A DNA stretch of 64,000 bases from Burkholderiaceae bacterium (GTDB lineage: Bacteria; Pseudomonadota; Gammaproteobacteria; Burkholderiales; Burkholderiaceae): NCBI GenBank assembly GCA_947448695.1, contig CANFOL010000007.1, positions 26,051 to 90,050 of the forward strand, read 5' to 3'. The notes under the pieces are model-generated. The model saw nothing but the letters and a program-made list of their open reading frames with translations, made no database searches and had not been told where the DNA came from. Made by a program: the position numbers and the translations under genes. Positions 1-64,000 of the stretch are shown piece by piece. Numbering within the stretch: the first letter of the stretch is position 1; every line of letters starts with the position of its first letter.

Positions 1-2
1 TT

Positions 3-1466
3 GCACTTTCGATTGCGGGTATAAAAATCACTGTGGCATTAGTGTTGATATTTTTTGTTGGACAAAAAATATTTAGCTCATGGTTTAGGTTAGTCGCAGG
101 CTTTCGATCCCAAGAGCTATTTATGTTGAATGTTTTTTTGATAGCAATTGGTATGTCAGCAATAACCTATTTTTTTGGGTTGTCGATGGCTTTAGGCGCT
201 TTTATGGCGGGCATGTTGATATCAGAGACGCCTTATCGATACCAGGTTGAAGAGGGAATTGCCTCATTTAGAGATATTTTATTAGGCCTATTTTTTATTA
301 CCGTGGGGATGATGGTAGACATCAATGCCCTTGTAAAGGAATTTCATCTAGTTTTATTTTTATTCTTCGCAGCTCTACTTTTTAAATTTATCATTATTGC
401 TGGTTTAGCAAGGCGCTTTGGATCTTCCTCGGGAGTGGCAATTCGAACAGGTATTTGTTTAACGCAGGCAGGTGAATTTGGCTTTGTATTAATTAATCAA
501 ATTGATCAATTAGATTGGATTGACCCTAGTTTGTCTCAAGCTGTTTTAGCCGCAATGTTATTGTCTATGTTAGTTGCGCCTCTATTAATTCAATATAGCA
601 ATACTATCGCACTACGCCTTTCAAAAAATGAATGGTTTAGTCAATCGGTGGATTTAACAAAAATTGTGTCTCAAAGCATCCAAAACGATCAACATGTCAT
701 TATTTGTGGATTTGGAGAGACTGGGCAACATGTGGCAACGATGTTAGAAAATGAAGGCATTAGTTACATCGCTTTAGACTCAGACCCAACACGTGTTCTC
801 CAAGCAAGTGAAGCGGGTAAATCAGTTGTTTATGGAGTCTCTCAAAGCTCGAACAATCTCATTGCTGCAGGGATTGTTCGTGCAAAAGCAATTGTGATCA
901 CTTTTCGATCTGTTCAAGAGTCAATTAAAGTGATACAAAAAATTGAAGAGTTGAATCCGGGTATTCCAATTTTAGCTCGAGCAAAAGATGATGCAGAAAT
1001 GAATAAATTAATTTTGGCAGGAGCAACACAAGTTATCCCTGAAAAAGCTGAGGGTAGTGTTATGTTAGCTGCACAAGTATTATCTTTAGCGGGGGTTCCT
1101 TTGCGCCGTGTTATGAGGCGTGTTAGTGAGGCAAGAGAAGATCGTTATGGAAAATTACGAGGATATTTTCCAAGTAATGATGAAGAGGGCGCTGATGATG
1201 TTGATGCCATTCGATTAAGTACTATTCATTTGAAATCTCAAATGAATGGAGTTAATAAAAACTTAGAGTGGATAGAAAGTCTTGGAGTAGTGGTACAAAA
1301 TGTTAGGCGAAAACTTGATGGAAATAAAGCATATAAAAAATTAGAACCTTCTTTAGAGTTACTTTTGGAGTCAGAAGATATTATTGTTTTGGCAGGCAAT
1401 ATTGAAACATTACATCAAGCTGAAAAATTAATTACAAAGACCATCAAACTTAAAGTAAAGGCTTGA
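3..1466 (+). CDS. CPA2-type monovalent cation:proton antiporter with C-terminal TrkA-N domain (KefB/YbaL-like), 5'-truncated by window edge
   Basis: Frame is open to the window edge upstream of the listed start; multi-TM Na+/H+ exchanger segment ([20 protein letters not shown]) followed by TrkA-N Rossmann motif [15 protein letters not shown]. Confidence 0.85.
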
Positions 1467-4305
1467 GATATTTCCCTGTATAACTTCCTTTAACCTTGAC
1501 AACAACTTCTGGGCTACCTTCGGCGATGATTAGACCGCCCCCAGAACCGCCTTCAGGCCCCATATCAATGATCCAATCAGCAGTTTTAATAACATCGAGA
1601 TTATGTTCAATAATCAAGATGGTATTACCTTGCTCTCGTAAAGAAAAAATAACTTCTAGCAGTAATTGAATATCTTGAAAATGTAGCCCTGTAGTTGGCT
1701 CATCCAGAATATATAAAGTTCTACCAGTATCCCGCTTAGACAGTTCTAATGAAAGTTTTACTCGTTGCGCTTCACCACCAGAAAGAGTTGTAGCACTTTG
1801 CCCTAGTTTGACATATCCCAAACCTACATCTAATAAAGTTTTTAATTTACGCTTGACTACCGGGACGGCTTCAAAGAATTCAAAAGCTTGTTCAATGGTC
1901 ATTGATAAAACTTCGTGAATATTTTTGCCCTTATAGCGTACATCCAGAGTTTCGCGGTTATAGCGTTTTCCATGGCAGACGTCACAAGGAACATAGACAT
2001 CGGGTAAAAAATGCATTTCTACCTTAATTACGCCATCACCTTCACAGGTCTCACACCGACCACCTTTAACATTAAAAGAAAATCTACCTACTTCATAACC
2101 TCGTTCACGTGATGCAGGAACACCAGCAAAAAGCTCACGGATTGGCGTAAATAGTCCAGTATAGGTAGCAGGGTTAGAGCGTGGCGTTCTACCGATTGGG
2201 GATTGGTCTACGCTAATAATTTTATCGAAATGCTCAAGACCATCAATCTCTGTATAAGGCGCAGGTTCTGCAATTGATCCATATAAATGTTTCGCCACCA
2301 CATGGTGCAGAGTGTCATTAATGAGAGTAGATTTACCAGATCCAGATACACCGGTAATGCAAGTCAGAAGACCTACAGGAATTTTAGCAGTTACTTCTTT
2401 TAGATTGTTTCCAGTTGCACCATGGATAGTAATCCATCGATCACTTGGTTTTCTTCTTGCGGCGGGAATCGATATTTTTTTCTTACCACTCAAATATTGA
2501 CCCGTTAAAGAGGCTTCATTTTTTTCGATTTCTGCAGGCGCCCCTATAGCGACGACTTTTCCACCATGCACTCCAGCACCAGGTCCTATGTCTATCACGT
2601 AATCAGACGAGCGGATCATATCTTCATCATGCTCGACAACCAGAACGGAGTTGCCTAAGTCACGTAGGTGAACTAATGTTTTAATGAGACGATCATTATC
2701 ACGTTGATGAAGTCCAATGGAAGGTTCATCTAGAACATACATTACGCCTGTAAGACCAGAGCCGATTTGTGAAGCCAAGCGAATGCGTTGTGCTTCTCCA
2801 CCTGATAGGGTGTCAGCACTTCGATCTAAAGATAAATAATTTAGGCCCACATCGTTTAAAAACTTCAGTCGAGCAGAAATTTCTTTAATGATTCTGTCGG
2901 CAATTTCCCGTTTAGCACCTTTTAACTCAAGAGAAGAAAAGTAAGTGTAAGCTTCTTTAAGAGGCAGATTACTGACTTCAAAAATTGCTCTACTTTGTTC
3001 GCCTTCGCCAACTTTTACAAATCTTGCTTCCTTACGAAGTCGACTACCTTCACATTCAGGGCATATTTGTATATTTTGATAACGTGCTAACTCTTCTTTG
3101 ACTGCAATCGAATCAGTTTCGCGATAACGTCGTTCAAAATTAGAAATAATGCCTTCAAAGGCGTGAGGCTTAGAAACAGCAACACCTTTTTCATTGAGGT
3201 ACTCAAATGGTATTTTTGTTTGACCAGAGCCATGCAAAATTAAATCTTGAGCCTTTTTACTTAATGAATCAAAAGGTTTTTCTAAGTCAAATTTGGCATA
3301 GTCAGCTAAGTTTTGCAACATTCTAAAATAAAACTGATTGCGACGATCCCAACCTTTAATTGCGCCTGAGGCCATTGAAAGCTCTGGGTGTGCAACGATT
3401 CTTTTGGGGTCAAAGAAAGATACATGGCCTAAACCATCACAACTAGGGCAAGCCCCCATCGGATTATTAAAAGAAAATAATCTAGGCTCTAATTCTTGTA
3501 GGGCAAATGAGCAAACTGGGCAGGCAAATTTATGTGAAAACAAAAATTCTTCCTCGGTATCCATATTGACAGCCAATACTCGACCATCCGCCAAGCGAAG
3601 AGCTGTTTCAAGCGATTCCGCCAACCGCTGTTTAACATCTTGTTTTACTTTGATTCGGTCAACAACGACTTCAATGGAGTGCTTATCATTTTTTTTAAGA
3701 GTTGGGAGCTGATCTACTTCATGAACCACAGGCTTGGCAATATGGGTTGTACCACCACCACTTCGGATTCTAAATCTAACAAAACCCTGGGATTGTAAAT
3801 CCTCAAATAAATCCGTAAACTCGCCTTTGCGATTGCTCACTACCGGAGCTAGGATCATTAATTTCGTATCCTCTGGCATGGCTAAAATATGGTCCACCAT
3901 CTGCGAGATACTTTGTGCCTCTAGAGGCAAGTGATGCTCAGGGCAATGGGGTGTTCCTGCTCTTGCAAATAACAGTCTTAAATAATCATGTATTTCAGTA
4001 ACCGTACCAACGGTTGACCTTGGATTATGGCTAGTCGCCTTTTGCTCGATAGAAATAGCTGGGGATAAACCTTCAATAGAATCAACGTCTGGTTTATCCA
4101 TCAGTTGAAGAAATTGTCTAGCGTAAGCTGAAAGTGACTCAACATATCGACGTTGTCCCTCAGCATAAAGGGTATCAAACGCCAAAGAACTCTTTCCAGA
4201 TCCAGATAAACCAGTAATCACAACTAATTGGTTTCTAGGTATGTCTAGATTGATGTTTTTTAGATTGTGGGTGCGAGCACCGCGGATTTGTATAGTATCG
4301 TTCAT
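1450..4305 (-). CDS. uvrA: UvrABC system protein A (excinuclease ATPase)
   Basis: 951 aa, two Walker A motifs ([22 protein letters not shown]), two ABC signatures (LSGGEAQR), CxxC zinc motifs. Confidence 0.98.
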
Positions 4306-4341
4306 AATTATTAGCTCAACTCATTAATATAGTCTTTTCTT

Positions 4342-5541
4342 ATGAATTCGTCAGAACTACGCGCATCTTTATCTTTATCAGGCATTTTTGCCCTGAGAAT
4401 GCTAGGGTTATTCTTAATCTTACCGATTTTTAGTTTGCATGCCCATGGCTTGCCAAATGGAGATAATGCCCTTTTAGTGGGTACAACTATCGGTATATAT
4501 GGCATCGTACAAGCCTTCTTTCATATTCCCTTGGGCATTCTTTCAGACCGAGTGGGGCGCAGAATGGTGGTTATGGGGGGGTTAGGTTTATTCGTTTTAG
4601 GAGCGATTATTGCCGCCTCACACGACGATTTATATTGGATTTTGGTTGGTCGGGCCATTCAGGGGGCGGGAGCAATCTCTGCAGCAATTACTGCTTGGGT
4701 TGCAGATTTGACTAGAGAAGAAATTAGAACTCGTGCGATGGCGCTAATTGGGGGTAGTATTGCGATTAGTTTTGCGATATCGATCGTAATTGCCGCGCCT
4801 TTGTATCAATCTTTGGGTATGCCTGGCATTTTTTGGATGATGGCTCTATTGGGTGTTTTTGCCATCTTGGTGGCATGGAAAGTTGTACCAAGCGCCCCGC
4901 TCACGTTCGCACCGCAGCCAGTTGGAACAACATCTAATTTAAGTCGCTTTATGAAGGTGCTAAAAGACCCTGAACTTTTCCGATTAAATATTGGCGTTTT
5001 AATTTTGCATGCTTCGCAAGTAGCGCTATTTTTAGTTATTCCTAGTATGTTAGTTAACAATGAGTTAGCTTCAAGTGCACATTGGAAAGTTTACTTATCA
5101 GTTTTAGTCGCTTCTCTATTTGTTATGGCGCCGATGTTAATGCGCGCAGAAAAAAAGAATCGGTTGGCGTTTCTTCTGAAAGTGTCTGTTGTTTTTATGT
5201 TATTAGCTCAAACCTATTTTGGTGTCATCATTTTCGGAAACTACCAAAATATTTGGACAATCAGTTTTGGATTATTTTTATTTTTTATTGGGTTTAATTT
5301 ATTAGAGTCACTACAGCCTTCTTTAGTTTCTAGATTTGCTGGGGATAACCGTGGTGCAGGCCTTGGGATTTATAACACCACGATGTCTATTGGATTGTTT
5401 TTAGGAGGAATTTTAGGCGGCGCTATTTATGGGAATTTTGGAAGTCTGGCCATCTTTGAAATTGATGCTGTTTTGCTGCTTGTGTGGCTTATAATTGCGG
5501 CGAAGATGTCAGAACTGCCTCCCAAAGTAAAAATGCAATAA
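4342..5541 (+). CDS. MFS transporter
   Basis: 399 aa, about 12 TM, MFS motif ILSDRVGRRMVV. Confidence 0.9.
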   Translation: MNSSELRASLSLSGIFALRMLGLFLILPIFSLHAHGLPNGDNALLVGTTIGIYGIVQAFFHIPLGILSDRVGRRMVVMGGLGLFVLGAIIAASHDDLYWILVGRAIQGAGAISAAITAWVADLTREEIRTRAMALIGGSIAISFAISIVIAAPLYQSLGMPGIFWMMALLGVFAILVAWKVVPSAPLTFAPQPVGTTSNLSRFMKVLKDPELFRLNIGVLILHASQVALFLVIPSMLVNNELASSAHWKVYLSVLVASLFVMAPMLMRAEKKNRLAFLLKVSVVFMLLAQTYFGVIIFGNYQNIWTISFGLFLFFIGFNLLESLQPSLVSRFAGDNRGAGLGIYNTTMSIGLFLGGILGGAIYGNFGSLAIFEIDAVLLLVWLIIAAKMSELPPKVKMQ

Positions 5542-5559
5542 ATAAGGAGCTAGGGGTCT

Positions 5560-5587
5560 TTGTACTATGTCTAGTAAGAGATACAAT
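5560..5587 (+). promoter_or_regulatory. candidate sigma70 promoter for ssb
   Basis: TTGTAC - 16 nt - TACAAT upstream of ssb. Confidence 0.4.
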
Positions 5588-5631
5588 GTTTTGATAGGTA
5601 AGTTTGATATCAATTAATTCGGGAGAGTGTT

Positions 5632-6078
5632 ATGGCGTCAGTAAATAAAGTAATTATTGTTGGAAATGTTGGAAGAGATCCAGAGACTCGTGTTCTGCCG
5701 AGTGGTGACGCGCTTACAAATATTTCTGTAGCAACCTCTGACCGTTATAAAGACAAAGCCACAGGTGAGATGAAAGAAACAACTGAGTGGCATCGCATTA
5801 CCTTTTTTGGAAAACTCGCAGAAATCGCTGGGCAGTACTTAAAAAAAGGTTCACAAGTTTATGTTGAAGGCAAACTACGAACAAGAAAATATACAGATCA
5901 AGCCGGTGTCGAAAAATACTCTACCGAAATAGTGGCCGATTCAATGCAAATGTTAGGTGGAAAAATGAGTGAAACTGGCGGAGGCGCTTCTGCACCAAGC
6001 TATTCAAAAGAAAGACCTGAAATTTCTAATACGGCTAGTTCAAGTCTTGGCCAAATGGATGACGATATTCCGTTTTGA
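5632..6078 (+). CDS. ssb: single-stranded DNA-binding protein
   Basis: OB-fold N-term [20 protein letters not shown]; acidic C-terminal tip MDDDIPF. Confidence 0.98.
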
Positions 6079-6098
6079 AAAATGCGGTCATGAATCTA

Positions 6099-6133
6099 AA
6101 GGCTTGCTATTGCCTAGCAAGCCTTTTATTTTT
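6099..6133 (+). terminator. intrinsic terminator downstream of ssb
   Basis: AAGGCTTGCTA-ttgcc-TAGCAAGCCTT followed by TTATTTTT. Confidence 0.85.
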
Positions 6134-6958
6134 GGGCCATGGGGTATTAAAATCTGTACGAAAAGGATTAATATCTAGACCACCGCGGCGCGTGTATCTA
6201 GCATAAACCGTGAGTTTCACGGTTTTACAATTTGCTTTGATATCACAAAATATTTTTTCCACACAGTGCTCATGAAACTCTTGATGATTGCGATAAGAAA
6301 CAATGTAGCGCAATAAATTTTCTTGATTAATTGCCGGTCCCGTATAAGAAATAAAGATGCTAGCCCAATCAGGTTGACCAGTTACCGGACAATTACTTCT
6401 TAATAAATTAGAAAAAAGAGTTTCTTCAATCGGTGCCGAACTCGAATCAGAACTTAACCAGTTTGGATTTGGCAAATCTTGCGGATCAATTTGTAGGTCT
6501 AGTCGATCAAGTAATGTGCCCTCAGTTTGATCGAAAGAAAGCTTGGACCATTCCCCTGGATTAAGAACAGTAATGGAGACTTTACTTTGACAACATGCTG
6601 ATAAGTCCTGAGAGATTCTTGATTGAACTTCTTCTGGGCTAAAAAAACGCTCGTAATTCAGGCTATTTAAATAAAGCTTCAGAGATTTTGACTCAATCAT
6701 GAAAGGAGAATCAAAGGGGATTTCAATTTGAGCAATAGCGACTTCGGGCTTTCCTTTAGGACCTAGCCAAGATAATTCATAGGCATTCCAAATATCGACA
6801 CCCATAAAAGGTAAGGTATTGCCATATTGAAGTAAAGCCCGATGCGCACTTCGAGGAATTGGGAAGAGTAGCTCTGGACTATATTTATCAGGGTTGGCGC
6901 TGGTTTTACCTAGAGGGGCAGCGGATAAATGACCTGTTTGGACTAATTGATCTGTCAT
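6107..6958 (-). CDS. queF: NADPH-dependent 7-cyano-7-deazaguanine reductase
   Basis: Long two-domain QueF; motifs YELSWLGPKGKPEVAIAQI, SNLLRSNCPVTGQPDWASI, YTRRGGLDINPFR, C-term RLARQ. Confidence 0.95.
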   Translation of the reverse strand: MTDQLVQTGHLSAAPLGKTSANPDKYSPELLFPIPRSAHRALLQYGNTLPFMGVDIWNAYELSWLGPKGKPEVAIAQIEIPFDSPFMIESKSLKLYLNSLNYERFFSPEEVQSRISQDLSACCQSKVSITVLNPGEWSKLSFDQTEGTLLDRLDLQIDPQDLPNPNWLSSDSSSAPIEETLFSNLLRSNCPVTGQPDWASIFISYTGPAINQENLLRYIVSYRNHQEFHEHCVEKIFCDIKANCKTVKLTVYARYTRRGGLDINPFRTDFNTPWPKNKRLARQ

Positions 6959-7869
6959 ACCTGACCGCCGGGCTTATTGGTAATGCCTGAAATCACCTGA
7001 CCTGTAGGCGCAACCTCAGCTGCTGCTTCACAGTGACCGGTTTGATCATCAAAGAAAAAATCAGGCGCAAATTCTCTTAAAAAATCAGACTTATTTAAAC
7101 CGCCAAGAAACATGGCTTCATCAATGTCTACTCCCCAACTCATGAGTGTTCGGATAGCTCTTTCGTGAGCAGGAGCAGATCTTGCTGTAACGAGAGCTGT
7201 TCGAATGCGCATTGCTGAGTCTGGGCTAGAGTTTTGTAATTGGTGCAGAGCTTCTAATAGAGGTTTAAATGGACCTGGGGGAAGTGGTGTTTTCGCTAAA
7301 TGAGTTTCATGCTTAACAAATGCATCTAAACCTTTTGATTGAAATATTCTTTCAGACTCATCCGAAAATAATACAGCGTCGCCATCGAATGCAATTCGGA
7401 TTTCTTGCGGATTGGATTCTGCAATTTTAACTGATTGGGGATAAACCAGGGCGGCAGGAAAGCCAGCAAGAATCGTTTCCCTGACATCATTTTCATTAGC
7501 GGACAGAAATAAATTAGCATGCAGCGATCTTAAGTAATGGTAGGGTGGGCGGCCGCGAGTAAACACGCCACGCTCTAGTTTTAGACCTGCATGCTCTGCC
7601 GATCTAAATACACGTAAACCACTAACTGGATCATTTCTTGAAAGAATCACTACTTCGACTCGGGCAACATGCTCAGTATTAAATTGTAATAATTTTTTTA
7701 CTAACGGAAATGCTACTCCAGCTTTGGCGGGAATGGCTAGACGCTCTTGTTGGACACGCATGTACGCGCTATCATTTGTGGCCTCAAAAACGCGATTTTC
7801 TTCTTCGAAATCGAATAAGGCCCTTGAGGAAATCGCGACGACGAGCTTGCCGGACAATGAAAAACTCAT
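6955..7869 (-). CDS. 5'-nucleotidase (PF06189-type)
   Basis: Motifs RIAFDGDAVLFSDESERIFQ, VTARSAPAHERAIRTLMSWGV, DFFFDDQTGH. Confidence 0.85.
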   Translation of the reverse strand: MSFSLSGKLVVAISSRALFDFEEENRVFEATNDSAYMRVQQERLAIPAKAGVAFPLVKKLLQFNTEHVARVEVVILSRNDPVSGLRVFRSAEHAGLKLERGVFTRGRPPYHYLRSLHANLFLSANENDVRETILAGFPAALVYPQSVKIAESNPQEIRIAFDGDAVLFSDESERIFQSKGLDAFVKHETHLAKTPLPPGPFKPLLEALHQLQNSSPDSAMRIRTALVTARSAPAHERAIRTLMSWGVDIDEAMFLGGLNKSDFLREFAPDFFFDDQTGHCEAAAEVAPTGQVISGITNKPGGQV

Positions 7870-7872
7870 AAA

Positions 7873-9393
7873 TTATTTTAAAAAGAGTTGATAAGCTGGG
7901 TGCTCGCTTTCATCCCAGTAACGATAGCCCGTACCCTTCAGAAAATCTTTAAATTCTTTATTATTTTTTTGGGGCACTTGCAGCCCTACCAAAATTTTTC
8001 CATAATCGGCGCCATGATTACGATAATGAAAAAGGCTAATATTCCAATAGGGGGACATGGCATTTAAAAAATTCATCAACGCCCCTGGGCGCTCAGGAAA
8101 TTCAAAGCGGTAGAGTAACTCATTTTCTGCCAAGGTAGATCGTCCGCCTACCATATGACGCAAATGGGATTTAGCTAACTCATCGGCTGTTAAGTCAATC
8201 GTATCAAAACCAGATTTGATAAACTCTTTGGCAATATGGGCACTATCCCCATGTTTCTGGGTAGAGATACCAATAAAAATATAGGCTTTTTTGGCATCAG
8301 AAATACGGTAGTTAAATTCAGTGACATTTCGTGTCCCGATCAAGGAACAAAAACGTTTAAAAGAGCCCCTTTCCTCCGGGATTGTGATTGCAAATACCGC
8401 TTCTTTTGATTCACCAACGTCAGCTCTTTCCGCCACAAATCTTAAGCGACTAAAATTCATATTAGCACCACAAGCAATGCTAATAAATGTTTTGCCCGTG
8501 CATTTTTTTTGGGCAACATATGCTTTTAGGCCTGCAATTGAGAGTGCTCCAGCTGGCTCTAGGATACTTCTTGTATCAGTAAATACATCATTAATTGCCG
8601 CGCAGATTGCATCGGTATCGACAGTAATGATTTCGTCTACAACTTTCTGGCAAATTTTAAATGTTTCTTTACCAACCAATTTCACGGCAGTACCATCGGA
8701 GAAGAGCCCCACTTCTTTTAGCGCAATCCGCTTACCCGCATCAATTGAGCGTTTCATTGCATCGGAATCTACTGTTTGAACTCCGATAATTTTAATTTCA
8801 GGACGAATAGCTTTGATGTAAGAGCCAATACCAGCAATGAGACCACCACCACCTATGGCCACAAAAATTGCTTCAATTGGACCTTGATGTTGACGCAGAA
8901 TTTCCATGGCAATAGTGCCTTGACCTGCAATGACGTCTGGATCATCAAACGGGTGCACGAAGGTAAGGTGATTTTTCTTTTCTATTTGCAGAGCGTAATC
9001 ATATGCATCGTTATAGGAGTCACCAAAAAGAACAACCTTAACCCATTTTCCACCGCGTTCTTTTACAGCGTCAATCTTTACCTGTGGTGTGGTAATTGGC
9101 ATCACAATCGTGGCAAGACATTCTAGCTTGGCTGCGCCCATGGCTACGCCTTGAGCATGGTTACCTGCAGAAGCTGCAATGACCCCTTTTGCTAGTTGAG
9201 ACTTGCTGAGGTGGGCCATTTTGTTATAAGCCCCACGTAACTTAAAAGAAAATACGGGTTGGTTATCTTCGCGTTTTAAAAGAATATGGTTGTTTAGGCG
9301 TTTAGATAAGTGCTGAGCATGCTCAAGTTCAGTTTCTCGGGCAACATCATAGACTTTGGCGTTTAAAATTTTTCGTAAATAGTCGTTTTGCAT
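7873..9393 (-). CDS. ilvA: threonine ammonia-lyase, biosynthetic
   Basis: 506 aa; PLP motif FSFKLRGAYNKM, C-terminal ACT-like regulatory domains. Confidence 0.95.
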   Translation of the reverse strand: MQNDYLRKILNAKVYDVARETELEHAQHLSKRLNNHILLKREDNQPVFSFKLRGAYNKMAHLSKSQLAKGVIAASAGNHAQGVAMGAAKLECLATIVMPITTPQVKIDAVKERGGKWVKVVLFGDSYNDAYDYALQIEKKNHLTFVHPFDDPDVIAGQGTIAMEILRQHQGPIEAIFVAIGGGGLIAGIGSYIKAIRPEIKIIGVQTVDSDAMKRSIDAGKRIALKEVGLFSDGTAVKLVGKETFKICQKVVDEIITVDTDAICAAINDVFTDTRSILEPAGALSIAGLKAYVAQKKCTGKTFISIACGANMNFSRLRFVAERADVGESKEAVFAITIPEERGSFKRFCSLIGTRNVTEFNYRISDAKKAYIFIGISTQKHGDSAHIAKEFIKSGFDTIDLTADELAKSHLRHMVGGRSTLAENELLYRFEFPERPGALMNFLNAMSPYWNISLFHYRNHGADYGKILVGLQVPQKNNKEFKDFLKGTGYRYWDESEHPAYQLFLK

Positions 9394-9429
9394 AGTCAGA
9401 AGATTATCATAGAGCGACTAGAATAACTT

Positions 9430-9924
9430 ATGGAATCCTCAATACAAGCCTTTTTTCAGGCAATTTCAGTACCCTGGGTGGGTTTAACATCCGTTGGGGT
9501 AATGTCTTTTTTAGCAGCCACTTTGCTACCATTTAGCTCTGAAGCCGTGTTTTTTGCTTACTTAGTTAATTTCCCAGATGATGTTTGGCCTTTAATTACA
9601 GTAGCTAGCCTTGGAAACGTATTAGGAGGGGTGGTCAATTGGTATATTGGCTATTTTGCAAAAAACGCCACCGACTCCCTTCATTCTTCAAAAAGCCAGT
9701 CGGCAGCTAAATTAACCGCTTACCTTCGTCAATTCGGCTCAAAAAGCTTACTTTTTTCATGGGTACCTATCATTGGAGATCCCTTAACCGTTTTTGCAGG
9801 ATGGTCAAAATTACCTTTTTGGCCTTGTTTTATTTATATGACAATTGGAAAAATCTTAAGATACATGTTTGTAGCCATTGCATACTTAATTAGTAACAAT
9901 TCCTTAAGTACCTTTTTTACGTAA
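9430..9924 (+). CDS. YqaA/DedA-like small membrane protein
   Basis: FSSEAVFFAYLVNFPDDVWPLITVASLGNVLGGVVNWYIGYF motif of the YqaA family. Confidence 0.8.
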   Translation: MESSIQAFFQAISVPWVGLTSVGVMSFLAATLLPFSSEAVFFAYLVNFPDDVWPLITVASLGNVLGGVVNWYIGYFAKNATDSLHSSKSQSAAKLTAYLRQFGSKSLLFSWVPIIGDPLTVFAGWSKLPFWPCFIYMTIGKILRYMFVAIAYLISNNSLSTFFT

Positions 9925-9953
9925 AAACGATAAAAATCCTCTATTGAGAAAAA

Positions 9954-9977
9954 TTAGCAAAGAATTTAGCAAAGAAT
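9954..9977. repeat. perfect 2-copy tandem repeat, 12-bp unit TTAGCAAAGAAT
   Basis: ttagcaaagaat ttagcaaagaat read directly. Confidence 0.95.
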
Positions 9978-10016
9978 TGCACCCTCAATTAGAATAGTCT
10001 TTTAGGTGAAAACACG

Positions 10017-13000
10017 ATGAACGCACCAATTTACTTTGAACCGCCCCAAAATTTAAAGAGTCAGCCCCAAAGACTCCGAGAGATTCCATATAACTACACA
10101 TCATTTTCCGATCGTGAGATAGTCATTCGCATATTGGGCGCGCAGGCATGGGATGCTTTGGATAGCCTAAGAAGTGAGCGCAAAACAGGCCGTTCAGCAA
10201 GAATGCTGTATGAAGTTTTAGGGGATATTTGGGTAGTCAACCGCAACCCGTATTTGCAAGATGATCTTTTGGATAATCCCAAGCGCCTAAAATCTTTAAT
10301 CGATGCATTGAATCATCGACTCAGTGAAGTTGAAAAACGAATTACTCTGCAATTAGAGGAAAAGGTATCTTTTTTAGTTAGTTCTGCACGTCAAGCGGTT
10401 AAAAATTTTGCAAGTGACTTTGAGAAAGCAAAGCTCTTAAGAGTCCAAGCGCGTAAAGTGTTAGGGAAAATCACCGCACAAGACAATATTGGATTTGATG
10501 GTTTTGTTCGCGTCTCTCACGTCACTGATGCTACAGACTGGCGTGTTGAGTACCCTTTCGTTGTTATAACTCCAGATAGTGAATTAGAGATTCCCGGAAT
10601 TGTGAAAGCTTGTATTGAGCTTGGTTTAACCATTATTCCTAGGGGGGGTGGTACTGGCTACACTGGCGGCGCAATCCCTTTAACGCCGATGTCAGCAGTC
10701 ATTAATACTGAGAAATTAGAAAAAATGATGCCAGTTGAGCTTGGCAAAATTCCTGGAGTGGACAGGGATGTTGGAACTATATTTACAGAAGCTGGAGTGG
10801 TTACCAAAAGAGTTTCTGATGCAGCAGAAAAAAGTGGTCTCGTATTTGCAGTTGACCCCACCTCACTAGAGGCCAGCTGCATAGGAGGCAATATTGCCAT
10901 GAATGCAGGCGGTAAAAAAGCTGTTTTATGGGGCACGGCGCTTGATAATTTACTTTGGTGGAGAATGGTTGACACTGACGGAAATTGGTTAGAGATTCTA
11001 CGTCTTGACCATAATCTAAGCAAAATTCATGACGCTCCTGTAGCCACTTTTGAATTAACCTGGTCAGATGGAAGACAAGCTCCAGGTACAACTATTTTGA
11101 AGAAAGAAATTTTAGCGATTGAAGGTAAGCGATTCAGAAAAGTTGGCCTAGGCAAGGATGTGACAGATAAATTCTTGTCGGGCTTACCCGGCGTTCAAAA
11201 AGAAGGCTGTGACGGCCTAATTACGAGTGCTAAATGGGTGCTTCACCGGATGCCAAAAGAAGTGCGGACGGTTTGCTTAGAGTTTTTTGGTCAAGCGCGT
11301 GATGCTATTCCAAGTATTGTCGAAGTAAAAAACTATCTAGATGAACAAACTAAAAAAGGTGGAGCGATTCTCGCTGGCCTTGAGCATTTAGATGAGAAAT
11401 ATTTAAAAGCAGTTGACTACACGACAAAATCAAAGCGAAGTGTATTGCCCAAGATGGTATTAATTGGCGACATTGTTGGAGATGATGCTAATGTAGTAGC
11501 AGCTGCGGCGAGTGAAGTTATTCGAATCGCCAATAATCGCGTCGGTGAAGGTTTTATTGCGATTAGCCCAGAGGCAAGAAAGAAATTTTGGCTTGATCGC
11601 TCGAGAACTGCCGCCATCTCTCGCCATACAAATGCCTTCAAAATTAATGAGGATGTGGTGATTCCTTTGCCAAGAATGGGCGAATACACTGACGGCATTG
11701 AAAAAATGAATATCGAATTATCCATTAAGAACAAACTTTTGTTACTTGATGCTCTTGAAGAGTATTTTGTAAAAGGTAATCTTGTATTGGGTAAATCAGA
11801 CGATGCTTCCGAGATTCCTTCTGCAGAAATTTTGGAGGATCGAGTAACTCAAGCTCTAACTATGTTGCGTGACGTGCGCTTGAACTGGGCGGAATACTCC
11901 CAACAACTTGATCATTATTTTGAGAAGTTACAAGATAGAAGTATTCGTGTCTCTTGGAAGTTGGAAGTACGGGAACCGCTCAAGCAAATATTTATGGGCG
12001 CAGTGTTTGCACCAATACTCGCTGAGTGTCTCGCAATCCATAAAAGAATATTAAGAAAACGCGTCTTTGTGGCGCTTCATATGCATGCAGGCGATGGCAA
12101 TGTGCACACTAATTTACCTGTGAATTCAGATGACTACGAAATGATGCAAGAGGCTCATGAGGTAGTCGGCAGAATTATGGTGTTAGCAAGATCTCTGGAT
12201 GGTGTTATTTCTGGCGAACATGGCATAGGTATTACTAAGCTCGAGTATTTAACCGATGAAGAGTTAAAAGAGTTCCGCGCTTACAAATTAAAAATTGACC
12301 CTGACGGAAGATTTAATAAGGGTAAATTAATGCCTGGTGGTGATTTACAGAAAGCCTATACACCCAGCTTTGGATTGATGGGGCATGAGTCATTGATTAT
12401 GCAACAAAGCGATATTGGGGCTATTTCAGAAAGTATCAAAGACTGTCTGCGCTGCGGTAAATGTAAGCCTGTGTGTGCGACGCATGTTCCACGCGCCAAC
12501 TTACATTACAGCCCACGTAATAAAATTCTTGCGACATCTCTTTTAATTGAGGCATTTTTATACGAAGAGCAAACTCGTCGGGGTATTTCAATTAAACATT
12601 GGGATGAATTTGATGATGTAGCGGCGCATTGTACTGTTTGCCATAAATGTTTAACTCCCTGCCCTGTCAAAATCGATTTTGGTGATGTAACCATGAATAT
12701 GCGTAATTTATTGCGCAAAATGGGGAAAAAGAAATTTAATTTTGGCTCAAGTGCCGCGATGTTCTTTTTAAACGCCTCCAACCCTGAAACGATTAAGTTA
12801 GCTAGAACGGTGATGATTGAATGGGGTTACAAAGCCCAACGTATAGGCCATGATTTATTTAAATCACTAGCAAAAAAACAAACTAGTGCGCCCGCACTCT
12901 CACTTGGTAAGCCAGCCCTACAGGAGCAGGTGATTCACTTTATCAATAAAAAAATGCCGGGTAATTTGCCCAAGAAAACTGCCCGTGCTCTTTTAGATAT

Positions 13001-13856
13001 TGAAGATTCTGAAATAGTGCCGATTATCCGTAATCCCAAAACTACCTCTGTAGATTCAGAAGCTGTATTTTATTTCCCGGGATGTGGATCTGAGAGACTC
13101 TTTTCTCAAGTGGGTCTAGCTACGCAAGCGATGCTTTGGGAAGCCGGGGTACAAACTGTTTTACCACCAGGGTATTTATGTTGTGGATATCCTCAGCGAG
13201 GGTCCGGAGATTTTGATAAAGCAGAAAAAATGATTACGGATAATCGAGTTTTGTTCCATCGTGTGGCAAATACTTTAAATTATTTAGACATTAAAACTGT
13301 AGTGGTTTCTTGTGGAACTTGCTATGACCAATTAGCTGGCTATGAGTTTGATAAGATTTTCCCTGGTTGTAGAATCATCGATATTCATGAATTTTTGCTG
13401 GAAAAAAATATGAAGTTAACAGGTGTACAGGGAACTAGGTATATGTATCATGACCCTTGCCATTCACCAATGAAGCTTCAAGACCCTTTGAAAACAGTTA
13501 ACCAAATCATCCAAACGGAAGATCAAACTCTAATTAAGAAAAATGATCGCTGTTGTGGAGAGTCTGGAACCTTAGCATTAACAAGACCAGAAATTTCTAC
13601 GCAAATTCGTTTTAGAAAAGAAGAAGAGATGATTGCAGGAGCAAAAGTGCTGCATGATGATGGTTTTACTGGCAACGTGAAAGTCCTTACGAGTTGCCCA
13701 TCATGTTTACAAGGCCTTTCTCGCTATAACGATGATTCTGGAACTACGGCTGACTACATTGTTGTTGAAATGGCTCGCCATTTATTAGGTGAAAATTGGA
13801 TGGCTAATTATGTTAATAATGCTAATTCCGGTGGTATTGAAAGGGTGCTTGTTTGA
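10017..13856 (+). CDS. large FAD-binding oxidase / (Fe-S) cluster / CCG-domain fusion protein (DUF3683-type)
   Basis: 1279 aa; FAD_binding_4 motif ([15 protein letters not shown]), FAD-oxidase C domain ([21 protein letters not shown]), 4Fe4S motifs ([23 protein letters not shown]), CCG motifs ([32 protein letters not shown]). Confidence 0.9.
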
Positions 13857-14227
13857 TGAAACCACCAGTTCCTCAGTCGATAGTTGTCCACCAACAATCA
13901 AAAGTTCTTGAACTTGGCTATGAAGATGGCAGCAACTATCGACTCCCATTTGAGTTCTTAAGAGTTGTATCGCCATCTGCTGAAGTCAGGGGCCATGGCC
14001 CGGGTCAAGAAGTACTTCAAACAGGCAAGCGCAATGTGAGTATTTTAAGCGTTGAACCGGTTGGGCATTATGCAATCAAACCCACTTTTACCGACGGGCA
14101 TGACTCTGGTCTTTTTTCATGGGAGTATTTGCATGATCTTTGTATTAACCAAGAGCAAATTTGGCAAGAGCATTTGGATAAACTAGCTCAGGCTAGCTTA
14201 GACCGTGATGCGCCAATGAAAAAATAA
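13853..14227 (+). CDS. DUF971 / gamma-butyrobetaine hydroxylase-like N-terminal domain protein
   Basis: Conserved [34 protein letters not shown] and [10 protein letters not shown]. Confidence 0.85.
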
Positions 14228-14242
14228 ATTCCAGGAACATAG

Positions 14243-14974
14243 ATGGCACAAACCCATTTCGGATTTGAAAAAGTTGATGAGTCGCACAAAGCAGAAAAGG
14301 TGGCAGGCGTATTTCATTCTGTAGCGAACAACTACGACTTAATGAATGATTTTATGTCGATGGGGCTTCACCGAATTTGGAAAATGTTCACGATTGCTAG
14401 CGCCAATGTTCTTGCTGGTCAGAAGATTTTAGACATCGCTGGAGGTACTGGTGATTTGGCCTTGGCTTTTGCAAATAAGGCCGGGAAATCTGGCGAAGTT
14501 TGGCTGAGTGACATTAACTCTTCTATGCTTGCAGTTGGAAGAGATCGATTGGTCGATCAAGGTGTAATTATTCCATGTGTGCAATTGGATGCCGAAAAAA
14601 TACCGTTTGCAAAAAACTATTTTGATTTAGTAACCGTTTCATTTGGCTTACGAAATATGACTCATAAAGAAGTTGCACTGCAAGAGATGTGCCGTGTAAC
14701 AAAACCTGGCGGCAAAACAATGGTGCTAGAGTTTTCTAAGCCAGTTGATCTGATTAAGCCAATATATGACTTATACTCCTTCAAGGTTTTACCTTGGCTT
14801 GGTGAGAAAATAGCGGGCGATTCAGAAAGTTATCGTTATTTAGCTGAGTCAATTCGTATGCACCCTGATCAAGAGACCCTTAAGCAAATGATGCTAGAGG
14901 CTGGTTTTGACCAAGTTGAAATACATCGACTATCTGGCGGAATTGTTGCCCTACATATAGGCTATAAGTATTAA
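14243..14974 (+). CDS. ubiE: bifunctional demethylmenaquinone/2-methoxy-6-polyprenyl-1,4-benzoquinol methyltransferase
   Basis: [20 protein letters not shown] motif [20 protein letters not shown]. Confidence 0.97.
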
Positions 14975-14976
14975 TC

Positions 14977-15585
14977 ATGGCTACTTTGCCAGTTCCTTCA
15001 GTCGTTTTAAAAGCACTTAATCATTTGATTGCACAAGAGCGGTGGGCACATGATTTACTACTCCCCCGTGAAGGGCATTCTATCTTGGTTGCGTTGCCTG
15101 TTGGGGATTTTCAAATAGGGATTCAAGAAGGTGTGCTTGTGAATGCCGCTAAAGATATCAATTCTTCTTCAGTCAGTTTAGCAATTTCTCAAGATGCCAT
15201 TTGGGCTTTTTTAAAAGAAGGCAAATCCGGGGCTATGAAATTTGTCAAAATTTCTGGAGATATCGACTTTGCCGCCGATTTAAATCGTTTAGCAGCAGAT
15301 CTTAAGTGGGAAGTAGAAGAGGACTTATCTCATCTTTTAGGAGATGCGCCGGCTAGAAGAGTTGTTTTAGAATCTAAAAAAGTTATTCATAAAACTCAAC
15401 TGGCGGTCAATGATTTAAAAGAGGGAGTGAGAGATTATTTGGTATATGAAAAAAATATTCTGGTAAATAGCCAACTCATGAATGACTTTAAAGTGCAATT
15501 GCGGTTATTGCGTGATCAGTTAGATCGAGCTGAAAAAAAGGCCAATCAACTTGAACAAGCTTTTAAAAGCAAACAAACAGATTAA
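14977..15585 (+). CDS. ubiJ: ubiquinone biosynthesis accessory factor, SCP2 domain (UbiJ-like)
   Basis: SCP2-like protein between ubiE and ubiB, coiled-coil C-terminus [20 protein letters not shown]. Confidence 0.75.
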
Positions 15586-15590
15586 ATACA

Positions 15591-17180
15591 ATGCAAAAAG
15601 TCAAACGCATCTCACGAATTTTTTATATTCTTTGGCGATATGATCTTTTTGGGTTATTAAGAAAAGTATTAAAACCAGGGCTATTTAGCGTTCTTATAAT
15701 TCCCTTTTCAATATTTTCTCCTTCAAGAGATTTAGCACGAGGACAAAGAATACGTCTCGCATTAGAATCTTTGGGTCCTGTATTTATCAAATTTGGCCAG
15801 GTGCTTTCTACACGAAGAGATTTACTTCCTGAAGATATTGCAGATGAGTTGGCGAAACTGCAAGATGATGTACCGCCATTTTCAAATGAGTTATCTCGGG
15901 AAATCATTGAAAAAGCACTGCAGTTACCAATTGATGAGATATTTAAATCATTTGATGCTACGCCGATTGCTAGTGCATCTATAGCTCAGGTGCATTTTGC
16001 GGTGCTGAAGGGCAATAGCAAATATCCGGAGTGGGAAGGAAAACATGTCGCTATTAAAGTGTTGCGCCCCAATATTTTGGGCGTGATTGAAAGTGATTTA
16101 GCGCTGATGCATAGCATTGCAGGTTTAATCGAAAAATTCTCCTATGATGGAAAACGGTTGAAGCCTAAAGAAGTTGTAGCGGGATTCGACACCACCATCC
16201 ATGATGAATTAGATTTGCTACGAGAAGCCGCAAACTGTAGCCAATTAAGACGAAACTTTGAAGGTTCCAACAAAATCATCATTCCGGAAGTTTATTGGGA
16301 TTTATGCCATACCAACGTCATGGTAATGGAACGCATGTATGGCATTTCCATTGCAAGACTAGACGACCTAAAAGCAGCTGGGGTAGATTTAAAGATGCTT
16401 GCCGTAGATGGGGTTGAGGTGTTTTTTACGCAAGCTTTTTCGCATGGATTTTTTCATGCTGATATGCACCCTGGAAATATTATGGTCAGTTTAGACCCAC
16501 AAACCTTTGGCCGTTTAATTTCATTAGACTTTGGAATTGTGGGAACTTTATCTGAATTAGATAAAAACTATTTAGTACAAAATTTTTTGGCGTTTTTTAA
16601 TCGGGATTATCATCGTGTGGCGGCGCTTCATATTGAGTCAGGGTGGGTGCCCCCTGAAACTAAAGTTGAGGAATTAGAAGGTGCTGTGCGTGCTGTTTGT
16701 GAACCTTATTTTGATCGCCCATTAAAAGATATCTCCTTAGGAATTGTTTTGATGAGGCTATTTCAGACATCAAGAAGATTTAAAGTCGAAATACAACCAC
16801 AGTTGACGTTATTACAAAAAACCTTATTAAATGTAGAGGGTCTTGGTCGTCAGTTAGATCCTGACTTAGATTTGTGGAAAACCGTTAAACCCATCATGCA
16901 GACTTGGATGAATCAACAAGTTGGTTTTAAAGGATTTTGGGAGAAGTTAAAGTCTGAGGCTCCACAGTGGGCGCAAAAATTACCAACGATTCCTCGACTC
17001 ATTACGACATATTTGGAGTTGGAAGTTCAAGCTCAAAAACAGAATCAATTACAAGAAATAAAAAATCTTCTAGAAAAACAAAATAGATTTAACTTTCACA
17101 CAAACTTTGTTAGCATTTTTGGTATTGGCGCTGTTTTGGGTGCAGTGATTACATATTTTTTATTAACAATGTCTAGGTAA
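15591..17180 (+). CDS. ubiB: ubiquinone biosynthesis regulatory kinase/ATPase UbiB
   Basis: KxGQ motif [30 protein letters not shown]-terminal TM. Confidence 0.96.
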
Positions 17181-17184
17181 TTTC

Positions 17185-18609
17185 ATGTTACTTTGGTTTG
17201 TTTTACTGTACTGGGTCATCTCAGTAGCCATCGGCTTATTAGCCTCTATAAAAGTAAAAAACGCAACCGACTTCGCAGCAGCTGGCCATGCATTACCCAT
17301 GTACGTTGTTACTGCAACAGTATTTGCAACTTGGTTTGGAGCTGAGGCGGTTCTGGGTGCCCCAGCTACCTTCTTGCAAGAGGGTTTAGCAGGAGTTGTT
17401 GCTGACCCATTTGGATCTTCTTTGTGTTTGATTTTAGTCGGTTTATTTTTTGCTAAACCACTTTACCAAGCTAAATACCTCACCATTGGGGACTTTTATC
17501 GGGAACGATATGGGCGTACGGTTGAGGTAATGATTACATTATGTATTGCCGCTTCTTACTTGGGATGGGTATCTGCTCAGATTATGGCCCTTGGCTTAGT
17601 ATTTAACGTCGTCTCTGGCGGGGAGATTTCCAGAAATGTTGGTATGTTAATTGGGTCTGGCAGCGTTTTAATTTACACTCTTTTTGGCGGAATGTGGGCA
17701 GTTGCGGTAACCGATTTTTTGCAGATGATTATTATTGTCATTGGCTTATTGTTTATCGGTCATGAAGTTACTGGGATGGCAGGAGGGGTAGTCAATGTTG
17801 TAGAACACGCCAATAACGCCGGCTTATTTAACTTTTTCCCAAAAGCCAATTTTGCCGAAATTATTGGATTTATAACGGCCTTGTGTACGATGATGCTAGG
17901 ATCCATCCCTCAACAAGACGTTTTTCAACGAGTAACCTCATCAAAAACTGTGCAAATTGCGCAAAGAGCAGCAATTTTAGGCGGAGTACTTTACTTCTGT
18001 TTTGCTTTTATTCCGATGATATTAGCTTATTCAGCGAATATGCTTGACCCAGAAATGGTCCAAGAAGGTTTAAAGACCGATTCACAATTAATTTTGCCAC
18101 AATTGATTTTGAGCCACACCCCCATGTTTGCCCAAGTGATATTTTTTGGGGCTTTATTGTCGGCAATTAAAAGTTGCGCTAGTGCAACTCTTCTAGCACC
18201 CTCCGTATCTATTTCAGAAAATATTATTAAGGGATTTTTTAAAGAATTGAGGGCCAATCAATACTTGTTAATCATGCGTTTAACAACACTGATATTTAGC
18301 GTGTTCGTGACTATTATTGCCATGAATTCAGAGTTATCCATTTTTAAAATGGTCGAAAGTGCTTATAAAGTCACTCTAGTAACTGCTTTTGTACCACTGT
18401 TATGTGGCATATATTGGTCCAAAGCAACCCCATTGGGTGGCCTGTTAGCGGTTACTTTAGGCCTAATATCCTGGTTACTCATGGAAGCAATTTGGCCTCA
18501 TGAAGTAATGCCACCTCAATTGGTTGGATTATTGTTTAGCTTTTTGGGAATGTTTGTAGGATCGGTGTTAATTCCTGCAGAAATCGTCAAGGAACGTGGC
18601 CAAATATGA
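17185..18609 (+). CDS. sodium:solute symporter family protein
   Basis: SSS-family signature ATWFGAEAVLGAP, TLFGGMWAVAVTDFLQM, about 13 TM. Confidence 0.88.
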   Translation: MLLWFVLLYWVISVAIGLLASIKVKNATDFAAAGHALPMYVVTATVFATWFGAEAVLGAPATFLQEGLAGVVADPFGSSLCLILVGLFFAKPLYQAKYLTIGDFYRERYGRTVEVMITLCIAASYLGWVSAQIMALGLVFNVVSGGEISRNVGMLIGSGSVLIYTLFGGMWAVAVTDFLQMIIIVIGLLFIGHEVTGMAGGVVNVVEHANNAGLFNFFPKANFAEIIGFITALCTMMLGSIPQQDVFQRVTSSKTVQIAQRAAILGGVLYFCFAFIPMILAYSANMLDPEMVQEGLKTDSQLILPQLILSHTPMFAQVIFFGALLSAIKSCASATLLAPSVSISENIIKGFFKELRANQYLLIMRLTTLIFSVFVTIIAMNSELSIFKMVESAYKVTLVTAFVPLLCGIYWSKATPLGGLLAVTLGLISWLLMEAIWPHEVMPPQLVGLLFSFLGMFVGSVLIPAEIVKERGQI

Positions 18610-18678
18610 GAAACCATGTTTTAGAAACGCTATTACATAAAAAAGATGGATAATGTTCCATTACAAGCGTAGGGGAAT

Positions 18679-19308
18679 ATGAAAAAGTACTTTTTAGCTG
18701 GCATTTTAGTCTGGGCACCTTTAGCAATTACCATTTGGGTAATCACTTGGGCTATGGGTATTTTGGATGGTGTTTTTGGTTCTGTAATGCATGTATTAAT
18801 CACAGTTCTTCCATCAAACCTAACCGAAGGCCTTATTCACTTCAGAGAAACACCGTTTATTGGTGTTTTAATTGTCATTGCCGCCATCATTTTGACGGGT
18901 ATGTTTGCAATTACTATTGCGGGTAGATGGATTTTTCGCAATTGGGAAAAAGTGTTACATCGCATACCGATCGTAAGATCCATTTATTCAAGTGTTAAAC
19001 AAGTTTCAGATACCTTGTTATCAAGTAGTGGAGATGCTTTTAAAAAAGCTGTTTTAATTAGGTACCCGCATCAAAATTCTTGGGCAATTGCTTTTCAAAC
19101 CGGCTCACCGATGCAAGAAGTCGCTGAAAAATTGGGCACCCCACATATTCATGTATTTGTTCCCACAACGCCTAATCCAACATCTGGATTTTTCATGATT
19201 GTGCCCAAGGATAGTGTGATTGAGTTATCTATTTCAGTTGAAGAAGCTCTCAAACATATTGTTTCTATGGGCACTGTGCCACCTATCGGTCAAGAACCAA
19301 AAAATTAA
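18679..19308 (+). CDS. DUF502 membrane protein
   Basis: MKKYFLAGILVWAPLAITIWV, VFVPTTPNPTSGFFMIVPKDSV. Confidence 0.9.
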   Translation: MKKYFLAGILVWAPLAITIWVITWAMGILDGVFGSVMHVLITVLPSNLTEGLIHFRETPFIGVLIVIAAIILTGMFAITIAGRWIFRNWEKVLHRIPIVRSIYSSVKQVSDTLLSSSGDAFKKAVLIRYPHQNSWAIAFQTGSPMQEVAEKLGTPHIHVFVPTTPNPTSGFFMIVPKDSVIELSISVEEALKHIVSMGTVPPIGQEPKN

Positions 19309-19324
19309 ATAAAGAGGTTTAAGT

Positions 19325-21124
19325 ATGTCATTACGTAGTCATTTTGCAGGGTTAGTTTCAGAAGAGTTGATCGGCCAAGAAGTTAGTATCGCTGGTTGGG
19401 TTAATCGCCGTCGCGATCATGGTGGAGTTATTTTTATTGATTTACGAGATAGCCATGGATTTGTACAAATTGTTTGTGATCCAGACCGTAAAGAGGTATT
19501 TGCTATCGCAGAAAATATTCGAAATGAGTATTGTATTCAAGTGAAGGGGCTTGTTCGAGCAAGGCCTACGGGCACTGAAAATAATGATTTGACTACCGGA
19601 AAGATTGAAATACTGTGTAAAGAACTTCATGTGCTTAATGCTTCAGTTACACCACCATTTCAGTTAGATGATGACAACCTATCTGAGACAACACGACTAA
19701 CACATCGCGTGCTTGATTTACGTCGTCCTCAAATGCAAAAGAATCTTCGTTTACGCTACAACGTTGCGATGGAGTCTCGTCGATATCTAGACCAGGCAGG
19801 TTTTATTGATATTGAAACGCCAATGTTGACAAAAAGTACACCAGAGGGCGCACGTGATTATCTAGTTCCATCAAGAGTGCATGACGGCCAATTTTTTGCG
19901 CTGCCACAATCACCCCAATTATTTAAACAGTTATTGATGGTTGCTGGCTTTGATCGCTATTATCAAATTGTGAAATGTTTTCGAGATGAAGATTTAAGAG
20001 CGGATCGTCAACCAGAATTCACTCAAATCGATTGTGAGACATCATTTTTGGATGAGATGGAGATACGTGATTTATTTGAGAATATGATATCTCATGTTTT
20101 CAAAACAGTAATTGATGTTCAGTTACCTGCACCATTTCCTGTATTAAGCTATCAAGAAGCGATGCGTCGTTTTGGCTCTGATAAGCCAGACTTAAGAGTC
20201 GACTTGGAGTTTACAGAATTGACTGATGTGATGAAGGATGTAGATTTCAAAGTATTTTCTGGGCCGGCAAATTCAGAAAACGGTCGAGTAGTTGCCTTAA
20301 GAGTTCCTGGCGGATCAGAAATATCTAGAAGTGAAATTGATGAATATACTCAATTTGTAAGTATCTATGGTGCAAAGGGCTTAGCTTGGATCAAAGTTAA
20401 TAAAATTAGTGAGGGTCGTAATGGACTGCAATCTCCGATCGTAAAAAATCTTCATGATCAAGCTGTAGAAGCAATTATTCAAAGAACCGGCGCTCAGGAT
20501 GGCGATATTCTTTTCTTTGGAGCAGATAAATCTAAGGTGGTTAATGATGCGATTGGTGCACTACGAATCAAAATTGGTCACTCAGACTGGAGTAAAGAAA
20601 AGGGCATCTTTAAAGAAGGATGGCAACCTTTGTGGGTCGTTGATTTCCCAATGTTTGATTATGATGAAGAAGATGCTAGATGGGTCGCATGCCATCATCC
20701 ATTTACAAGCCCTAAGGATGAGCATTTAGCCATTCTTGATAAAGAGCCTGGTAAGTGCCTAGCCAAAGCTTATGACATGGTTTTAAATGGTTCAGAAATT
20801 GGTGGAGGCTCAGTCCGCATACATCAAGAATCTGTTCAAAGTGAAGTGTTTCGTGCCCTCAATATTGGGCCTGAAGAAGCACAATCTAAATTTGGTTTTC
20901 TGTTAGATGCTTTAAAGTATGGAGCACCGCCACACGGTGGTATTGCATTTGGACTTGATCGCATTGTAACGATGATGACTGGCGCAGATTCAATTCGTGA
21001 TGTGATCGCCTTCCCGAAAACTCAGCGTGCCCAATGCTTATTAACTCAAGCACCTAGTCCTGTTGATGAGAAGCAGTTACGCGAACTTCATATCCGCTTA
21101 CGTACCGTTCAGCCAACTAATTGA
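19325..21124 (+). CDS. aspS: aspartate--tRNA ligase
   Basis: Class II motifs [37 protein letters not shown]; bacterial-type GAD insertion. Confidence 0.98.
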
Positions 21125-21178
21125 TGAATATGACATTGGTACATCGTTCATTGTGCCAATGTATACATTAATTCATCA
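21122..21178. repeat. nested imperfect inverted repeat between aspS and the ABC transporter
   Basis: TGATGAAT/ATTCATCA outer arms; ACATTGGTAC/GTGCCAATGT inner arms; no T-tract. Confidence 0.75.
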
Positions 21179-21183
21179 TACCA

Positions 21184-23013
21184 ATGCGCCCATCAGCTGT
21201 TGACCACTCGCCAAGATCTTCAAAACCTAGAGGTCTTGGTGATTGGGGCACCATTAAAACTTTAATACCCTATTTAACCAAATATCCGTGGAGAGTATTT
21301 TTTGCAATTTCCTGCTTGGTTTTAGCAAAAGTTGCCAACATTGGAATACCCGTCGTTTTAAAGCATCTCATTGATGATTTATCAATTCCATTAGATGATC
21401 CTAGAAGGTTTCTTATATTCCCATTAGCATTTGTTATTGCTTATGGTTTGCTTAGATTATCAGCATCATTATTCACTGAATTAAGAGAATTCCTTTTTGC
21501 GAAAGTGACGCAAAATGCGATTCGTCAGGTTGCCATTGAAGTCTTCAATCATTTACACGCACTCTCTTTACGATTTCATTTAGGACGTCAAACTGGCGGA
21601 GTATCAAGAGATATTGATCGTGGTTCAAGAGGGATTCAATCGCTCATCTCATATTCTCTGTATAGTATTTTGCCAACTCTGATTGAATTTACAATCGTAT
21701 TAATTTACCTAGCTGTCAATTACGATTGGCTTTATGCGGCTATTACTTTTTGTGCCTTAGTTATATATATTGGTTTTACTGTCATGGTTACGGAATGGCG
21801 TTCTAAGTATCGACGTAAGATGAATGAAATGGATACCAGCGCTAATCAAAAAGCGATTGATTCTTTATTGAATTTTGAAACTGTAAAATACTTTAGTAAT
21901 GAAACATTTGAAGCACATCGTTACGATAGTTTCTTACAAAGCTACCAAAAAGCCGCCATTAAATCACAACAATCTCTAGCTGTTTTAAATATTGGTCAGC
22001 AATCAATTATTGTGATTGGCTTAATCGCTATATTATGGCGAGCTACATTAGGTGTTCAAAGTGGCGAGTTAACTTTAGGTGACATCGTTTTAATTAATAC
22101 TTTAATGATTCAAATGTATATCCCGTTAAATTTTCTAGGGGTGATTTATCGAGAAATTAAACAAGCAATTTTAGACATGGATAATATGTTTAGCTTGTTA
22201 AATAAAGATCAAGAAATTAAAGATGCTCCTGGAGCTCAAGCTTTAAAACTCGAACATCCTCATTCAGGGCCACGTGTTGTTTTTGATCAAGTAAGATTTT
22301 CTTATGAAGACAATCGTACTATTTTAAAAAATATTAGTTTTGTAATTGAACCTGGAACGACAACTGCAGTGGTGGGGAGTAGTGGTTCAGGTAAAAGTAC
22401 GTTATCCAGATTGTTATTCCGATTTTATGATGTCAATTCTGGGGCAATTTATTTTGATGGGCAAAACATATCCACTGTTCAGCAATTAAGCTTAAGAAAA
22501 ATGGTGGGCATTGTTCCTCAAGATACCGTTTTGTTTAATGACTCGATAGGCTACAACATCGCTTATGGAAAACCAGAAGCTACGCAGGAAGAAATCATTC
22601 AAGCGGCTCAAGCAGCGCAAATCCACCACTTTGTGATGGGATTGCCTGAGGCTTACAAAACCTCAGTAGGAGAAAGAGGATTGAAACTCTCTGGAGGCGA
22701 AAAACAACGTGTAGCAATTGCGCGAACTTTATTAAAAAATCCTGCTTTGATTATTTTTGATGAGGCTACATCTGCGCTTGATTCTCAAACAGAAAAAGCT
22801 ATTCAAGAGGAAATTAATAAATTAACCACTAATAGAACGGCTCTGATTATTGCCCATCGTTTATCTACGATAGTTCATGCTCATCAAATCTTAGTCATGC
22901 AGGATGGAGAAATTGTGGAACGCGGGACTCATGAAGAGCTCATGACGTTACAATCGAAATATGCAACGATGTGGAATTTGCAAAAAAATCAAAGCGAAGT
23001 TATTCTGGCCTAA
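21184..23013 (+). CDS. ATM1-type ABC exporter (TM + NBD fusion)
   Basis: 609 aa; Walker [22 protein letters not shown], signature LSGGEKQRVAIAR, Atm1-like NFETVKYFSNETFEAHRYD. Confidence 0.93.
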   Translation: MRPSAVDHSPRSSKPRGLGDWGTIKTLIPYLTKYPWRVFFAISCLVLAKVANIGIPVVLKHLIDDLSIPLDDPRRFLIFPLAFVIAYGLLRLSASLFTELREFLFAKVTQNAIRQVAIEVFNHLHALSLRFHLGRQTGGVSRDIDRGSRGIQSLISYSLYSILPTLIEFTIVLIYLAVNYDWLYAAITFCALVIYIGFTVMVTEWRSKYRRKMNEMDTSANQKAIDSLLNFETVKYFSNETFEAHRYDSFLQSYQKAAIKSQQSLAVLNIGQQSIIVIGLIAILWRATLGVQSGELTLGDIVLINTLMIQMYIPLNFLGVIYREIKQAILDMDNMFSLLNKDQEIKDAPGAQALKLEHPHSGPRVVFDQVRFSYEDNRTILKNISFVIEPGTTTAVVGSSGSGKSTLSRLLFRFYDVNSGAIYFDGQNISTVQQLSLRKMVGIVPQDTVLFNDSIGYNIAYGKPEATQEEIIQAAQAAQIHHFVMGLPEAYKTSVGERGLKLSGGEKQRVAIARTLLKNPALIIFDEATSALDSQTEKAIQEEINKLTTNRTALIIAHRLSTIVHAHQILVMQDGEIVERGTHEELMTLQSKYATMWNLQKNQSEVILA

Positions 23014-23043
23014 CATTAATATCTAACATCGTAGATAGTCATC

Positions 23044-24378
23044 ATGTTGACAGCAAAACAAATCCTGCATGAAGCCTTTCAAAAAGTGCTTGCAATAGCA
23101 GATCCTCAAAAATCTATGCCAACATTGTTAGCTGAAATGTTCCCAAATGGCATCAGTGGCAATTGTTTAGTTGTGGGAGCAGGCAAAGCAAGCGCTTCTA
23201 TGGCAGATGCTTTTGAACAATTTGCACAGAAAAATTGGCCCCAAGCCAATATTTATGGTCATGTGGTAACCCGTTATGGGCATGATGTGTTTGACCCTCT
23301 TCCAAATAGAAAAATATCTATAGCAGAAGCATCGCACCCCTATCCAGATGAGGCGGGGTTAGAGGCTAGTATGGCAATCATGAAATTAGTCGGTAATTTA
23401 CAAGAAAATGATTTATGCATCGCACTTATCTCTGGGGGTGGGTCAAGCCTATTACCCTTGACCGCAAATCATATTCAAATAGAAACTTTGCAAAAATTAA
23501 CGCAAGAATTACTAAGATGTGGTGCGCCTATAGAAGAAATCAATATTGTTCGTAAGCATGTTTCTGCAATCCAGGGAGGGCGTTTAGCACAATTAGCGAC
23601 CAGTCGTGGTGCTCGTGTCATTGCCTTGATTATTTCTGATGTGGTAGGAGATCAGGCTAGTGATATTGCTAGTGGCCCTTGCGCACCAGACCCATCCACT
23701 TATGGCGATGCAATGGATATCTTGGAAAAATATCAGTTACATAGACAGGTAGATTTAACGACTATTTATCAGCACCTGTTGGAAGGACAGCGGGGACTTC
23801 ATAGTGAAACGTTAAAAGCTGGAGACGACTGTTGCCAACATATTCAAAATACTGTGTTTGCAACTGCACAAAAAGGACTTGAAGCCGCATCGGAGTATTG
23901 TCGCGACTTAGGTTATGAAGTTCATTTATTGGGAGACCGTATTTCTGGAGAGTCTCAAGAGCTTGCTAAAAATCATGCAGCTTTAATTAGAGAACGATTA
24001 ACTAACGCTAGTGCCAATAAAATTGCCTGGATATCTGGTGGTGAATCGACAGTGACGATACCACCAGGAGTAGTTGGAAGAGGAGGGCGTTGTTCAGAAT
24101 ACCTTTTAGCTTTGATGCAAGAAACTTTAGATATTCAGGGTATTAGTGCTTTAGCGGCTGATACAGATGGGATTGATGGAAGTGAAAAAAATGCAGGCGC
24201 CTTTTTTGATAGTGATGTTAGAGATATGTGCCTTGCTAAGGACTTAAATATCGAGCATTATTTACAAAAGCACCTTGCGTACGATTTTTTTGAGGAACTG
24301 AATGCACTCGTATTGACTGGGCCAACCTTAACGAATGTAAATGACTTTAGAATAATATTGATAGATCAACATGAATAA
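23044..24378 (+). CDS. glycerate kinase type II (MOFRL/DUF4147 family, GckA/TtuD-like)
   Basis: VVGAGKASASMADAFE, ALISGGGSSLLPLT, GGESTVTIPPGVVGRGGRCSEYLLA, DTDGIDGSEKNAGAF. Confidence 0.92.
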   Translation: MLTAKQILHEAFQKVLAIADPQKSMPTLLAEMFPNGISGNCLVVGAGKASASMADAFEQFAQKNWPQANIYGHVVTRYGHDVFDPLPNRKISIAEASHPYPDEAGLEASMAIMKLVGNLQENDLCIALISGGGSSLLPLTANHIQIETLQKLTQELLRCGAPIEEINIVRKHVSAIQGGRLAQLATSRGARVIALIISDVVGDQASDIASGPCAPDPSTYGDAMDILEKYQLHRQVDLTTIYQHLLEGQRGLHSETLKAGDDCCQHIQNTVFATAQKGLEAASEYCRDLGYEVHLLGDRISGESQELAKNHAALIRERLTNASANKIAWISGGESTVTIPPGVVGRGGRCSEYLLALMQETLDIQGISALAADTDGIDGSEKNAGAFFDSDVRDMCLAKDLNIEHYLQKHLAYDFFEELNALVLTGPTLTNVNDFRIILIDQHE

Positions 24379-25420
24379 ATTAACCATTACACGTCCTGAT
24401 GATTGGCATTTGCATTTGAGAGATGGCGAAGCTTTGCCTGATCTGGTTGCGCATACCGCGCGTCAATTTAGCAGAGCTCTGGTCATGCCTAATCTTAGAC
24501 CGCCGGTTACACAAGTTGCTCAAGCACTCAATTATCGATCAAGGATTCAAGAAGCAGCAACCAGAGTTGGGTATCCAGAGTTTCAAGCTTTGATGACTTT
24601 GTATCTCACAGACATTACTTTGCCCAGTGAAATAGAAAAAGCTAAAGAGGCTGGCATTATTGGAGTGAAGTTATATCCTGCGGGCGCCACAACGAATAGT
24701 GATGCAGGTGTAACTAATCTAAGTAAATGTGATGCCACAATTGCGAAGATGGCAGAATTAGATATGCCATTATTAGTGCATGGAGAGGTAACTCATTCTG
24801 AAATTGATATCTTTGATCGTGAAGCAGTATTCATCGAGCAAGTTTTAGAGCCCTTAAGAAAAAAACACCCAAAATTACGCGTCGTCTTTGAACATATTAC
24901 GACCAAACAAGCCGCTGAATATGTAAGTCTTGCAAATACACATGATTTTGGTGAGATTGCCGCAACGATTACCGCACATCATCTGTTGTACAACCGAAAT
25001 GCAATTTTTGTGGGGGGCATTCGCCCGCACTATTACTGCTTACCTGTTTTAAAAAGAGAAGAGCATCGTCAAGCACTCCTTGCGGCTGCCACGAGCGATT
25101 CAAAGCGATTTTTCTTAGGCACGGATAGTGCGCCTCATGCACAACATTTAAAAGAGAATTCTTGTGGTTGTGCAGGTTGTTTTACAGCCGCTCAAGCTAT
25201 AGAGTTATATGCCCAGGCATTTGATTCTGTTGGAAAATTACAACAGTTAGAAAAGTTTGCCTCATTGAATGGACCGAATTTTTATGGACTTCCTCGAAAT
25301 CAGTCGACGATAACCATTGAGAAAACCCCTCAAAAAATTCCATTAAGTTATCCGATGGGTGAGGATCTTTTAGTACCTTTAAATGCTGGAGAGTTCCTCG
25401 AGTGGTCAATTCTCGGTTAG
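24371..25420 (+). CDS. pyrC: dihydroorotase
   Basis: DDWHLHLRDG, KLYPAGATTNSDAGV, HVFFLGTDSAPHA-type motif. Confidence 0.97.
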   Translation: MNKLTITRPDDWHLHLRDGEALPDLVAHTARQFSRALVMPNLRPPVTQVAQALNYRSRIQEAATRVGYPEFQALMTLYLTDITLPSEIEKAKEAGIIGVKLYPAGATTNSDAGVTNLSKCDATIAKMAELDMPLLVHGEVTHSEIDIFDREAVFIEQVLEPLRKKHPKLRVVFEHITTKQAAEYVSLANTHDFGEIAATITAHHLLYNRNAIFVGGIRPHYYCLPVLKREEHRQALLAAATSDSKRFFLGTDSAPHAQHLKENSCGCAGCFTAAQAIELYAQAFDSVGKLQQLEKFASLNGPNFYGLPRNQSTITIEKTPQKIPLSYPMGEDLLVPLNAGEFLEWSILG

Positions 25421-25429
25421 ACTACCGTT

Positions 25430-25733
25430 GCAGAGTTGATTGGGCAATCGCCGCTTCTTAGAAGGGGAGGAAAGTCCGGACTCCATAGGGTAGGGTGGTG
25501 GCTAACAGCCATCCATGGCAACATGAGGAATAGGGCCACAGAGACGAGCGTATTTAGTTACGGTGAAACGCGGTAACCTCCACCCGGAGCAATCTCAAAT
25601 AGGCAGGCGTTGAGGCGACCCGCTAAGCCTGCGGGTAGAGAGCTCGAGTCCAGTGGCAACACTGGACCTAGATGAATGGTTGCCCCAAAGTGAAAACTTT
25701 GGCGACAGAATCCGGCTTATCGATCAACTCTGC
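25430..25733 (+). ncRNA. rnpB: RNase P RNA, bacterial class A
   Basis: P1 arms GCAGAGTTGAT / ATCAACTCTGC; conserved GAGGAAAGTCCGGACTCC, GGTAAACTC-like block AGGGCCACAGAGACGAG, ACAGAATCCGGCTTAT. Confidence 0.97.
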
Positions 25734-25739
25734 TTCTTT

Positions 25740-26177
25740 TTAGCCTTCAACGATCTCAATTGAGTGGGTAATCGTTGCAGTTTTGCCCAGCATAATAGTT
25801 GCAGAACAATATTTTTCATGTGACAAATGAACCGCTTGGCTGACTCGATTATGGTCTAGTTGTTTGCCAGTCACTATAAATTTCATGTTGATGTGAGTAA
25901 ACACTTTTGGATCCGTCTCAGCTCTAACTGCTTCTAGCTGGACTTTACAGCCAGTAATTTGTTGACGCGACTTTTTTAGAATCATCACAACGTCAAAGGC
26001 CGTACATCCCCCAGCACCCGCAAGAAGTAACTCCATCGGACGTGGTGCCAGATTACGCCCACCCGCCTCTGGAGCCCCGTCCATATTTAATAGGTGACCA
26101 CTGCCAACCTCTGCAGAAAAGCTCATCCCATCCAATCCAAGCCAATTAACCGTACATTCCATGTTGCACTCCAACAA
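25740..26177 (-). CDS. OsmC family protein
   Basis: RNLAPRPMELLLAGAGGCTAFDVVMIL; Cys position of OsmC/Ohr fold. Confidence 0.92.
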   Translation of the reverse strand: MLECNMECTVNWLGLDGMSFSAEVGSGHLLNMDGAPEAGGRNLAPRPMELLLAGAGGCTAFDVVMILKKSRQQITGCKVQLEAVRAETDPKVFTHINMKFIVTGKQLDHNRVSQAVHLSHEKYCSATIMLGKTATITHSIEIVEG

Positions 26178-26194
26178 AAATTATTAAAAAAGAC

Positions 26195-26223
26195 TTTACC
26201 TAGTGATAACCCTAATATATAAT
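26195..26223 (+). promoter_or_regulatory. strong sigma70 promoter-like element (P1) upstream of putative sRNA
   Basis: TTTACC - 17 nt - TATAAT. Confidence 0.75.
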
Positions 26224-26229
26224 TACCTT

Positions 26230-26330
26230 ATTGCGTACTATCTATCAATAGATTTTACAGCTACCGATGTCTCCTCCACCCAAACAAAGGTGGAATTCAT
26301 AGCCCAGAGTTTACCTCTGGGCTTTTTTTT
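26230..26330 (+). ncRNA. putative ~100-nt structured sRNA or attenuated leader
   Basis: Begins about 7 nt after P1 -10; hairpins ATCTA-TCAA-TAGAT, TCCACC-CAAACAAA-GGTGGA, and terminator; no plausible ORF. Confidence 0.5.
26301..26330 (+). terminator. intrinsic terminator
   Basis: AGCCCAGAG-TTTAC-CTCTGGGCT + T-tract (8 T). Confidence 0.92.
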
Positions 26331-26338
26331 GCTACAAT
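26310..26338 (+). promoter_or_regulatory. second sigma70 promoter-like element (P2), presumed rplM-rpsI promoter
   Basis: TTTACC - 17 nt - TACAAT; -35 lies in the terminator hairpin loop. Confidence 0.65.
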
Positions 26339-26474
26339 CATGGATTCCCTGACTTAGGTCCCAGGGAAATCGTATGACAGATTTAAGAATCAAGTGAGAG
26401 CGTGCAAACATAAGCAAGGCCGAATGAGATATTAAATACTGCTTGAAAGGACCCACAATTTAATGAAAGTAGTC

Positions 26475-26903
26475 ATGAAAACATTTTCCGCAAAATCCCA
26501 TGAGGTAAAGCGTGAATGGTTCGTGATTGACGCAACAGACAAAGTTCTCGGTCGTGTCGCCAGTGAAGTGGCACACCGTCTGCGCGGCAAGCATAAACCC
26601 GAATTCACCCCTCACGTTGACACTGGCGACTATATCGTCGTTATTAACGCTTCTAAACTCCGTGTTACGGGTAACAAAGGGTTGCAAAAGACATATTACC
26701 GTCACAGTGGATATCCAGGTGGTATCTATGAAACAACTTTTGACAAAATGCAGGCGAAGTTTCCTGGCCGTGTTCTTGAAAAAGCAGTTAAGGGTATGTT
26801 ACCTAAAGGTCCCCTTGGTTATGCAATGATCAAGAAGTTAAAAGTTTATGGTGATGAGACTCATCCACACGCGGCTCAACAGCCTAGCGTTTTAGAAATT
26901 TAA
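26475..26903 (+). CDS. rplM: 50S ribosomal protein L13 (ORF track start 26463; [15 protein letters not shown] start preferred)
   Basis: [41 protein letters not shown]. Confidence 0.98.
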
Positions 26904-26912
26904 GGAGCTGTC

Positions 26913-27305
26913 ATGATTGGAAATTGGAATTATGGAACCGGTCGTCGCAAAAGCTCTGTAGCTAGGGTTTTTATTAAATCTGGTAAGGGTGATATTCTCG
27001 TCAACGGTAAACCGATTGATCAATATTTTTCCCGCGAAACATCACGTATGATTGCTCGTCAGCCATTGATTTTGACAAATCACGCAGCTACGTTTGATAT
27101 TAAAGTTAATGTGAGTGGTGGTGGAGAAACTGGTCAAGCTGGCGCAGTTCGTCACGGTGTAACTCGTGCTTTGATTGATTATGACAACACGTTAAAACCA
27201 ACTTTATCAAAAGCTGGCTTTGTAACTCGTGATGCTCGTGAAGTTGAACGTAAAAAGGTTGGTTTACGCGGCGCGCGCCGTCGTAAGCAATTTAGTAAGC
27301 GTTAA
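26913..27305 (+). CDS. rpsI: 30S ribosomal protein S9
   Basis: [14 protein letters not shown] ... [16 protein letters not shown]. Confidence 0.99.
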
Positions 27306-27325
27306 TACTTTAAGCCTCAAGGCAA

Positions 27326-27360
27326 AAAACCGTATAAGTGAAATACTTATACGGTTTTTT
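27326..27360 (+). terminator. intrinsic terminator after rpsI
   Basis: AAAACCGTATAAGT-gaaat-ACTTATACGGTTTTTT. Confidence 0.93.
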
Positions 27361-27424
27361 TCATTGTTGTCTCATACAATAAGAACATACTCAAATATAC
27401 AGATTTAGATATTTAGGAGAAAAG

Positions 27425-28483
27425 ATGATTAAAGTAGGTATTGTGGGTGGAACGGGATATACCGGTGTCGAGTTACTGAGAATGTTGGCGCAACATCCTG
27501 AGGTACAGTTGACCGCAATTACTTCCCGGAAAGAAGCAGGTATGCCAGTCTCTGAAATGTTTTCATCTCTTCGGGGTAGAGTAGATATCGCATTTAGTAC
27601 CCCCGAAGATGCGAAGTTAAATGAGTGTGACGCCGTTTTTTTTGCAACTCCTCATGGAGTTGCCATGGCGCAGGCCAAAGAGCTTTTGGCGGCTAATGTT
27701 CGCATATTAGATTTAGCAGCTGATTTTAGATTAAAAGATACTCACGTATTTGAACAGTGGTATGGCATGCCGCATCAGTGCCCAGAAATTTTAGAAGAGG
27801 CCGTCTATGGCCTTGCAGAAATTAATCGTGAAGCAATCAAACAAGCTCGTGTTGTTGGATTGCCAGGCTGTTACCCTACGTCTGTTCAATTGGGATTCGC
27901 TCCACTCTTATCACCAAAATCTACTCACGGTAAAAAATTAGTAGATACACAATATTTGATCTCCGATTCAAAATCTGGGGTGTCTGGTGCCGGCAGAAAG
28001 GCAGAAGTGGGAACATTGCTTGCAGAAGCTAGCGATAACTTTAAAGCTTATGGGGTAAAAGGGCACCGTCATCTTCCGGAAATTGAGCAAGGGTTAAAAG
28101 CAATTGCAGGACATGATGATATTAAATTGACTTTTGTGCCGCATTTGGTGCCGATGATTCGCGGAATTCATTCAACCTTATATGCAAAAATTTTACCTGA
28201 GGCTCAAGGTATAGATTTTCAGGCTTTGTATGAAGACTTCTATAGAGGTGAACCATTTGTCGACGTGATGCCAGCGGGAAGCCATCCGGAAACACGCTCT
28301 GTTAGGGGTAGTAATCAATTAAGAATAGCGATTCATCGCCCTGGAGATGGGGATACCCTAGTTATTTTGGTTGTTGAGGATAATTTAGTGAAAGGCGCTT
28401 CAGGTCAAGGTATTCAGTGCCTCAATTTGATGTTTGGCTTTCCAGAGAATATGGGACTTCATCAAATTGCCCTGTTACCTTAA
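27425..28483 (+). CDS. argC: N-acetyl-gamma-glutamyl-phosphate reductase
   Basis: [31 protein letters not shown]. Confidence 0.97.
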
Positions 28484-28550
28484 TCCCTTACGTGCAGTAA
28501 GGGTAAAAGAAGCCTAGAATAGAGGTATAAAGAAATTTAAAGGAGTTTAT

Positions 28551-28922
28551 ATGTCTGCTACACAAGAAGTAACAACGTCTTTTGAAGAACCACCGGTACC
28601 GATTATTTTTACGGATAACGCTGCCTCGAAAGTTGCTGACCTGATAGCAGAAGAAGGCAACGATGCATTGAAATTACGTGTTTTTGTTCAAGGTGGAGGT
28701 TGTTCCGGTTTTCAATATGGATTCACATTTGATGAAGACATTAACGAAGACGATACTCAATTTGAAAAAAATGGAGTTACTTTGTTGGTGGATTCTATGA
28801 GTTATCAATATTTGGTTGGTGCAGAAATTGATTACAAAGAAGATATCAACGGATCACAATTCGTTATTAAAAATCCTAATGCCACAACTACGTGTGGATG
28901 CGGGTCTTCTTTTTCAGCTTAA
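28551..28922 (+). CDS. erpA: iron-sulfur cluster insertion protein ErpA
   Basis: A-type carrier motif [15 protein letters not shown] and C-term [11 protein letters not shown]. Confidence 0.96.
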
Positions 28923-28924
28923 CT

Positions 28925-30079
28925 CTATTTACGGTGCAGGGAGCCTAAGATTCTTGGCCCCTTCGCACCTGTAACTTCTGGAATATTTGACGGTTTGTTG
29001 CTGCAAAAGCACCAAGCTAACCAAGCAAATGCCATACCTTCAATAGTTTGAGAGTCTAGGCCAAGATCTTCAGCAGTTAACACAGTCAATGAAGCTTGAT
29101 GCTCTTGACACATTTGAGCAATTCTCTCTAATAAAAAGATATTTTTGGTCCCCCCGCCACAGATAATTAATTCTTGGCAGTTTGGCATATGGGTAAATAG
29201 TGATAAGACTACTGACCGAGCAGTCAGTGAAACCAAAGTTGCTTGAATATCTTCAGCAGCAGGCTTTGTAGAGCACAAAGCAATTTGGTTAAGAAGCCAC
29301 TTTAAATTGAATAAATCGCGGCCAGTACTTTTGGGTATTGGAAGAGAAAAGTAGGGCTCTTTTAGCAAAATATCGAATAGTTCAATATTAATTTTGCCTG
29401 AGCGCCCCCATTGACCATGATGATCATAGTTAAGTTGCTTATTTTCAAAAATCCAAGTATCCAGTAGTAAATTTCCTGGGCCGGTATCGAACCCAAGAAT
29501 AGGCTGATTTGGGTTTAATAGTGTTAGGTTGGCAATACCGCCAAGATTAAGAATGGCCTTTGAATCAGTCGAATTTCCGAATTGTGCATGATGGAAAGCT
29601 GGAACTAGAGGAGCGCCATGCCCATGAGCCGCAATATCACGACTACGAAAGTCATTAATTACATCAATACCTGTAAGCTCAGCGAGTAATGCGCCATTGA
29701 GGCACTGCCATGAGTAACCATCCCCATTCAATAGGATGGGTTGATGACGAATGGTTTGGCCGTGAGCCCCAATCGCAACAATATGTTGGGGCGTTAAAGA
29801 TGCTAATTTTAAGATTCGTTGGACAATCAATGCGTATTCTTGAGCTAATTGGTTCGCAGCTAAAGCCTCTTTGTGTAATTCATTATCTGTTGGGGCTTGA
29901 AGTTCATAAAGGACTTCTTTCAGACCGGGTGAGAAAGCTGCGCTCGTATGGACTAATACCTCAGATTGACCAATTGGATTGATGGAGCACAAAACACCAT
30001 CAATCCCATCCATGCTCGTACCTGACATGATGCCAATAAAAAGTTGGTAATTTTGGTCTTTATGACTAGTCATTTGCAT
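28925..30079 (-). CDS. anmK: anhydro-N-acetylmuramic acid kinase
   Basis: FIGIMSGTSMDGIDGVL, NLGGIANLT, GFDTGPGN. Confidence 0.96.
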   Translation of the reverse strand: MQMTSHKDQNYQLFIGIMSGTSMDGIDGVLCSINPIGQSEVLVHTSAAFSPGLKEVLYELQAPTDNELHKEALAANQLAQEYALIVQRILKLASLTPQHIVAIGAHGQTIRHQPILLNGDGYSWQCLNGALLAELTGIDVINDFRSRDIAAHGHGAPLVPAFHHAQFGNSTDSKAILNLGGIANLTLLNPNQPILGFDTGPGNLLLDTWIFENKQLNYDHHGQWGRSGKINIELFDILLKEPYFSLPIPKSTGRDLFNLKWLLNQIALCSTKPAAEDIQATLVSLTARSVVLSLFTHMPNCQELIICGGGTKNIFLLERIAQMCQEHQASLTVLTAEDLGLDSQTIEGMAFAWLAWCFCSNKPSNIPEVTGAKGPRILGSLHRK

Positions 30080-30180
30080 AGACAGGTAAAATATCAGTAA
30101 TACAAAAATGTAGTTTAATTGAACTTCAACATCATGACTTCTATGAAGTATGTTTTACTAATCAAAGTTTTATATCTAAA

Positions 30181-31419
30181 ATGACTTCCCATCATACTCC
30201 GAAGCACTACCCAATCACTTCAGAAGTTCTTGAAGCTCTTGAACAAACTAAAAGAGGCTGCGAAGAACTCATTGTTGAGTCGGATTGGGTACAAAAATTA
30301 GCCAGAAGCATTGCTACGAAAACTCCTTTAAGAATTAAATTAGGTTTAGACCCTACCGCGCCAGATATTCATTTAGGCCATACCGTTGTTTTAAATAAAT
30401 TAAGACAATTACAAAATTTGGGGCATACCGTTATCTTCTTAATTGGAGATTTCACCAGCCTGATTGGCGATCCCTCTGGCAGAAATAACACAAGACCTCC
30501 ATTGACGAAGGACGAGATTGCTAAGAATGCGCAAACGTATTATCAACAGGCTAGTTTGGTGTTAGATCCAGCACGTACGGAAGTGCGGTATAACTCCGAA
30601 TGGTGTGAGCCGCTAGGTGCTTCTGGAATGATTCAACTCGCTGCAAAGTATACGGTTGCCCGTATGTTAGAGCGCGATGACTTTACCAAAAGGTATAAGG
30701 GCGGAATTCCGATCTCAGTCCATGAATTTTTATATCCACTCATGCAAGGATATGATTCTGTGGCATTAAAAAGTGATTTAGAGCTTGGTGGAACAGATCA
30801 AAAATTTAATCTTCTCGTTGGACGTGAGTTGCAAAAAGAGTATGGACAGGAGCCACAGTGTATTTTAACGATGCCATTATTGGTAGGTTTAGATGGTGTA
30901 GATAAGATGAGTAAGTCGAAAGGTAATTACATCGGCATTACTGAGCCTGCGAATCAAATGTTCGCAAAAATTTTAAGTGTGTCAGATGACTTAATGTGGA
31001 TGTATTACAACCTCTTGTCGTTTCAATCCATCCAAGAGATTGAAGTCTTGAGGAGCGAAGTAGCTCAAGGAAAAAATCCTAAAGATGCCAAAGTGGCCCT
31101 TGCAAAAGAAATCGTGACTCGTTTTCATAATTCCGAAGCAGCAGAAAAAGCCCTTGAAGATTTTCAATTACGAGCGAAGGGCGGTATACCAGACGATATA
31201 CCTGAGGTAAGTTTAGGTGGTGCTCCGGTGGGTATAGCACAGCTCTTAAAAATGGCGCAGTTAGCACCTTCGACCTCAGAAGCCAATCGTAATATTGAAC
31301 AAGGCGGCGTAAAAATTGATGGTACTGTTATTTCTGATAAGTCATTACAAATCAATGAAGGTACTTTTGTATTGCAAGTTGGCAAACGTAAATTTGTAAA
31401 AGTTAATCTAAAGAAATAA
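30181..31419 (+). CDS. tyrS: tyrosine--tRNA ligase
   Basis: LGLDPTAPDIHLGHTVVL, KMSKSKGN, C-terminal S4 domain. Confidence 0.97.
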   Translation: MTSHHTPKHYPITSEVLEALEQTKRGCEELIVESDWVQKLARSIATKTPLRIKLGLDPTAPDIHLGHTVVLNKLRQLQNLGHTVIFLIGDFTSLIGDPSGRNNTRPPLTKDEIAKNAQTYYQQASLVLDPARTEVRYNSEWCEPLGASGMIQLAAKYTVARMLERDDFTKRYKGGIPISVHEFLYPLMQGYDSVALKSDLELGGTDQKFNLLVGRELQKEYGQEPQCILTMPLLVGLDGVDKMSKSKGNYIGITEPANQMFAKILSVSDDLMWMYYNLLSFQSIQEIEVLRSEVAQGKNPKDAKVALAKEIVTRFHNSEAAEKALEDFQLRAKGGIPDDIPEVSLGGAPVGIAQLLKMAQLAPSTSEANRNIEQGGVKIDGTVISDKSLQINEGTFVLQVGKRKFVKVNLKK

Positions 31420-31423
31420 ATTC

Positions 31424-32089
31424 ATGACACAAATACTTTTAGTTCGCCATGGCGAAACCGATTGGAATAAAGAGCAGCGTTTACAAGGGCACCTTGATAT
31501 TGGCCTCAATGAACAGGGTATTACGCAAGCCCAACTGCTAGGCCAAGCATTGGCAAAAGAAAAAATAGATATTGCTTATTCAAGTGATTTATCTAGAGCA
31601 CTTGATACAGCTAATACCATCACGTCGCATCACAATGTCCCAACATTTATTGACGTACAACTAAGAGAGCGTTGTTACGGCGAGATTCAAGGGATGACAT
31701 ACCATGAGATTGAGCAAAAATTACCAGAAAATCATCGTGCGTGGCATAGTAGAGAGCCAGACTTTCAGCCACAAGGCGGGGAGTCGTTAAGACAGTTTTA
31801 TACAAGAGTCACTCATAGTTTTGAAAGAATTGCTAAAAGCCATGAAGGCCAGGTCATATTAATTGTTGCTCATGGCGGCGTCTTAGACTGTATGTATCGC
31901 TTTGCTACACAAATGGATATTACAGAAAAAAGAAAAGTAGAACTTCTCAATACGAGTTTAAATCGCCTACGCTTTACCGGCACTGAATTTAAAGTAGAGT
32001 CATGGGGAGATGTTTCTCATTTGCAAAATCAAGTATCTTTAGATGAGGTGGATGCTGGAAAGTCTTCAGTACCTTGGCTGTTGCCTTAA
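31424..32089 (+). CDS. histidine phosphatase family protein (phosphoglycerate mutase-like)
   Basis: [34 protein letters not shown]. Confidence 0.93.
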
Positions 32090-33153
32090 GAGAGATTAAA
32101 AGTCCCAGAATCCTGGGGAGGGACTAATTGAAAATGCTCGTAGGTAAGTTTCGTGGCAATTCTGCCACGCGGGGTTCGTTGTAAATATCCTTGTTGGATT
32201 AAATAAGGCTCAATAACATCTTCAATGGTATCTCTCTCTTCCCCAATTGCAGAAGCAAGATTATCTACCCCAACCGGACCTCCAGAAAACTTATACAAAA
32301 TCGCTTCCAAAAGTTTTCGGTCCATGACATCAAAACCAACTGGATCAACATCCAGCATTTTTAGAGCTGCATCGGCGACTGCGCTAGAAATCGTGCCATC
32401 ACTTTTTACTTGGGCATAATCCCGTACCCTACGTAGCAGACGATTTGCAATCCGTGGAGTGCCTCTAGCGCGTTTGGCGATTTCAATAGCGCCATCAATG
32501 GTAATTGGGGCATTCAGGAGACTCGCAGATCGTTGAATAATTTTTTCAAGTTCATGATGGTTATAAAACTCTAGCCTTGAAACAATACCAAAACGATCTC
32601 TGAGAGGGTTCGTGAGCATACCGGCTCTTGTGGTAGCCCCAACAAGAGTAAATGGTTTGAGATCGAGCTTAACACTGCGAGCAGCAGCCCCCTCGCCAAT
32701 CATAATGTCAATACTGTAGTCTTCTAATGCAGGGTAAAGTATTTCTTCAACAACAGGAGATAGACGATGAATCTCGTCAATGAACAAAACATCGTTTTCT
32801 TCTAAGTTGGTTAATAAAGCTGCTAAGTCACCCGGTCGATCAAGCACTGGCCCACTCGTTTGGCGCAAGTTAACTCCCAGTTCCTTTGCAATGATATGAG
32901 CAAGCGTAGTCTTCCCTAAACCTGGCGGACCAAACAATAAAACATGATCCAGTGCTTCGCTACGACTTTTGGCGGCACTAATAAAAATTTCAAGCTGTTC
33001 TCTTACCTTACTTTGACCGATATATTCATCTAATTGTTTAGGGCGAAGAGCTCGTTCAATTACCTGATCTTCCCTAAGAGAACTTGGGTCAATCATACGA
33101 GGTCCATCGGCGGGCTCAGGAAGGGTATCGAGTTGATCTGTGTGAATTGCCAT
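32086..33153 (-). CDS. ruvB: Holliday junction branch migration ATPase RuvB
   Basis: [34 protein letters not shown], winged-helix C-term. Confidence 0.98.
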
Positions 33154-33179
33154 GCGTCAAGTTTAAACTTAAATTTGAA

Positions 33180-33761
33180 CTATGCTTTAGATAGTGTTTT
33201 TAATGCTAAGCGTATACCATCGGAAACGTTAGCATCACTTGGTACTTGTTTCAGTGCTAAAACAGCTTCTTTATCAGAATACCCCAATGCAATTAAAGCT
33301 TGTAGGATTTCAGAAGAGGCGGGAGCAGTTAGATTTGAATCCGACATGTGTGCTACATCTGCTCCAAATTTACCTTTAAGCTCTAAAAGCAGTCTTTCAG
33401 CAGTTTTTTTACCGATGCCCGGCACTGTCATTAGCCTTGAGGAATCCTGGAGTGTTACAGCCTGTGCAATGTCTGCCACGCTCATACCTGAAAGAATCGT
33501 GAGTGCGGTACGTGCACCTACCCCACTAATTTTAATTAAGGTCCGAAACGCTTCTCGTTCAGACTCAGTTGCAAATCCATAGAGTTGTTGCGCATCTTCT
33601 CTAACCAAATGATGTGTGAGTAAAGTAACAATTGAGCCATTTTCTGGAAGTTGATAAAGCGTGCTCATTGGCACATCAATATCATATCCAACACCTTGGC
33701 AATCGACTAAGATTCGAGGTGGGTTTTTTTGCACGAGTACACCTTTAATTCTGCCTATCAT
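33180..33761 (-). CDS. ruvA: Holliday junction DNA helicase RuvA (start at MIGRIKGVL)
   Basis: [31 protein letters not shown], HhH motifs. Confidence 0.97.
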
Positions 33762-33763
33762 GT

Positions 33764-34276
33764 TTAACTCTTTGCTTTCAGATGTGCTGCTTGTAATTGA
33801 TGTTTCATGCTGAACTGGTGGGCACCGCAAATAGCAACCGCCAAAGCATCAGAGGCATCGGTTCCAGGAGCCACTTTTAAAGATAATAACCGTTTCACCA
33901 TTTCTTGAACTTGTGATTTTGCAGCACGACCATGACCAACCACATTTTTTTTAACCTCAAGAGCACTGAATTCAACAACTTCAATATCTTGACAAACGAT
34001 CGCTGAAATAGATGCACCCCTTGCTTGACCAAGTAATAATGTGGATTTTGGATTTACATTCAAAAATACTTGTTCTACCGCAGCATATTCAGGAAGATAA
34101 GTTTGAATGACTTCAGTAACCCCTTTGAATAAGATACCTAATCTTTCGGGAGTGGTCTGAGTTAAGCTATCGGTAGAGATTGTGCCAGAGGCAACATATT
34201 TCAGACGTTGTTGGGTATAGTCGATGACCCCAAAACCAGTCGTTCGAAGTCCAGGATCAATACCTAAGACGCGCAT
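33764..34276 (-). CDS. ruvC: crossover junction endodeoxyribonuclease RuvC (start at MRVLGIDPG)
   Basis: [56 protein letters not shown]. Confidence 0.97.
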
Positions 34277-34280
34277 ATTG

Positions 34281-35864
34281 TCAGTGCCTAAAGTGGCGCG
34301 TGCCGGTGTAAACCATGACAACACCGTGCTCATCGGCTGCTTGCACAACTTCATCATCACGAACGCTACCACCTGGCTGAATGATACAAGTTGCCCCAGC
34401 GGCTACTACAACATCTAAACCATCCCTAAAGGGAAAAAAGGCATCACTAGCGACAACTGATCCCACAAGAGAAAGGCCGGCGTTAGAGGCTTTGATCCCA
34501 GCAATTTTTGCAGAGTCAATACGACTCATTTGACCCGCACCTACCCCAAGTGTCATACCATTAGCGCAAAAAACGATTGCGTTTGATTTAACATATTTAG
34601 CAACTTTCCAAGCAAAAAGCAATTCTTCTAATTCATGTGGTGAAGGTTGTTTTTTAGTGACTATTTGCAATTGATCTAGCGTGACATTTTTTGCATCTGG
34701 GGTTTGCACCAGAATTCCTCCACCGACACGCTTCAAATCATAGGGGTTTTGTGCACCAGATAATGGAATCTGCAAAACTCTGACATTTTGTTTATTGCTA
34801 AGGATGGTGAGTGCTTCTGCTGTAAAAGATGGCGCAATGAGAACTTCGACAAATTGTTTTGAAACAGCTTGAGCGGTTAAGCCATCACATTCACGATTAA
34901 AGGCGATAATTCCTCCAAAGGCTGAGGTAGGATCTGTTTTAAACGCTTTCTCATAGGCATCTAAAGTAGAGTGAGCTACAGCAACACCACAAGGGTTGGC
35001 GTGCTTCACAATCACACACGCTGGTTGACCTACTTCATTACTGTCGCCAAAACTCTTGACACATTCCCAAGCTGCATCTGCATCTGCAATATTGTTATAT
35101 GAAAGTTCTTTACCTTGCAATTGTTGGTAACTAGCTAAGCCACCTGCAAGAGGTTTTATATCTTTATAAAAGGCAGCTAATTGATGAGGATTTTCTCCAT
35201 AGCGTAATTCTTGAACACGTTGAAAACCAAAATTCAGTGATTCAGGGAATAAAGAACGTTCTTCATGAGCTTGATTATCTGGCAATGAACTTAAATAATT
35301 AGCAATTGCGCCATCATATTGCGCTGTATGAATAAAAACCTTTTTTGCTAAGCGAAGATTTGTTGTAAATGAAACTTGACATTGATTTGCCTTCATTTCA
35401 TCTAATACTAGCTCATAGTCATCCGGTGAAATTAGCACGGTTACATCTTGATGATTTTTTGCCGCAGCACGTAACATCGCTGGACCACCAATATCAATGT
35501 TCTCAATTGCATCAGCAAAACTACAGCGTTCTTGAGCAATCGTTTTTTCAAATGGATATAGATTGATCACTAACATATCAATCGTCCCAATACCATGGTC
35601 CTTAAGTGCTTGCATGTGTTGTGCATTTTCGCGGATAGCTAATAGACCACCATGAACCATCGGATGAAGGGTTTTAACACGACCATCAAGCATTTCAGGA
35701 AATTGCGTCAAAGTCGAGACTTCAATGACGGGTAAATTATTTTCGGCTAATAATTTAGCTGTTCCTCCTGTCGAAATTAAACGAATCCCAAGTTGATGCA
35801 AGGACTTAGCAAAAGGAATAATGCCGGATTTATCTGAAACAGAAATGAGAGCAGTTTTGATCAT
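34281..35864 (-). CDS. purH: bifunctional AICAR transformylase / IMP cyclohydrolase
   Basis: [43 protein letters not shown]-term YTGTRHFRH. Confidence 0.98.
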
Positions 35865-35892
35865 AGTGTGTGATTAAAGTGAATAATGAATG

Positions 35893-36144
35893 TTAGGATT
35901 TGTTTTCAATTAAGCCATGTTCTAGCAATTTTTTTCTTAGAGTATTTCGATTTAGGCCAAGATATTGAGCTGCTAATGATTGATTATGCTCAGCATGTTG
36001 CATGATCAGTTGTAGCATAGGCTTTTCGATAGAGGCAATCACCATATCGTAAACATGTGATGGTGGAATGTCGCCCAAATCATCTAAGTATCGTTGTAAA
36101 TGGGTCTCTAGAACTTCAGTGACAGGATGTTTTTTTGCGTCCAT
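35893..36144 (-). CDS. fis: DNA-binding protein Fis
   Basis: C-terminal HTH HNQSLAAQYLGLNRNTLRKKLLEHGL; downstream of dusB. Confidence 0.95.
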   Translation of the reverse strand: MDAKKHPVTEVLETHLQRYLDDLGDIPPSHVYDMVIASIEKPMLQLIMQHAEHNQSLAAQYLGLNRNTLRKKLLEHGLIENKS

Positions 36145-36147
36145 GAT

Positions 36148-37164
36148 TTAAGCAGCCTCTAAATATTCAATACGTTCAGAGAATTGGGCAAGTTCATTAA
36201 AATAATCACGAACCGCATCGAGTTGTTCTTGACAAGATTCAATCGTATTCATTCGAGCACGAAACGCATGAGAATTTCGCAAGCCCTTGCAATACCAGCC
36301 AATATGTTTGCGGGCAGAGCGTAAGCCAATGTACTCCCCATAAAAAGCATAATGCTCAAGCAAATGATCATGCATGATCTGAGAAATTTCTATAATTGTT
36401 GGTGGTGGTAAATGATCACCTGTTTTTAAGTAATGGTCAATTTCACGAAAAATCCAAGGACGACCTTGGGCCGCTCTACCAATCATAATTGCATCGACAT
36501 GGGTTTGTTCTAAAACCCATTTTGCTTTTTCAGGTGTGTCAATGTCACCATTAGCAACAATCGGCATGGATACTGAGGCTTTGACTTGTGCGATAGTGTC
36601 GTATTCTGCTTGACCATGATAAAGATCTGCTTTGGTTCGTCCGTGAATGGTTAGCATTGCAATCCCACTATCCTGTGCGATTTGAGCAATTCTTAAGGCG
36701 TTTTTATTGCTTCTATCCCAACCAGTTCTAATTTTTAAGGTTACTGGCACCAGTGGGTGATGCTTTTGAGTCGCATGAACAATCTCACTCAAGATTTTGC
36801 CTACTAGCGGTTCATTTTGTAATAAAGCTGAACCAGAGGCAACGTTACAAACTTTTTTTGCTGGGCATCCCATATTAATATCGATAATTTGAGCCCCACG
36901 GTCGATATTTAAGAGTGCGGCTTGAGCCATCATGCTTGGGTCTGCCCCAGCAATTTGGACAGAAATAGGATTTGTTTCACCCTCATGATTTGCTCGACGC
37001 AAGGTTTTTTCACTATTCCATAGCATTGCATTTGAAGCAATCATTTCTGATACGGCATAGCCAGCACCTAAACGCTTACACAATTGTCGAAATGGTCTAT
37101 CTGTAACTCCAGCCATAGGAGCAACAAAGAGGTTATTTGATAAATGATGTTGACCTAGAAACAC
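36148..37164 (-). CDS. dusB: tRNA-dihydrouridine synthase B (GTG start)
   Basis: LFVAPMAGVTDRPFRQLCKRLGAG, DINMGCPAKKVCNVASGSALLQ; start codon reads GTG. Confidence 0.96.
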   Translation of the reverse strand: MFLGQHHLSNNLFVAPMAGVTDRPFRQLCKRLGAGYAVSEMIASNAMLWNSEKTLRRANHEGETNPISVQIAGADPSMMAQAALLNIDRGAQIIDINMGCPAKKVCNVASGSALLQNEPLVGKILSEIVHATQKHHPLVPVTLKIRTGWDRSNKNALRIAQIAQDSGIAMLTIHGRTKADLYHGQAEYDTIAQVKASVSMPIVANGDIDTPEKAKWVLEQTHVDAIMIGRAAQGRPWIFREIDHYLKTGDHLPPPTIIEISQIMHDHLLEHYAFYGEYIGLRSARKHIGWYCKGLRNSHAFRARMNTIESCQEQLDAVRDYFNELAQFSERIEYLEAA

Positions 37165-37215
37165 AATTAAACCATGTTAAATGGGGAGAAGGAGAACTTT
37201 AGCACAATTTTCAAT

Positions 37216-37238
37216 GTTTGCCTAAAATTTAGGCAAAC
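37216..37238. promoter_or_regulatory. 23-bp perfect palindrome (1-nt centre) upstream of dusB-fis; candidate Fis autoregulatory site
   Basis: GTTTGCCTAAA-A-TTTAGGCAAAC; core GCCTAAAATTTAGGC fits GNNYAWWWWWTRNNC. Confidence 0.55.
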
Positions 37239-37242
37239 GAAC

Positions 37243-38409
37243 CTAGCGTTGCCCAAACATCATTTGTCTGGCTAATCGATTTTTAATAGGAGGCAGCCAT
37301 TGCAAAGCTGACAATGCGATGCCACGTCCAATCACGATTGGTAAAAAAGTAGAAGTAAATACACTAGCCATTAAATCAGTTACCTGAATGGTGATTTGAC
37401 GATCCCGAGCCCGCTGTTTTTGGTATTGATCGAGCGTATTTTCTACATCTTGGATTGAATCTGCGGTTGACTTTGTATAAAGTGAATTTAATAAACTTGC
37501 TAGAGTATAAGCATCACGTAGACCTAAATTAAGACCTTGACCTGCAACGGGATGTAAAGTTTGTGCAGCATTACCAATCCAAACTTCATTGCCTTTAACA
37601 ATCTCATTTTTAATATTGAGACCCAAAGGATAAGATTTTCTTTGATGTACGCCTAAAAAATGTCCGATCGGCAATTGAATGGCTTGTTTTAATTGCATTA
37701 AAAACTCTTGATCGGGGAGTTGCGTGAGTTGGTCAATTTTAGCTTTGGGTGCACACCAAACAAAGTTTTTAGTATTGTTTCCTTGATGGTGGGGAAGGAT
37801 GGCAATTGGTCCATCTTCAGTAAAACGCTCCCATGCCATATTTGGTTTTACATCCTTAACCTCTAGCCAACCGACTAAAGCGGATTGCCCATAATCTTTA
37901 TAAAGATCCTTTGCCGATTGTTCATGAAATAATCCTCCGTCGGCATGTATTAAACATGTTTTAGGAGACAATTTTGGTAGAGAAAATGGTTGTTTAGTGT
38001 CTCTTAGCCAGGAAAAGGATGTTGCTTTAGACTCTAAATAGCGCAATTGATTCCGCAGAGATAAAAGGATATCTCGATAACGCACAATATGCCCTAAAGC
38101 ATCTTGTGCGATTTCTGCACCATCCATAATGGTCCTGCCAAAATGCCCTTTTTGTGATACATGAACTTGATGAATCGCGGGCGCATGCTCCACCCATGCC
38201 CCCATATTTTTAAGTAATTGTTTTGATCCCTCTGAAATAGCAATACCACGCGTATCTACATTTTCTAAGAAATCGTCTGATGATGGATTTTTATCAAGCA
38301 GAATTAATTTGAGGTCAGGGTTGTTTTGTAAAAGTAAAATACTACAGGCAAGCCCAACTGGACCAGCGCCTTCAATCACAATTTGAGCGGATTGAAATTT
38401 GTCGATCAT
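37243..38409 (-). CDS. UbiH/UbiF/VisC-family FAD-dependent hydroxylase (start at MIDKFQ)
   Basis: IVIEGAGPVGLACSILL, GNAAQTLHPVAGQGLNLGLRDA; ATGA overlap with upstream pepP. Confidence 0.92.
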   Translation of the reverse strand: MIDKFQSAQIVIEGAGPVGLACSILLLQNNPDLKLILLDKNPSSDDFLENVDTRGIAISEGSKQLLKNMGAWVEHAPAIHQVHVSQKGHFGRTIMDGAEIAQDALGHIVRYRDILLSLRNQLRYLESKATSFSWLRDTKQPFSLPKLSPKTCLIHADGGLFHEQSAKDLYKDYGQSALVGWLEVKDVKPNMAWERFTEDGPIAILPHHQGNNTKNFVWCAPKAKIDQLTQLPDQEFLMQLKQAIQLPIGHFLGVHQRKSYPLGLNIKNEIVKGNEVWIGNAAQTLHPVAGQGLNLGLRDAYTLASLLNSLYTKSTADSIQDVENTLDQYQKQRARDRQITIQVTDLMASVFTSTFLPIVIGRGIALSALQWLPPIKNRLARQMMFGQR

Positions 38410-39764
38410 ATTTGAATAGAGCCATTCGCCATCCAATATTCAATCTCAGAAACTTTCACGGGTACATCACGAGATAAAATTTCATAATTAGAGGCGCCAA
38501 TCACAACATCATCTTCTATTCGTATGCCCATATTCCAAAAAATTTCTGGCACTTCAGGGGATGGCCGGAAATATAAACCAGGCTCTATGGTCAGGACCAT
38601 ACCTGGGCGCAAAATACGCCAACCTAAAAGAGGGTCATTAGGCTCTCGATAATAGCCAACATCATGAACATCCATCCCCAACCAATGACTCGTGCGGTGC
38701 ATGTAATAGGCTTTATAAGCTTCAGATCCGATGGCATCCTCTACACTGCCGTGTTGATTAGGGTTTAGTATTTTGAGTTCAAATAAGCCTTGTGTTAGCA
38801 CTCTAAGTGCCGCGTCATGAGGTTCTTGAAAGTGTTTGCCGGAGAAACATTGTGAAAGGGCGCTTTCCTGAGCCGCTAAAACGATTTCATATGCCTGTTG
38901 CTGGGGCTTTGAGAATTTTCCATTTACCGGAAATGTTCTCGTTATATCTGAAGCGTAGCTATCTAACTCACAACCGGCATCAATTAAACAAAGATCACCA
39001 TCTTTTAAAAAAGAGTTTCCCGCTCGATAATGCAAAATACAAGCATTTTCTCCAGTTGCAACAATACTATTATAGGCAACTGATTGAGCACCGAGCTTCC
39101 TGAACTGATATAGGAGAGAAGCTTCGAGATGAAATTCCTGAAGTCCTGGTTTACAAGTTTGCATAGCCATTAAATGGCCTTGGGCAGCTATTTTTGCGGA
39201 CTTACGCATAGTGGAAATTTCAACTTCATCCTTAAACAAGCGCTGCTCATGAATTATTTTTTCAATATTATGAAATTCATTAGGCGTTTGTATCCCTTGA
39301 CGTGATTTATTTGCAAGCTGCCCTACCCATCCACGCATCTCATCATCTAGTTGTGACGATGAGGAAGTTCGGTGGTAAACATGCATAAAATCCTTCATGA
39401 GTTCTGGCATGATGTGATTAATTTCATCAATCGAGTATCCAAAGTCAAAACCAAGTGAACGAGGTGCGGCTTCTGGACCTAAACGAATACCATCCCAAAT
39501 TTCACGCTCCACATTCTTCGGGCGACAAAATAGGTGGCTAATAACCTTGTTTGGATTGACTTGCAATACTAGATAAGCCTGTGGTTCTTCAAACCCTGTT
39601 AAGTAATAAAAATCACTATCGTGACGATATGGAAAATCACTATCTCTATTCCTAGAAACTTCTGGGGAAGTGCCTAAGATGACAATGCCACTGCCAGAAC
39701 TATTTCGCACCATGTGGGCGATGATATTCCGGCGAGAAGTAAAGAGGTCAATATGGTGCGTCAT
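38406..39764 (-). CDS. pepP: Xaa-Pro aminopeptidase P
   Basis: M24 metal ligands LIDAGCELDSYASDITRTFPV, HRTSHWLGMDVHDVG, VLTIEPGLY. Confidence 0.94.
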   Translation of the reverse strand: MTHHIDLFTSRRNIIAHMVRNSSGSGIVILGTSPEVSRNRDSDFPYRHDSDFYYLTGFEEPQAYLVLQVNPNKVISHLFCRPKNVEREIWDGIRLGPEAAPRSLGFDFGYSIDEINHIMPELMKDFMHVYHRTSSSSQLDDEMRGWVGQLANKSRQGIQTPNEFHNIEKIIHEQRLFKDEVEISTMRKSAKIAAQGHLMAMQTCKPGLQEFHLEASLLYQFRKLGAQSVAYNSIVATGENACILHYRAGNSFLKDGDLCLIDAGCELDSYASDITRTFPVNGKFSKPQQQAYEIVLAAQESALSQCFSGKHFQEPHDAALRVLTQGLFELKILNPNQHGSVEDAIGSEAYKAYYMHRTSHWLGMDVHDVGYYREPNDPLLGWRILRPGMVLTIEPGLYFRPSPEVPEIFWNMGIRIEDDVVIGASNYEILSRDVPVKVSEIEYWMANGSIQI

Positions 39765-39772
39765 AAAGTTTC

Positions 39773-40519
39773 TTAATTGGATTGATTCAATGCTGAAAGT
39801 CTATCAGGTGTTCCCACATCATGCCATGAACAAGCTAATAACTCTCCTTCGACTAATAAATTTCCCATAGCCTTTTTTAAAATTGGCGCTAAAGGTGTCT
39901 TTTGAGTTACATCAAGATGCTCAAACAAACTTTTATGGTAAATACCTGCTCCGGAAAAAGTATGTTTCGATTGTCTAAGGGGATTATTTTTCAGTTGATC
40001 ATCAGAAAATATTTTTGGCGGTAATAAATAAAAATCGCCTTGGGGATGGTGCGGAGGGTTTTTTACTAAAAATAAGTAGGCAAGTAAAGCTTGAGACCCC
40101 TCCGAATTATCGATTCTTATTTGCTCAACAATATCCCTAACGCGATCAAAAGGAAAATGCGGCATGAAGGTATCGCCATTGATAACAAAAAAATAATCGC
40201 TCGGACTTAATAAAGGGAGGGCTTTGGTAATACCCCCCGCGGTTTCTAGAGCACTTTCCTCTTTAGAGTATTGAATATTTAACCCCATAGATTGACCATT
40301 GCCAAAGGCATCTTCAATTTTATTTCCTAGCCAGGCATGATTAATCACAACATTTTCAAATCCATAGCGCTTTAATCCTTCTAAATGGTGCTGAAGAAGA
40401 CTTTTCCCTTGTATCTCAAGCATGGGTTTCGGTAAATGATCCGTTAAAGGACGCATGCGCTCCCCGCGACCTGCGGCAAGAATCATGGCTGGAAAATCTG
40501 CAAAAAAAGTTATATTCAT
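39773..40519 (-). CDS. nucleotidyltransferase, MurU-like (N-acetylmuramate-1-P uridylyltransferase)
   Basis: AMILAAGRGERMRPLTDHLPKPMLEIQGKSLLQHHLE; adjacent to AmgK-like kinase. Confidence 0.82.
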   Translation of the reverse strand: MNITFFADFPAMILAAGRGERMRPLTDHLPKPMLEIQGKSLLQHHLEGLKRYGFENVVINHAWLGNKIEDAFGNGQSMGLNIQYSKEESALETAGGITKALPLLSPSDYFFVINGDTFMPHFPFDRVRDIVEQIRIDNSEGSQALLAYLFLVKNPPHHPQGDFYLLPPKIFSDDQLKNNPLRQSKHTFSGAGIYHKSLFEHLDVTQKTPLAPILKKAMGNLLVEGELLACSWHDVGTPDRLSALNQSN

Positions 40520-40521
40520 CT

Positions 40522-41541
40522 TTAAAAAGTTAATCCATCAGGTCGTTGGCGTTTCTGAGCATTATCTAAAATTTTAACTAAAGGCCTAAACAGCGAGTAA
40601 CGCTGAGCAACTTTTTCTGTATAACTTAGCACCAAGGGTAAATCTTTTAGGTAACCATCTTTTCCATCCCGATGAAAAAGTCGAGCAAAAATACCTAATA
40701 CTTTAAGATGACGTTGAAGCCCCATCCACTCGAAATTTTTATAAAATTCACCAAAATCAGGATCTACTGGCAAATTTTCTTTTTTGGCGTCTTCCCAGTA
40801 CCTAACAACCCAATCGACTTGCTCTTCCTCAGTCCAACCAAGATAAGCATCTCGAAAAATAGAAACTAAGTCATAGGTAATTGGACCAACTACAGCATCT
40901 TGAAAGTCAAGAACACCAATATGATTGTCCGCGGTCATCATTAGGTTACGTGAGTGAAAGTCTCGATGAACAAAAATGGTTGGCTGTTGCAAGATATTTT
41001 CTATAAGATGATTAAATACGTGATTTAAGTCTTGGGCTTCTTTTTCGGACATCTCATAGTTCAGGTGCTTAGAGAGATACCAATCAGGAAAAAGTTGCAG
41101 TTCTCGACGTAAAAGAATCTCGTCATATGATGGTAATTGATGCGTTTGAGTGTTCTTTTGCAGTTTTACAAGAGTATGCGTTACTTTTTTATATAAAAGT
41201 GGTGCGTTTTCAGGAGTAATTTCAGAAAAAAGGGTTTTGGAACCTAGGTCACTAAGTAATAAAAAACCATCAGTCAAATTGACTTCATACAATTTTGGGA
41301 CTTCAATGTTTCCTTGAAGCAGTAGTTGGGCAACATGAACAAATGGTTTTGAATCTTCTTTATCAGTTGGAGCATCCATCACAATAAAGCTTGAGGTTTC
41401 AGGATTAGAGGCAAGAACTCGAAAATATCTCCGAAAGCTTGCATCACTTGAGGCTGATGTAATGGTCTTAATATCAATACCATACTCAATTGGGAGAGTT
41501 TTTAACCAAAGTTTTAGGGATTCAAAACGGGTATCTTGCAT
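40522..41541 (-). CDS. aminoglycoside phosphotransferase-fold sugar kinase, AmgK-like
   Basis: IFVHRDFHSRNLM, GVLDFQDAVVGPITYDLVSIFRDAY. Confidence 0.82.
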   Translation of the reverse strand: MQDTRFESLKLWLKTLPIEYGIDIKTITSASSDASFRRYFRVLASNPETSSFIVMDAPTDKEDSKPFVHVAQLLLQGNIEVPKLYEVNLTDGFLLLSDLGSKTLFSEITPENAPLLYKKVTHTLVKLQKNTQTHQLPSYDEILLRRELQLFPDWYLSKHLNYEMSEKEAQDLNHVFNHLIENILQQPTIFVHRDFHSRNLMMTADNHIGVLDFQDAVVGPITYDLVSIFRDAYLGWTEEEQVDWVVRYWEDAKKENLPVDPDFGEFYKNFEWMGLQRHLKVLGIFARLFHRDGKDGYLKDLPLVLSYTEKVAQRYSLFRPLVKILDNAQKRQRPDGLTF

Positions 41542-41575
41542 AATGATTCGTATAATAAATGGGTTAGAGAATTAA

Positions 41576-43942
41576 ATGTCAAAATCATACTCATCCCACC
41601 TTCATCAGTTCATCCATTTTCAAGTTCGTGGGTGGGGATATGTTTTGCCAATTGCATTATTTTGCATGCAATTGCCAGTTTACGGTGCAAGTGATGAAAA
41701 TTCCCGTTTTTTGCAAAAACCCATTGCTTTGAAGTTGGATGACCAGCTTTCAGAACAAGTAAAAATTCCTGATGATCAAGCGATGACATTTATCAAAAGT
41801 CAAGAAATTGATGGGGTAAATGATCGGAGTATGACTCTCAAAAAAGAAGCTGAGATTCGTCGTAATGGTACTGTAATTAAAGGTGACGAATTAGATTACA
41901 ACTTGGATACTGATGTTGCAAAAGGTGATGGAAACGTTCGACTTAATAAACCGACAGCTTCTTTTGCTGGCCCTAAAGGGCAAATACAAATGGATTCTAA
42001 ACAAGGTTGGATGGAAAAGCCTGAATATGAACTGAAGCAGGCCCGAGGAAGTGGATACGCTGATCGGGCTGAGTTTTTGGATGAAGATCGTACCTATTTA
42101 ATAAAACCAATTTACTCAACCTGTAACCCAGGAAACTATGATTGGTATTTCTCTTCAAAAGATATGTTGATTGATCAATCAACGAATGATGCTACTGGAG
42201 AAGAAGGGGTATTACATTTTTTTGATACGCCCGTTTTTTATATGCCCTATTTCTCGATACCAATTAGTGGTAGTCGCCGTTCTGGATTTTTACCCCCAAC
42301 GATTGGCGTAAACACAAATACGGGATTAGATATGACAGCGCCCTATTACCTGAATATTGCGCCCAATCGAGATTTAACGCTTTATCCAAGATATATGTCT
42401 AAAAGAGGGGTTCAATTAGGCGGTGAGTTTCGTTATTTAGAACCAACTTATTCCGGGGTGTTAAAGGGTGAGTATTTACCCAATGACAGTTCTTATGGAG
42501 CTAGTCGATGGGCTTACACCTGGCAACATCAACAATTGATAGCCTCAGGTGTTACGGCATATGCCAATATTAGTCGTGTCTCTGATGATTTTTATGCAGA
42601 TGATTTAGGAAGAACGATTGGTCAAGCTGTTACTAGACAATTTAATCAAGAAGCTGGGGTTAATTACAACGTTGATGGGTGGAGCTTTTTGACCCGAGTA
42701 CAAAAATATCAAACTTTGCAACCTGACCCTAATAACATTGTTGTAGCACCTTATGACCGTGAGCCAGAATTAAATGCTTTGTTTCGAAATTTAGATTGGC
42801 ATGGCTCTGTTTTTACCTTTCAAGGTAACTTGACTAGATTTAGCTACTCTGGGCCCCTTGATGCTCCTGGATTAGCAATCCCAAATCGTGGCTTTGCCGC
42901 GGCGGATCGGGGATTTATTAATACAAGTATTAGTATGCCTTTCACAACGTCTGGCTCCTACATAACCCCGAAGATGACTGTACGAGGGAATACCTATAAC
43001 ATGATTGGTAATGAAAACTATCCTGGCGTGAATCAAAGCTTTGCATTACCAATTATGAGTCTTGATTCTGGGGTTTTCTTTGAAAGAGATGCGCCAGAAT
43101 TAAAATCTATCTTTGGTAGGGATATGATTGTCACGCTTGAACCAAGAGCCTTTTATGTTTACTCGCCCTACGTGAATCAAACAAATATTCCATTATTTGA
43201 TACTGCTTCTGCAGGTTTTGGTTTTGCTCAAATTTTCTCTGAAAATACTTTTGTAGGAAATGATCGCATTGCTGACAATAATAAATTAACTGTAGGGGTA
43301 TCTTCTAAAATTTTGGATGCAGACACAGGTATAGAGAGAATTCGTGGAACTGTAGCCCAGCGCTTTGATTTTAAAGGCCAACGAGTTGGCTTATATGGCG
43401 ACCAACTAAATCCCGCGGCTTATTCCGATTTGTTATTTGGTTTATCAACGCGCTTGAGTGGCAACATCAATTTAGATTTTGCCAATCAATTTAATCAAGA
43501 TTTAAATCGAACGGTTCAATCTTCAACTACAACGAGTTGGCGTCCATCACCTCGCAAGATGTTAAATGCTAGTTATCGATATAATTACGATACAAGTGCA
43601 ATGGCAACTTCAATTTATCAGTATGAACTTTCTGGGCAATGGCCTTTGACAAATTCTTTATACGCTATAGGAAGATGGAACTTTGATAAAGTTACCCAAC
43701 AAACACTAAATACTTTAGCTGGCTTTGAATATGATCAAGATTGTTGGGCATTTAGAGTTGCTTTGAATAGGTTTGTAAATACCTCTCAGGTTTCTACAAC
43801 GCAGATTTTTTTCCAATTAGAATTTAAGGGATTAACGGGCGTGGGTAATAATCCAATAGACATTATGCGACTCAATATCCCTGGCTATATACCGGTGAAT
43901 CAAAAACCGTTACCATTGACTAGATTTGAAACCTACGAGTAA
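41576..43942 (+). CDS. lptD: LPS-assembly protein LptD
   Basis: OstA N-term domain (DELDYNLDTDVAKGDGNVRLNKP), GSRRSGFLPPTIG, beta-barrel C-term. Confidence 0.95.
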   Translation: MSKSYSSHLHQFIHFQVRGWGYVLPIALFCMQLPVYGASDENSRFLQKPIALKLDDQLSEQVKIPDDQAMTFIKSQEIDGVNDRSMTLKKEAEIRRNGTVIKGDELDYNLDTDVAKGDGNVRLNKPTASFAGPKGQIQMDSKQGWMEKPEYELKQARGSGYADRAEFLDEDRTYLIKPIYSTCNPGNYDWYFSSKDMLIDQSTNDATGEEGVLHFFDTPVFYMPYFSIPISGSRRSGFLPPTIGVNTNTGLDMTAPYYLNIAPNRDLTLYPRYMSKRGVQLGGEFRYLEPTYSGVLKGEYLPNDSSYGASRWAYTWQHQQLIASGVTAYANISRVSDDFYADDLGRTIGQAVTRQFNQEAGVNYNVDGWSFLTRVQKYQTLQPDPNNIVVAPYDREPELNALFRNLDWHGSVFTFQGNLTRFSYSGPLDAPGLAIPNRGFAAADRGFINTSISMPFTTSGSYITPKMTVRGNTYNMIGNENYPGVNQSFALPIMSLDSGVFFERDAPELKSIFGRDMIVTLEPRAFYVYSPYVNQTNIPLFDTASAGFGFAQIFSENTFVGNDRIADNNKLTVGVSSKILDADTGIERIRGTVAQRFDFKGQRVGLYGDQLNPAAYSDLLFGLSTRLSGNINLDFANQFNQDLNRTVQSSTTTSWRPSPRKMLNASYRYNYDTSAMATSIYQYELSGQWPLTNSLYAIGRWNFDKVTQQTLNTLAGFEYDQDCWAFRVALNRFVNTSQVSTTQIFFQLEFKGLTGVGNNPIDIMRLNIPGYIPVNQKPLPLTRFETYE

Positions 43943-43982
43943 AAAAGGGAACCACTTGTTTTATCTTAAAAAGCAACAATTA

Positions 43983-45449
43983 ATGAAATATTTACTTACA
44001 TTTTGTTTATTTGCATGTCTGGGTACGAATGTCTTTTCTCAAACAAAAGATAAAAAGAGTACGAAACCCAATACCCCTGTAGACTTTACAACGACTCCTT
44101 TAGCAACGATAACGATTCCTGTCACGGTAACAACTTCCATAGAAAATAAAGACCCTAAGGATATTGACCGTGTGATTGCTATAGTTAATCGAGAAGTGAT
44201 TACAGAACATGAGTTAAAAAATCGGATTAATGAAATAACAAAGCAATTTATTGAAGAAAAAAAACCTTTACCGAGTAAAGAAATTGTTCAAAAAGAAGTC
44301 TTGGAAAGACTGATTGACGAAAGTATTATGTATCAAGAGGCGACTATTTTCGGATTTAAGGTCCTAGAGCAAGAACTTGATGGTATTTTAAATAACATTG
44401 CGACCCAAAATAAATTAACATTAGATCAATTCAAAACTACTACTGAGAAAAGTGGGACTAGCTGGGAAAAATATAAACAGAGTATTCGACGAGATGTAAT
44501 TATTGCGAGATTTAGAGAAAGATCTGTTGAAAGTAAAATAAAAATATCCGATGCTGAAATCGAGGCATTTATTGATTCGAAAATTAAGAGACCCCAATCA
44601 AATGAAGCATCGGTAGCTGAATCGCCAGAAATGATTGATATTGCTCAAATTCTCATCCCAATTCCAACTGGAGCAAGTAATTCTGAAATTTCAGCTCTTC
44701 AATCTAAAGCACAATTGATTCTGGAGCAAACAACTAAAGAATCAGAATTCATGAAGTACGCTGGTCAATTAGCGGCTGTAGATAAAACGATTCGCGTACA
44801 AGATTTAGGCTATCGCACAATTGATCGATTGCCACAAGTTTTTGTGGATGCCACTAACGGTTTAGCGGCTGGAGGTTTAGTCCTCAAAGTAATTCAAACA
44901 GCTGCTGGATTTCATATCTTAAAAGTATTAGATCGAAAATCAAGTACTTCAACGCAGGCATCTCAGAACAATAAATCTGAATCAATTTATATTACCCAAA
45001 GTGAAGTAAATCAAATGATGTTGACGGTTAAACAGGGTGCGTCTGAAGAGGAAGTCATTCGCAGATTAAAATCGTTTAGAGATCAAATTAAAGTTAAGAC
45101 AGTTAATTTTTCTGATATTGCAAAAAAATACTCTGAAGATCCTAATGCAGTTAAAAATCAGGGATATCTAGGTTGGATATCTCCTGGACAAGTTCCTCCA
45201 GAGGTTGACGTTGCTATAAGTCGATTAAATCCAGGAGAGTTAAGTGAACCCTTTCAAACTGAATTTGGTTGGCATATTGTTCAACTCATCAATCGACGTC
45301 AAGCAGAAGTGACGGCCGCTCAACAAAAAGAGTATGCGCGTGCTGCATTAAGACAGTCTAAGTTAATGCAAGCTAATGAAGACTGGATTCGAGAATTAAG
45401 GGACAATGCCACCATTGAATTAAGACCACCATATACTATGACTAAATAG
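43983..45449 (+). CDS. surA: periplasmic chaperone / peptidyl-prolyl isomerase SurA (start at signal peptide MKYLLTFCLF preferred over 43926)
   Basis: SurA N domain (DRVIAIVNREVITEHELKNRI), parvulin domain KYSEDPNAVKNQGYLGWISPGQVPPE. Confidence 0.93.
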   Translation: MKYLLTFCLFACLGTNVFSQTKDKKSTKPNTPVDFTTTPLATITIPVTVTTSIENKDPKDIDRVIAIVNREVITEHELKNRINEITKQFIEEKKPLPSKEIVQKEVLERLIDESIMYQEATIFGFKVLEQELDGILNNIATQNKLTLDQFKTTTEKSGTSWEKYKQSIRRDVIIARFRERSVESKIKISDAEIEAFIDSKIKRPQSNEASVAESPEMIDIAQILIPIPTGASNSEISALQSKAQLILEQTTKESEFMKYAGQLAAVDKTIRVQDLGYRTIDRLPQVFVDATNGLAAGGLVLKVIQTAAGFHILKVLDRKSSTSTQASQNNKSESIYITQSEVNQMMLTVKQGASEEEVIRRLKSFRDQIKVKTVNFSDIAKKYSEDPNAVKNQGYLGWISPGQVPPEVDVAISRLNPGELSEPFQTEFGWHIVQLINRRQAEVTAAQQKEYARAALRQSKLMQANEDWIRELRDNATIELRPPYTMTK

Positions 45450-45452
45450 GAT

Positions 45453-46442
45453 ATGAATAATGATTATGTTCGATTAGTAATAACATCTGGAGAGCCTGCA
45501 GGTATAGGACCTCAAATTAGTATTCAAGCAGCTCAACAGTTTATAAAAGATCATGAAGATGTCAATATACATCTTCTGGGCGATCAGCAATTATTCAAAC
45601 CTTACCTTTCAGAAGAGATAGCCCCGACATTATCTATTGAACATATTCCCTTATACGATTCAAATCGTTTGGGATATTTAAATGTTAAAAATGCGCCCTA
45701 TGTTATTCATTTATTAGATAAAGCTTATGATGGATGTCAATCGCATCGATATGATGCCATGGTGACAGCGCCCATACAAAAAAGCGTTATTAATGATTTC
45801 GGCTTAGACTTTACAGGGCACACTGAGTACCTTGCAGACAAGGCTGCTGTCTCTAAAGTTGTCATGATGTTATGTGGAGAGATCGATTTCCCTGGCGCAC
45901 CCACGAATTGTATGATGAGAGTGGCATTAGCTTCGACGCATATTGCTTTAAAAGAGGTGGCAAGTTTTTTAGATACAGACGACCTCATAGAAATAATCAA
46001 AATCATTCATCAAAGTTGTCAGCAATACTTTGGATTGCATCAGCCCAGGATTTCAGTTGCGGGATTAAATCCTCACGCTGGTGAAGGTGGGTATTTAGGT
46101 CGAGAAGAGATTGATATTATTAGTCCAGCAATCCGACAAGCTCAAGCAATCGGAATGGATGTGTCTGGACCATTTCCTGGAGATACTTTGTTTCGATATA
46201 AAAATATCGAACAGATAGATGTTTTTCTAGCGATGTATCACGATCAAGGATTAATACCCCTAAAGATGGCTACTTTTGGAAGAGGGGTTAACATTACATT
46301 AGGTTTGCCAATCATCCGAACCTCTGTCGATCATGGCACTGCACTTGATATTGCAGCAAATGGCAATGCTGATTTTGCGAGTATGTATCAAGCACTTCAG
46401 CTTGCTTATCAAATGGTAAAAAATGGCTCATCAGGCGCGTAA
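45453..46442 (+). CDS. pdxA: 4-hydroxythreonine-4-phosphate dehydrogenase
   Basis: TSGEPAGIGPQI, TAPIQKSVIN, FTGHTEYLAD, MYHDQGLIPLK, RTSVDHGTALDIA. Confidence 0.97.
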   Translation: MNNDYVRLVITSGEPAGIGPQISIQAAQQFIKDHEDVNIHLLGDQQLFKPYLSEEIAPTLSIEHIPLYDSNRLGYLNVKNAPYVIHLLDKAYDGCQSHRYDAMVTAPIQKSVINDFGLDFTGHTEYLADKAAVSKVVMMLCGEIDFPGAPTNCMMRVALASTHIALKEVASFLDTDDLIEIIKIIHQSCQQYFGLHQPRISVAGLNPHAGEGGYLGREEIDIISPAIRQAQAIGMDVSGPFPGDTLFRYKNIEQIDVFLAMYHDQGLIPLKMATFGRGVNITLGLPIIRTSVDHGTALDIAANGNADFASMYQALQLAYQMVKNGSSGA

Positions 46443-47232
46443 GAGATTTGGCCAACACTTTTTGACGGATGCGTCAATTATTAATGCCATCATAGCTCGC
46501 ATTCATCCAGATTCTGCAAGTCGTATTATCGAAATTGGGCCAGGATTAGGAGCAATGACATTCCCATTATTAGATCAAGGGATATCACTGGAGGTTGTTG
46601 AAATTGACCGAGATTTGATTGAGTTTTGGCAGAAAAAAAATATAGCTCAATTAACAATCTATCAGGCGGATGCTTTAGATTATGATTTTGCAAATTGGGC
46701 TAATATAGCGCTCGAAGAAATCAAACAATCGCAATCCAATGGCAGGGTAAAAATTGTTGGAAATTTACCTTATAACATTTCTACGCCACTACTTTTTCAT
46801 TTAATGGATGCTATTGAATGTGTTGATGAGCAAATATTTATGTTGCAAAAAGAGGTTGTCGACAGAATGGTCGCCAAGCCTGGAGACTCAGAATATGGCC
46901 GACTTTCTGTGATGTTGCAAATTCGATATCATCTTGAACTTTGTTTCGAAGTTCCTCCAACAGCATTTGAACCTCCGCCAAAAGTAAATTCAGCAATTGT
47001 TGCCATGTATCCTAAAAAAAATACTGGCATTAGTCCGTTGCAATGGAGCGCATTAGAGAAAATTGTTGCGAAAGCTTTTTCCCAACGCAGAAAAGTACTA
47101 GCAAATAATTTATCTGAATACAAAGATCTATTAGAGCTAGATCAACATGTTTTACGATCTCGCGCTCAAGATATTGATGGACCTACATTCTTATCTTGGG
47201 CAAATAAGCTAGTTCAAGCAAATCAAATATAG
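46423..47232 (+). CDS. rsmA: 16S rRNA (adenine(1518)-N(6)/adenine(1519)-N(6))-dimethyltransferase
   Basis: RKRFGQHFLTD, IEIGPGLGAMT, IVGNLPYNISTPLLFHL. Confidence 0.97.
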   Translation: MAHQARKRFGQHFLTDASIINAIIARIHPDSASRIIEIGPGLGAMTFPLLDQGISLEVVEIDRDLIEFWQKKNIAQLTIYQADALDYDFANWANIALEEIKQSQSNGRVKIVGNLPYNISTPLLFHLMDAIECVDEQIFMLQKEVVDRMVAKPGDSEYGRLSVMLQIRYHLELCFEVPPTAFEPPPKVNSAIVAMYPKKNTGISPLQWSALEKIVAKAFSQRRKVLANNLSEYKDLLELDQHVLRSRAQDIDGPTFLSWANKLVQANQI

Positions 47233-47957
47233 GAAGTCGGATCTATTTGACGCATTTCTTGTTCAATCCAGCGTTCAATATTTTTAATTACAATGGATGG
47301 ATTTTTATCGATGGTTGACATCGCTGGACCAATCGAAATAGTAATACTACCAGGGTGCTTTAAAAAACTATTTTTAGGCCAACATTTACCGGCATTATGA
47401 GCAATTGGTATGACGTTTGCCCCTGTATCAACAGCAAGCCGTGCACCACCTTTTCGATATGGAATTTGTTGACCCACTGGCGCTCTAGTACCTTCAGGAT
47501 AAATGATAATCCAACAACCCTCAGAGAGTCGCTGCTTGCCTTGAATGGCGACTGCTGCGGCAGCCTTATCACGTTGCGATCGATCAATATGAATCATTCT
47601 AAGCATGGCCATTGCCCACCCAAAAAATGGAATCATCAACAATTCTTTTTTAAACACGTAACAAAGTTGTTTAGGAAATAAAGATATGTAAGCAATAGTT
47701 TCCCAGGCAGACTGATGTTTTGACATTAAGATCACAGGTTCATTGAGCATCGAAGTCATGTTTTCCATACCTTTAATCTGGTAATGAACCCCACAGATCC
47801 ACTTTAAAGCTTGAATGACTCCGAAAGACCAACCTCGAACGTAGTTATATCGATTAGATATCGATAAAAAAGGATTCACAATAAAACAACTTAAAGCATA
47901 CAAAATAGTGAAACAAATTAAAAATACGAAAAATATAGCAGAGCGTAAATAAATCAT
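47223..47957 (-). CDS. 1-acyl-sn-glycerol-3-phosphate acyltransferase (PlsC family)
   Basis: HQSAWET (HX4D-like variant), IIYPEGTRAPVG. Confidence 0.9.
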   Translation of the reverse strand: MIYLRSAIFFVFLICFTILYALSCFIVNPFLSISNRYNYVRGWSFGVIQALKWICGVHYQIKGMENMTSMLNEPVILMSKHQSAWETIAYISLFPKQLCYVFKKELLMIPFFGWAMAMLRMIHIDRSQRDKAAAAVAIQGKQRLSEGCWIIIYPEGTRAPVGQQIPYRKGGARLAVDTGANVIPIAHNAGKCWPKNSFLKHPGSITISIGPAMSTIDKNPSIVIKNIERWIEQEMRQIDPTSYI

Positions 47958-48517
47958 TTGGACACATTCAAGAAGTGATGAACAAATGCGGCTAAATTAG
48001 TATGCACTGCAGTGTAGGGGGGTAAACCACCTTTTTCACGGGCCTTCATTCCTTTACCAGTCAACACTAGGTGAGGCTCTGCTCCAAGCGTGACGGGTCC
48101 AACTAAGTCCCTGAGTGAGTCCCCTACAACGGGTACCCCTAATAAAGATTTATCTAAATTGAAGCGTTTAGAAATCTCTTCAAACATACCTGTTTTGGGT
48201 TTTCTACAATCACATTCATCCTCATCAGTATGAGGGCAGAAAAATATAGCATTAATCTCACCTCCAAATCGAGCCAGTAGCGCATGCATTTTTTCATGCA
48301 TCGCATTTAGAGTATCTGTATCAAAAAGCCCCCTGCTGATACCAGATTGATTGGTACAAACAACCACTTGATAGCCAGCTTGGGTAAGTTTAGCAATTGC
48401 TTCTAGACTACCCTCAATCGGAATCCATTCATCAGGAGATTTAATGTAGCTATCACTATCTTGATTGATAACACCATCACGATCAAGAATGACAAGTTGT
48501 TGATAGGCATTTTTCAT
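47954..48517 (-). CDS. gmhB: D-glycero-beta-D-manno-heptose 1,7-bisphosphate 7-phosphatase
   Basis: VILDRDGVINQDSDSYIKSPDEW, CTNQSGISRG, DCRKPKTGMF, VGDSLRDL. Confidence 0.93.
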   Translation of the reverse strand: MKNAYQQLVILDRDGVINQDSDSYIKSPDEWIPIEGSLEAIAKLTQAGYQVVVCTNQSGISRGLFDTDTLNAMHEKMHALLARFGGEINAIFFCPHTDEDECDCRKPKTGMFEEISKRFNLDKSLLGVPVVGDSLRDLVGPVTLGAEPHLVLTGKGMKAREKGGLPPYTAVHTNLAAFVHHFLNVSK

Positions 48518-50664
48518 TTTGCGAGTTGACTTAAGTCAGCGACCTGATTCATTTGTTGGTAAAGCTTGCTAAGCAAGGCTAGACGATTTTGACGCTTTCT
48601 TAAATCAGGATCCATGACCATTACATCAGCAAAAAATTCTTCAATCGGCAAACTCACTTGAGTTAATAGCTGGAGTGAAGATTGAAAATCTTGAGCATGA
48701 AAGGCTTTTGATAAGAGCGGCTCAATTTCCTGTAATGTAGAGAATAATTTTATTTCAGCAGCTTGATCAAAAAGTTGCGGGTTAATGGTGCCCACATTAT
48801 CCGTAGCATTTTTTTTCAAAATATTGTTTAGGCGCTTATTAGCATTTGCCAAAACTGATGCTTGGGGGAGTTTTTGGAATGCATGAACTGCCAACAATTT
48901 TTTGGGAACTTCATTCAATTGACCATCTATATTCGCAAGAACAGATTCAATTTCTTCCGTACTAAAAATGATTCCCTGTGAGTCTTTCACATAAGACTTA
49001 AGACGCTCTTTAATAAAATGCAAGATTTCAGGAATCAATGCATTTTTTTGAACATCTGCAGACGTGAACTGCCTCAAGGTGAAGTGAAGTAAATCATTTA
49101 AATTTAACGGAAGATTTTTTTCAACGATGAGTCGACACACTCCTAATGCATGTCTTCTTAAAGCATAAGGATCTTTTTCACCTGTAGGGGCTAGTCCAAT
49201 ACCCCAAATACCAACAATCGTTTCAAGCTTGTCAGCAAGAGCTAAAGTTAGTCCAACCCTAGAATTTGGTAATTGATCACCAGCAAAGCGTGGTAAGTAG
49301 TGTTCTGCGCAGGCGGCAGCAACTTCATTATTTTCTTGATCATGGAAGGCGTAGTAACGTCCCATAATACCTTGTAATTCTGGAAACTCACCCACCATGT
49401 CAGTGAGTAAATCGGCCTTCATGAGCATGGCAGCGCGTGAGCAAAGAGAGATGTAATCTTGTTTTACTGATTCTGTATCAGCAAAATGACTCGACAGAAG
49501 CTCAGATATATATTGAGCTATCTCAGAAATGCGGAGGATACGCTCCTTTTGATTACCTAGTTTATTGTGATACACAACTTTGGCAAGTTCTTCAAAGCGG
49601 TTAAAGAGCGGAGTTTTACGATCTTGTTGATAGAAAAATTTAGCGTCTGATAATCGGGGTCGAATGACACGCTCATTACCAGTTATGATTGATTCAGGAG
49701 TTGATGTTTCAATATTAGAAACAATTAAAAATCGGTTGATTAATTTTCCTTCTGTATCCGTGAGCGCAAAATATTTTTGATTTGTTTGCATCGTTAAGAT
49801 TAAACACTCTTGGGGCACATCTAAAAACTCTTTTTCAAATTCACAGGCATATACGATTGGCCATTCAACCAGCGAAGTAACTTCCTCTAGAAGAGATTCG
49901 GGCATTAGAACTGAGAGTTGACCGGCTTGCGATATGAGTTGAGATTTTATAGACTCAAAGCGTTCACTATAGTTAGCTAGTACTTTTCCTTGAGATTGAA
50001 GTAGTAATTCATAGTCATTCGCATGCGCAATTACAAGAGGGCCATCAGATAAAAACCGATGCCCAAAGGTCGTCCTTCCAGATTCAAGTCCAAGTGCGAT
50101 GATCGGCACTATATTAGGACCATGAAGGGCAATTAAGCGATGCGCAGGCCTTACAAATTGAACATCTACTTCATGGGAAGTTCCCGGATGAATCTGGTAG
50201 TGCATAGTTTTTGCAATTGGCAATTGACTGATAGAAAAGTCAATCGCGTCTTGTAAACCTGTTGCTAAAGTAACCCCGGCTTTTTTGAGTTCAATGAAGA
50301 AAGCTTCATTTTTACCTTCGCCTTGCCTCTCTAGATGGTCAATGACAACATCATGTATACCCAAATTGGCTAATTTTTTAATTAATGGAGGAGAAGCTTG
50401 CCCATTATCTAAAAGCGCAATTGATACAGGTAAAAGTTTTTCTTTGACGGCAACGTCAGAAGCCTTATCTAATACTTCATTAATTAAAACTGCAAGTCTT
50501 CTTGGAGAAGCATAGGATTTATAAGAAGCTTGATGAGAAACTAATCCTAGTGAGTTTAATTTTTTGATCATGTTCGAAGCAAAGGATTCCCCTAGCCGCT
50601 TCAATGATTTTGGGGGCAATTCTTCAGTAAAAATTTCAATGAGAAGAGGGGCTAACTGACTCAT
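48514..50664 (-). CDS. glyS: glycine--tRNA ligase beta subunit
   Basis: [41 protein letters not shown]. Confidence 0.97.
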
Positions 50665-51560
50665 GAGCCTAGATCCTCCTGAAACGATTTTTTCATCATA
50701 GGAAAGTTCAGTTGTTCCCTAGAAAGCAAATAGGCATGTGCCACAGCTTTTGATAAGTTTCTAATTCTAGCGATATAAGTTGCTCGCTCAGTAACTGATA
50801 TTGCTCCTCTCGCATCAAGGAGATTAAATGTATGAGCAGCTTTTAAGACCATTTCGTATGCGGGTAAAGCTAAAGGAATATCAATGAGTCGAGTCGCTTG
50901 AGCCTCATAATTTTGAAATTGTTCAAAAAGCCATTTGCTATCCGAGTACTCAAAATTATAGGTGGATTGTTCAACCTCATTTTGATGGTAAACATCTCCA
51001 TAGGTAATATGATCAGTCCACATGAGATCGTAAACATTCTCGCAAGACTGGAGGTACATTGCAAGTCGTTCAATACCGTAGGTAATTTCACCTAATACGG
51101 GCTTACAATCTAAGCCACCCACTTGTTGGAAATAGGTGAATTGAGTTACTTCCATACCGTTAAGCCATACTTCCCATCCAAGCCCCCAAGCCCCAAGCGT
51201 CGGATTCTCCCAGTCATCCTCAACAAAGCGAATATCATTTTGTTGAAGATCAAGTCCTAGAGCACTTAAGGAACCTAAATAAAGATCCAATATATTATCT
51301 GGTGATGGTTTAAGAACCACTTGAAATTGATAGTAATGTTGCAAGCGATTTGGGTTTTCTCCGTATCGCCCATCTTTTGGGCGACGAGAGGGTTGAACAT
51401 AGGCTGCTTTCCATGGTTCTGGTCCAATAGCCCTTAGAAAGGTAGCAGTATGAGAAGTCCCAGCACCCACCTCTAAATCGACGGGTTGCAAGATTGCACA
51501 ACCTTGATTGTTCCAATAATTTTGTAAAGTAAGAATGATTTCTTGAAAAGTCTTTTTCAT
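50661..51560 (-). CDS. glyQ: glycine--tRNA ligase alpha subunit
   Basis: [51 protein letters not shown]. Confidence 0.98.
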
Positions 51561-51569
51561 AACAAGATT

Positions 51570-53093
51570 TTAACCTCTCAAGGCCCCATACCTTAAGTCT
51601 GTTCTTTGGAGACGTCTTTTTTGGTTCCAGGCGAATATTAAACACAATACAGAAAACAACAATATTGGCGCATCACCAAGTCGAACATAGGGTGTTTGGC
51701 CAGTTCTAGGCTGTACGGAACCAATTAAATGCCCCTGCACAAAAGCAGGAAGTTGAGACTGAACAATGCCTTGCTCATTAATAATGGCAGTAAAACCAGT
51801 ATTCGTTGAACGGATAGTCGGCAAGCCGGTCTCTAAAGATCTTAATTGCGCTAATCGAAGCTGCTGTGACGGCGCCGATGTTTTACCAAACCATGCCAAA
51901 TTAGTCATATTAATGAGCAGGTTAGGTGCTTGTTGAGCATTGCGCACCCTTGAGGCAATTTCATTGCCAAAGACATCTTCATAGCAAATCATTACTGCGC
52001 CATAAACATCCGGTTGATTGGAGCGAGAAATTTTAAAAGAATCTTGAGAAAAAGTACCCTTTTTAAACTGAGACAGAGGCGCTTGAATTGCTCTTACAAA
52101 CCATTCAAAACCTGGTGGCACATACTCACCAAAAGGAACAAGATGAGCCTTTGTATAGTAATAGGGACTAACGTTTGGAGAAAACCCCTTTGCTTGATTG
52201 GCATATTGCCGGTTTTCATAGCCAATGATTCCTGTTAATACATGGGTTTGTGAAGCATCGACAAAAGCCTCTAAATCTTTACTCCAGTTGGGAGGAAGTT
52301 CATTTTCAGGGATTGCAATGGCGGTTTCTGGAGCAACAATTAAATTTGTAGGCTTATCCATCATGCTATTTAAATAATAGTTATTTTGATGACGAAGGGT
52401 TGATTCATCATAATTCAGTGTTTGCTGGAAATTGCCTTGAAGTAATTTCACTTCTAGCATATTACCTAAAGGCTTTGTATATGTTGAGTTCTCGAAAAAG
52501 GACACAATAATAACTACAAAACCTAATGAGAGCAGAGGCAAGAAAAATCTACCTGGCGCACTGCCAATCTTATAAGCCCCCCATAAAACAGCAAAAGTTG
52601 CACCGAGAACACCAAATATTGGAATAAGTCCCATGAATGGACCGTTCACTTGTGCATCTCCAAATCCAATCCACGGAAATCCGGTCAAAATATTTCCTCT
52701 GAGCCACTCGAGTAATGTCCAAGACGCAGCCCATGCTATGCCAGAATGTGATTGTGAATAAAAGCGACCCGCAAGTAAGCTTGCAAGACTTGGAAAAACT
52801 GCTAAAAACCCAGATAAAAGAATGACTCCACCACATGCCATCCACGAAGGCATTCCACCCACATCATGTAAGCTGACATAGATCCACCACAACCCATGAC
52901 AGAAATAAGCAAAACCAAAATACCACCCTAATTTTGCTTGATACAAAGGACCATGGAAATAGTGTTGATGGGTAAGGCGCCAAAAAAAAGCTATTAGCAG
53001 CATTTGCCACCAGCTGGCTGATTGTAAAGAGCTTGCCAACGATGTTAGTAAGCCCAAAATAACGGCGTAAAAAAAACTCCGCGAAAAAAACAT
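51570..53093 (-). CDS. lnt: apolipoprotein N-acyltransferase
   Basis: TM N-term, nitrilase domain with APETAIAIPENELP and catalytic VMICYEDVFG. Confidence 0.96.
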   Translation of the reverse strand: MFFSRSFFYAVILGLLTSLASSLQSASWWQMLLIAFFWRLTHQHYFHGPLYQAKLGWYFGFAYFCHGLWWIYVSLHDVGGMPSWMACGGVILLSGFLAVFPSLASLLAGRFYSQSHSGIAWAASWTLLEWLRGNILTGFPWIGFGDAQVNGPFMGLIPIFGVLGATFAVLWGAYKIGSAPGRFFLPLLSLGFVVIIVSFFENSTYTKPLGNMLEVKLLQGNFQQTLNYDESTLRHQNNYYLNSMMDKPTNLIVAPETAIAIPENELPPNWSKDLEAFVDASQTHVLTGIIGYENRQYANQAKGFSPNVSPYYYTKAHLVPFGEYVPPGFEWFVRAIQAPLSQFKKGTFSQDSFKISRSNQPDVYGAVMICYEDVFGNEIASRVRNAQQAPNLLINMTNLAWFGKTSAPSQQLRLAQLRSLETGLPTIRSTNTGFTAIINEQGIVQSQLPAFVQGHLIGSVQPRTGQTPYVRLGDAPILLFSVLCLIFAWNQKRRLQRTDLRYGALRG

Positions 53094-53094
53094 T

Positions 53095-53937
53095 TTAAGG
53101 CTCCAACTCGGGAGTTTTCTGAATAATTAATATATGGATTTGACGAGGGTCAGCGCGTTGAATCTCACACTTTAGACCATGAAGTTGAATAATTTCACCT
53201 CTTTTCGGTACTCTGCCTATTTGATGAATGACCAATCCAGCAATCGTATCGATATCCTCATCTGAAAAATTAGTACTAAAGACCTCATTGATTTGTTCAA
53301 GCTCGGTCATTCCTCGAACTCGATATTTTCCTTCAGAGACTAAAACGATATTGTCAGCCTCATCATCGATATCGTGCTCATCTTCAATATCACCAACGAT
53401 TTGTTCTAAAACATCTTCAATCGTAACAATACCAGCGACCCCACCGTATTCATCTACCACAATTGCCAAGTGATTACGATTACTCCGAAAATCTTTTAAT
53501 AAAACACTCAATCTTTTTGAATCGGGAATAAAGACGGCTGGCCTTAGCCATTCTCTGATATCAAAGTCATTTTCAGTTGAGTGACGTAATAAATCTTTAG
53601 CAAGAAGAATACCAATAACGTTATCTCGGTTATTTTCAAACACTGGAAATCGAGAGTGAGCTGCAGATATGACTTCTGTGATAACTTTTTCAATAGGGTC
53701 TGCGATATCGACCCAATCAATTTGAGCTCTAGGTAAAAGAATATCTTTAACTGATAATTCACTTACCTGAAATACACCCTCAATCATTGATAGTGCATCA
53801 GAGTCTAGAAGACCTTCTAATTTAGCTTCCTGAAGCGTCTCGAGGAGTGCGCTTCTTTTTTCCTCAGGAGTATCTTTTCTTGAAGTAATCAATCCAAGAA
53901 GGGTATTTAAAAAATTTTTTGGCTCAGAATCAGTCAT
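53095..53937 (-). CDS. CorC/HlyC family transporter-associated CBS protein
   Basis: KDILLPRAQIDWVDI, CBS pair HLAIVVDEYGGVAGIVTIEDVLEQIVGDIEDEHD. Confidence 0.95.
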   Translation of the reverse strand: MTDSEPKNFLNTLLGLITSRKDTPEEKRSALLETLQEAKLEGLLDSDALSMIEGVFQVSELSVKDILLPRAQIDWVDIADPIEKVITEVISAAHSRFPVFENNRDNVIGILLAKDLLRHSTENDFDIREWLRPAVFIPDSKRLSVLLKDFRSNRNHLAIVVDEYGGVAGIVTIEDVLEQIVGDIEDEHDIDDEADNIVLVSEGKYRVRGMTELEQINEVFSTNFSDEDIDTIAGLVIHQIGRVPKRGEIIQLHGLKCEIQRADPRQIHILIIQKTPELEP

Positions 53938-53964
53938 ATAGTTAGAGAATAACTTAATCTTGTA

Positions 53965-54447
53965 TCAGACATAAGGATTTTGTATTTTAAGCCGTTTTAA
54001 GATAGCAATTTCTAAAGATTCCATTGCCAATGCATCAATTTCATCCTCATGATCGAAACCTTGAGCATGGAGAACGCCATGCACGATTAAATGTGCAAAA
54101 TGATTTTCAATCGTTTTAGTTTGGTTTTTGGCTTCTTTTTCAATGATGGGCATACAAAGCACTAAATCAGCCGTTAGCTTTGAAGAGGAGCTATCTTCGG
54201 AAAGAGTAAAGGTCAGAATATTGGTTGAGTGATCTTGTCCCCGATAATGACTATTTAAGCGCTTACTCTCTGCTGCGCCAACAAGCCGCACTAGGACAAA
54301 TGCATCTTGTTGAAGAGCTGCTTTTACCCAAGGGCGAATTTTTTTTGCAAAAAAAATATCTGCCCATTTAGCCTCTAGGGTTTCTGATGCGAACTGAAGT
54401 TCAAGCCCTAATTGAAATGAAGCTTTACGATTAATTTTAGCTGACAT
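53965..54447 (-). CDS. ybeY: rRNA maturation endoribonuclease YbeY (start MSAKIN preferred)
   Basis: [18 protein letters not shown] zinc motif. Confidence 0.94.
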
Positions 54448-55792
54448 CGATATTTTGCAAAACAAGCTCACCTTTAAGAGAGTGGGCTAATGCATCTGTA
54501 AATTGAACTGACAACATTTTCCCAATCAGTCTTTGCGCTTGATGATTCTTAGGTAAATCAATATTCACGACACGATTATTTTCAGTTCGCCCTTGCAGTT
54601 TGAGGCCATCTCGAGCCATGCCTTCGATCATCACAAGTTCAGTGTTGCCAATCATATTTTTGCTGATTGCAAGAATATGCTCATCAATGCGTGATGTAAG
54701 TATTTGTAGACGCTTCACACTAACTTCCCTTGAAACAGTTTCTTTTAAATTCGCAGCAGGCGTTCCTGGCCTTGGACTAAAAATAAAACAATAACTGTTA
54801 TCGAATTTGATTTCATCGACTAATGACATCAGTTCATTAAAATCCTCGTCAGTTTCCCCCGGAAATCCAACAATAAAATCACTTGATACTGGAATGTTAG
54901 GTTTTACTTTTCGCATTTTACGAATAATGCTTTTATATTCCAAAACCGTATAACCCCGCTTCATCGCCATTAAGATACGGTCAGACCCATGCTGAACAGG
55001 CAAATGGAGGTGATTCACTAATTTTGGTAAGCGAGCATGAGCATCGATTAAACGTTGCGTAAATTCTTTAGGATGACTAGTTGTATATCGAATCCGTTCC
55101 ACTCCTGGAATTTCAGAAATGTACTCTAATAAAAGAGCAAAGTCAGCCAATTCATCACTTCCATGAATCTTTCCTAAATAGGCATTAACGTTTTGACCCA
55201 AAAGCGTAATTTCACAAACCCCTTGTTGAGCTAATGAAGATACCTCAACAAGAACATCCTCAAGTGGTCTTGAAACCTCTTCGCCACGCGTATAGGGAAC
55301 AACGCAGTATGTACAGTATTTTGAACATCCTTCCATAATGGAGACAAACGCTGCACCACCAGTTTTTTTAGCGGGTGGTAGATGATCAAATTTTTCTATT
55401 TCGGGGAAGGTGATATCTACCTGAGAGCGGCCAGATCGATGACGCTCCGCAATCATTGAAGGTAATCGATGAAGGGTTTGTGGGCCAAAGACTAGATCTA
55501 CGTAAGGAGCACGACTAACAATTTGATGGCCTTCTTGACTCGCAACGCACCCCCCAACTCCTATAAGAAGCCCAGGCTTTTCAGCTTTCATATCCCGCAA
55601 TCGACCCAAATCAGAAAATACTTTATCTTGAGCTTTTTCACGAATAGAGCAAGTGTTGAGGAGGATTAAATCAGCCTCTTCTAGTATTTTAGTTTCGGTA
55701 TAGTGATCCGCCACTTGAAGGACGTCAGCCATCTTTTCCGAGTCATACTCGTTCATTTGGCAGCCAAAGGTTTTAATAAATACTTTTTTCAT
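54437..55792 (-). CDS. miaB: tRNA (N6-isopentenyl adenosine(37)-C2)-methylthiotransferase
   Basis: [16 protein letters not shown], radical [23 protein letters not shown] domain. Confidence 0.97.
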
Positions 55793-55867
55793 ATGAAGGG
55801 CCGTTCTCAGTAGTTAAGACTGGGGGCAAATCACTATTTTATCAGGCGATGAAGTCTTCATGCATAT

Positions 55868-57130
55868 TTAAATGAATCGAAACGCAAAAATAGCAACTAG
55901 GGTTGGAATAATTGCCGCCACAAGTAAATACGTCGGGTTCACCACACGGTTAGCAAAGTGTTCACGCAAAATAGATAGGCCAGCTGGATTAGGGGCATTT
56001 GCGATGACAGTGAGACCACCACCTGAAACAGCACCGGCAACAAGGGCAATTTTAAATTCGGTTGAAGTACCATCTACTAAAGAGCCCAAATAAGTGATTG
56101 CAGCGTTATCGGTCAGAGCTGTGAGGCCAACCGTTCCATAAAAAGCAACGACGGGGGTCATGCTCTGCAAAACTGGCTGCAGCCACCATTTTTGTAAACT
56201 ACCAAGCACCACCAATCCTGCTAAAAAGAATGCTACCAATAAAGCTTCTCGAAGAATCAGCGGATTTTGGTATCTTGAGTAAGCTGAAGTAAATCCTAAG
56301 AAAAATAAGAAGAGCCATAAAAAAACGGCAGGATAATGAGCAAAATATACAACTCCTGCCAAGAATGTCAAATGAACCAAAATAACTGTGTAGGGCATTC
56401 TTTCTTTAGGGGGTTCGACAAACTCCTTTGGTAGTTGTTTATGGAAAATAACTGTAATGAGGAAGGCATTAATAAACACTGCTAAAGCTGCTCGATCACC
56501 AAAAGTGGTAAACATAAAAGGTGTTGTCCACTCCCAAGCGCTTGCCACCATCAGGACAGGTGGAGCAGCAAAATTCGTGAGAGTTCCACCAATAGAAATA
56601 TTCACAAATAATACGCCAATGATGGCGTATTGCAATTTAAGTGACAGCCCGGTTTTATAAAAACGATCTCTTAATAAAATAGCTGCAATTGTCATTGCAG
56701 CAGGTTCTGTAATAAAAGAACCCATTAAAGGAACAATGGAAAGGCTAATAAAAAATATCATTGTATTTTTTGGTATAGGCGTTAATCTTGAAATAAAATC
56801 AGACATGAAGTTAATCGCCAAATTAGCTAAAGTTAAAATCGGTTTAGATGCAGCAACAACCATGACTGCAAATACAAATAGTGCTTCAACATAGTTTTGA
56901 TCATTGACGAAATTTACAGCTTCCTTGGTGTTTTCGAGTACAGAAATGGCGAGAACAAGAACTAATGCCCAAAATCCAAAAACCACTTCAACCTCAGCAA
57001 GAAGATGAAAAAGTCCCGCATGCCTAGGATAGGAGTGGGACAGTTTTTCAAAGGATGAAACCATAAAAGTGTGCAAAATAGCGATTGCAAATAAAGCTGA
57101 AGCAATGATTTCAAGATGAGTTGGGTTCAT
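55868..57130 (-). CDS. putative Na+/H+ antiporter (Na_H_antiport_2-like), multi-TM
   Basis: about 11 TM, GTLTNFAAPPVLMVASAWEW, DNAAITYLGSLVDG, GGGLTVIANAPNPAG. Confidence 0.82.
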   Translation of the reverse strand: MNPTHLEIIASALFAIAILHTFMVSSFEKLSHSYPRHAGLFHLLAEVEVVFGFWALVLVLAISVLENTKEAVNFVNDQNYVEALFVFAVMVVAASKPILTLANLAINFMSDFISRLTPIPKNTMIFFISLSIVPLMGSFITEPAAMTIAAILLRDRFYKTGLSLKLQYAIIGVLFVNISIGGTLTNFAAPPVLMVASAWEWTTPFMFTTFGDRAALAVFINAFLITVIFHKQLPKEFVEPPKERMPYTVILVHLTFLAGVVYFAHYPAVFLWLFLFFLGFTSAYSRYQNPLILREALLVAFFLAGLVVLGSLQKWWLQPVLQSMTPVVAFYGTVGLTALTDNAAITYLGSLVDGTSTEFKIALVAGAVSGGGLTVIANAPNPAGLSILREHFANRVVNPTYLLVAAIIPTLVAIFAFRFI

Positions 57131-57237
57131 TCAAGGCTCTCTAAAGTTACGAATTGTAGCGACATACGCTGGGTTATCAGAAGTACAATGGTTCATGTTT
57201 AATAACAATTCCTATTCTAAAAGCTTCTTATTACATA

Positions 57238-58671
57238 ATGCCTAAAAATCTCTTAAGATTCACTATTGGCTTGATGGTTTTTCAGATGCTGTTTTGGACT
57301 TTGGTGCCAATGCTAGCTCACCATGCCCCGCCATTAGATGCTACAGAGATGTATAGTTGGAGCCTTAGTTTTCAATGGGGATTTTACAAGCACCCACCTA
57401 TGCCAGCTTGGATTGTTGGCCTAGTTCAGATGATTGTTGGTAAAAATATACTTTCCCTATTTTTATGCGCAAGCATGGCAATTAGCGCTAGTTACTTTTG
57501 TGTTGCATGGTTAGCCAATCGGTTTTTATCAGAAAAAGAAGCGACGGTGGCAGTTTTTTTATATGCTTTAACAATTTATTGCAATATTTGGTCTACCGAC
57601 TTTAATCATAATCAAATACAAATGCCTTTTTGGGCTCTAAGCCTTGTCTGTTTGGTGGTATGCCTTGATACAGGAAGTAAAAAATGGGCACTTGTGCTGG
57701 GGGTTGTGATGGGCTTAAATGCCTTATCAAAATATACGGCAGCTTTTATTATGCCAAGCACTATAGTATTGCTGATGCTATCGCCGTATTGGAGAAGAAA
57801 CTTTAATATGACTCAGTTGTGCATTGCAAGCATTGCTTTTTTAGTAGTTTTTTCACCTCACTTATATTGGCTTACACAAAATCATTTTATGCCATTTCAC
57901 TATGTTGGAGAGCGCTTTGATGAGATGAAAAACACCAATCAATTTTTAGATTTGGCTGACTATGTCGGCAATATTTTATTGGCGCATGTATGTTTAATTC
58001 TAGTATCTTTGTTTCTTATGCAAAAAAAATTATTGGCAAATACCTTTGCAAAAAATGATCAAATTTTCATTTGGATTTTAGGGGTTGGCCCAGTTTTAAC
58101 AACGATTGTCTTAGGTTTATTTGTACCTTTGTATCATCGTTGGGTTATCCCAATGCTCCCCATGATTACGATAGTTTTTGCAATGTTATTAAAAGGTCGT
58201 TTTGCTTTTTTATATAACAAAAAAGCTTTTATATTCTTTGTGGCATTACAAATCCTCTTAGGTTTGGCGTATCTCTATAAAGATAAAATTAACCCTAACC
58301 AATCTGCCCGTGGAAATTATCCCGCACCTGAATTAGCTCAAGCCATTTATGAAAAATGGCATGTACTATATCCAGATAAGTCATTTAAGATCGTGTCAGG
58401 AGGAGAGTGGGAGGCGGGCTTTGTAAGTCTTTACTCCCCAGATAAAACATATGTTTATACCCATGCTGACTCAGTTATAACCCCATGGATATCAGAAAAA
58501 AACGCAAATGATTGTGGTATGGTGATGTTAAGCCCATCAGCATCGGATCTTGAGCATTTTTCCTTAGCGAAGATGCAAGAGCCAATCCAACTGAAAAGTT
58601 CTATAACAAATACTATTGTCGTTTTAGCATATGCCATTAATCCTCCCCAGGGTGAATGTTTATTGAAATAG
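57238..58671 (+). CDS. glycosyltransferase family 39 / ArnT-like membrane protein
   Basis: APPLDATEMYSWSLSFQWGFYKHPPMPAWIVGL (GT39 first periplasmic loop), multi-TM. Confidence 0.85.
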   Translation: MPKNLLRFTIGLMVFQMLFWTLVPMLAHHAPPLDATEMYSWSLSFQWGFYKHPPMPAWIVGLVQMIVGKNILSLFLCASMAISASYFCVAWLANRFLSEKEATVAVFLYALTIYCNIWSTDFNHNQIQMPFWALSLVCLVVCLDTGSKKWALVLGVVMGLNALSKYTAAFIMPSTIVLLMLSPYWRRNFNMTQLCIASIAFLVVFSPHLYWLTQNHFMPFHYVGERFDEMKNTNQFLDLADYVGNILLAHVCLILVSLFLMQKKLLANTFAKNDQIFIWILGVGPVLTTIVLGLFVPLYHRWVIPMLPMITIVFAMLLKGRFAFLYNKKAFIFFVALQILLGLAYLYKDKINPNQSARGNYPAPELAQAIYEKWHVLYPDKSFKIVSGGEWEAGFVSLYSPDKTYVYTHADSVITPWISEKNANDCGMVMLSPSASDLEHFSLAKMQEPIQLKSSITNTIVVLAYAINPPQGECLLK

Positions 58672-58693
58672 AAATCTAAATAATGAGGTTTAA

Positions 58694-59179
58694 ATGGAAA
58701 CTCAATTACTAACAACAGATATTCTTGCTCGATTAGGCTTATCACTACTTGCCGGCATGATATTGGGCTTGAATCGATGGATGCACCATAAATCTGCTGG
58801 AATCAGAACACATACATTAGTTAGCCTAGGTGGAGCTTTAGGAATGATGTTAATGACGTCAGTTGTCGGGGGAGATGCACAGGCTCAAAGTCACGTATTA
58901 CAAGGAACTATTTCGGGAATTGGGTTTTTAGGTGCCGGTGTAATTGTGCATCAAGGTACAACTGGCAATGTCAAAGGTTTAACTACTGCAGCAAGCATTT
59001 GGGCGGTAGCAATTTTAGGCTGTTGCTTTGGCTCTGGCCAACTAATTGTAGGAATTTTTGGATTAGGAGCAATTTTATTAACTTTGATTGTGGGCCGTTC
59101 TTTGGAATACGGATTAGCAAAGATTTTAGGTATTGTTAGAGGCTCTGAACTTGACGATGATAATCAAAACAAAGAGTGA
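58694..59179 (+). CDS. MgtC/SapB family protein
   Basis: LAGMILGLNRWMHHKSAGIRTHTLVSLGGALGMM, GTISGIGFLGAGVIV. Confidence 0.92.
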   Translation: METQLLTTDILARLGLSLLAGMILGLNRWMHHKSAGIRTHTLVSLGGALGMMLMTSVVGGDAQAQSHVLQGTISGIGFLGAGVIVHQGTTGNVKGLTTAASIWAVAILGCCFGSGQLIVGIFGLGAILLTLIVGRSLEYGLAKILGIVRGSELDDDNQNKE

Positions 59180-59189
59180 GCCTTAAACT

Positions 59190-59720
59190 TTAACGAATTA
59201 AACCACAGCCAATTCTTGGACCAGAGTTGCCCGCGGGTTGAGATTTGTAATCATCTGGATCTCGATGAACAACTACAGAACGGCCAATAATTGTTTGATC
59301 ACCTACCAATGAAAAATCTGTAAGAGTTGCACGGTAATTAGCATTGCCACTAGCATCACTTACGATGTTGGGCATATCACCTGCGTGATGAGCGCTAGAG
59401 TGGACACTGCCATGTTGAGTATTTGTTGGGTTGTAATGACCCAGTGCACTCATGGCATCAACAGCAGAGCAGTCACCTTTTTCATGGATATGAACGCCAT
59501 GTTCAGAATTAGGTTTCAAGCCAGAAAAAGTTCCAGTTACAACAACTTGTTTACCTGACTGAGAAAAATTCACAGAGCCATTTAAATTAGAGCCCGATTT
59601 AGATTGAATTACTGCAGATGCGATTGGTGTATCTTGAAAAACTTGGCACGCCGAAATTGCCAAAAATAAGACAGTACAAAGAGTAATTTTCGTATGGAGC
59701 TTAACTGGCATATTTCTCAT
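59190..59720 (-). CDS. sodC: superoxide dismutase [Cu-Zn], lipoprotein-type signal
   Basis: HGVHIHEKGDCS, GHYNPTNTQHG, SVVVHRDPDDYKSQPAGNSGPRIGCGLI; lipobox-like LAISAC. Confidence 0.95.
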   Translation of the reverse strand: MRNMPVKLHTKITLCTVLFLAISACQVFQDTPIASAVIQSKSGSNLNGSVNFSQSGKQVVVTGTFSGLKPNSEHGVHIHEKGDCSAVDAMSALGHYNPTNTQHGSVHSSAHHAGDMPNIVSDASGNANYRATLTDFSLVGDQTIIGRSVVVHRDPDDYKSQPAGNSGPRIGCGLIR

Positions 59721-59937
59721 GAGAAATCCTCAATATATTGTGATTATTCTCATAGTCTAATACAAATTGATGAATATTTGTTAAATTGGGCTAAGACATC
59801 GATACCACCAATAAGTAAATGGAAATTTAATAAAATTTGCGCCTAATAAGAGGTGATTAAATTGAAGGAATATTTTTTTAAATTGAATATCAAAATCGGA
59901 TGATCTAAGGCAGAAAAGTGACAGCAAGAAAAATTGA

Positions 59938-60762
59938 TTAGTTTAATTCACTGAAAAATTCTCGAACTAAATTTACACAAGGTTCGACATGAGTTAAGTG
60001 AATCATGTGAAAGTCCGAATTAATTGTTTCAACCCTTAATTGAGGTATTTGCGCTTGCAATATTTCAATTTGTTTAAGATCCGTAATAGGACCATTGCTT
60101 GGCATAATCGCAATAGTTGGACATTGGATATCTTTTAAGAACTCTGTTGCGTTTGCAGAATTTACTAGATCAGAATAATGAATCAGGACCTCAGGAGCGC
60201 TTTTTGAAAACTCATCAACATACCATTGAAGTAGTTGGGGATTTGTTTCAGGAGGAAATCTTGCTAAAACACTTGTTTGATAGACCCATTCCTTAATGCC
60301 CATCTTGTGCATTGCTTCTAGTCTAGAGCTAAAGCCCAAAGAGTACTTGCTTTTCATTGCTTGGTTAATAAAGACAGGCGTAGAGACCAAAGCAAGAGCT
60401 TTGATTAAGTGCGGATGTGTTGCGGCTAGGATAATTCCTAAGATTCCACCCATCGATTCACCACAAAATAATATTGGACCACAGTTTAGTTCAGAAATTA
60501 CTTTTACTAAATCGTTGATACATTTATGAATTTGAATATCTTGACTTGGATTTTTGACGGCACTCGATTGTCCTAAACCTCTCATATCCACTCTAACGAC
60601 ACGATAATCTCTGGCCAGTAGAGGTACCCATTGATACCAAAAAGCGCCACTGCGACCATTCCCGTGCTGAAGAAAAAGAGTCGGACGATCATCCCACGGA
60701 TTAGTAAAATCATCGATTTGATAGTGAATTTGAATTTCCTTGGTAATGGTTAGTAAGGGCAT
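59938..60762 (-). CDS. alpha/beta hydrolase (canonical GESMGG elbow)
   Basis: LFLQHGNGRSGAFW, VDMRGLGQS, FCGESMGG. Confidence 0.9.
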   Translation of the reverse strand: MPLLTITKEIQIHYQIDDFTNPWDDRPTLFLQHGNGRSGAFWYQWVPLLARDYRVVRVDMRGLGQSSAVKNPSQDIQIHKCINDLVKVISELNCGPILFCGESMGGILGIILAATHPHLIKALALVSTPVFINQAMKSKYSLGFSSRLEAMHKMGIKEWVYQTSVLARFPPETNPQLLQWYVDEFSKSAPEVLIHYSDLVNSANATEFLKDIQCPTIAIMPSNGPITDLKQIEILQAQIPQLRVETINSDFHMIHLTHVEPCVNLVREFFSELN

Positions 60763-60765
60763 CGT

Positions 60766-61761
60766 TCAATCCATTTCTAGGTGAATCTTTTTTGATAACT
60801 GCAACCATCGGTTTTTATCTGCGATAAAGAAATCTTTAAATTCGCTTGGAGTACTAGCTATAGGTAAAGCACCATCTTGATTTAATCTGGCAAGAATGTC
60901 AGGATTTTGAATTACCCTTTTGATTGCTTCTGATAACTTAAGAATAATCTCTTTTGGAGTTTTACCTGGTAGGAATATGCCATACCATCCAACTACTTCC
61001 AAGTTTGCATAACCCAATTCTAAGAGAGTGGGAACCTCTGGTAGGGCATTAGAACGTTGAGCGGTTGTAACGGCCAAAACATTTAATTTTTTACTTTTAA
61101 TTAAACTTGAACTTGCTAATAAGTTGTTCAACATGACATCAACATTTCCGGCAAGTAAATCATTATTTGCTGGTGCTGCGCCTTTGTAGGGGACGTGAAT
61201 CGTATTTAATCCTAAACGATCGTTAATCAACTCCATTCCCAAATGAGGACCACTGCCATTCCCCGAAGAAGCATAACTTAATTTGCCGGGGTTTTTCTTT
61301 GCAAATTCATAAAATTGTTTAAAAGTCTTTAATTCTGATTGGGATCCAGTTGTTAATAGATAGGGGTATTTTGCGACCAAACTCACGGGTGCAAAATCTT
61401 TATCGACATCGAATGGCAGCTTTTTACTAAAAGCAGGAGAGATTGCAAAAGAAGCGATAGTTAAAAGAATTGTATTACCGTCTGGGGGAGCTAAAGCAAC
61501 AAATTGAGCGCCAATAATGCCATTTGCCCCCGGCTTATTTTCAACAAAAACAGTTTGATTTAATACTTTGCTGAGTTCAACGCTGATTGTTCTAGCCAAT
61601 GCATCTGTGCCACCACCCGCTGGAAAAGGGACGATAATCTTGATAGCTTGGTTTGGCCAAGTTTGACTATAAGAATGATGAGGAAAGAAAAAAATTAAGC
61701 TTAAAAAAATTAAAATGTTACCTGTGAAGGTTACTTTGGGTCGCGAAAAAAATAGCTTCAT
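60766..61761 (-). CDS. Bug-family tripartite tricarboxylate transporter substrate-binding protein
   Basis: IIVPFPAGGGTDALAR, VENKPGANGIIGA, HVPYKGAAPANNDLLAGNVDVMLNN. Confidence 0.94.
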   Translation of the reverse strand: MKLFFSRPKVTFTGNILIFLSLIFFFPHHSYSQTWPNQAIKIIVPFPAGGGTDALARTISVELSKVLNQTVFVENKPGANGIIGAQFVALAPPDGNTILLTIASFAISPAFSKKLPFDVDKDFAPVSLVAKYPYLLTTGSQSELKTFKQFYEFAKKNPGKLSYASSGNGSGPHLGMELINDRLGLNTIHVPYKGAAPANNDLLAGNVDVMLNNLLASSSLIKSKKLNVLAVTTAQRSNALPEVPTLLELGYANLEVVGWYGIFLPGKTPKEIILKLSEAIKRVIQNPDILARLNQDGALPIASTPSEFKDFFIADKNRWLQLSKKIHLEMD

Positions 61762-61973
61762 ATAAGAATGAACAATCTATAAAGAATGAAACAGCTAAAG
61801 ATGTGAATTTTAATTGATTTATTTTTTATAAAATTTTTCAGTAAATACCAATTGAAATATTTTAAAAGAGGCTTATTGATATTGGTAACAAAAAAAGTCG
61901 AAATATTGTGGTCAAATGGAGTGAACATCAGAGCTAAATAAATTACTTTAAGGTTAATAAATTGGTAACTCAA

Positions 61974-62963
61974 GTGAAAAAGCTATTCAGATTCCAAAAA
62001 GTTGTAGCACTTTCAGGTGTAATGTATTTTCTTCTTGTTATGTGCCCCCTTATAGACGCTGTAGAAAAATTCCCATCCAAACCAGTTCGCATTGTTGTTG
62101 GTTTTTCTCCGGGAGGTCCAGTTGACAATATTTCCAGAATTCTTTCAAAGCGTTTAAGTGAGCGTTTGGGGCAACCATTTATAGTGGAAAATAAACCAGG
62201 TGCAAGCAGTATGATCGCATCTCAATTTGTCGCTAATGCTGAACCAGATGGACACACATTATTAATGGTGGCATCTACGCATGCCATTAATCCAAGCCTC
62301 TATAAAAATATATCTTTTGATGCCACAAAAGACTTTAGTGCAATCACATTTGTTGCGGAGAATGCATTTGTTCTTGTAGTACCAAAAGACTTAAAAGTAA
62401 ACTCTTTGGCTGACTTGCTTGCGTTAGCCAAGAGTCAAATCACTCCATTGAATTACGCCTCAGCAGGAGTGGGTGGTTTACCTCATTTGGCCGCAGAGTT
62501 GTTCAAGATTGAGGCTGGTATTGATGCTAATCATATTCCTTACAAAGGAGCCTCTCCTGCCTCTGTTGATTTATTAGCTGGCCATGTTACTTTTATGATT
62601 AACAATATGCAATCCGCCTTGCCGTATATTAAGGATGGACGCTTGAAAGCATTAGCAGTTACTTCGTCTGAGAGATTGAAGGTGTTGCCAAATGTACCAA
62701 CTTTTAAGGAGCTTGGATATAAAGGTTTGCAGATTTCTGGGTGGTACGGATTATTAGGCCCAGAAGGTATGCCATCTAACGTTATTAAGCAACTGAATGG
62801 TCAGATAGCACAAATTTTGCAAGAAAAAGATATCATTTCGCAAATCAGAGCTGATGGTGCTGAAGTTAAAGTGGGATCACCTAAGGAATTTTCTGATCGG
62901 ATTAATAGTGACATTGTTAAATGGTCTGAGGTTGTAAAGCGCGCAGACTTGAAGGGTCAGTAG
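61974..62963 (+). CDS. Bug-family tripartite tricarboxylate transporter substrate-binding protein (ORF track start is TTG at 61962; GTG at 61974 may be the start)
   Basis: IVVGFSPGGPVDNISR, VENKPGASSMIAS, HIPYKGASPASVDLLAGHVTFMINN. Confidence 0.92.
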   Translation: MKKLFRFQKVVALSGVMYFLLVMCPLIDAVEKFPSKPVRIVVGFSPGGPVDNISRILSKRLSERLGQPFIVENKPGASSMIASQFVANAEPDGHTLLMVASTHAINPSLYKNISFDATKDFSAITFVAENAFVLVVPKDLKVNSLADLLALAKSQITPLNYASAGVGGLPHLAAELFKIEAGIDANHIPYKGASPASVDLLAGHVTFMINNMQSALPYIKDGRLKALAVTSSERLKVLPNVPTFKELGYKGLQISGWYGLLGPEGMPSNVIKQLNGQIAQILQEKDIISQIRADGAEVKVGSPKEFSDRINSDIVKWSEVVKRADLKGQ

Positions 62964-62965
62964 GC

Positions 62966-63790
62966 ATGGAAAGTAAATGGATTGAAGTAAGTCCTGGGGT
63001 AAATTTGTACTCCCAGATACATGACTTTACGGACCCTTGGATAGTGGCACCAACCATTGTGATGGTGCACGGTTTTGCAGAGAGTTCTGCAGCTTGGTAT
63101 GCTTGGATTCCAATGTTGGCCAGAAACTATCGAGTTATATTATTTGATATGAGAGGTTTTGGTAAATCTACGCCAATGGCACAGGACTTTGCATGGAGTA
63201 TGGACCGCTTATTAGATGATATATCTGCAGTAGCCCAGCATTATTCGTTAGATCAGTTTCATTTAATTGGCGCAAAGAGTGGCGGTTCGCTAGTACTGCA
63301 ATATGCTGCAAAGAATCCTGATAAAGTTATTTCGGTAGTTTCAGTCACTCCACCAGTGGTTGGTGCCCAGGCAGTGCCGGATTGGCTTGAGAAAATTCAA
63401 AATGAGGGAGTGAAGTCATGGGCAACTTCTACAATGCCAGGAAGACTTGGAAGTAATGCAAGCCCTAGGGAGATTGAATGGTGGGTTAACAATGTACAAG
63501 GCCTTACACCTGATGCAACCTTACTGGGATATTTAAACTGGGTTCCAAAATTAGATTTACGGGCAGAAGTTCTAAAAGTACTTTGCCCAACTTTAATTAT
63601 TACAACATCAGGAAGTGGTTTGCGAACGGTAAAAAGCGTTGAGGAATGGCAAAAAAAGATGCATCAATCTAGCCTGCTGGTCATCGAAGGAAATGCTTGG
63701 CATGCCGCCGCCGCTTATCCTGATCAATGTGCAGGGGCTGCTAAAGAGTTTCTAAACGAAGTTTCAGCGGAAAACGAAAAAAATTTGTAA
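62966..63790 (+). CDS. alpha/beta hydrolase-fold protein with non-canonical nucleophile elbow (GAKSGG)
   Basis: IVMVHGFAESSAAWYAW, FDMRGFGKS, LIGAKSGGSLVLQYAAKNP. Confidence 0.88.
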   Translation: MESKWIEVSPGVNLYSQIHDFTDPWIVAPTIVMVHGFAESSAAWYAWIPMLARNYRVILFDMRGFGKSTPMAQDFAWSMDRLLDDISAVAQHYSLDQFHLIGAKSGGSLVLQYAAKNPDKVISVVSVTPPVVGAQAVPDWLEKIQNEGVKSWATSTMPGRLGSNASPREIEWWVNNVQGLTPDATLLGYLNWVPKLDLRAEVLKVLCPTLIITTSGSGLRTVKSVEEWQKKMHQSSLLVIEGNAWHAAAAYPDQCAGAAKEFLNEVSAENEKNL

Positions 63791-63820
63791 TGACAAAGTA
63801 CCAAAAGGCTAAGAATGAAT

Positions 63821-63850
63821 AAAGGGTTAGGCAAAATGCGCTAACCCTTT
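63821..63850. terminator. perfect 10-bp stem inverted repeat between convergent hydrolase and tRNA; probable bidirectional terminator
   Basis: AAAGGGTTAG-gcaaaatgcg-CTAACCCTTT followed by aatttt. Confidence 0.7.
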
Positions 63851-63855
63851 AATTT

Positions 63856-63932
<77 letters not shown>

Positions 63933-64000
63933 GAACTTATAATTATATAGCTATTTTGACCGAATGGTCTAGTCCATAGTTTCACCGAGTGAATCATCAA

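Follow-up and report, generated by a model that had tools for sequence, protein, structure and literature searches.

A predicted small RNA of the RF02278 family between osmC and rplM in Polynucleobacter

RF02278 ("Betaproteobacteria toxic small RNA") is the Rfam family of NcS03, NcS05, NcS27 and NcS62 (PMC4603805, PMC5688073) and of S17 (PMC11722255), and it also includes Hsnc059, Hsnc063, Hsnc086 and Hsnc107 of Herbaspirillum seropedicae (PMC7011215). NcS27 from B. cenocepacia J2315 and S17 from Bordetella pertussis each exist in a longer primary form and a shorter form produced by processing (PMC5688073, PMC11722255). In S17 the processing enzyme is RNase E, which acts where the conserved core begins (PMC11722255). 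Both RNAs control transporter and catabolic genes (PMC10987360, PMC11722255) and have been shown to repress by pairing at ribosome-binding sites (PMC5688073, PMC10987360, PMC11722255), in the case of S17 as an Hfq-bound RNA (PMC11722255). BCAL3348 appears among the ribosomal-protein genes (PMC5688073), and the location of NcS27 is between BCAL3348a and BCAL3349 (PMC4603805).

Anatomy and family assignment of the element

The DNA analysed here (the window, a 64,000-nt stretch from a Burkholderiaceae bacterium) carries an element between an osmC-like gene on the minus strand (25740-26177; Pfam OsmC, 7e-18) and rplM, which encodes ribosomal protein L13, on the plus strand (26463-26903; Pfam Ribosomal_L13, 4e-46). 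All parts of the element lie on the plus strand, and the promoter, hairpins, terminator and T8 run listed in a sequence-only reading of the region were all found where it had placed them. The promoter (26195-26223) consists of a -35 element TTTACC (26195-26200), a 17-nt spacer and a -10 element TATAAT (26218-26223), and in a promoter scan it was the top match in its kilobase (10/12). A start about 7 nt 3' of the -10 element would give a primary transcript of ~100 nt (26230-26330). The predicted transcript begins with a 5' leader (26230-26267), variable among 25 orthologs, which includes a hairpin ATCTA-TCAA-TAGAT (26240-26253), and continues into a conserved region corresponding to the presumed mature form (26268-26330), as judged from the family model and an alignment of 42 relatives. 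The CU-rich seed complementary to ribosome-binding sites, GAUGUCUCCUCC (Site 1), occupies 26266-26277 and runs into a hairpin TCCACC-CAAACAAA-GGTGGA (26275-26294) that is supported by folding and by the alignment. An intrinsic terminator (26301-26330) follows, composed of AGCCCAGAG-TTTAC-CTCTGGGCT at 26301-26323 and eight T residues at 26323-26330, which likely form an Hfq-binding tail. It was recovered by folding and was the only terminator found by the scan, with 0.7 expected. The region 26230-26330 folds at -31.8 kcal/mol compared with -15.4 ± 2.8 kcal/mol for 200 dinucleotide shuffles (z-score of -5.85), none of which folded as well.

A permissive Rfam scan of 26050-26500 matched RF02278 to 26268-26330 with 44.2 bits (E = 9.4e-8). 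The match spans the entire model, positions 1-64, including its CU-rich 5' end, hairpin and terminator. Hence the Rfam scan that the sequence-only reading had proposed does away with its description of the sRNA as undescribed, since the family is already known. The score falls short of the RF02278 gathering score of 50, and at gathering cut-offs the window gives only a tRNA and the class A RNase P RNA (25432-25735), with no sRNA match. The RNase P RNA lies beyond osmC, 3' of a gene that is named pyrC-like (dihydroorotase) from a reading of its ORF. We attribute the sub-threshold score to local divergence, namely an AU-rich loop and two extra bases before the terminator, rather than to missing homology. 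Many orthologs at the same locus within the genus score 51-59 bits, above the gathering score, and in a genome-wide search the sRNA was the only real match to RF02278 (E = 1.3e-7, the next match having E = 4.5). Assignment of the window RNA to RF02278, as judged from sequence, is based on this direct match together with its orthology to members above the threshold.

The window copy contains the invariant seed UGUCUCCUCCA of Site 1, which is a trait of the family. The second CU-rich site of RF02278 and the S17 group (Site 2, CUCCUCC), located in the hairpin loop, is absent from the window copy, where the loop reads CAAACAAA; some members of the genus still have a remnant of it, CCCTCCAAAA. Loss of Site 2 is a lineage variant within the RF02278 family. 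The element is a genuine sRNA gene and adds to an established family a new member that is slightly reduced in Polynucleobacter. Weak Rfam matches to anti-hemB, ylbH, ar14 and MicC were rejected because they score far under the threshold or owe their score to the terminator. The anti-hemB family (RF02837) likewise consists of CU-rich sRNAs with a terminator, but its match to the window (27 bits, gathering score 49.5) rests mostly on the terminator. Pattern matches in Methanosarcina, Lachnospiraceae and the like were regarded as chance, the terminator of the family being missing there. An antisense ORF of 72 residues on the minus strand (26238-26456) was set aside because it crosses the sRNA terminator and the rplM leader.

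Conservation of the locus and its relation to rplM

The covariance-model comparison upstream of rplM, which had also been suggested from the letters alone, gave a strong RF02278 match (E < 1e-6) in 32 of 36 genomes of the genus, in every case 190-230 nt 5' of rplM and on the same strand. The osmC gene is divergent on the other side of the sRNA at 31 of these loci, the remaining one giving no osmC match. Records named as Polynucleobacter (L095 and L138) have an identical arrangement with closely similar sequence, and on this ground the genus is taken to be Polynucleobacter. The four genomes with no strong match are three incomplete ones (78-83%) and a sister genome, G032, discussed below. Of 80 evenly drawn Burkholderiales genomes, 53 match RF02278 at E ≤ 0.001, and in 27 a family member precedes rplM by 81-256 nt in the same orientation. 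The order osmC-sRNA-rplM is found, for example, in Cupriavidus, Pandoraea, Thauera, Azonexus, Undibacterium and Herbaspirillum. The neighbourhood with osmC, but with no rplM close by, also persists in Variovorax and other Comamonadaceae, the order in Variovorax being coq7-osmC-sRNA (coq7 was called from its sequence). Bordetella has the order osmC-coq7-sRNA, which fits the reported location of S17 beside coq7 (PMC11722255). If BCAL3348 is rplM, as we infer, the window RNA is by synteny the ortholog of NcS27, the B. cenocepacia position being deduced from locus tags. It is probably also the ortholog of S17, judging from the neighbourhood, and most simply all three RNAs descend from one ancestral locus.

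Sequence conservation is concentrated in the part that matches the family model. The core UGUCUCCUCCAC is invariant in 25 of 25 genus sequences, which were collected by covariance model and synteny and so provide the fairer test of conservation, and UGUCUCCUCCA is nearly invariant across 42 order-wide sequences that were collected partly with a pattern containing the core. The stem TCCACC/GGTGGA hardly varies and has one compensated pair, while four pairs of the terminator stem show compensatory changes among members of the genus. The position of the sRNA -10 box is conserved, a TAnAAT box being present ~45-52 nt 5' of the core in most orthologs of the genus. Of the hairpins for which conservation and compensatory changes in relatives had been suggested as a check, the second hairpin and the terminator are therefore retained together with the CU-rich core. 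The 5' hairpin at 26240-26253 is not conserved among the 25 orthologs, the nearest relative (L152) included, and it was ruled out as a functional element.

Directly 3' of the T run lies a separate rplM promoter with an extended -10 element, TGCTACAAT (26330-26338, plus strand), which was detected by the scan and is conserved, its TA.AAT box being invariant in 25 genomes. A weak -35-like TTTACC of this promoter is found at 26310-26315, within the loop of the sRNA terminator. It was observed that sRNA termination and rplM initiation physically overlap at 26310-26338. The rplM leader proper (26339-26462) contains an early hairpin, TTCCCTG/CAGGGAA (26345-26368), and, at 26396-26421 (GAGAGCGTGCAAACATAAGCAAGGCC), the strongly conserved motif GAGCnTGCAAnCATAAGCnnnGCC. 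RNAalifold pairs the leader motif as a stem, and the early hairpin has some compensatory changes. The leader gave no Rfam match and is possibly an L13-responsive leader.

Read as the attenuated 5' leader of rplM-rpsI, the element would allow transcription from the 26195 promoter to stop at 26330 or to read through, and the sequence-only reading had offered such premature termination as a second explanation. Evidence against this comes from G032 (99% complete, single contig), which retains osmC, the rplM -10 box, the leader and rplM, whereas neither the sRNA core nor its terminator is recognizable upstream of rplM (L297). An attenuator would be required wherever rplM is present, and the loss of the sRNA with the rplM promoter and leader kept indicates that it is separable from rplM expression and makes attenuation unlikely. 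The sRNA is on the same strand as rplM, 133 nt upstream at a conserved distance, and any terminator can be expected to allow some read-through; however, an invariant -10 box distinct from that of the sRNA follows this terminator, as does a conserved leader. No alternative antiterminator fold is conserved, and what is invariant in the element is the seed. Many RF02278 copies are found elsewhere than beside rplM. Short attenuated 5'UTRs have been reported for BCAL3348, the ribosomal-protein gene adjoining NcS27 (PMC5688073), but the transcripts given for B. cenocepacia include the sRNA and the short 5'UTR as separate entries. We therefore regard control of rplM-rpsI by attenuation as very unlikely, and a free-standing sRNA, the first of the two original explanations, is supported by the family match, the synteny and the invariant seed.

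Predicted targets and mode of action

Targets of the sRNA were sought by pattern searches. Unanchored patterns were little or not enriched: a relaxed 13-mer with two mismatches was weakly above control (39 versus 28), and the bare 9-mer GGAGGAGAC was not enriched (7 versus 9 in the control), so only the set anchored to start codons was used. The pattern GGAGGAGACA-N(1-9)-ATG occurs at 61 sites in 41 genomes compared with one for the reversed pattern, a control that removes ordinary Shine-Dalgarno enrichment only in part. The genes that recur behind these sites in the genus are TctC receptors, a Peripla_BP_6 receptor, an amino-acid permease, a TPP enzyme and a FAD-binding subunit of a molybdopterin dehydrogenase. 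The Peripla_BP_6 receptor site, GGAGGAGACAACCATG, is present in about 10 genomes, the gene itself having been read in three. The genome of the window has few perfect seed sites ahead of an ATG (one GGAGGAGACA and one GGAGGAGAC). There, GAUGUCUCCUCC pairs without gaps over 12 contiguous bases with GGAGGAGACATC, located a few bases 5' of the ATG of a TctC-family receptor gene, and the TctC-type receptor gene (G000:C27) has the site GGAGGAGACATCAATATG. At starts within the window, even the best-scoring seed sites have no perfect match of extended length, and they were not counted as targets. Predicted from sequence complementarity, the targets are mostly solute receptors and catabolic genes, like the regulons of NcS27 and S17. 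The genome also encodes Hfq (E = 1e-29), so that an hfq gene and a U-rich terminator tail (T8), as looked for in an Hfq-dependent sRNA, are both present.

A more general action, in which the RNA would lower translation globally as an anti-Shine-Dalgarno decoy or a growth inhibitor instead of regulating defined mRNAs, is suggested by the resemblance of CUCCUCC to the 16S anti-Shine-Dalgarno sequence and by the family name "toxic"; moreover, cloned family members inhibit growth of E. coli, and overexpression of NcS27 slows growth (PMC4603805, PMC5688073). Conservation, however, is not limited to the anti-Shine-Dalgarno mimic but also covers UGUC, the pairing partner of the bases that follow the Shine-Dalgarno sequence. 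The triplet that follows GGAGGAG near an ATG is most commonly ACA (16 of the 141 sites listed, versus 2 for AAC and 1 for CAA), although many of these sites are orthologous and hence not independent. In addition, S17S showed little or no toxicity to E. coli during exponential growth, and defined mRNAs are what it acts on (PMC11722255). A general decoy function consequently appears improbable. The possibility that a terminator and the rplM promoter region are paired only by chance, with no functional RNA at all, can be virtually discounted given the fold z-score, the Rfam match, the invariance throughout the genus and the order-wide synteny.

The locus is very probably a free-standing gene for a trans-acting sRNA, the Polynucleobacter ortholog of the RF02278 member linked to osmC and rplM, which would repress receptor and catabolic mRNAs. 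We propose that a sigma-70 promoter would drive a ~100-nt transcript ending at the intrinsic terminator, and that 5' trimming would probably yield a stable form of ~63 nt starting at UGUCUCC. The leader (26230-26267) would probably be removed in this step, by analogy with the conversion of S17L to S17S and with NcS27 (PMC11722255, PMC5688073). With Hfq bound at the U tail, the exposed GAUGUCUCCUCC seed could pair with ribosome-binding sites of the GGAGGAGACA type and block translation of substrate-binding receptors and catabolic enzymes upon a change in nutrients or growth state. Expression, processing, Hfq binding and repression are in this proposal carried over from the characterized relatives. 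It is conceivable, though unlikely, that the Polynucleobacter RNA, reduced to a single-seed form, serves a streamlined genome as a one-copy regulator of solute-receptor translation whose fixed position ahead of rplM also couples it to the transcription of ribosomal proteins, for example by promoter interference where the sRNA terminator and the rplM promoter overlap.

Comparison with known small RNAs

The CcsR-type "cuckoo" RNAs of alphaproteobacteria contain the anti-Shine-Dalgarno-like CU motif CCUCCUCCC. They have this type of motif in common with the window RNA but differ from it in lineage and operon context, and no Rfam or sequence relation between the two was found here; the comparison drawn in the sequence-only reading holds as an analogy and not as kinship. 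Within RF02278, Herbaspirillum seropedicae has several copies per genome. Among the genomes sampled, those of the Oxalobacteraceae type (L043; L126, Undibacterium rugosum; G043) have many copies (9-13 matches in G043), and tandem copies within ~800 nt occur among them. Many of these copies have a TATAGT-like box at most ~10 nt from the core, which suggests that their transcription yields the short form directly.

The analysis places a known and experimentally studied sRNA family at a fixed, apparently ancestral osmC-sRNA-rplM locus across many Burkholderiales families. A freshwater genus with small genomes keeps this locus, in the present genome in a form that falls below the Rfam threshold, and the natural clean deletion in G032 together with the loss of the loop Site 2 makes it testable which seed matters.

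NcS27 resembles the window RNA in its double hairpin, its U-rich terminator and the same CU-rich seed (PMC4603805, PMC5688073), and it apparently occupies the same locus, adjoining BCAL3348. The window copy differs in its AU-rich 5' leader and in a hairpin loop without the CU motif, and it is the only one in its genome, compared with four homologs in B. cenocepacia. S17 and S17S share with the window RNA the invariant UGUCUCCUCCAC, the hairpin and the terminator. Unlike the window RNA, S17 follows coq7 rather than preceding rplM, derives from a 190-nt precursor with a 32-codon ORF, and retains the loop Site 2 that the window copy has lost. It nevertheless adjoins coq7 and osmC, part of the ancestral neighbourhood of the window RNA, and the locus described here thereby links NcS27 and S17 as probable orthologs.
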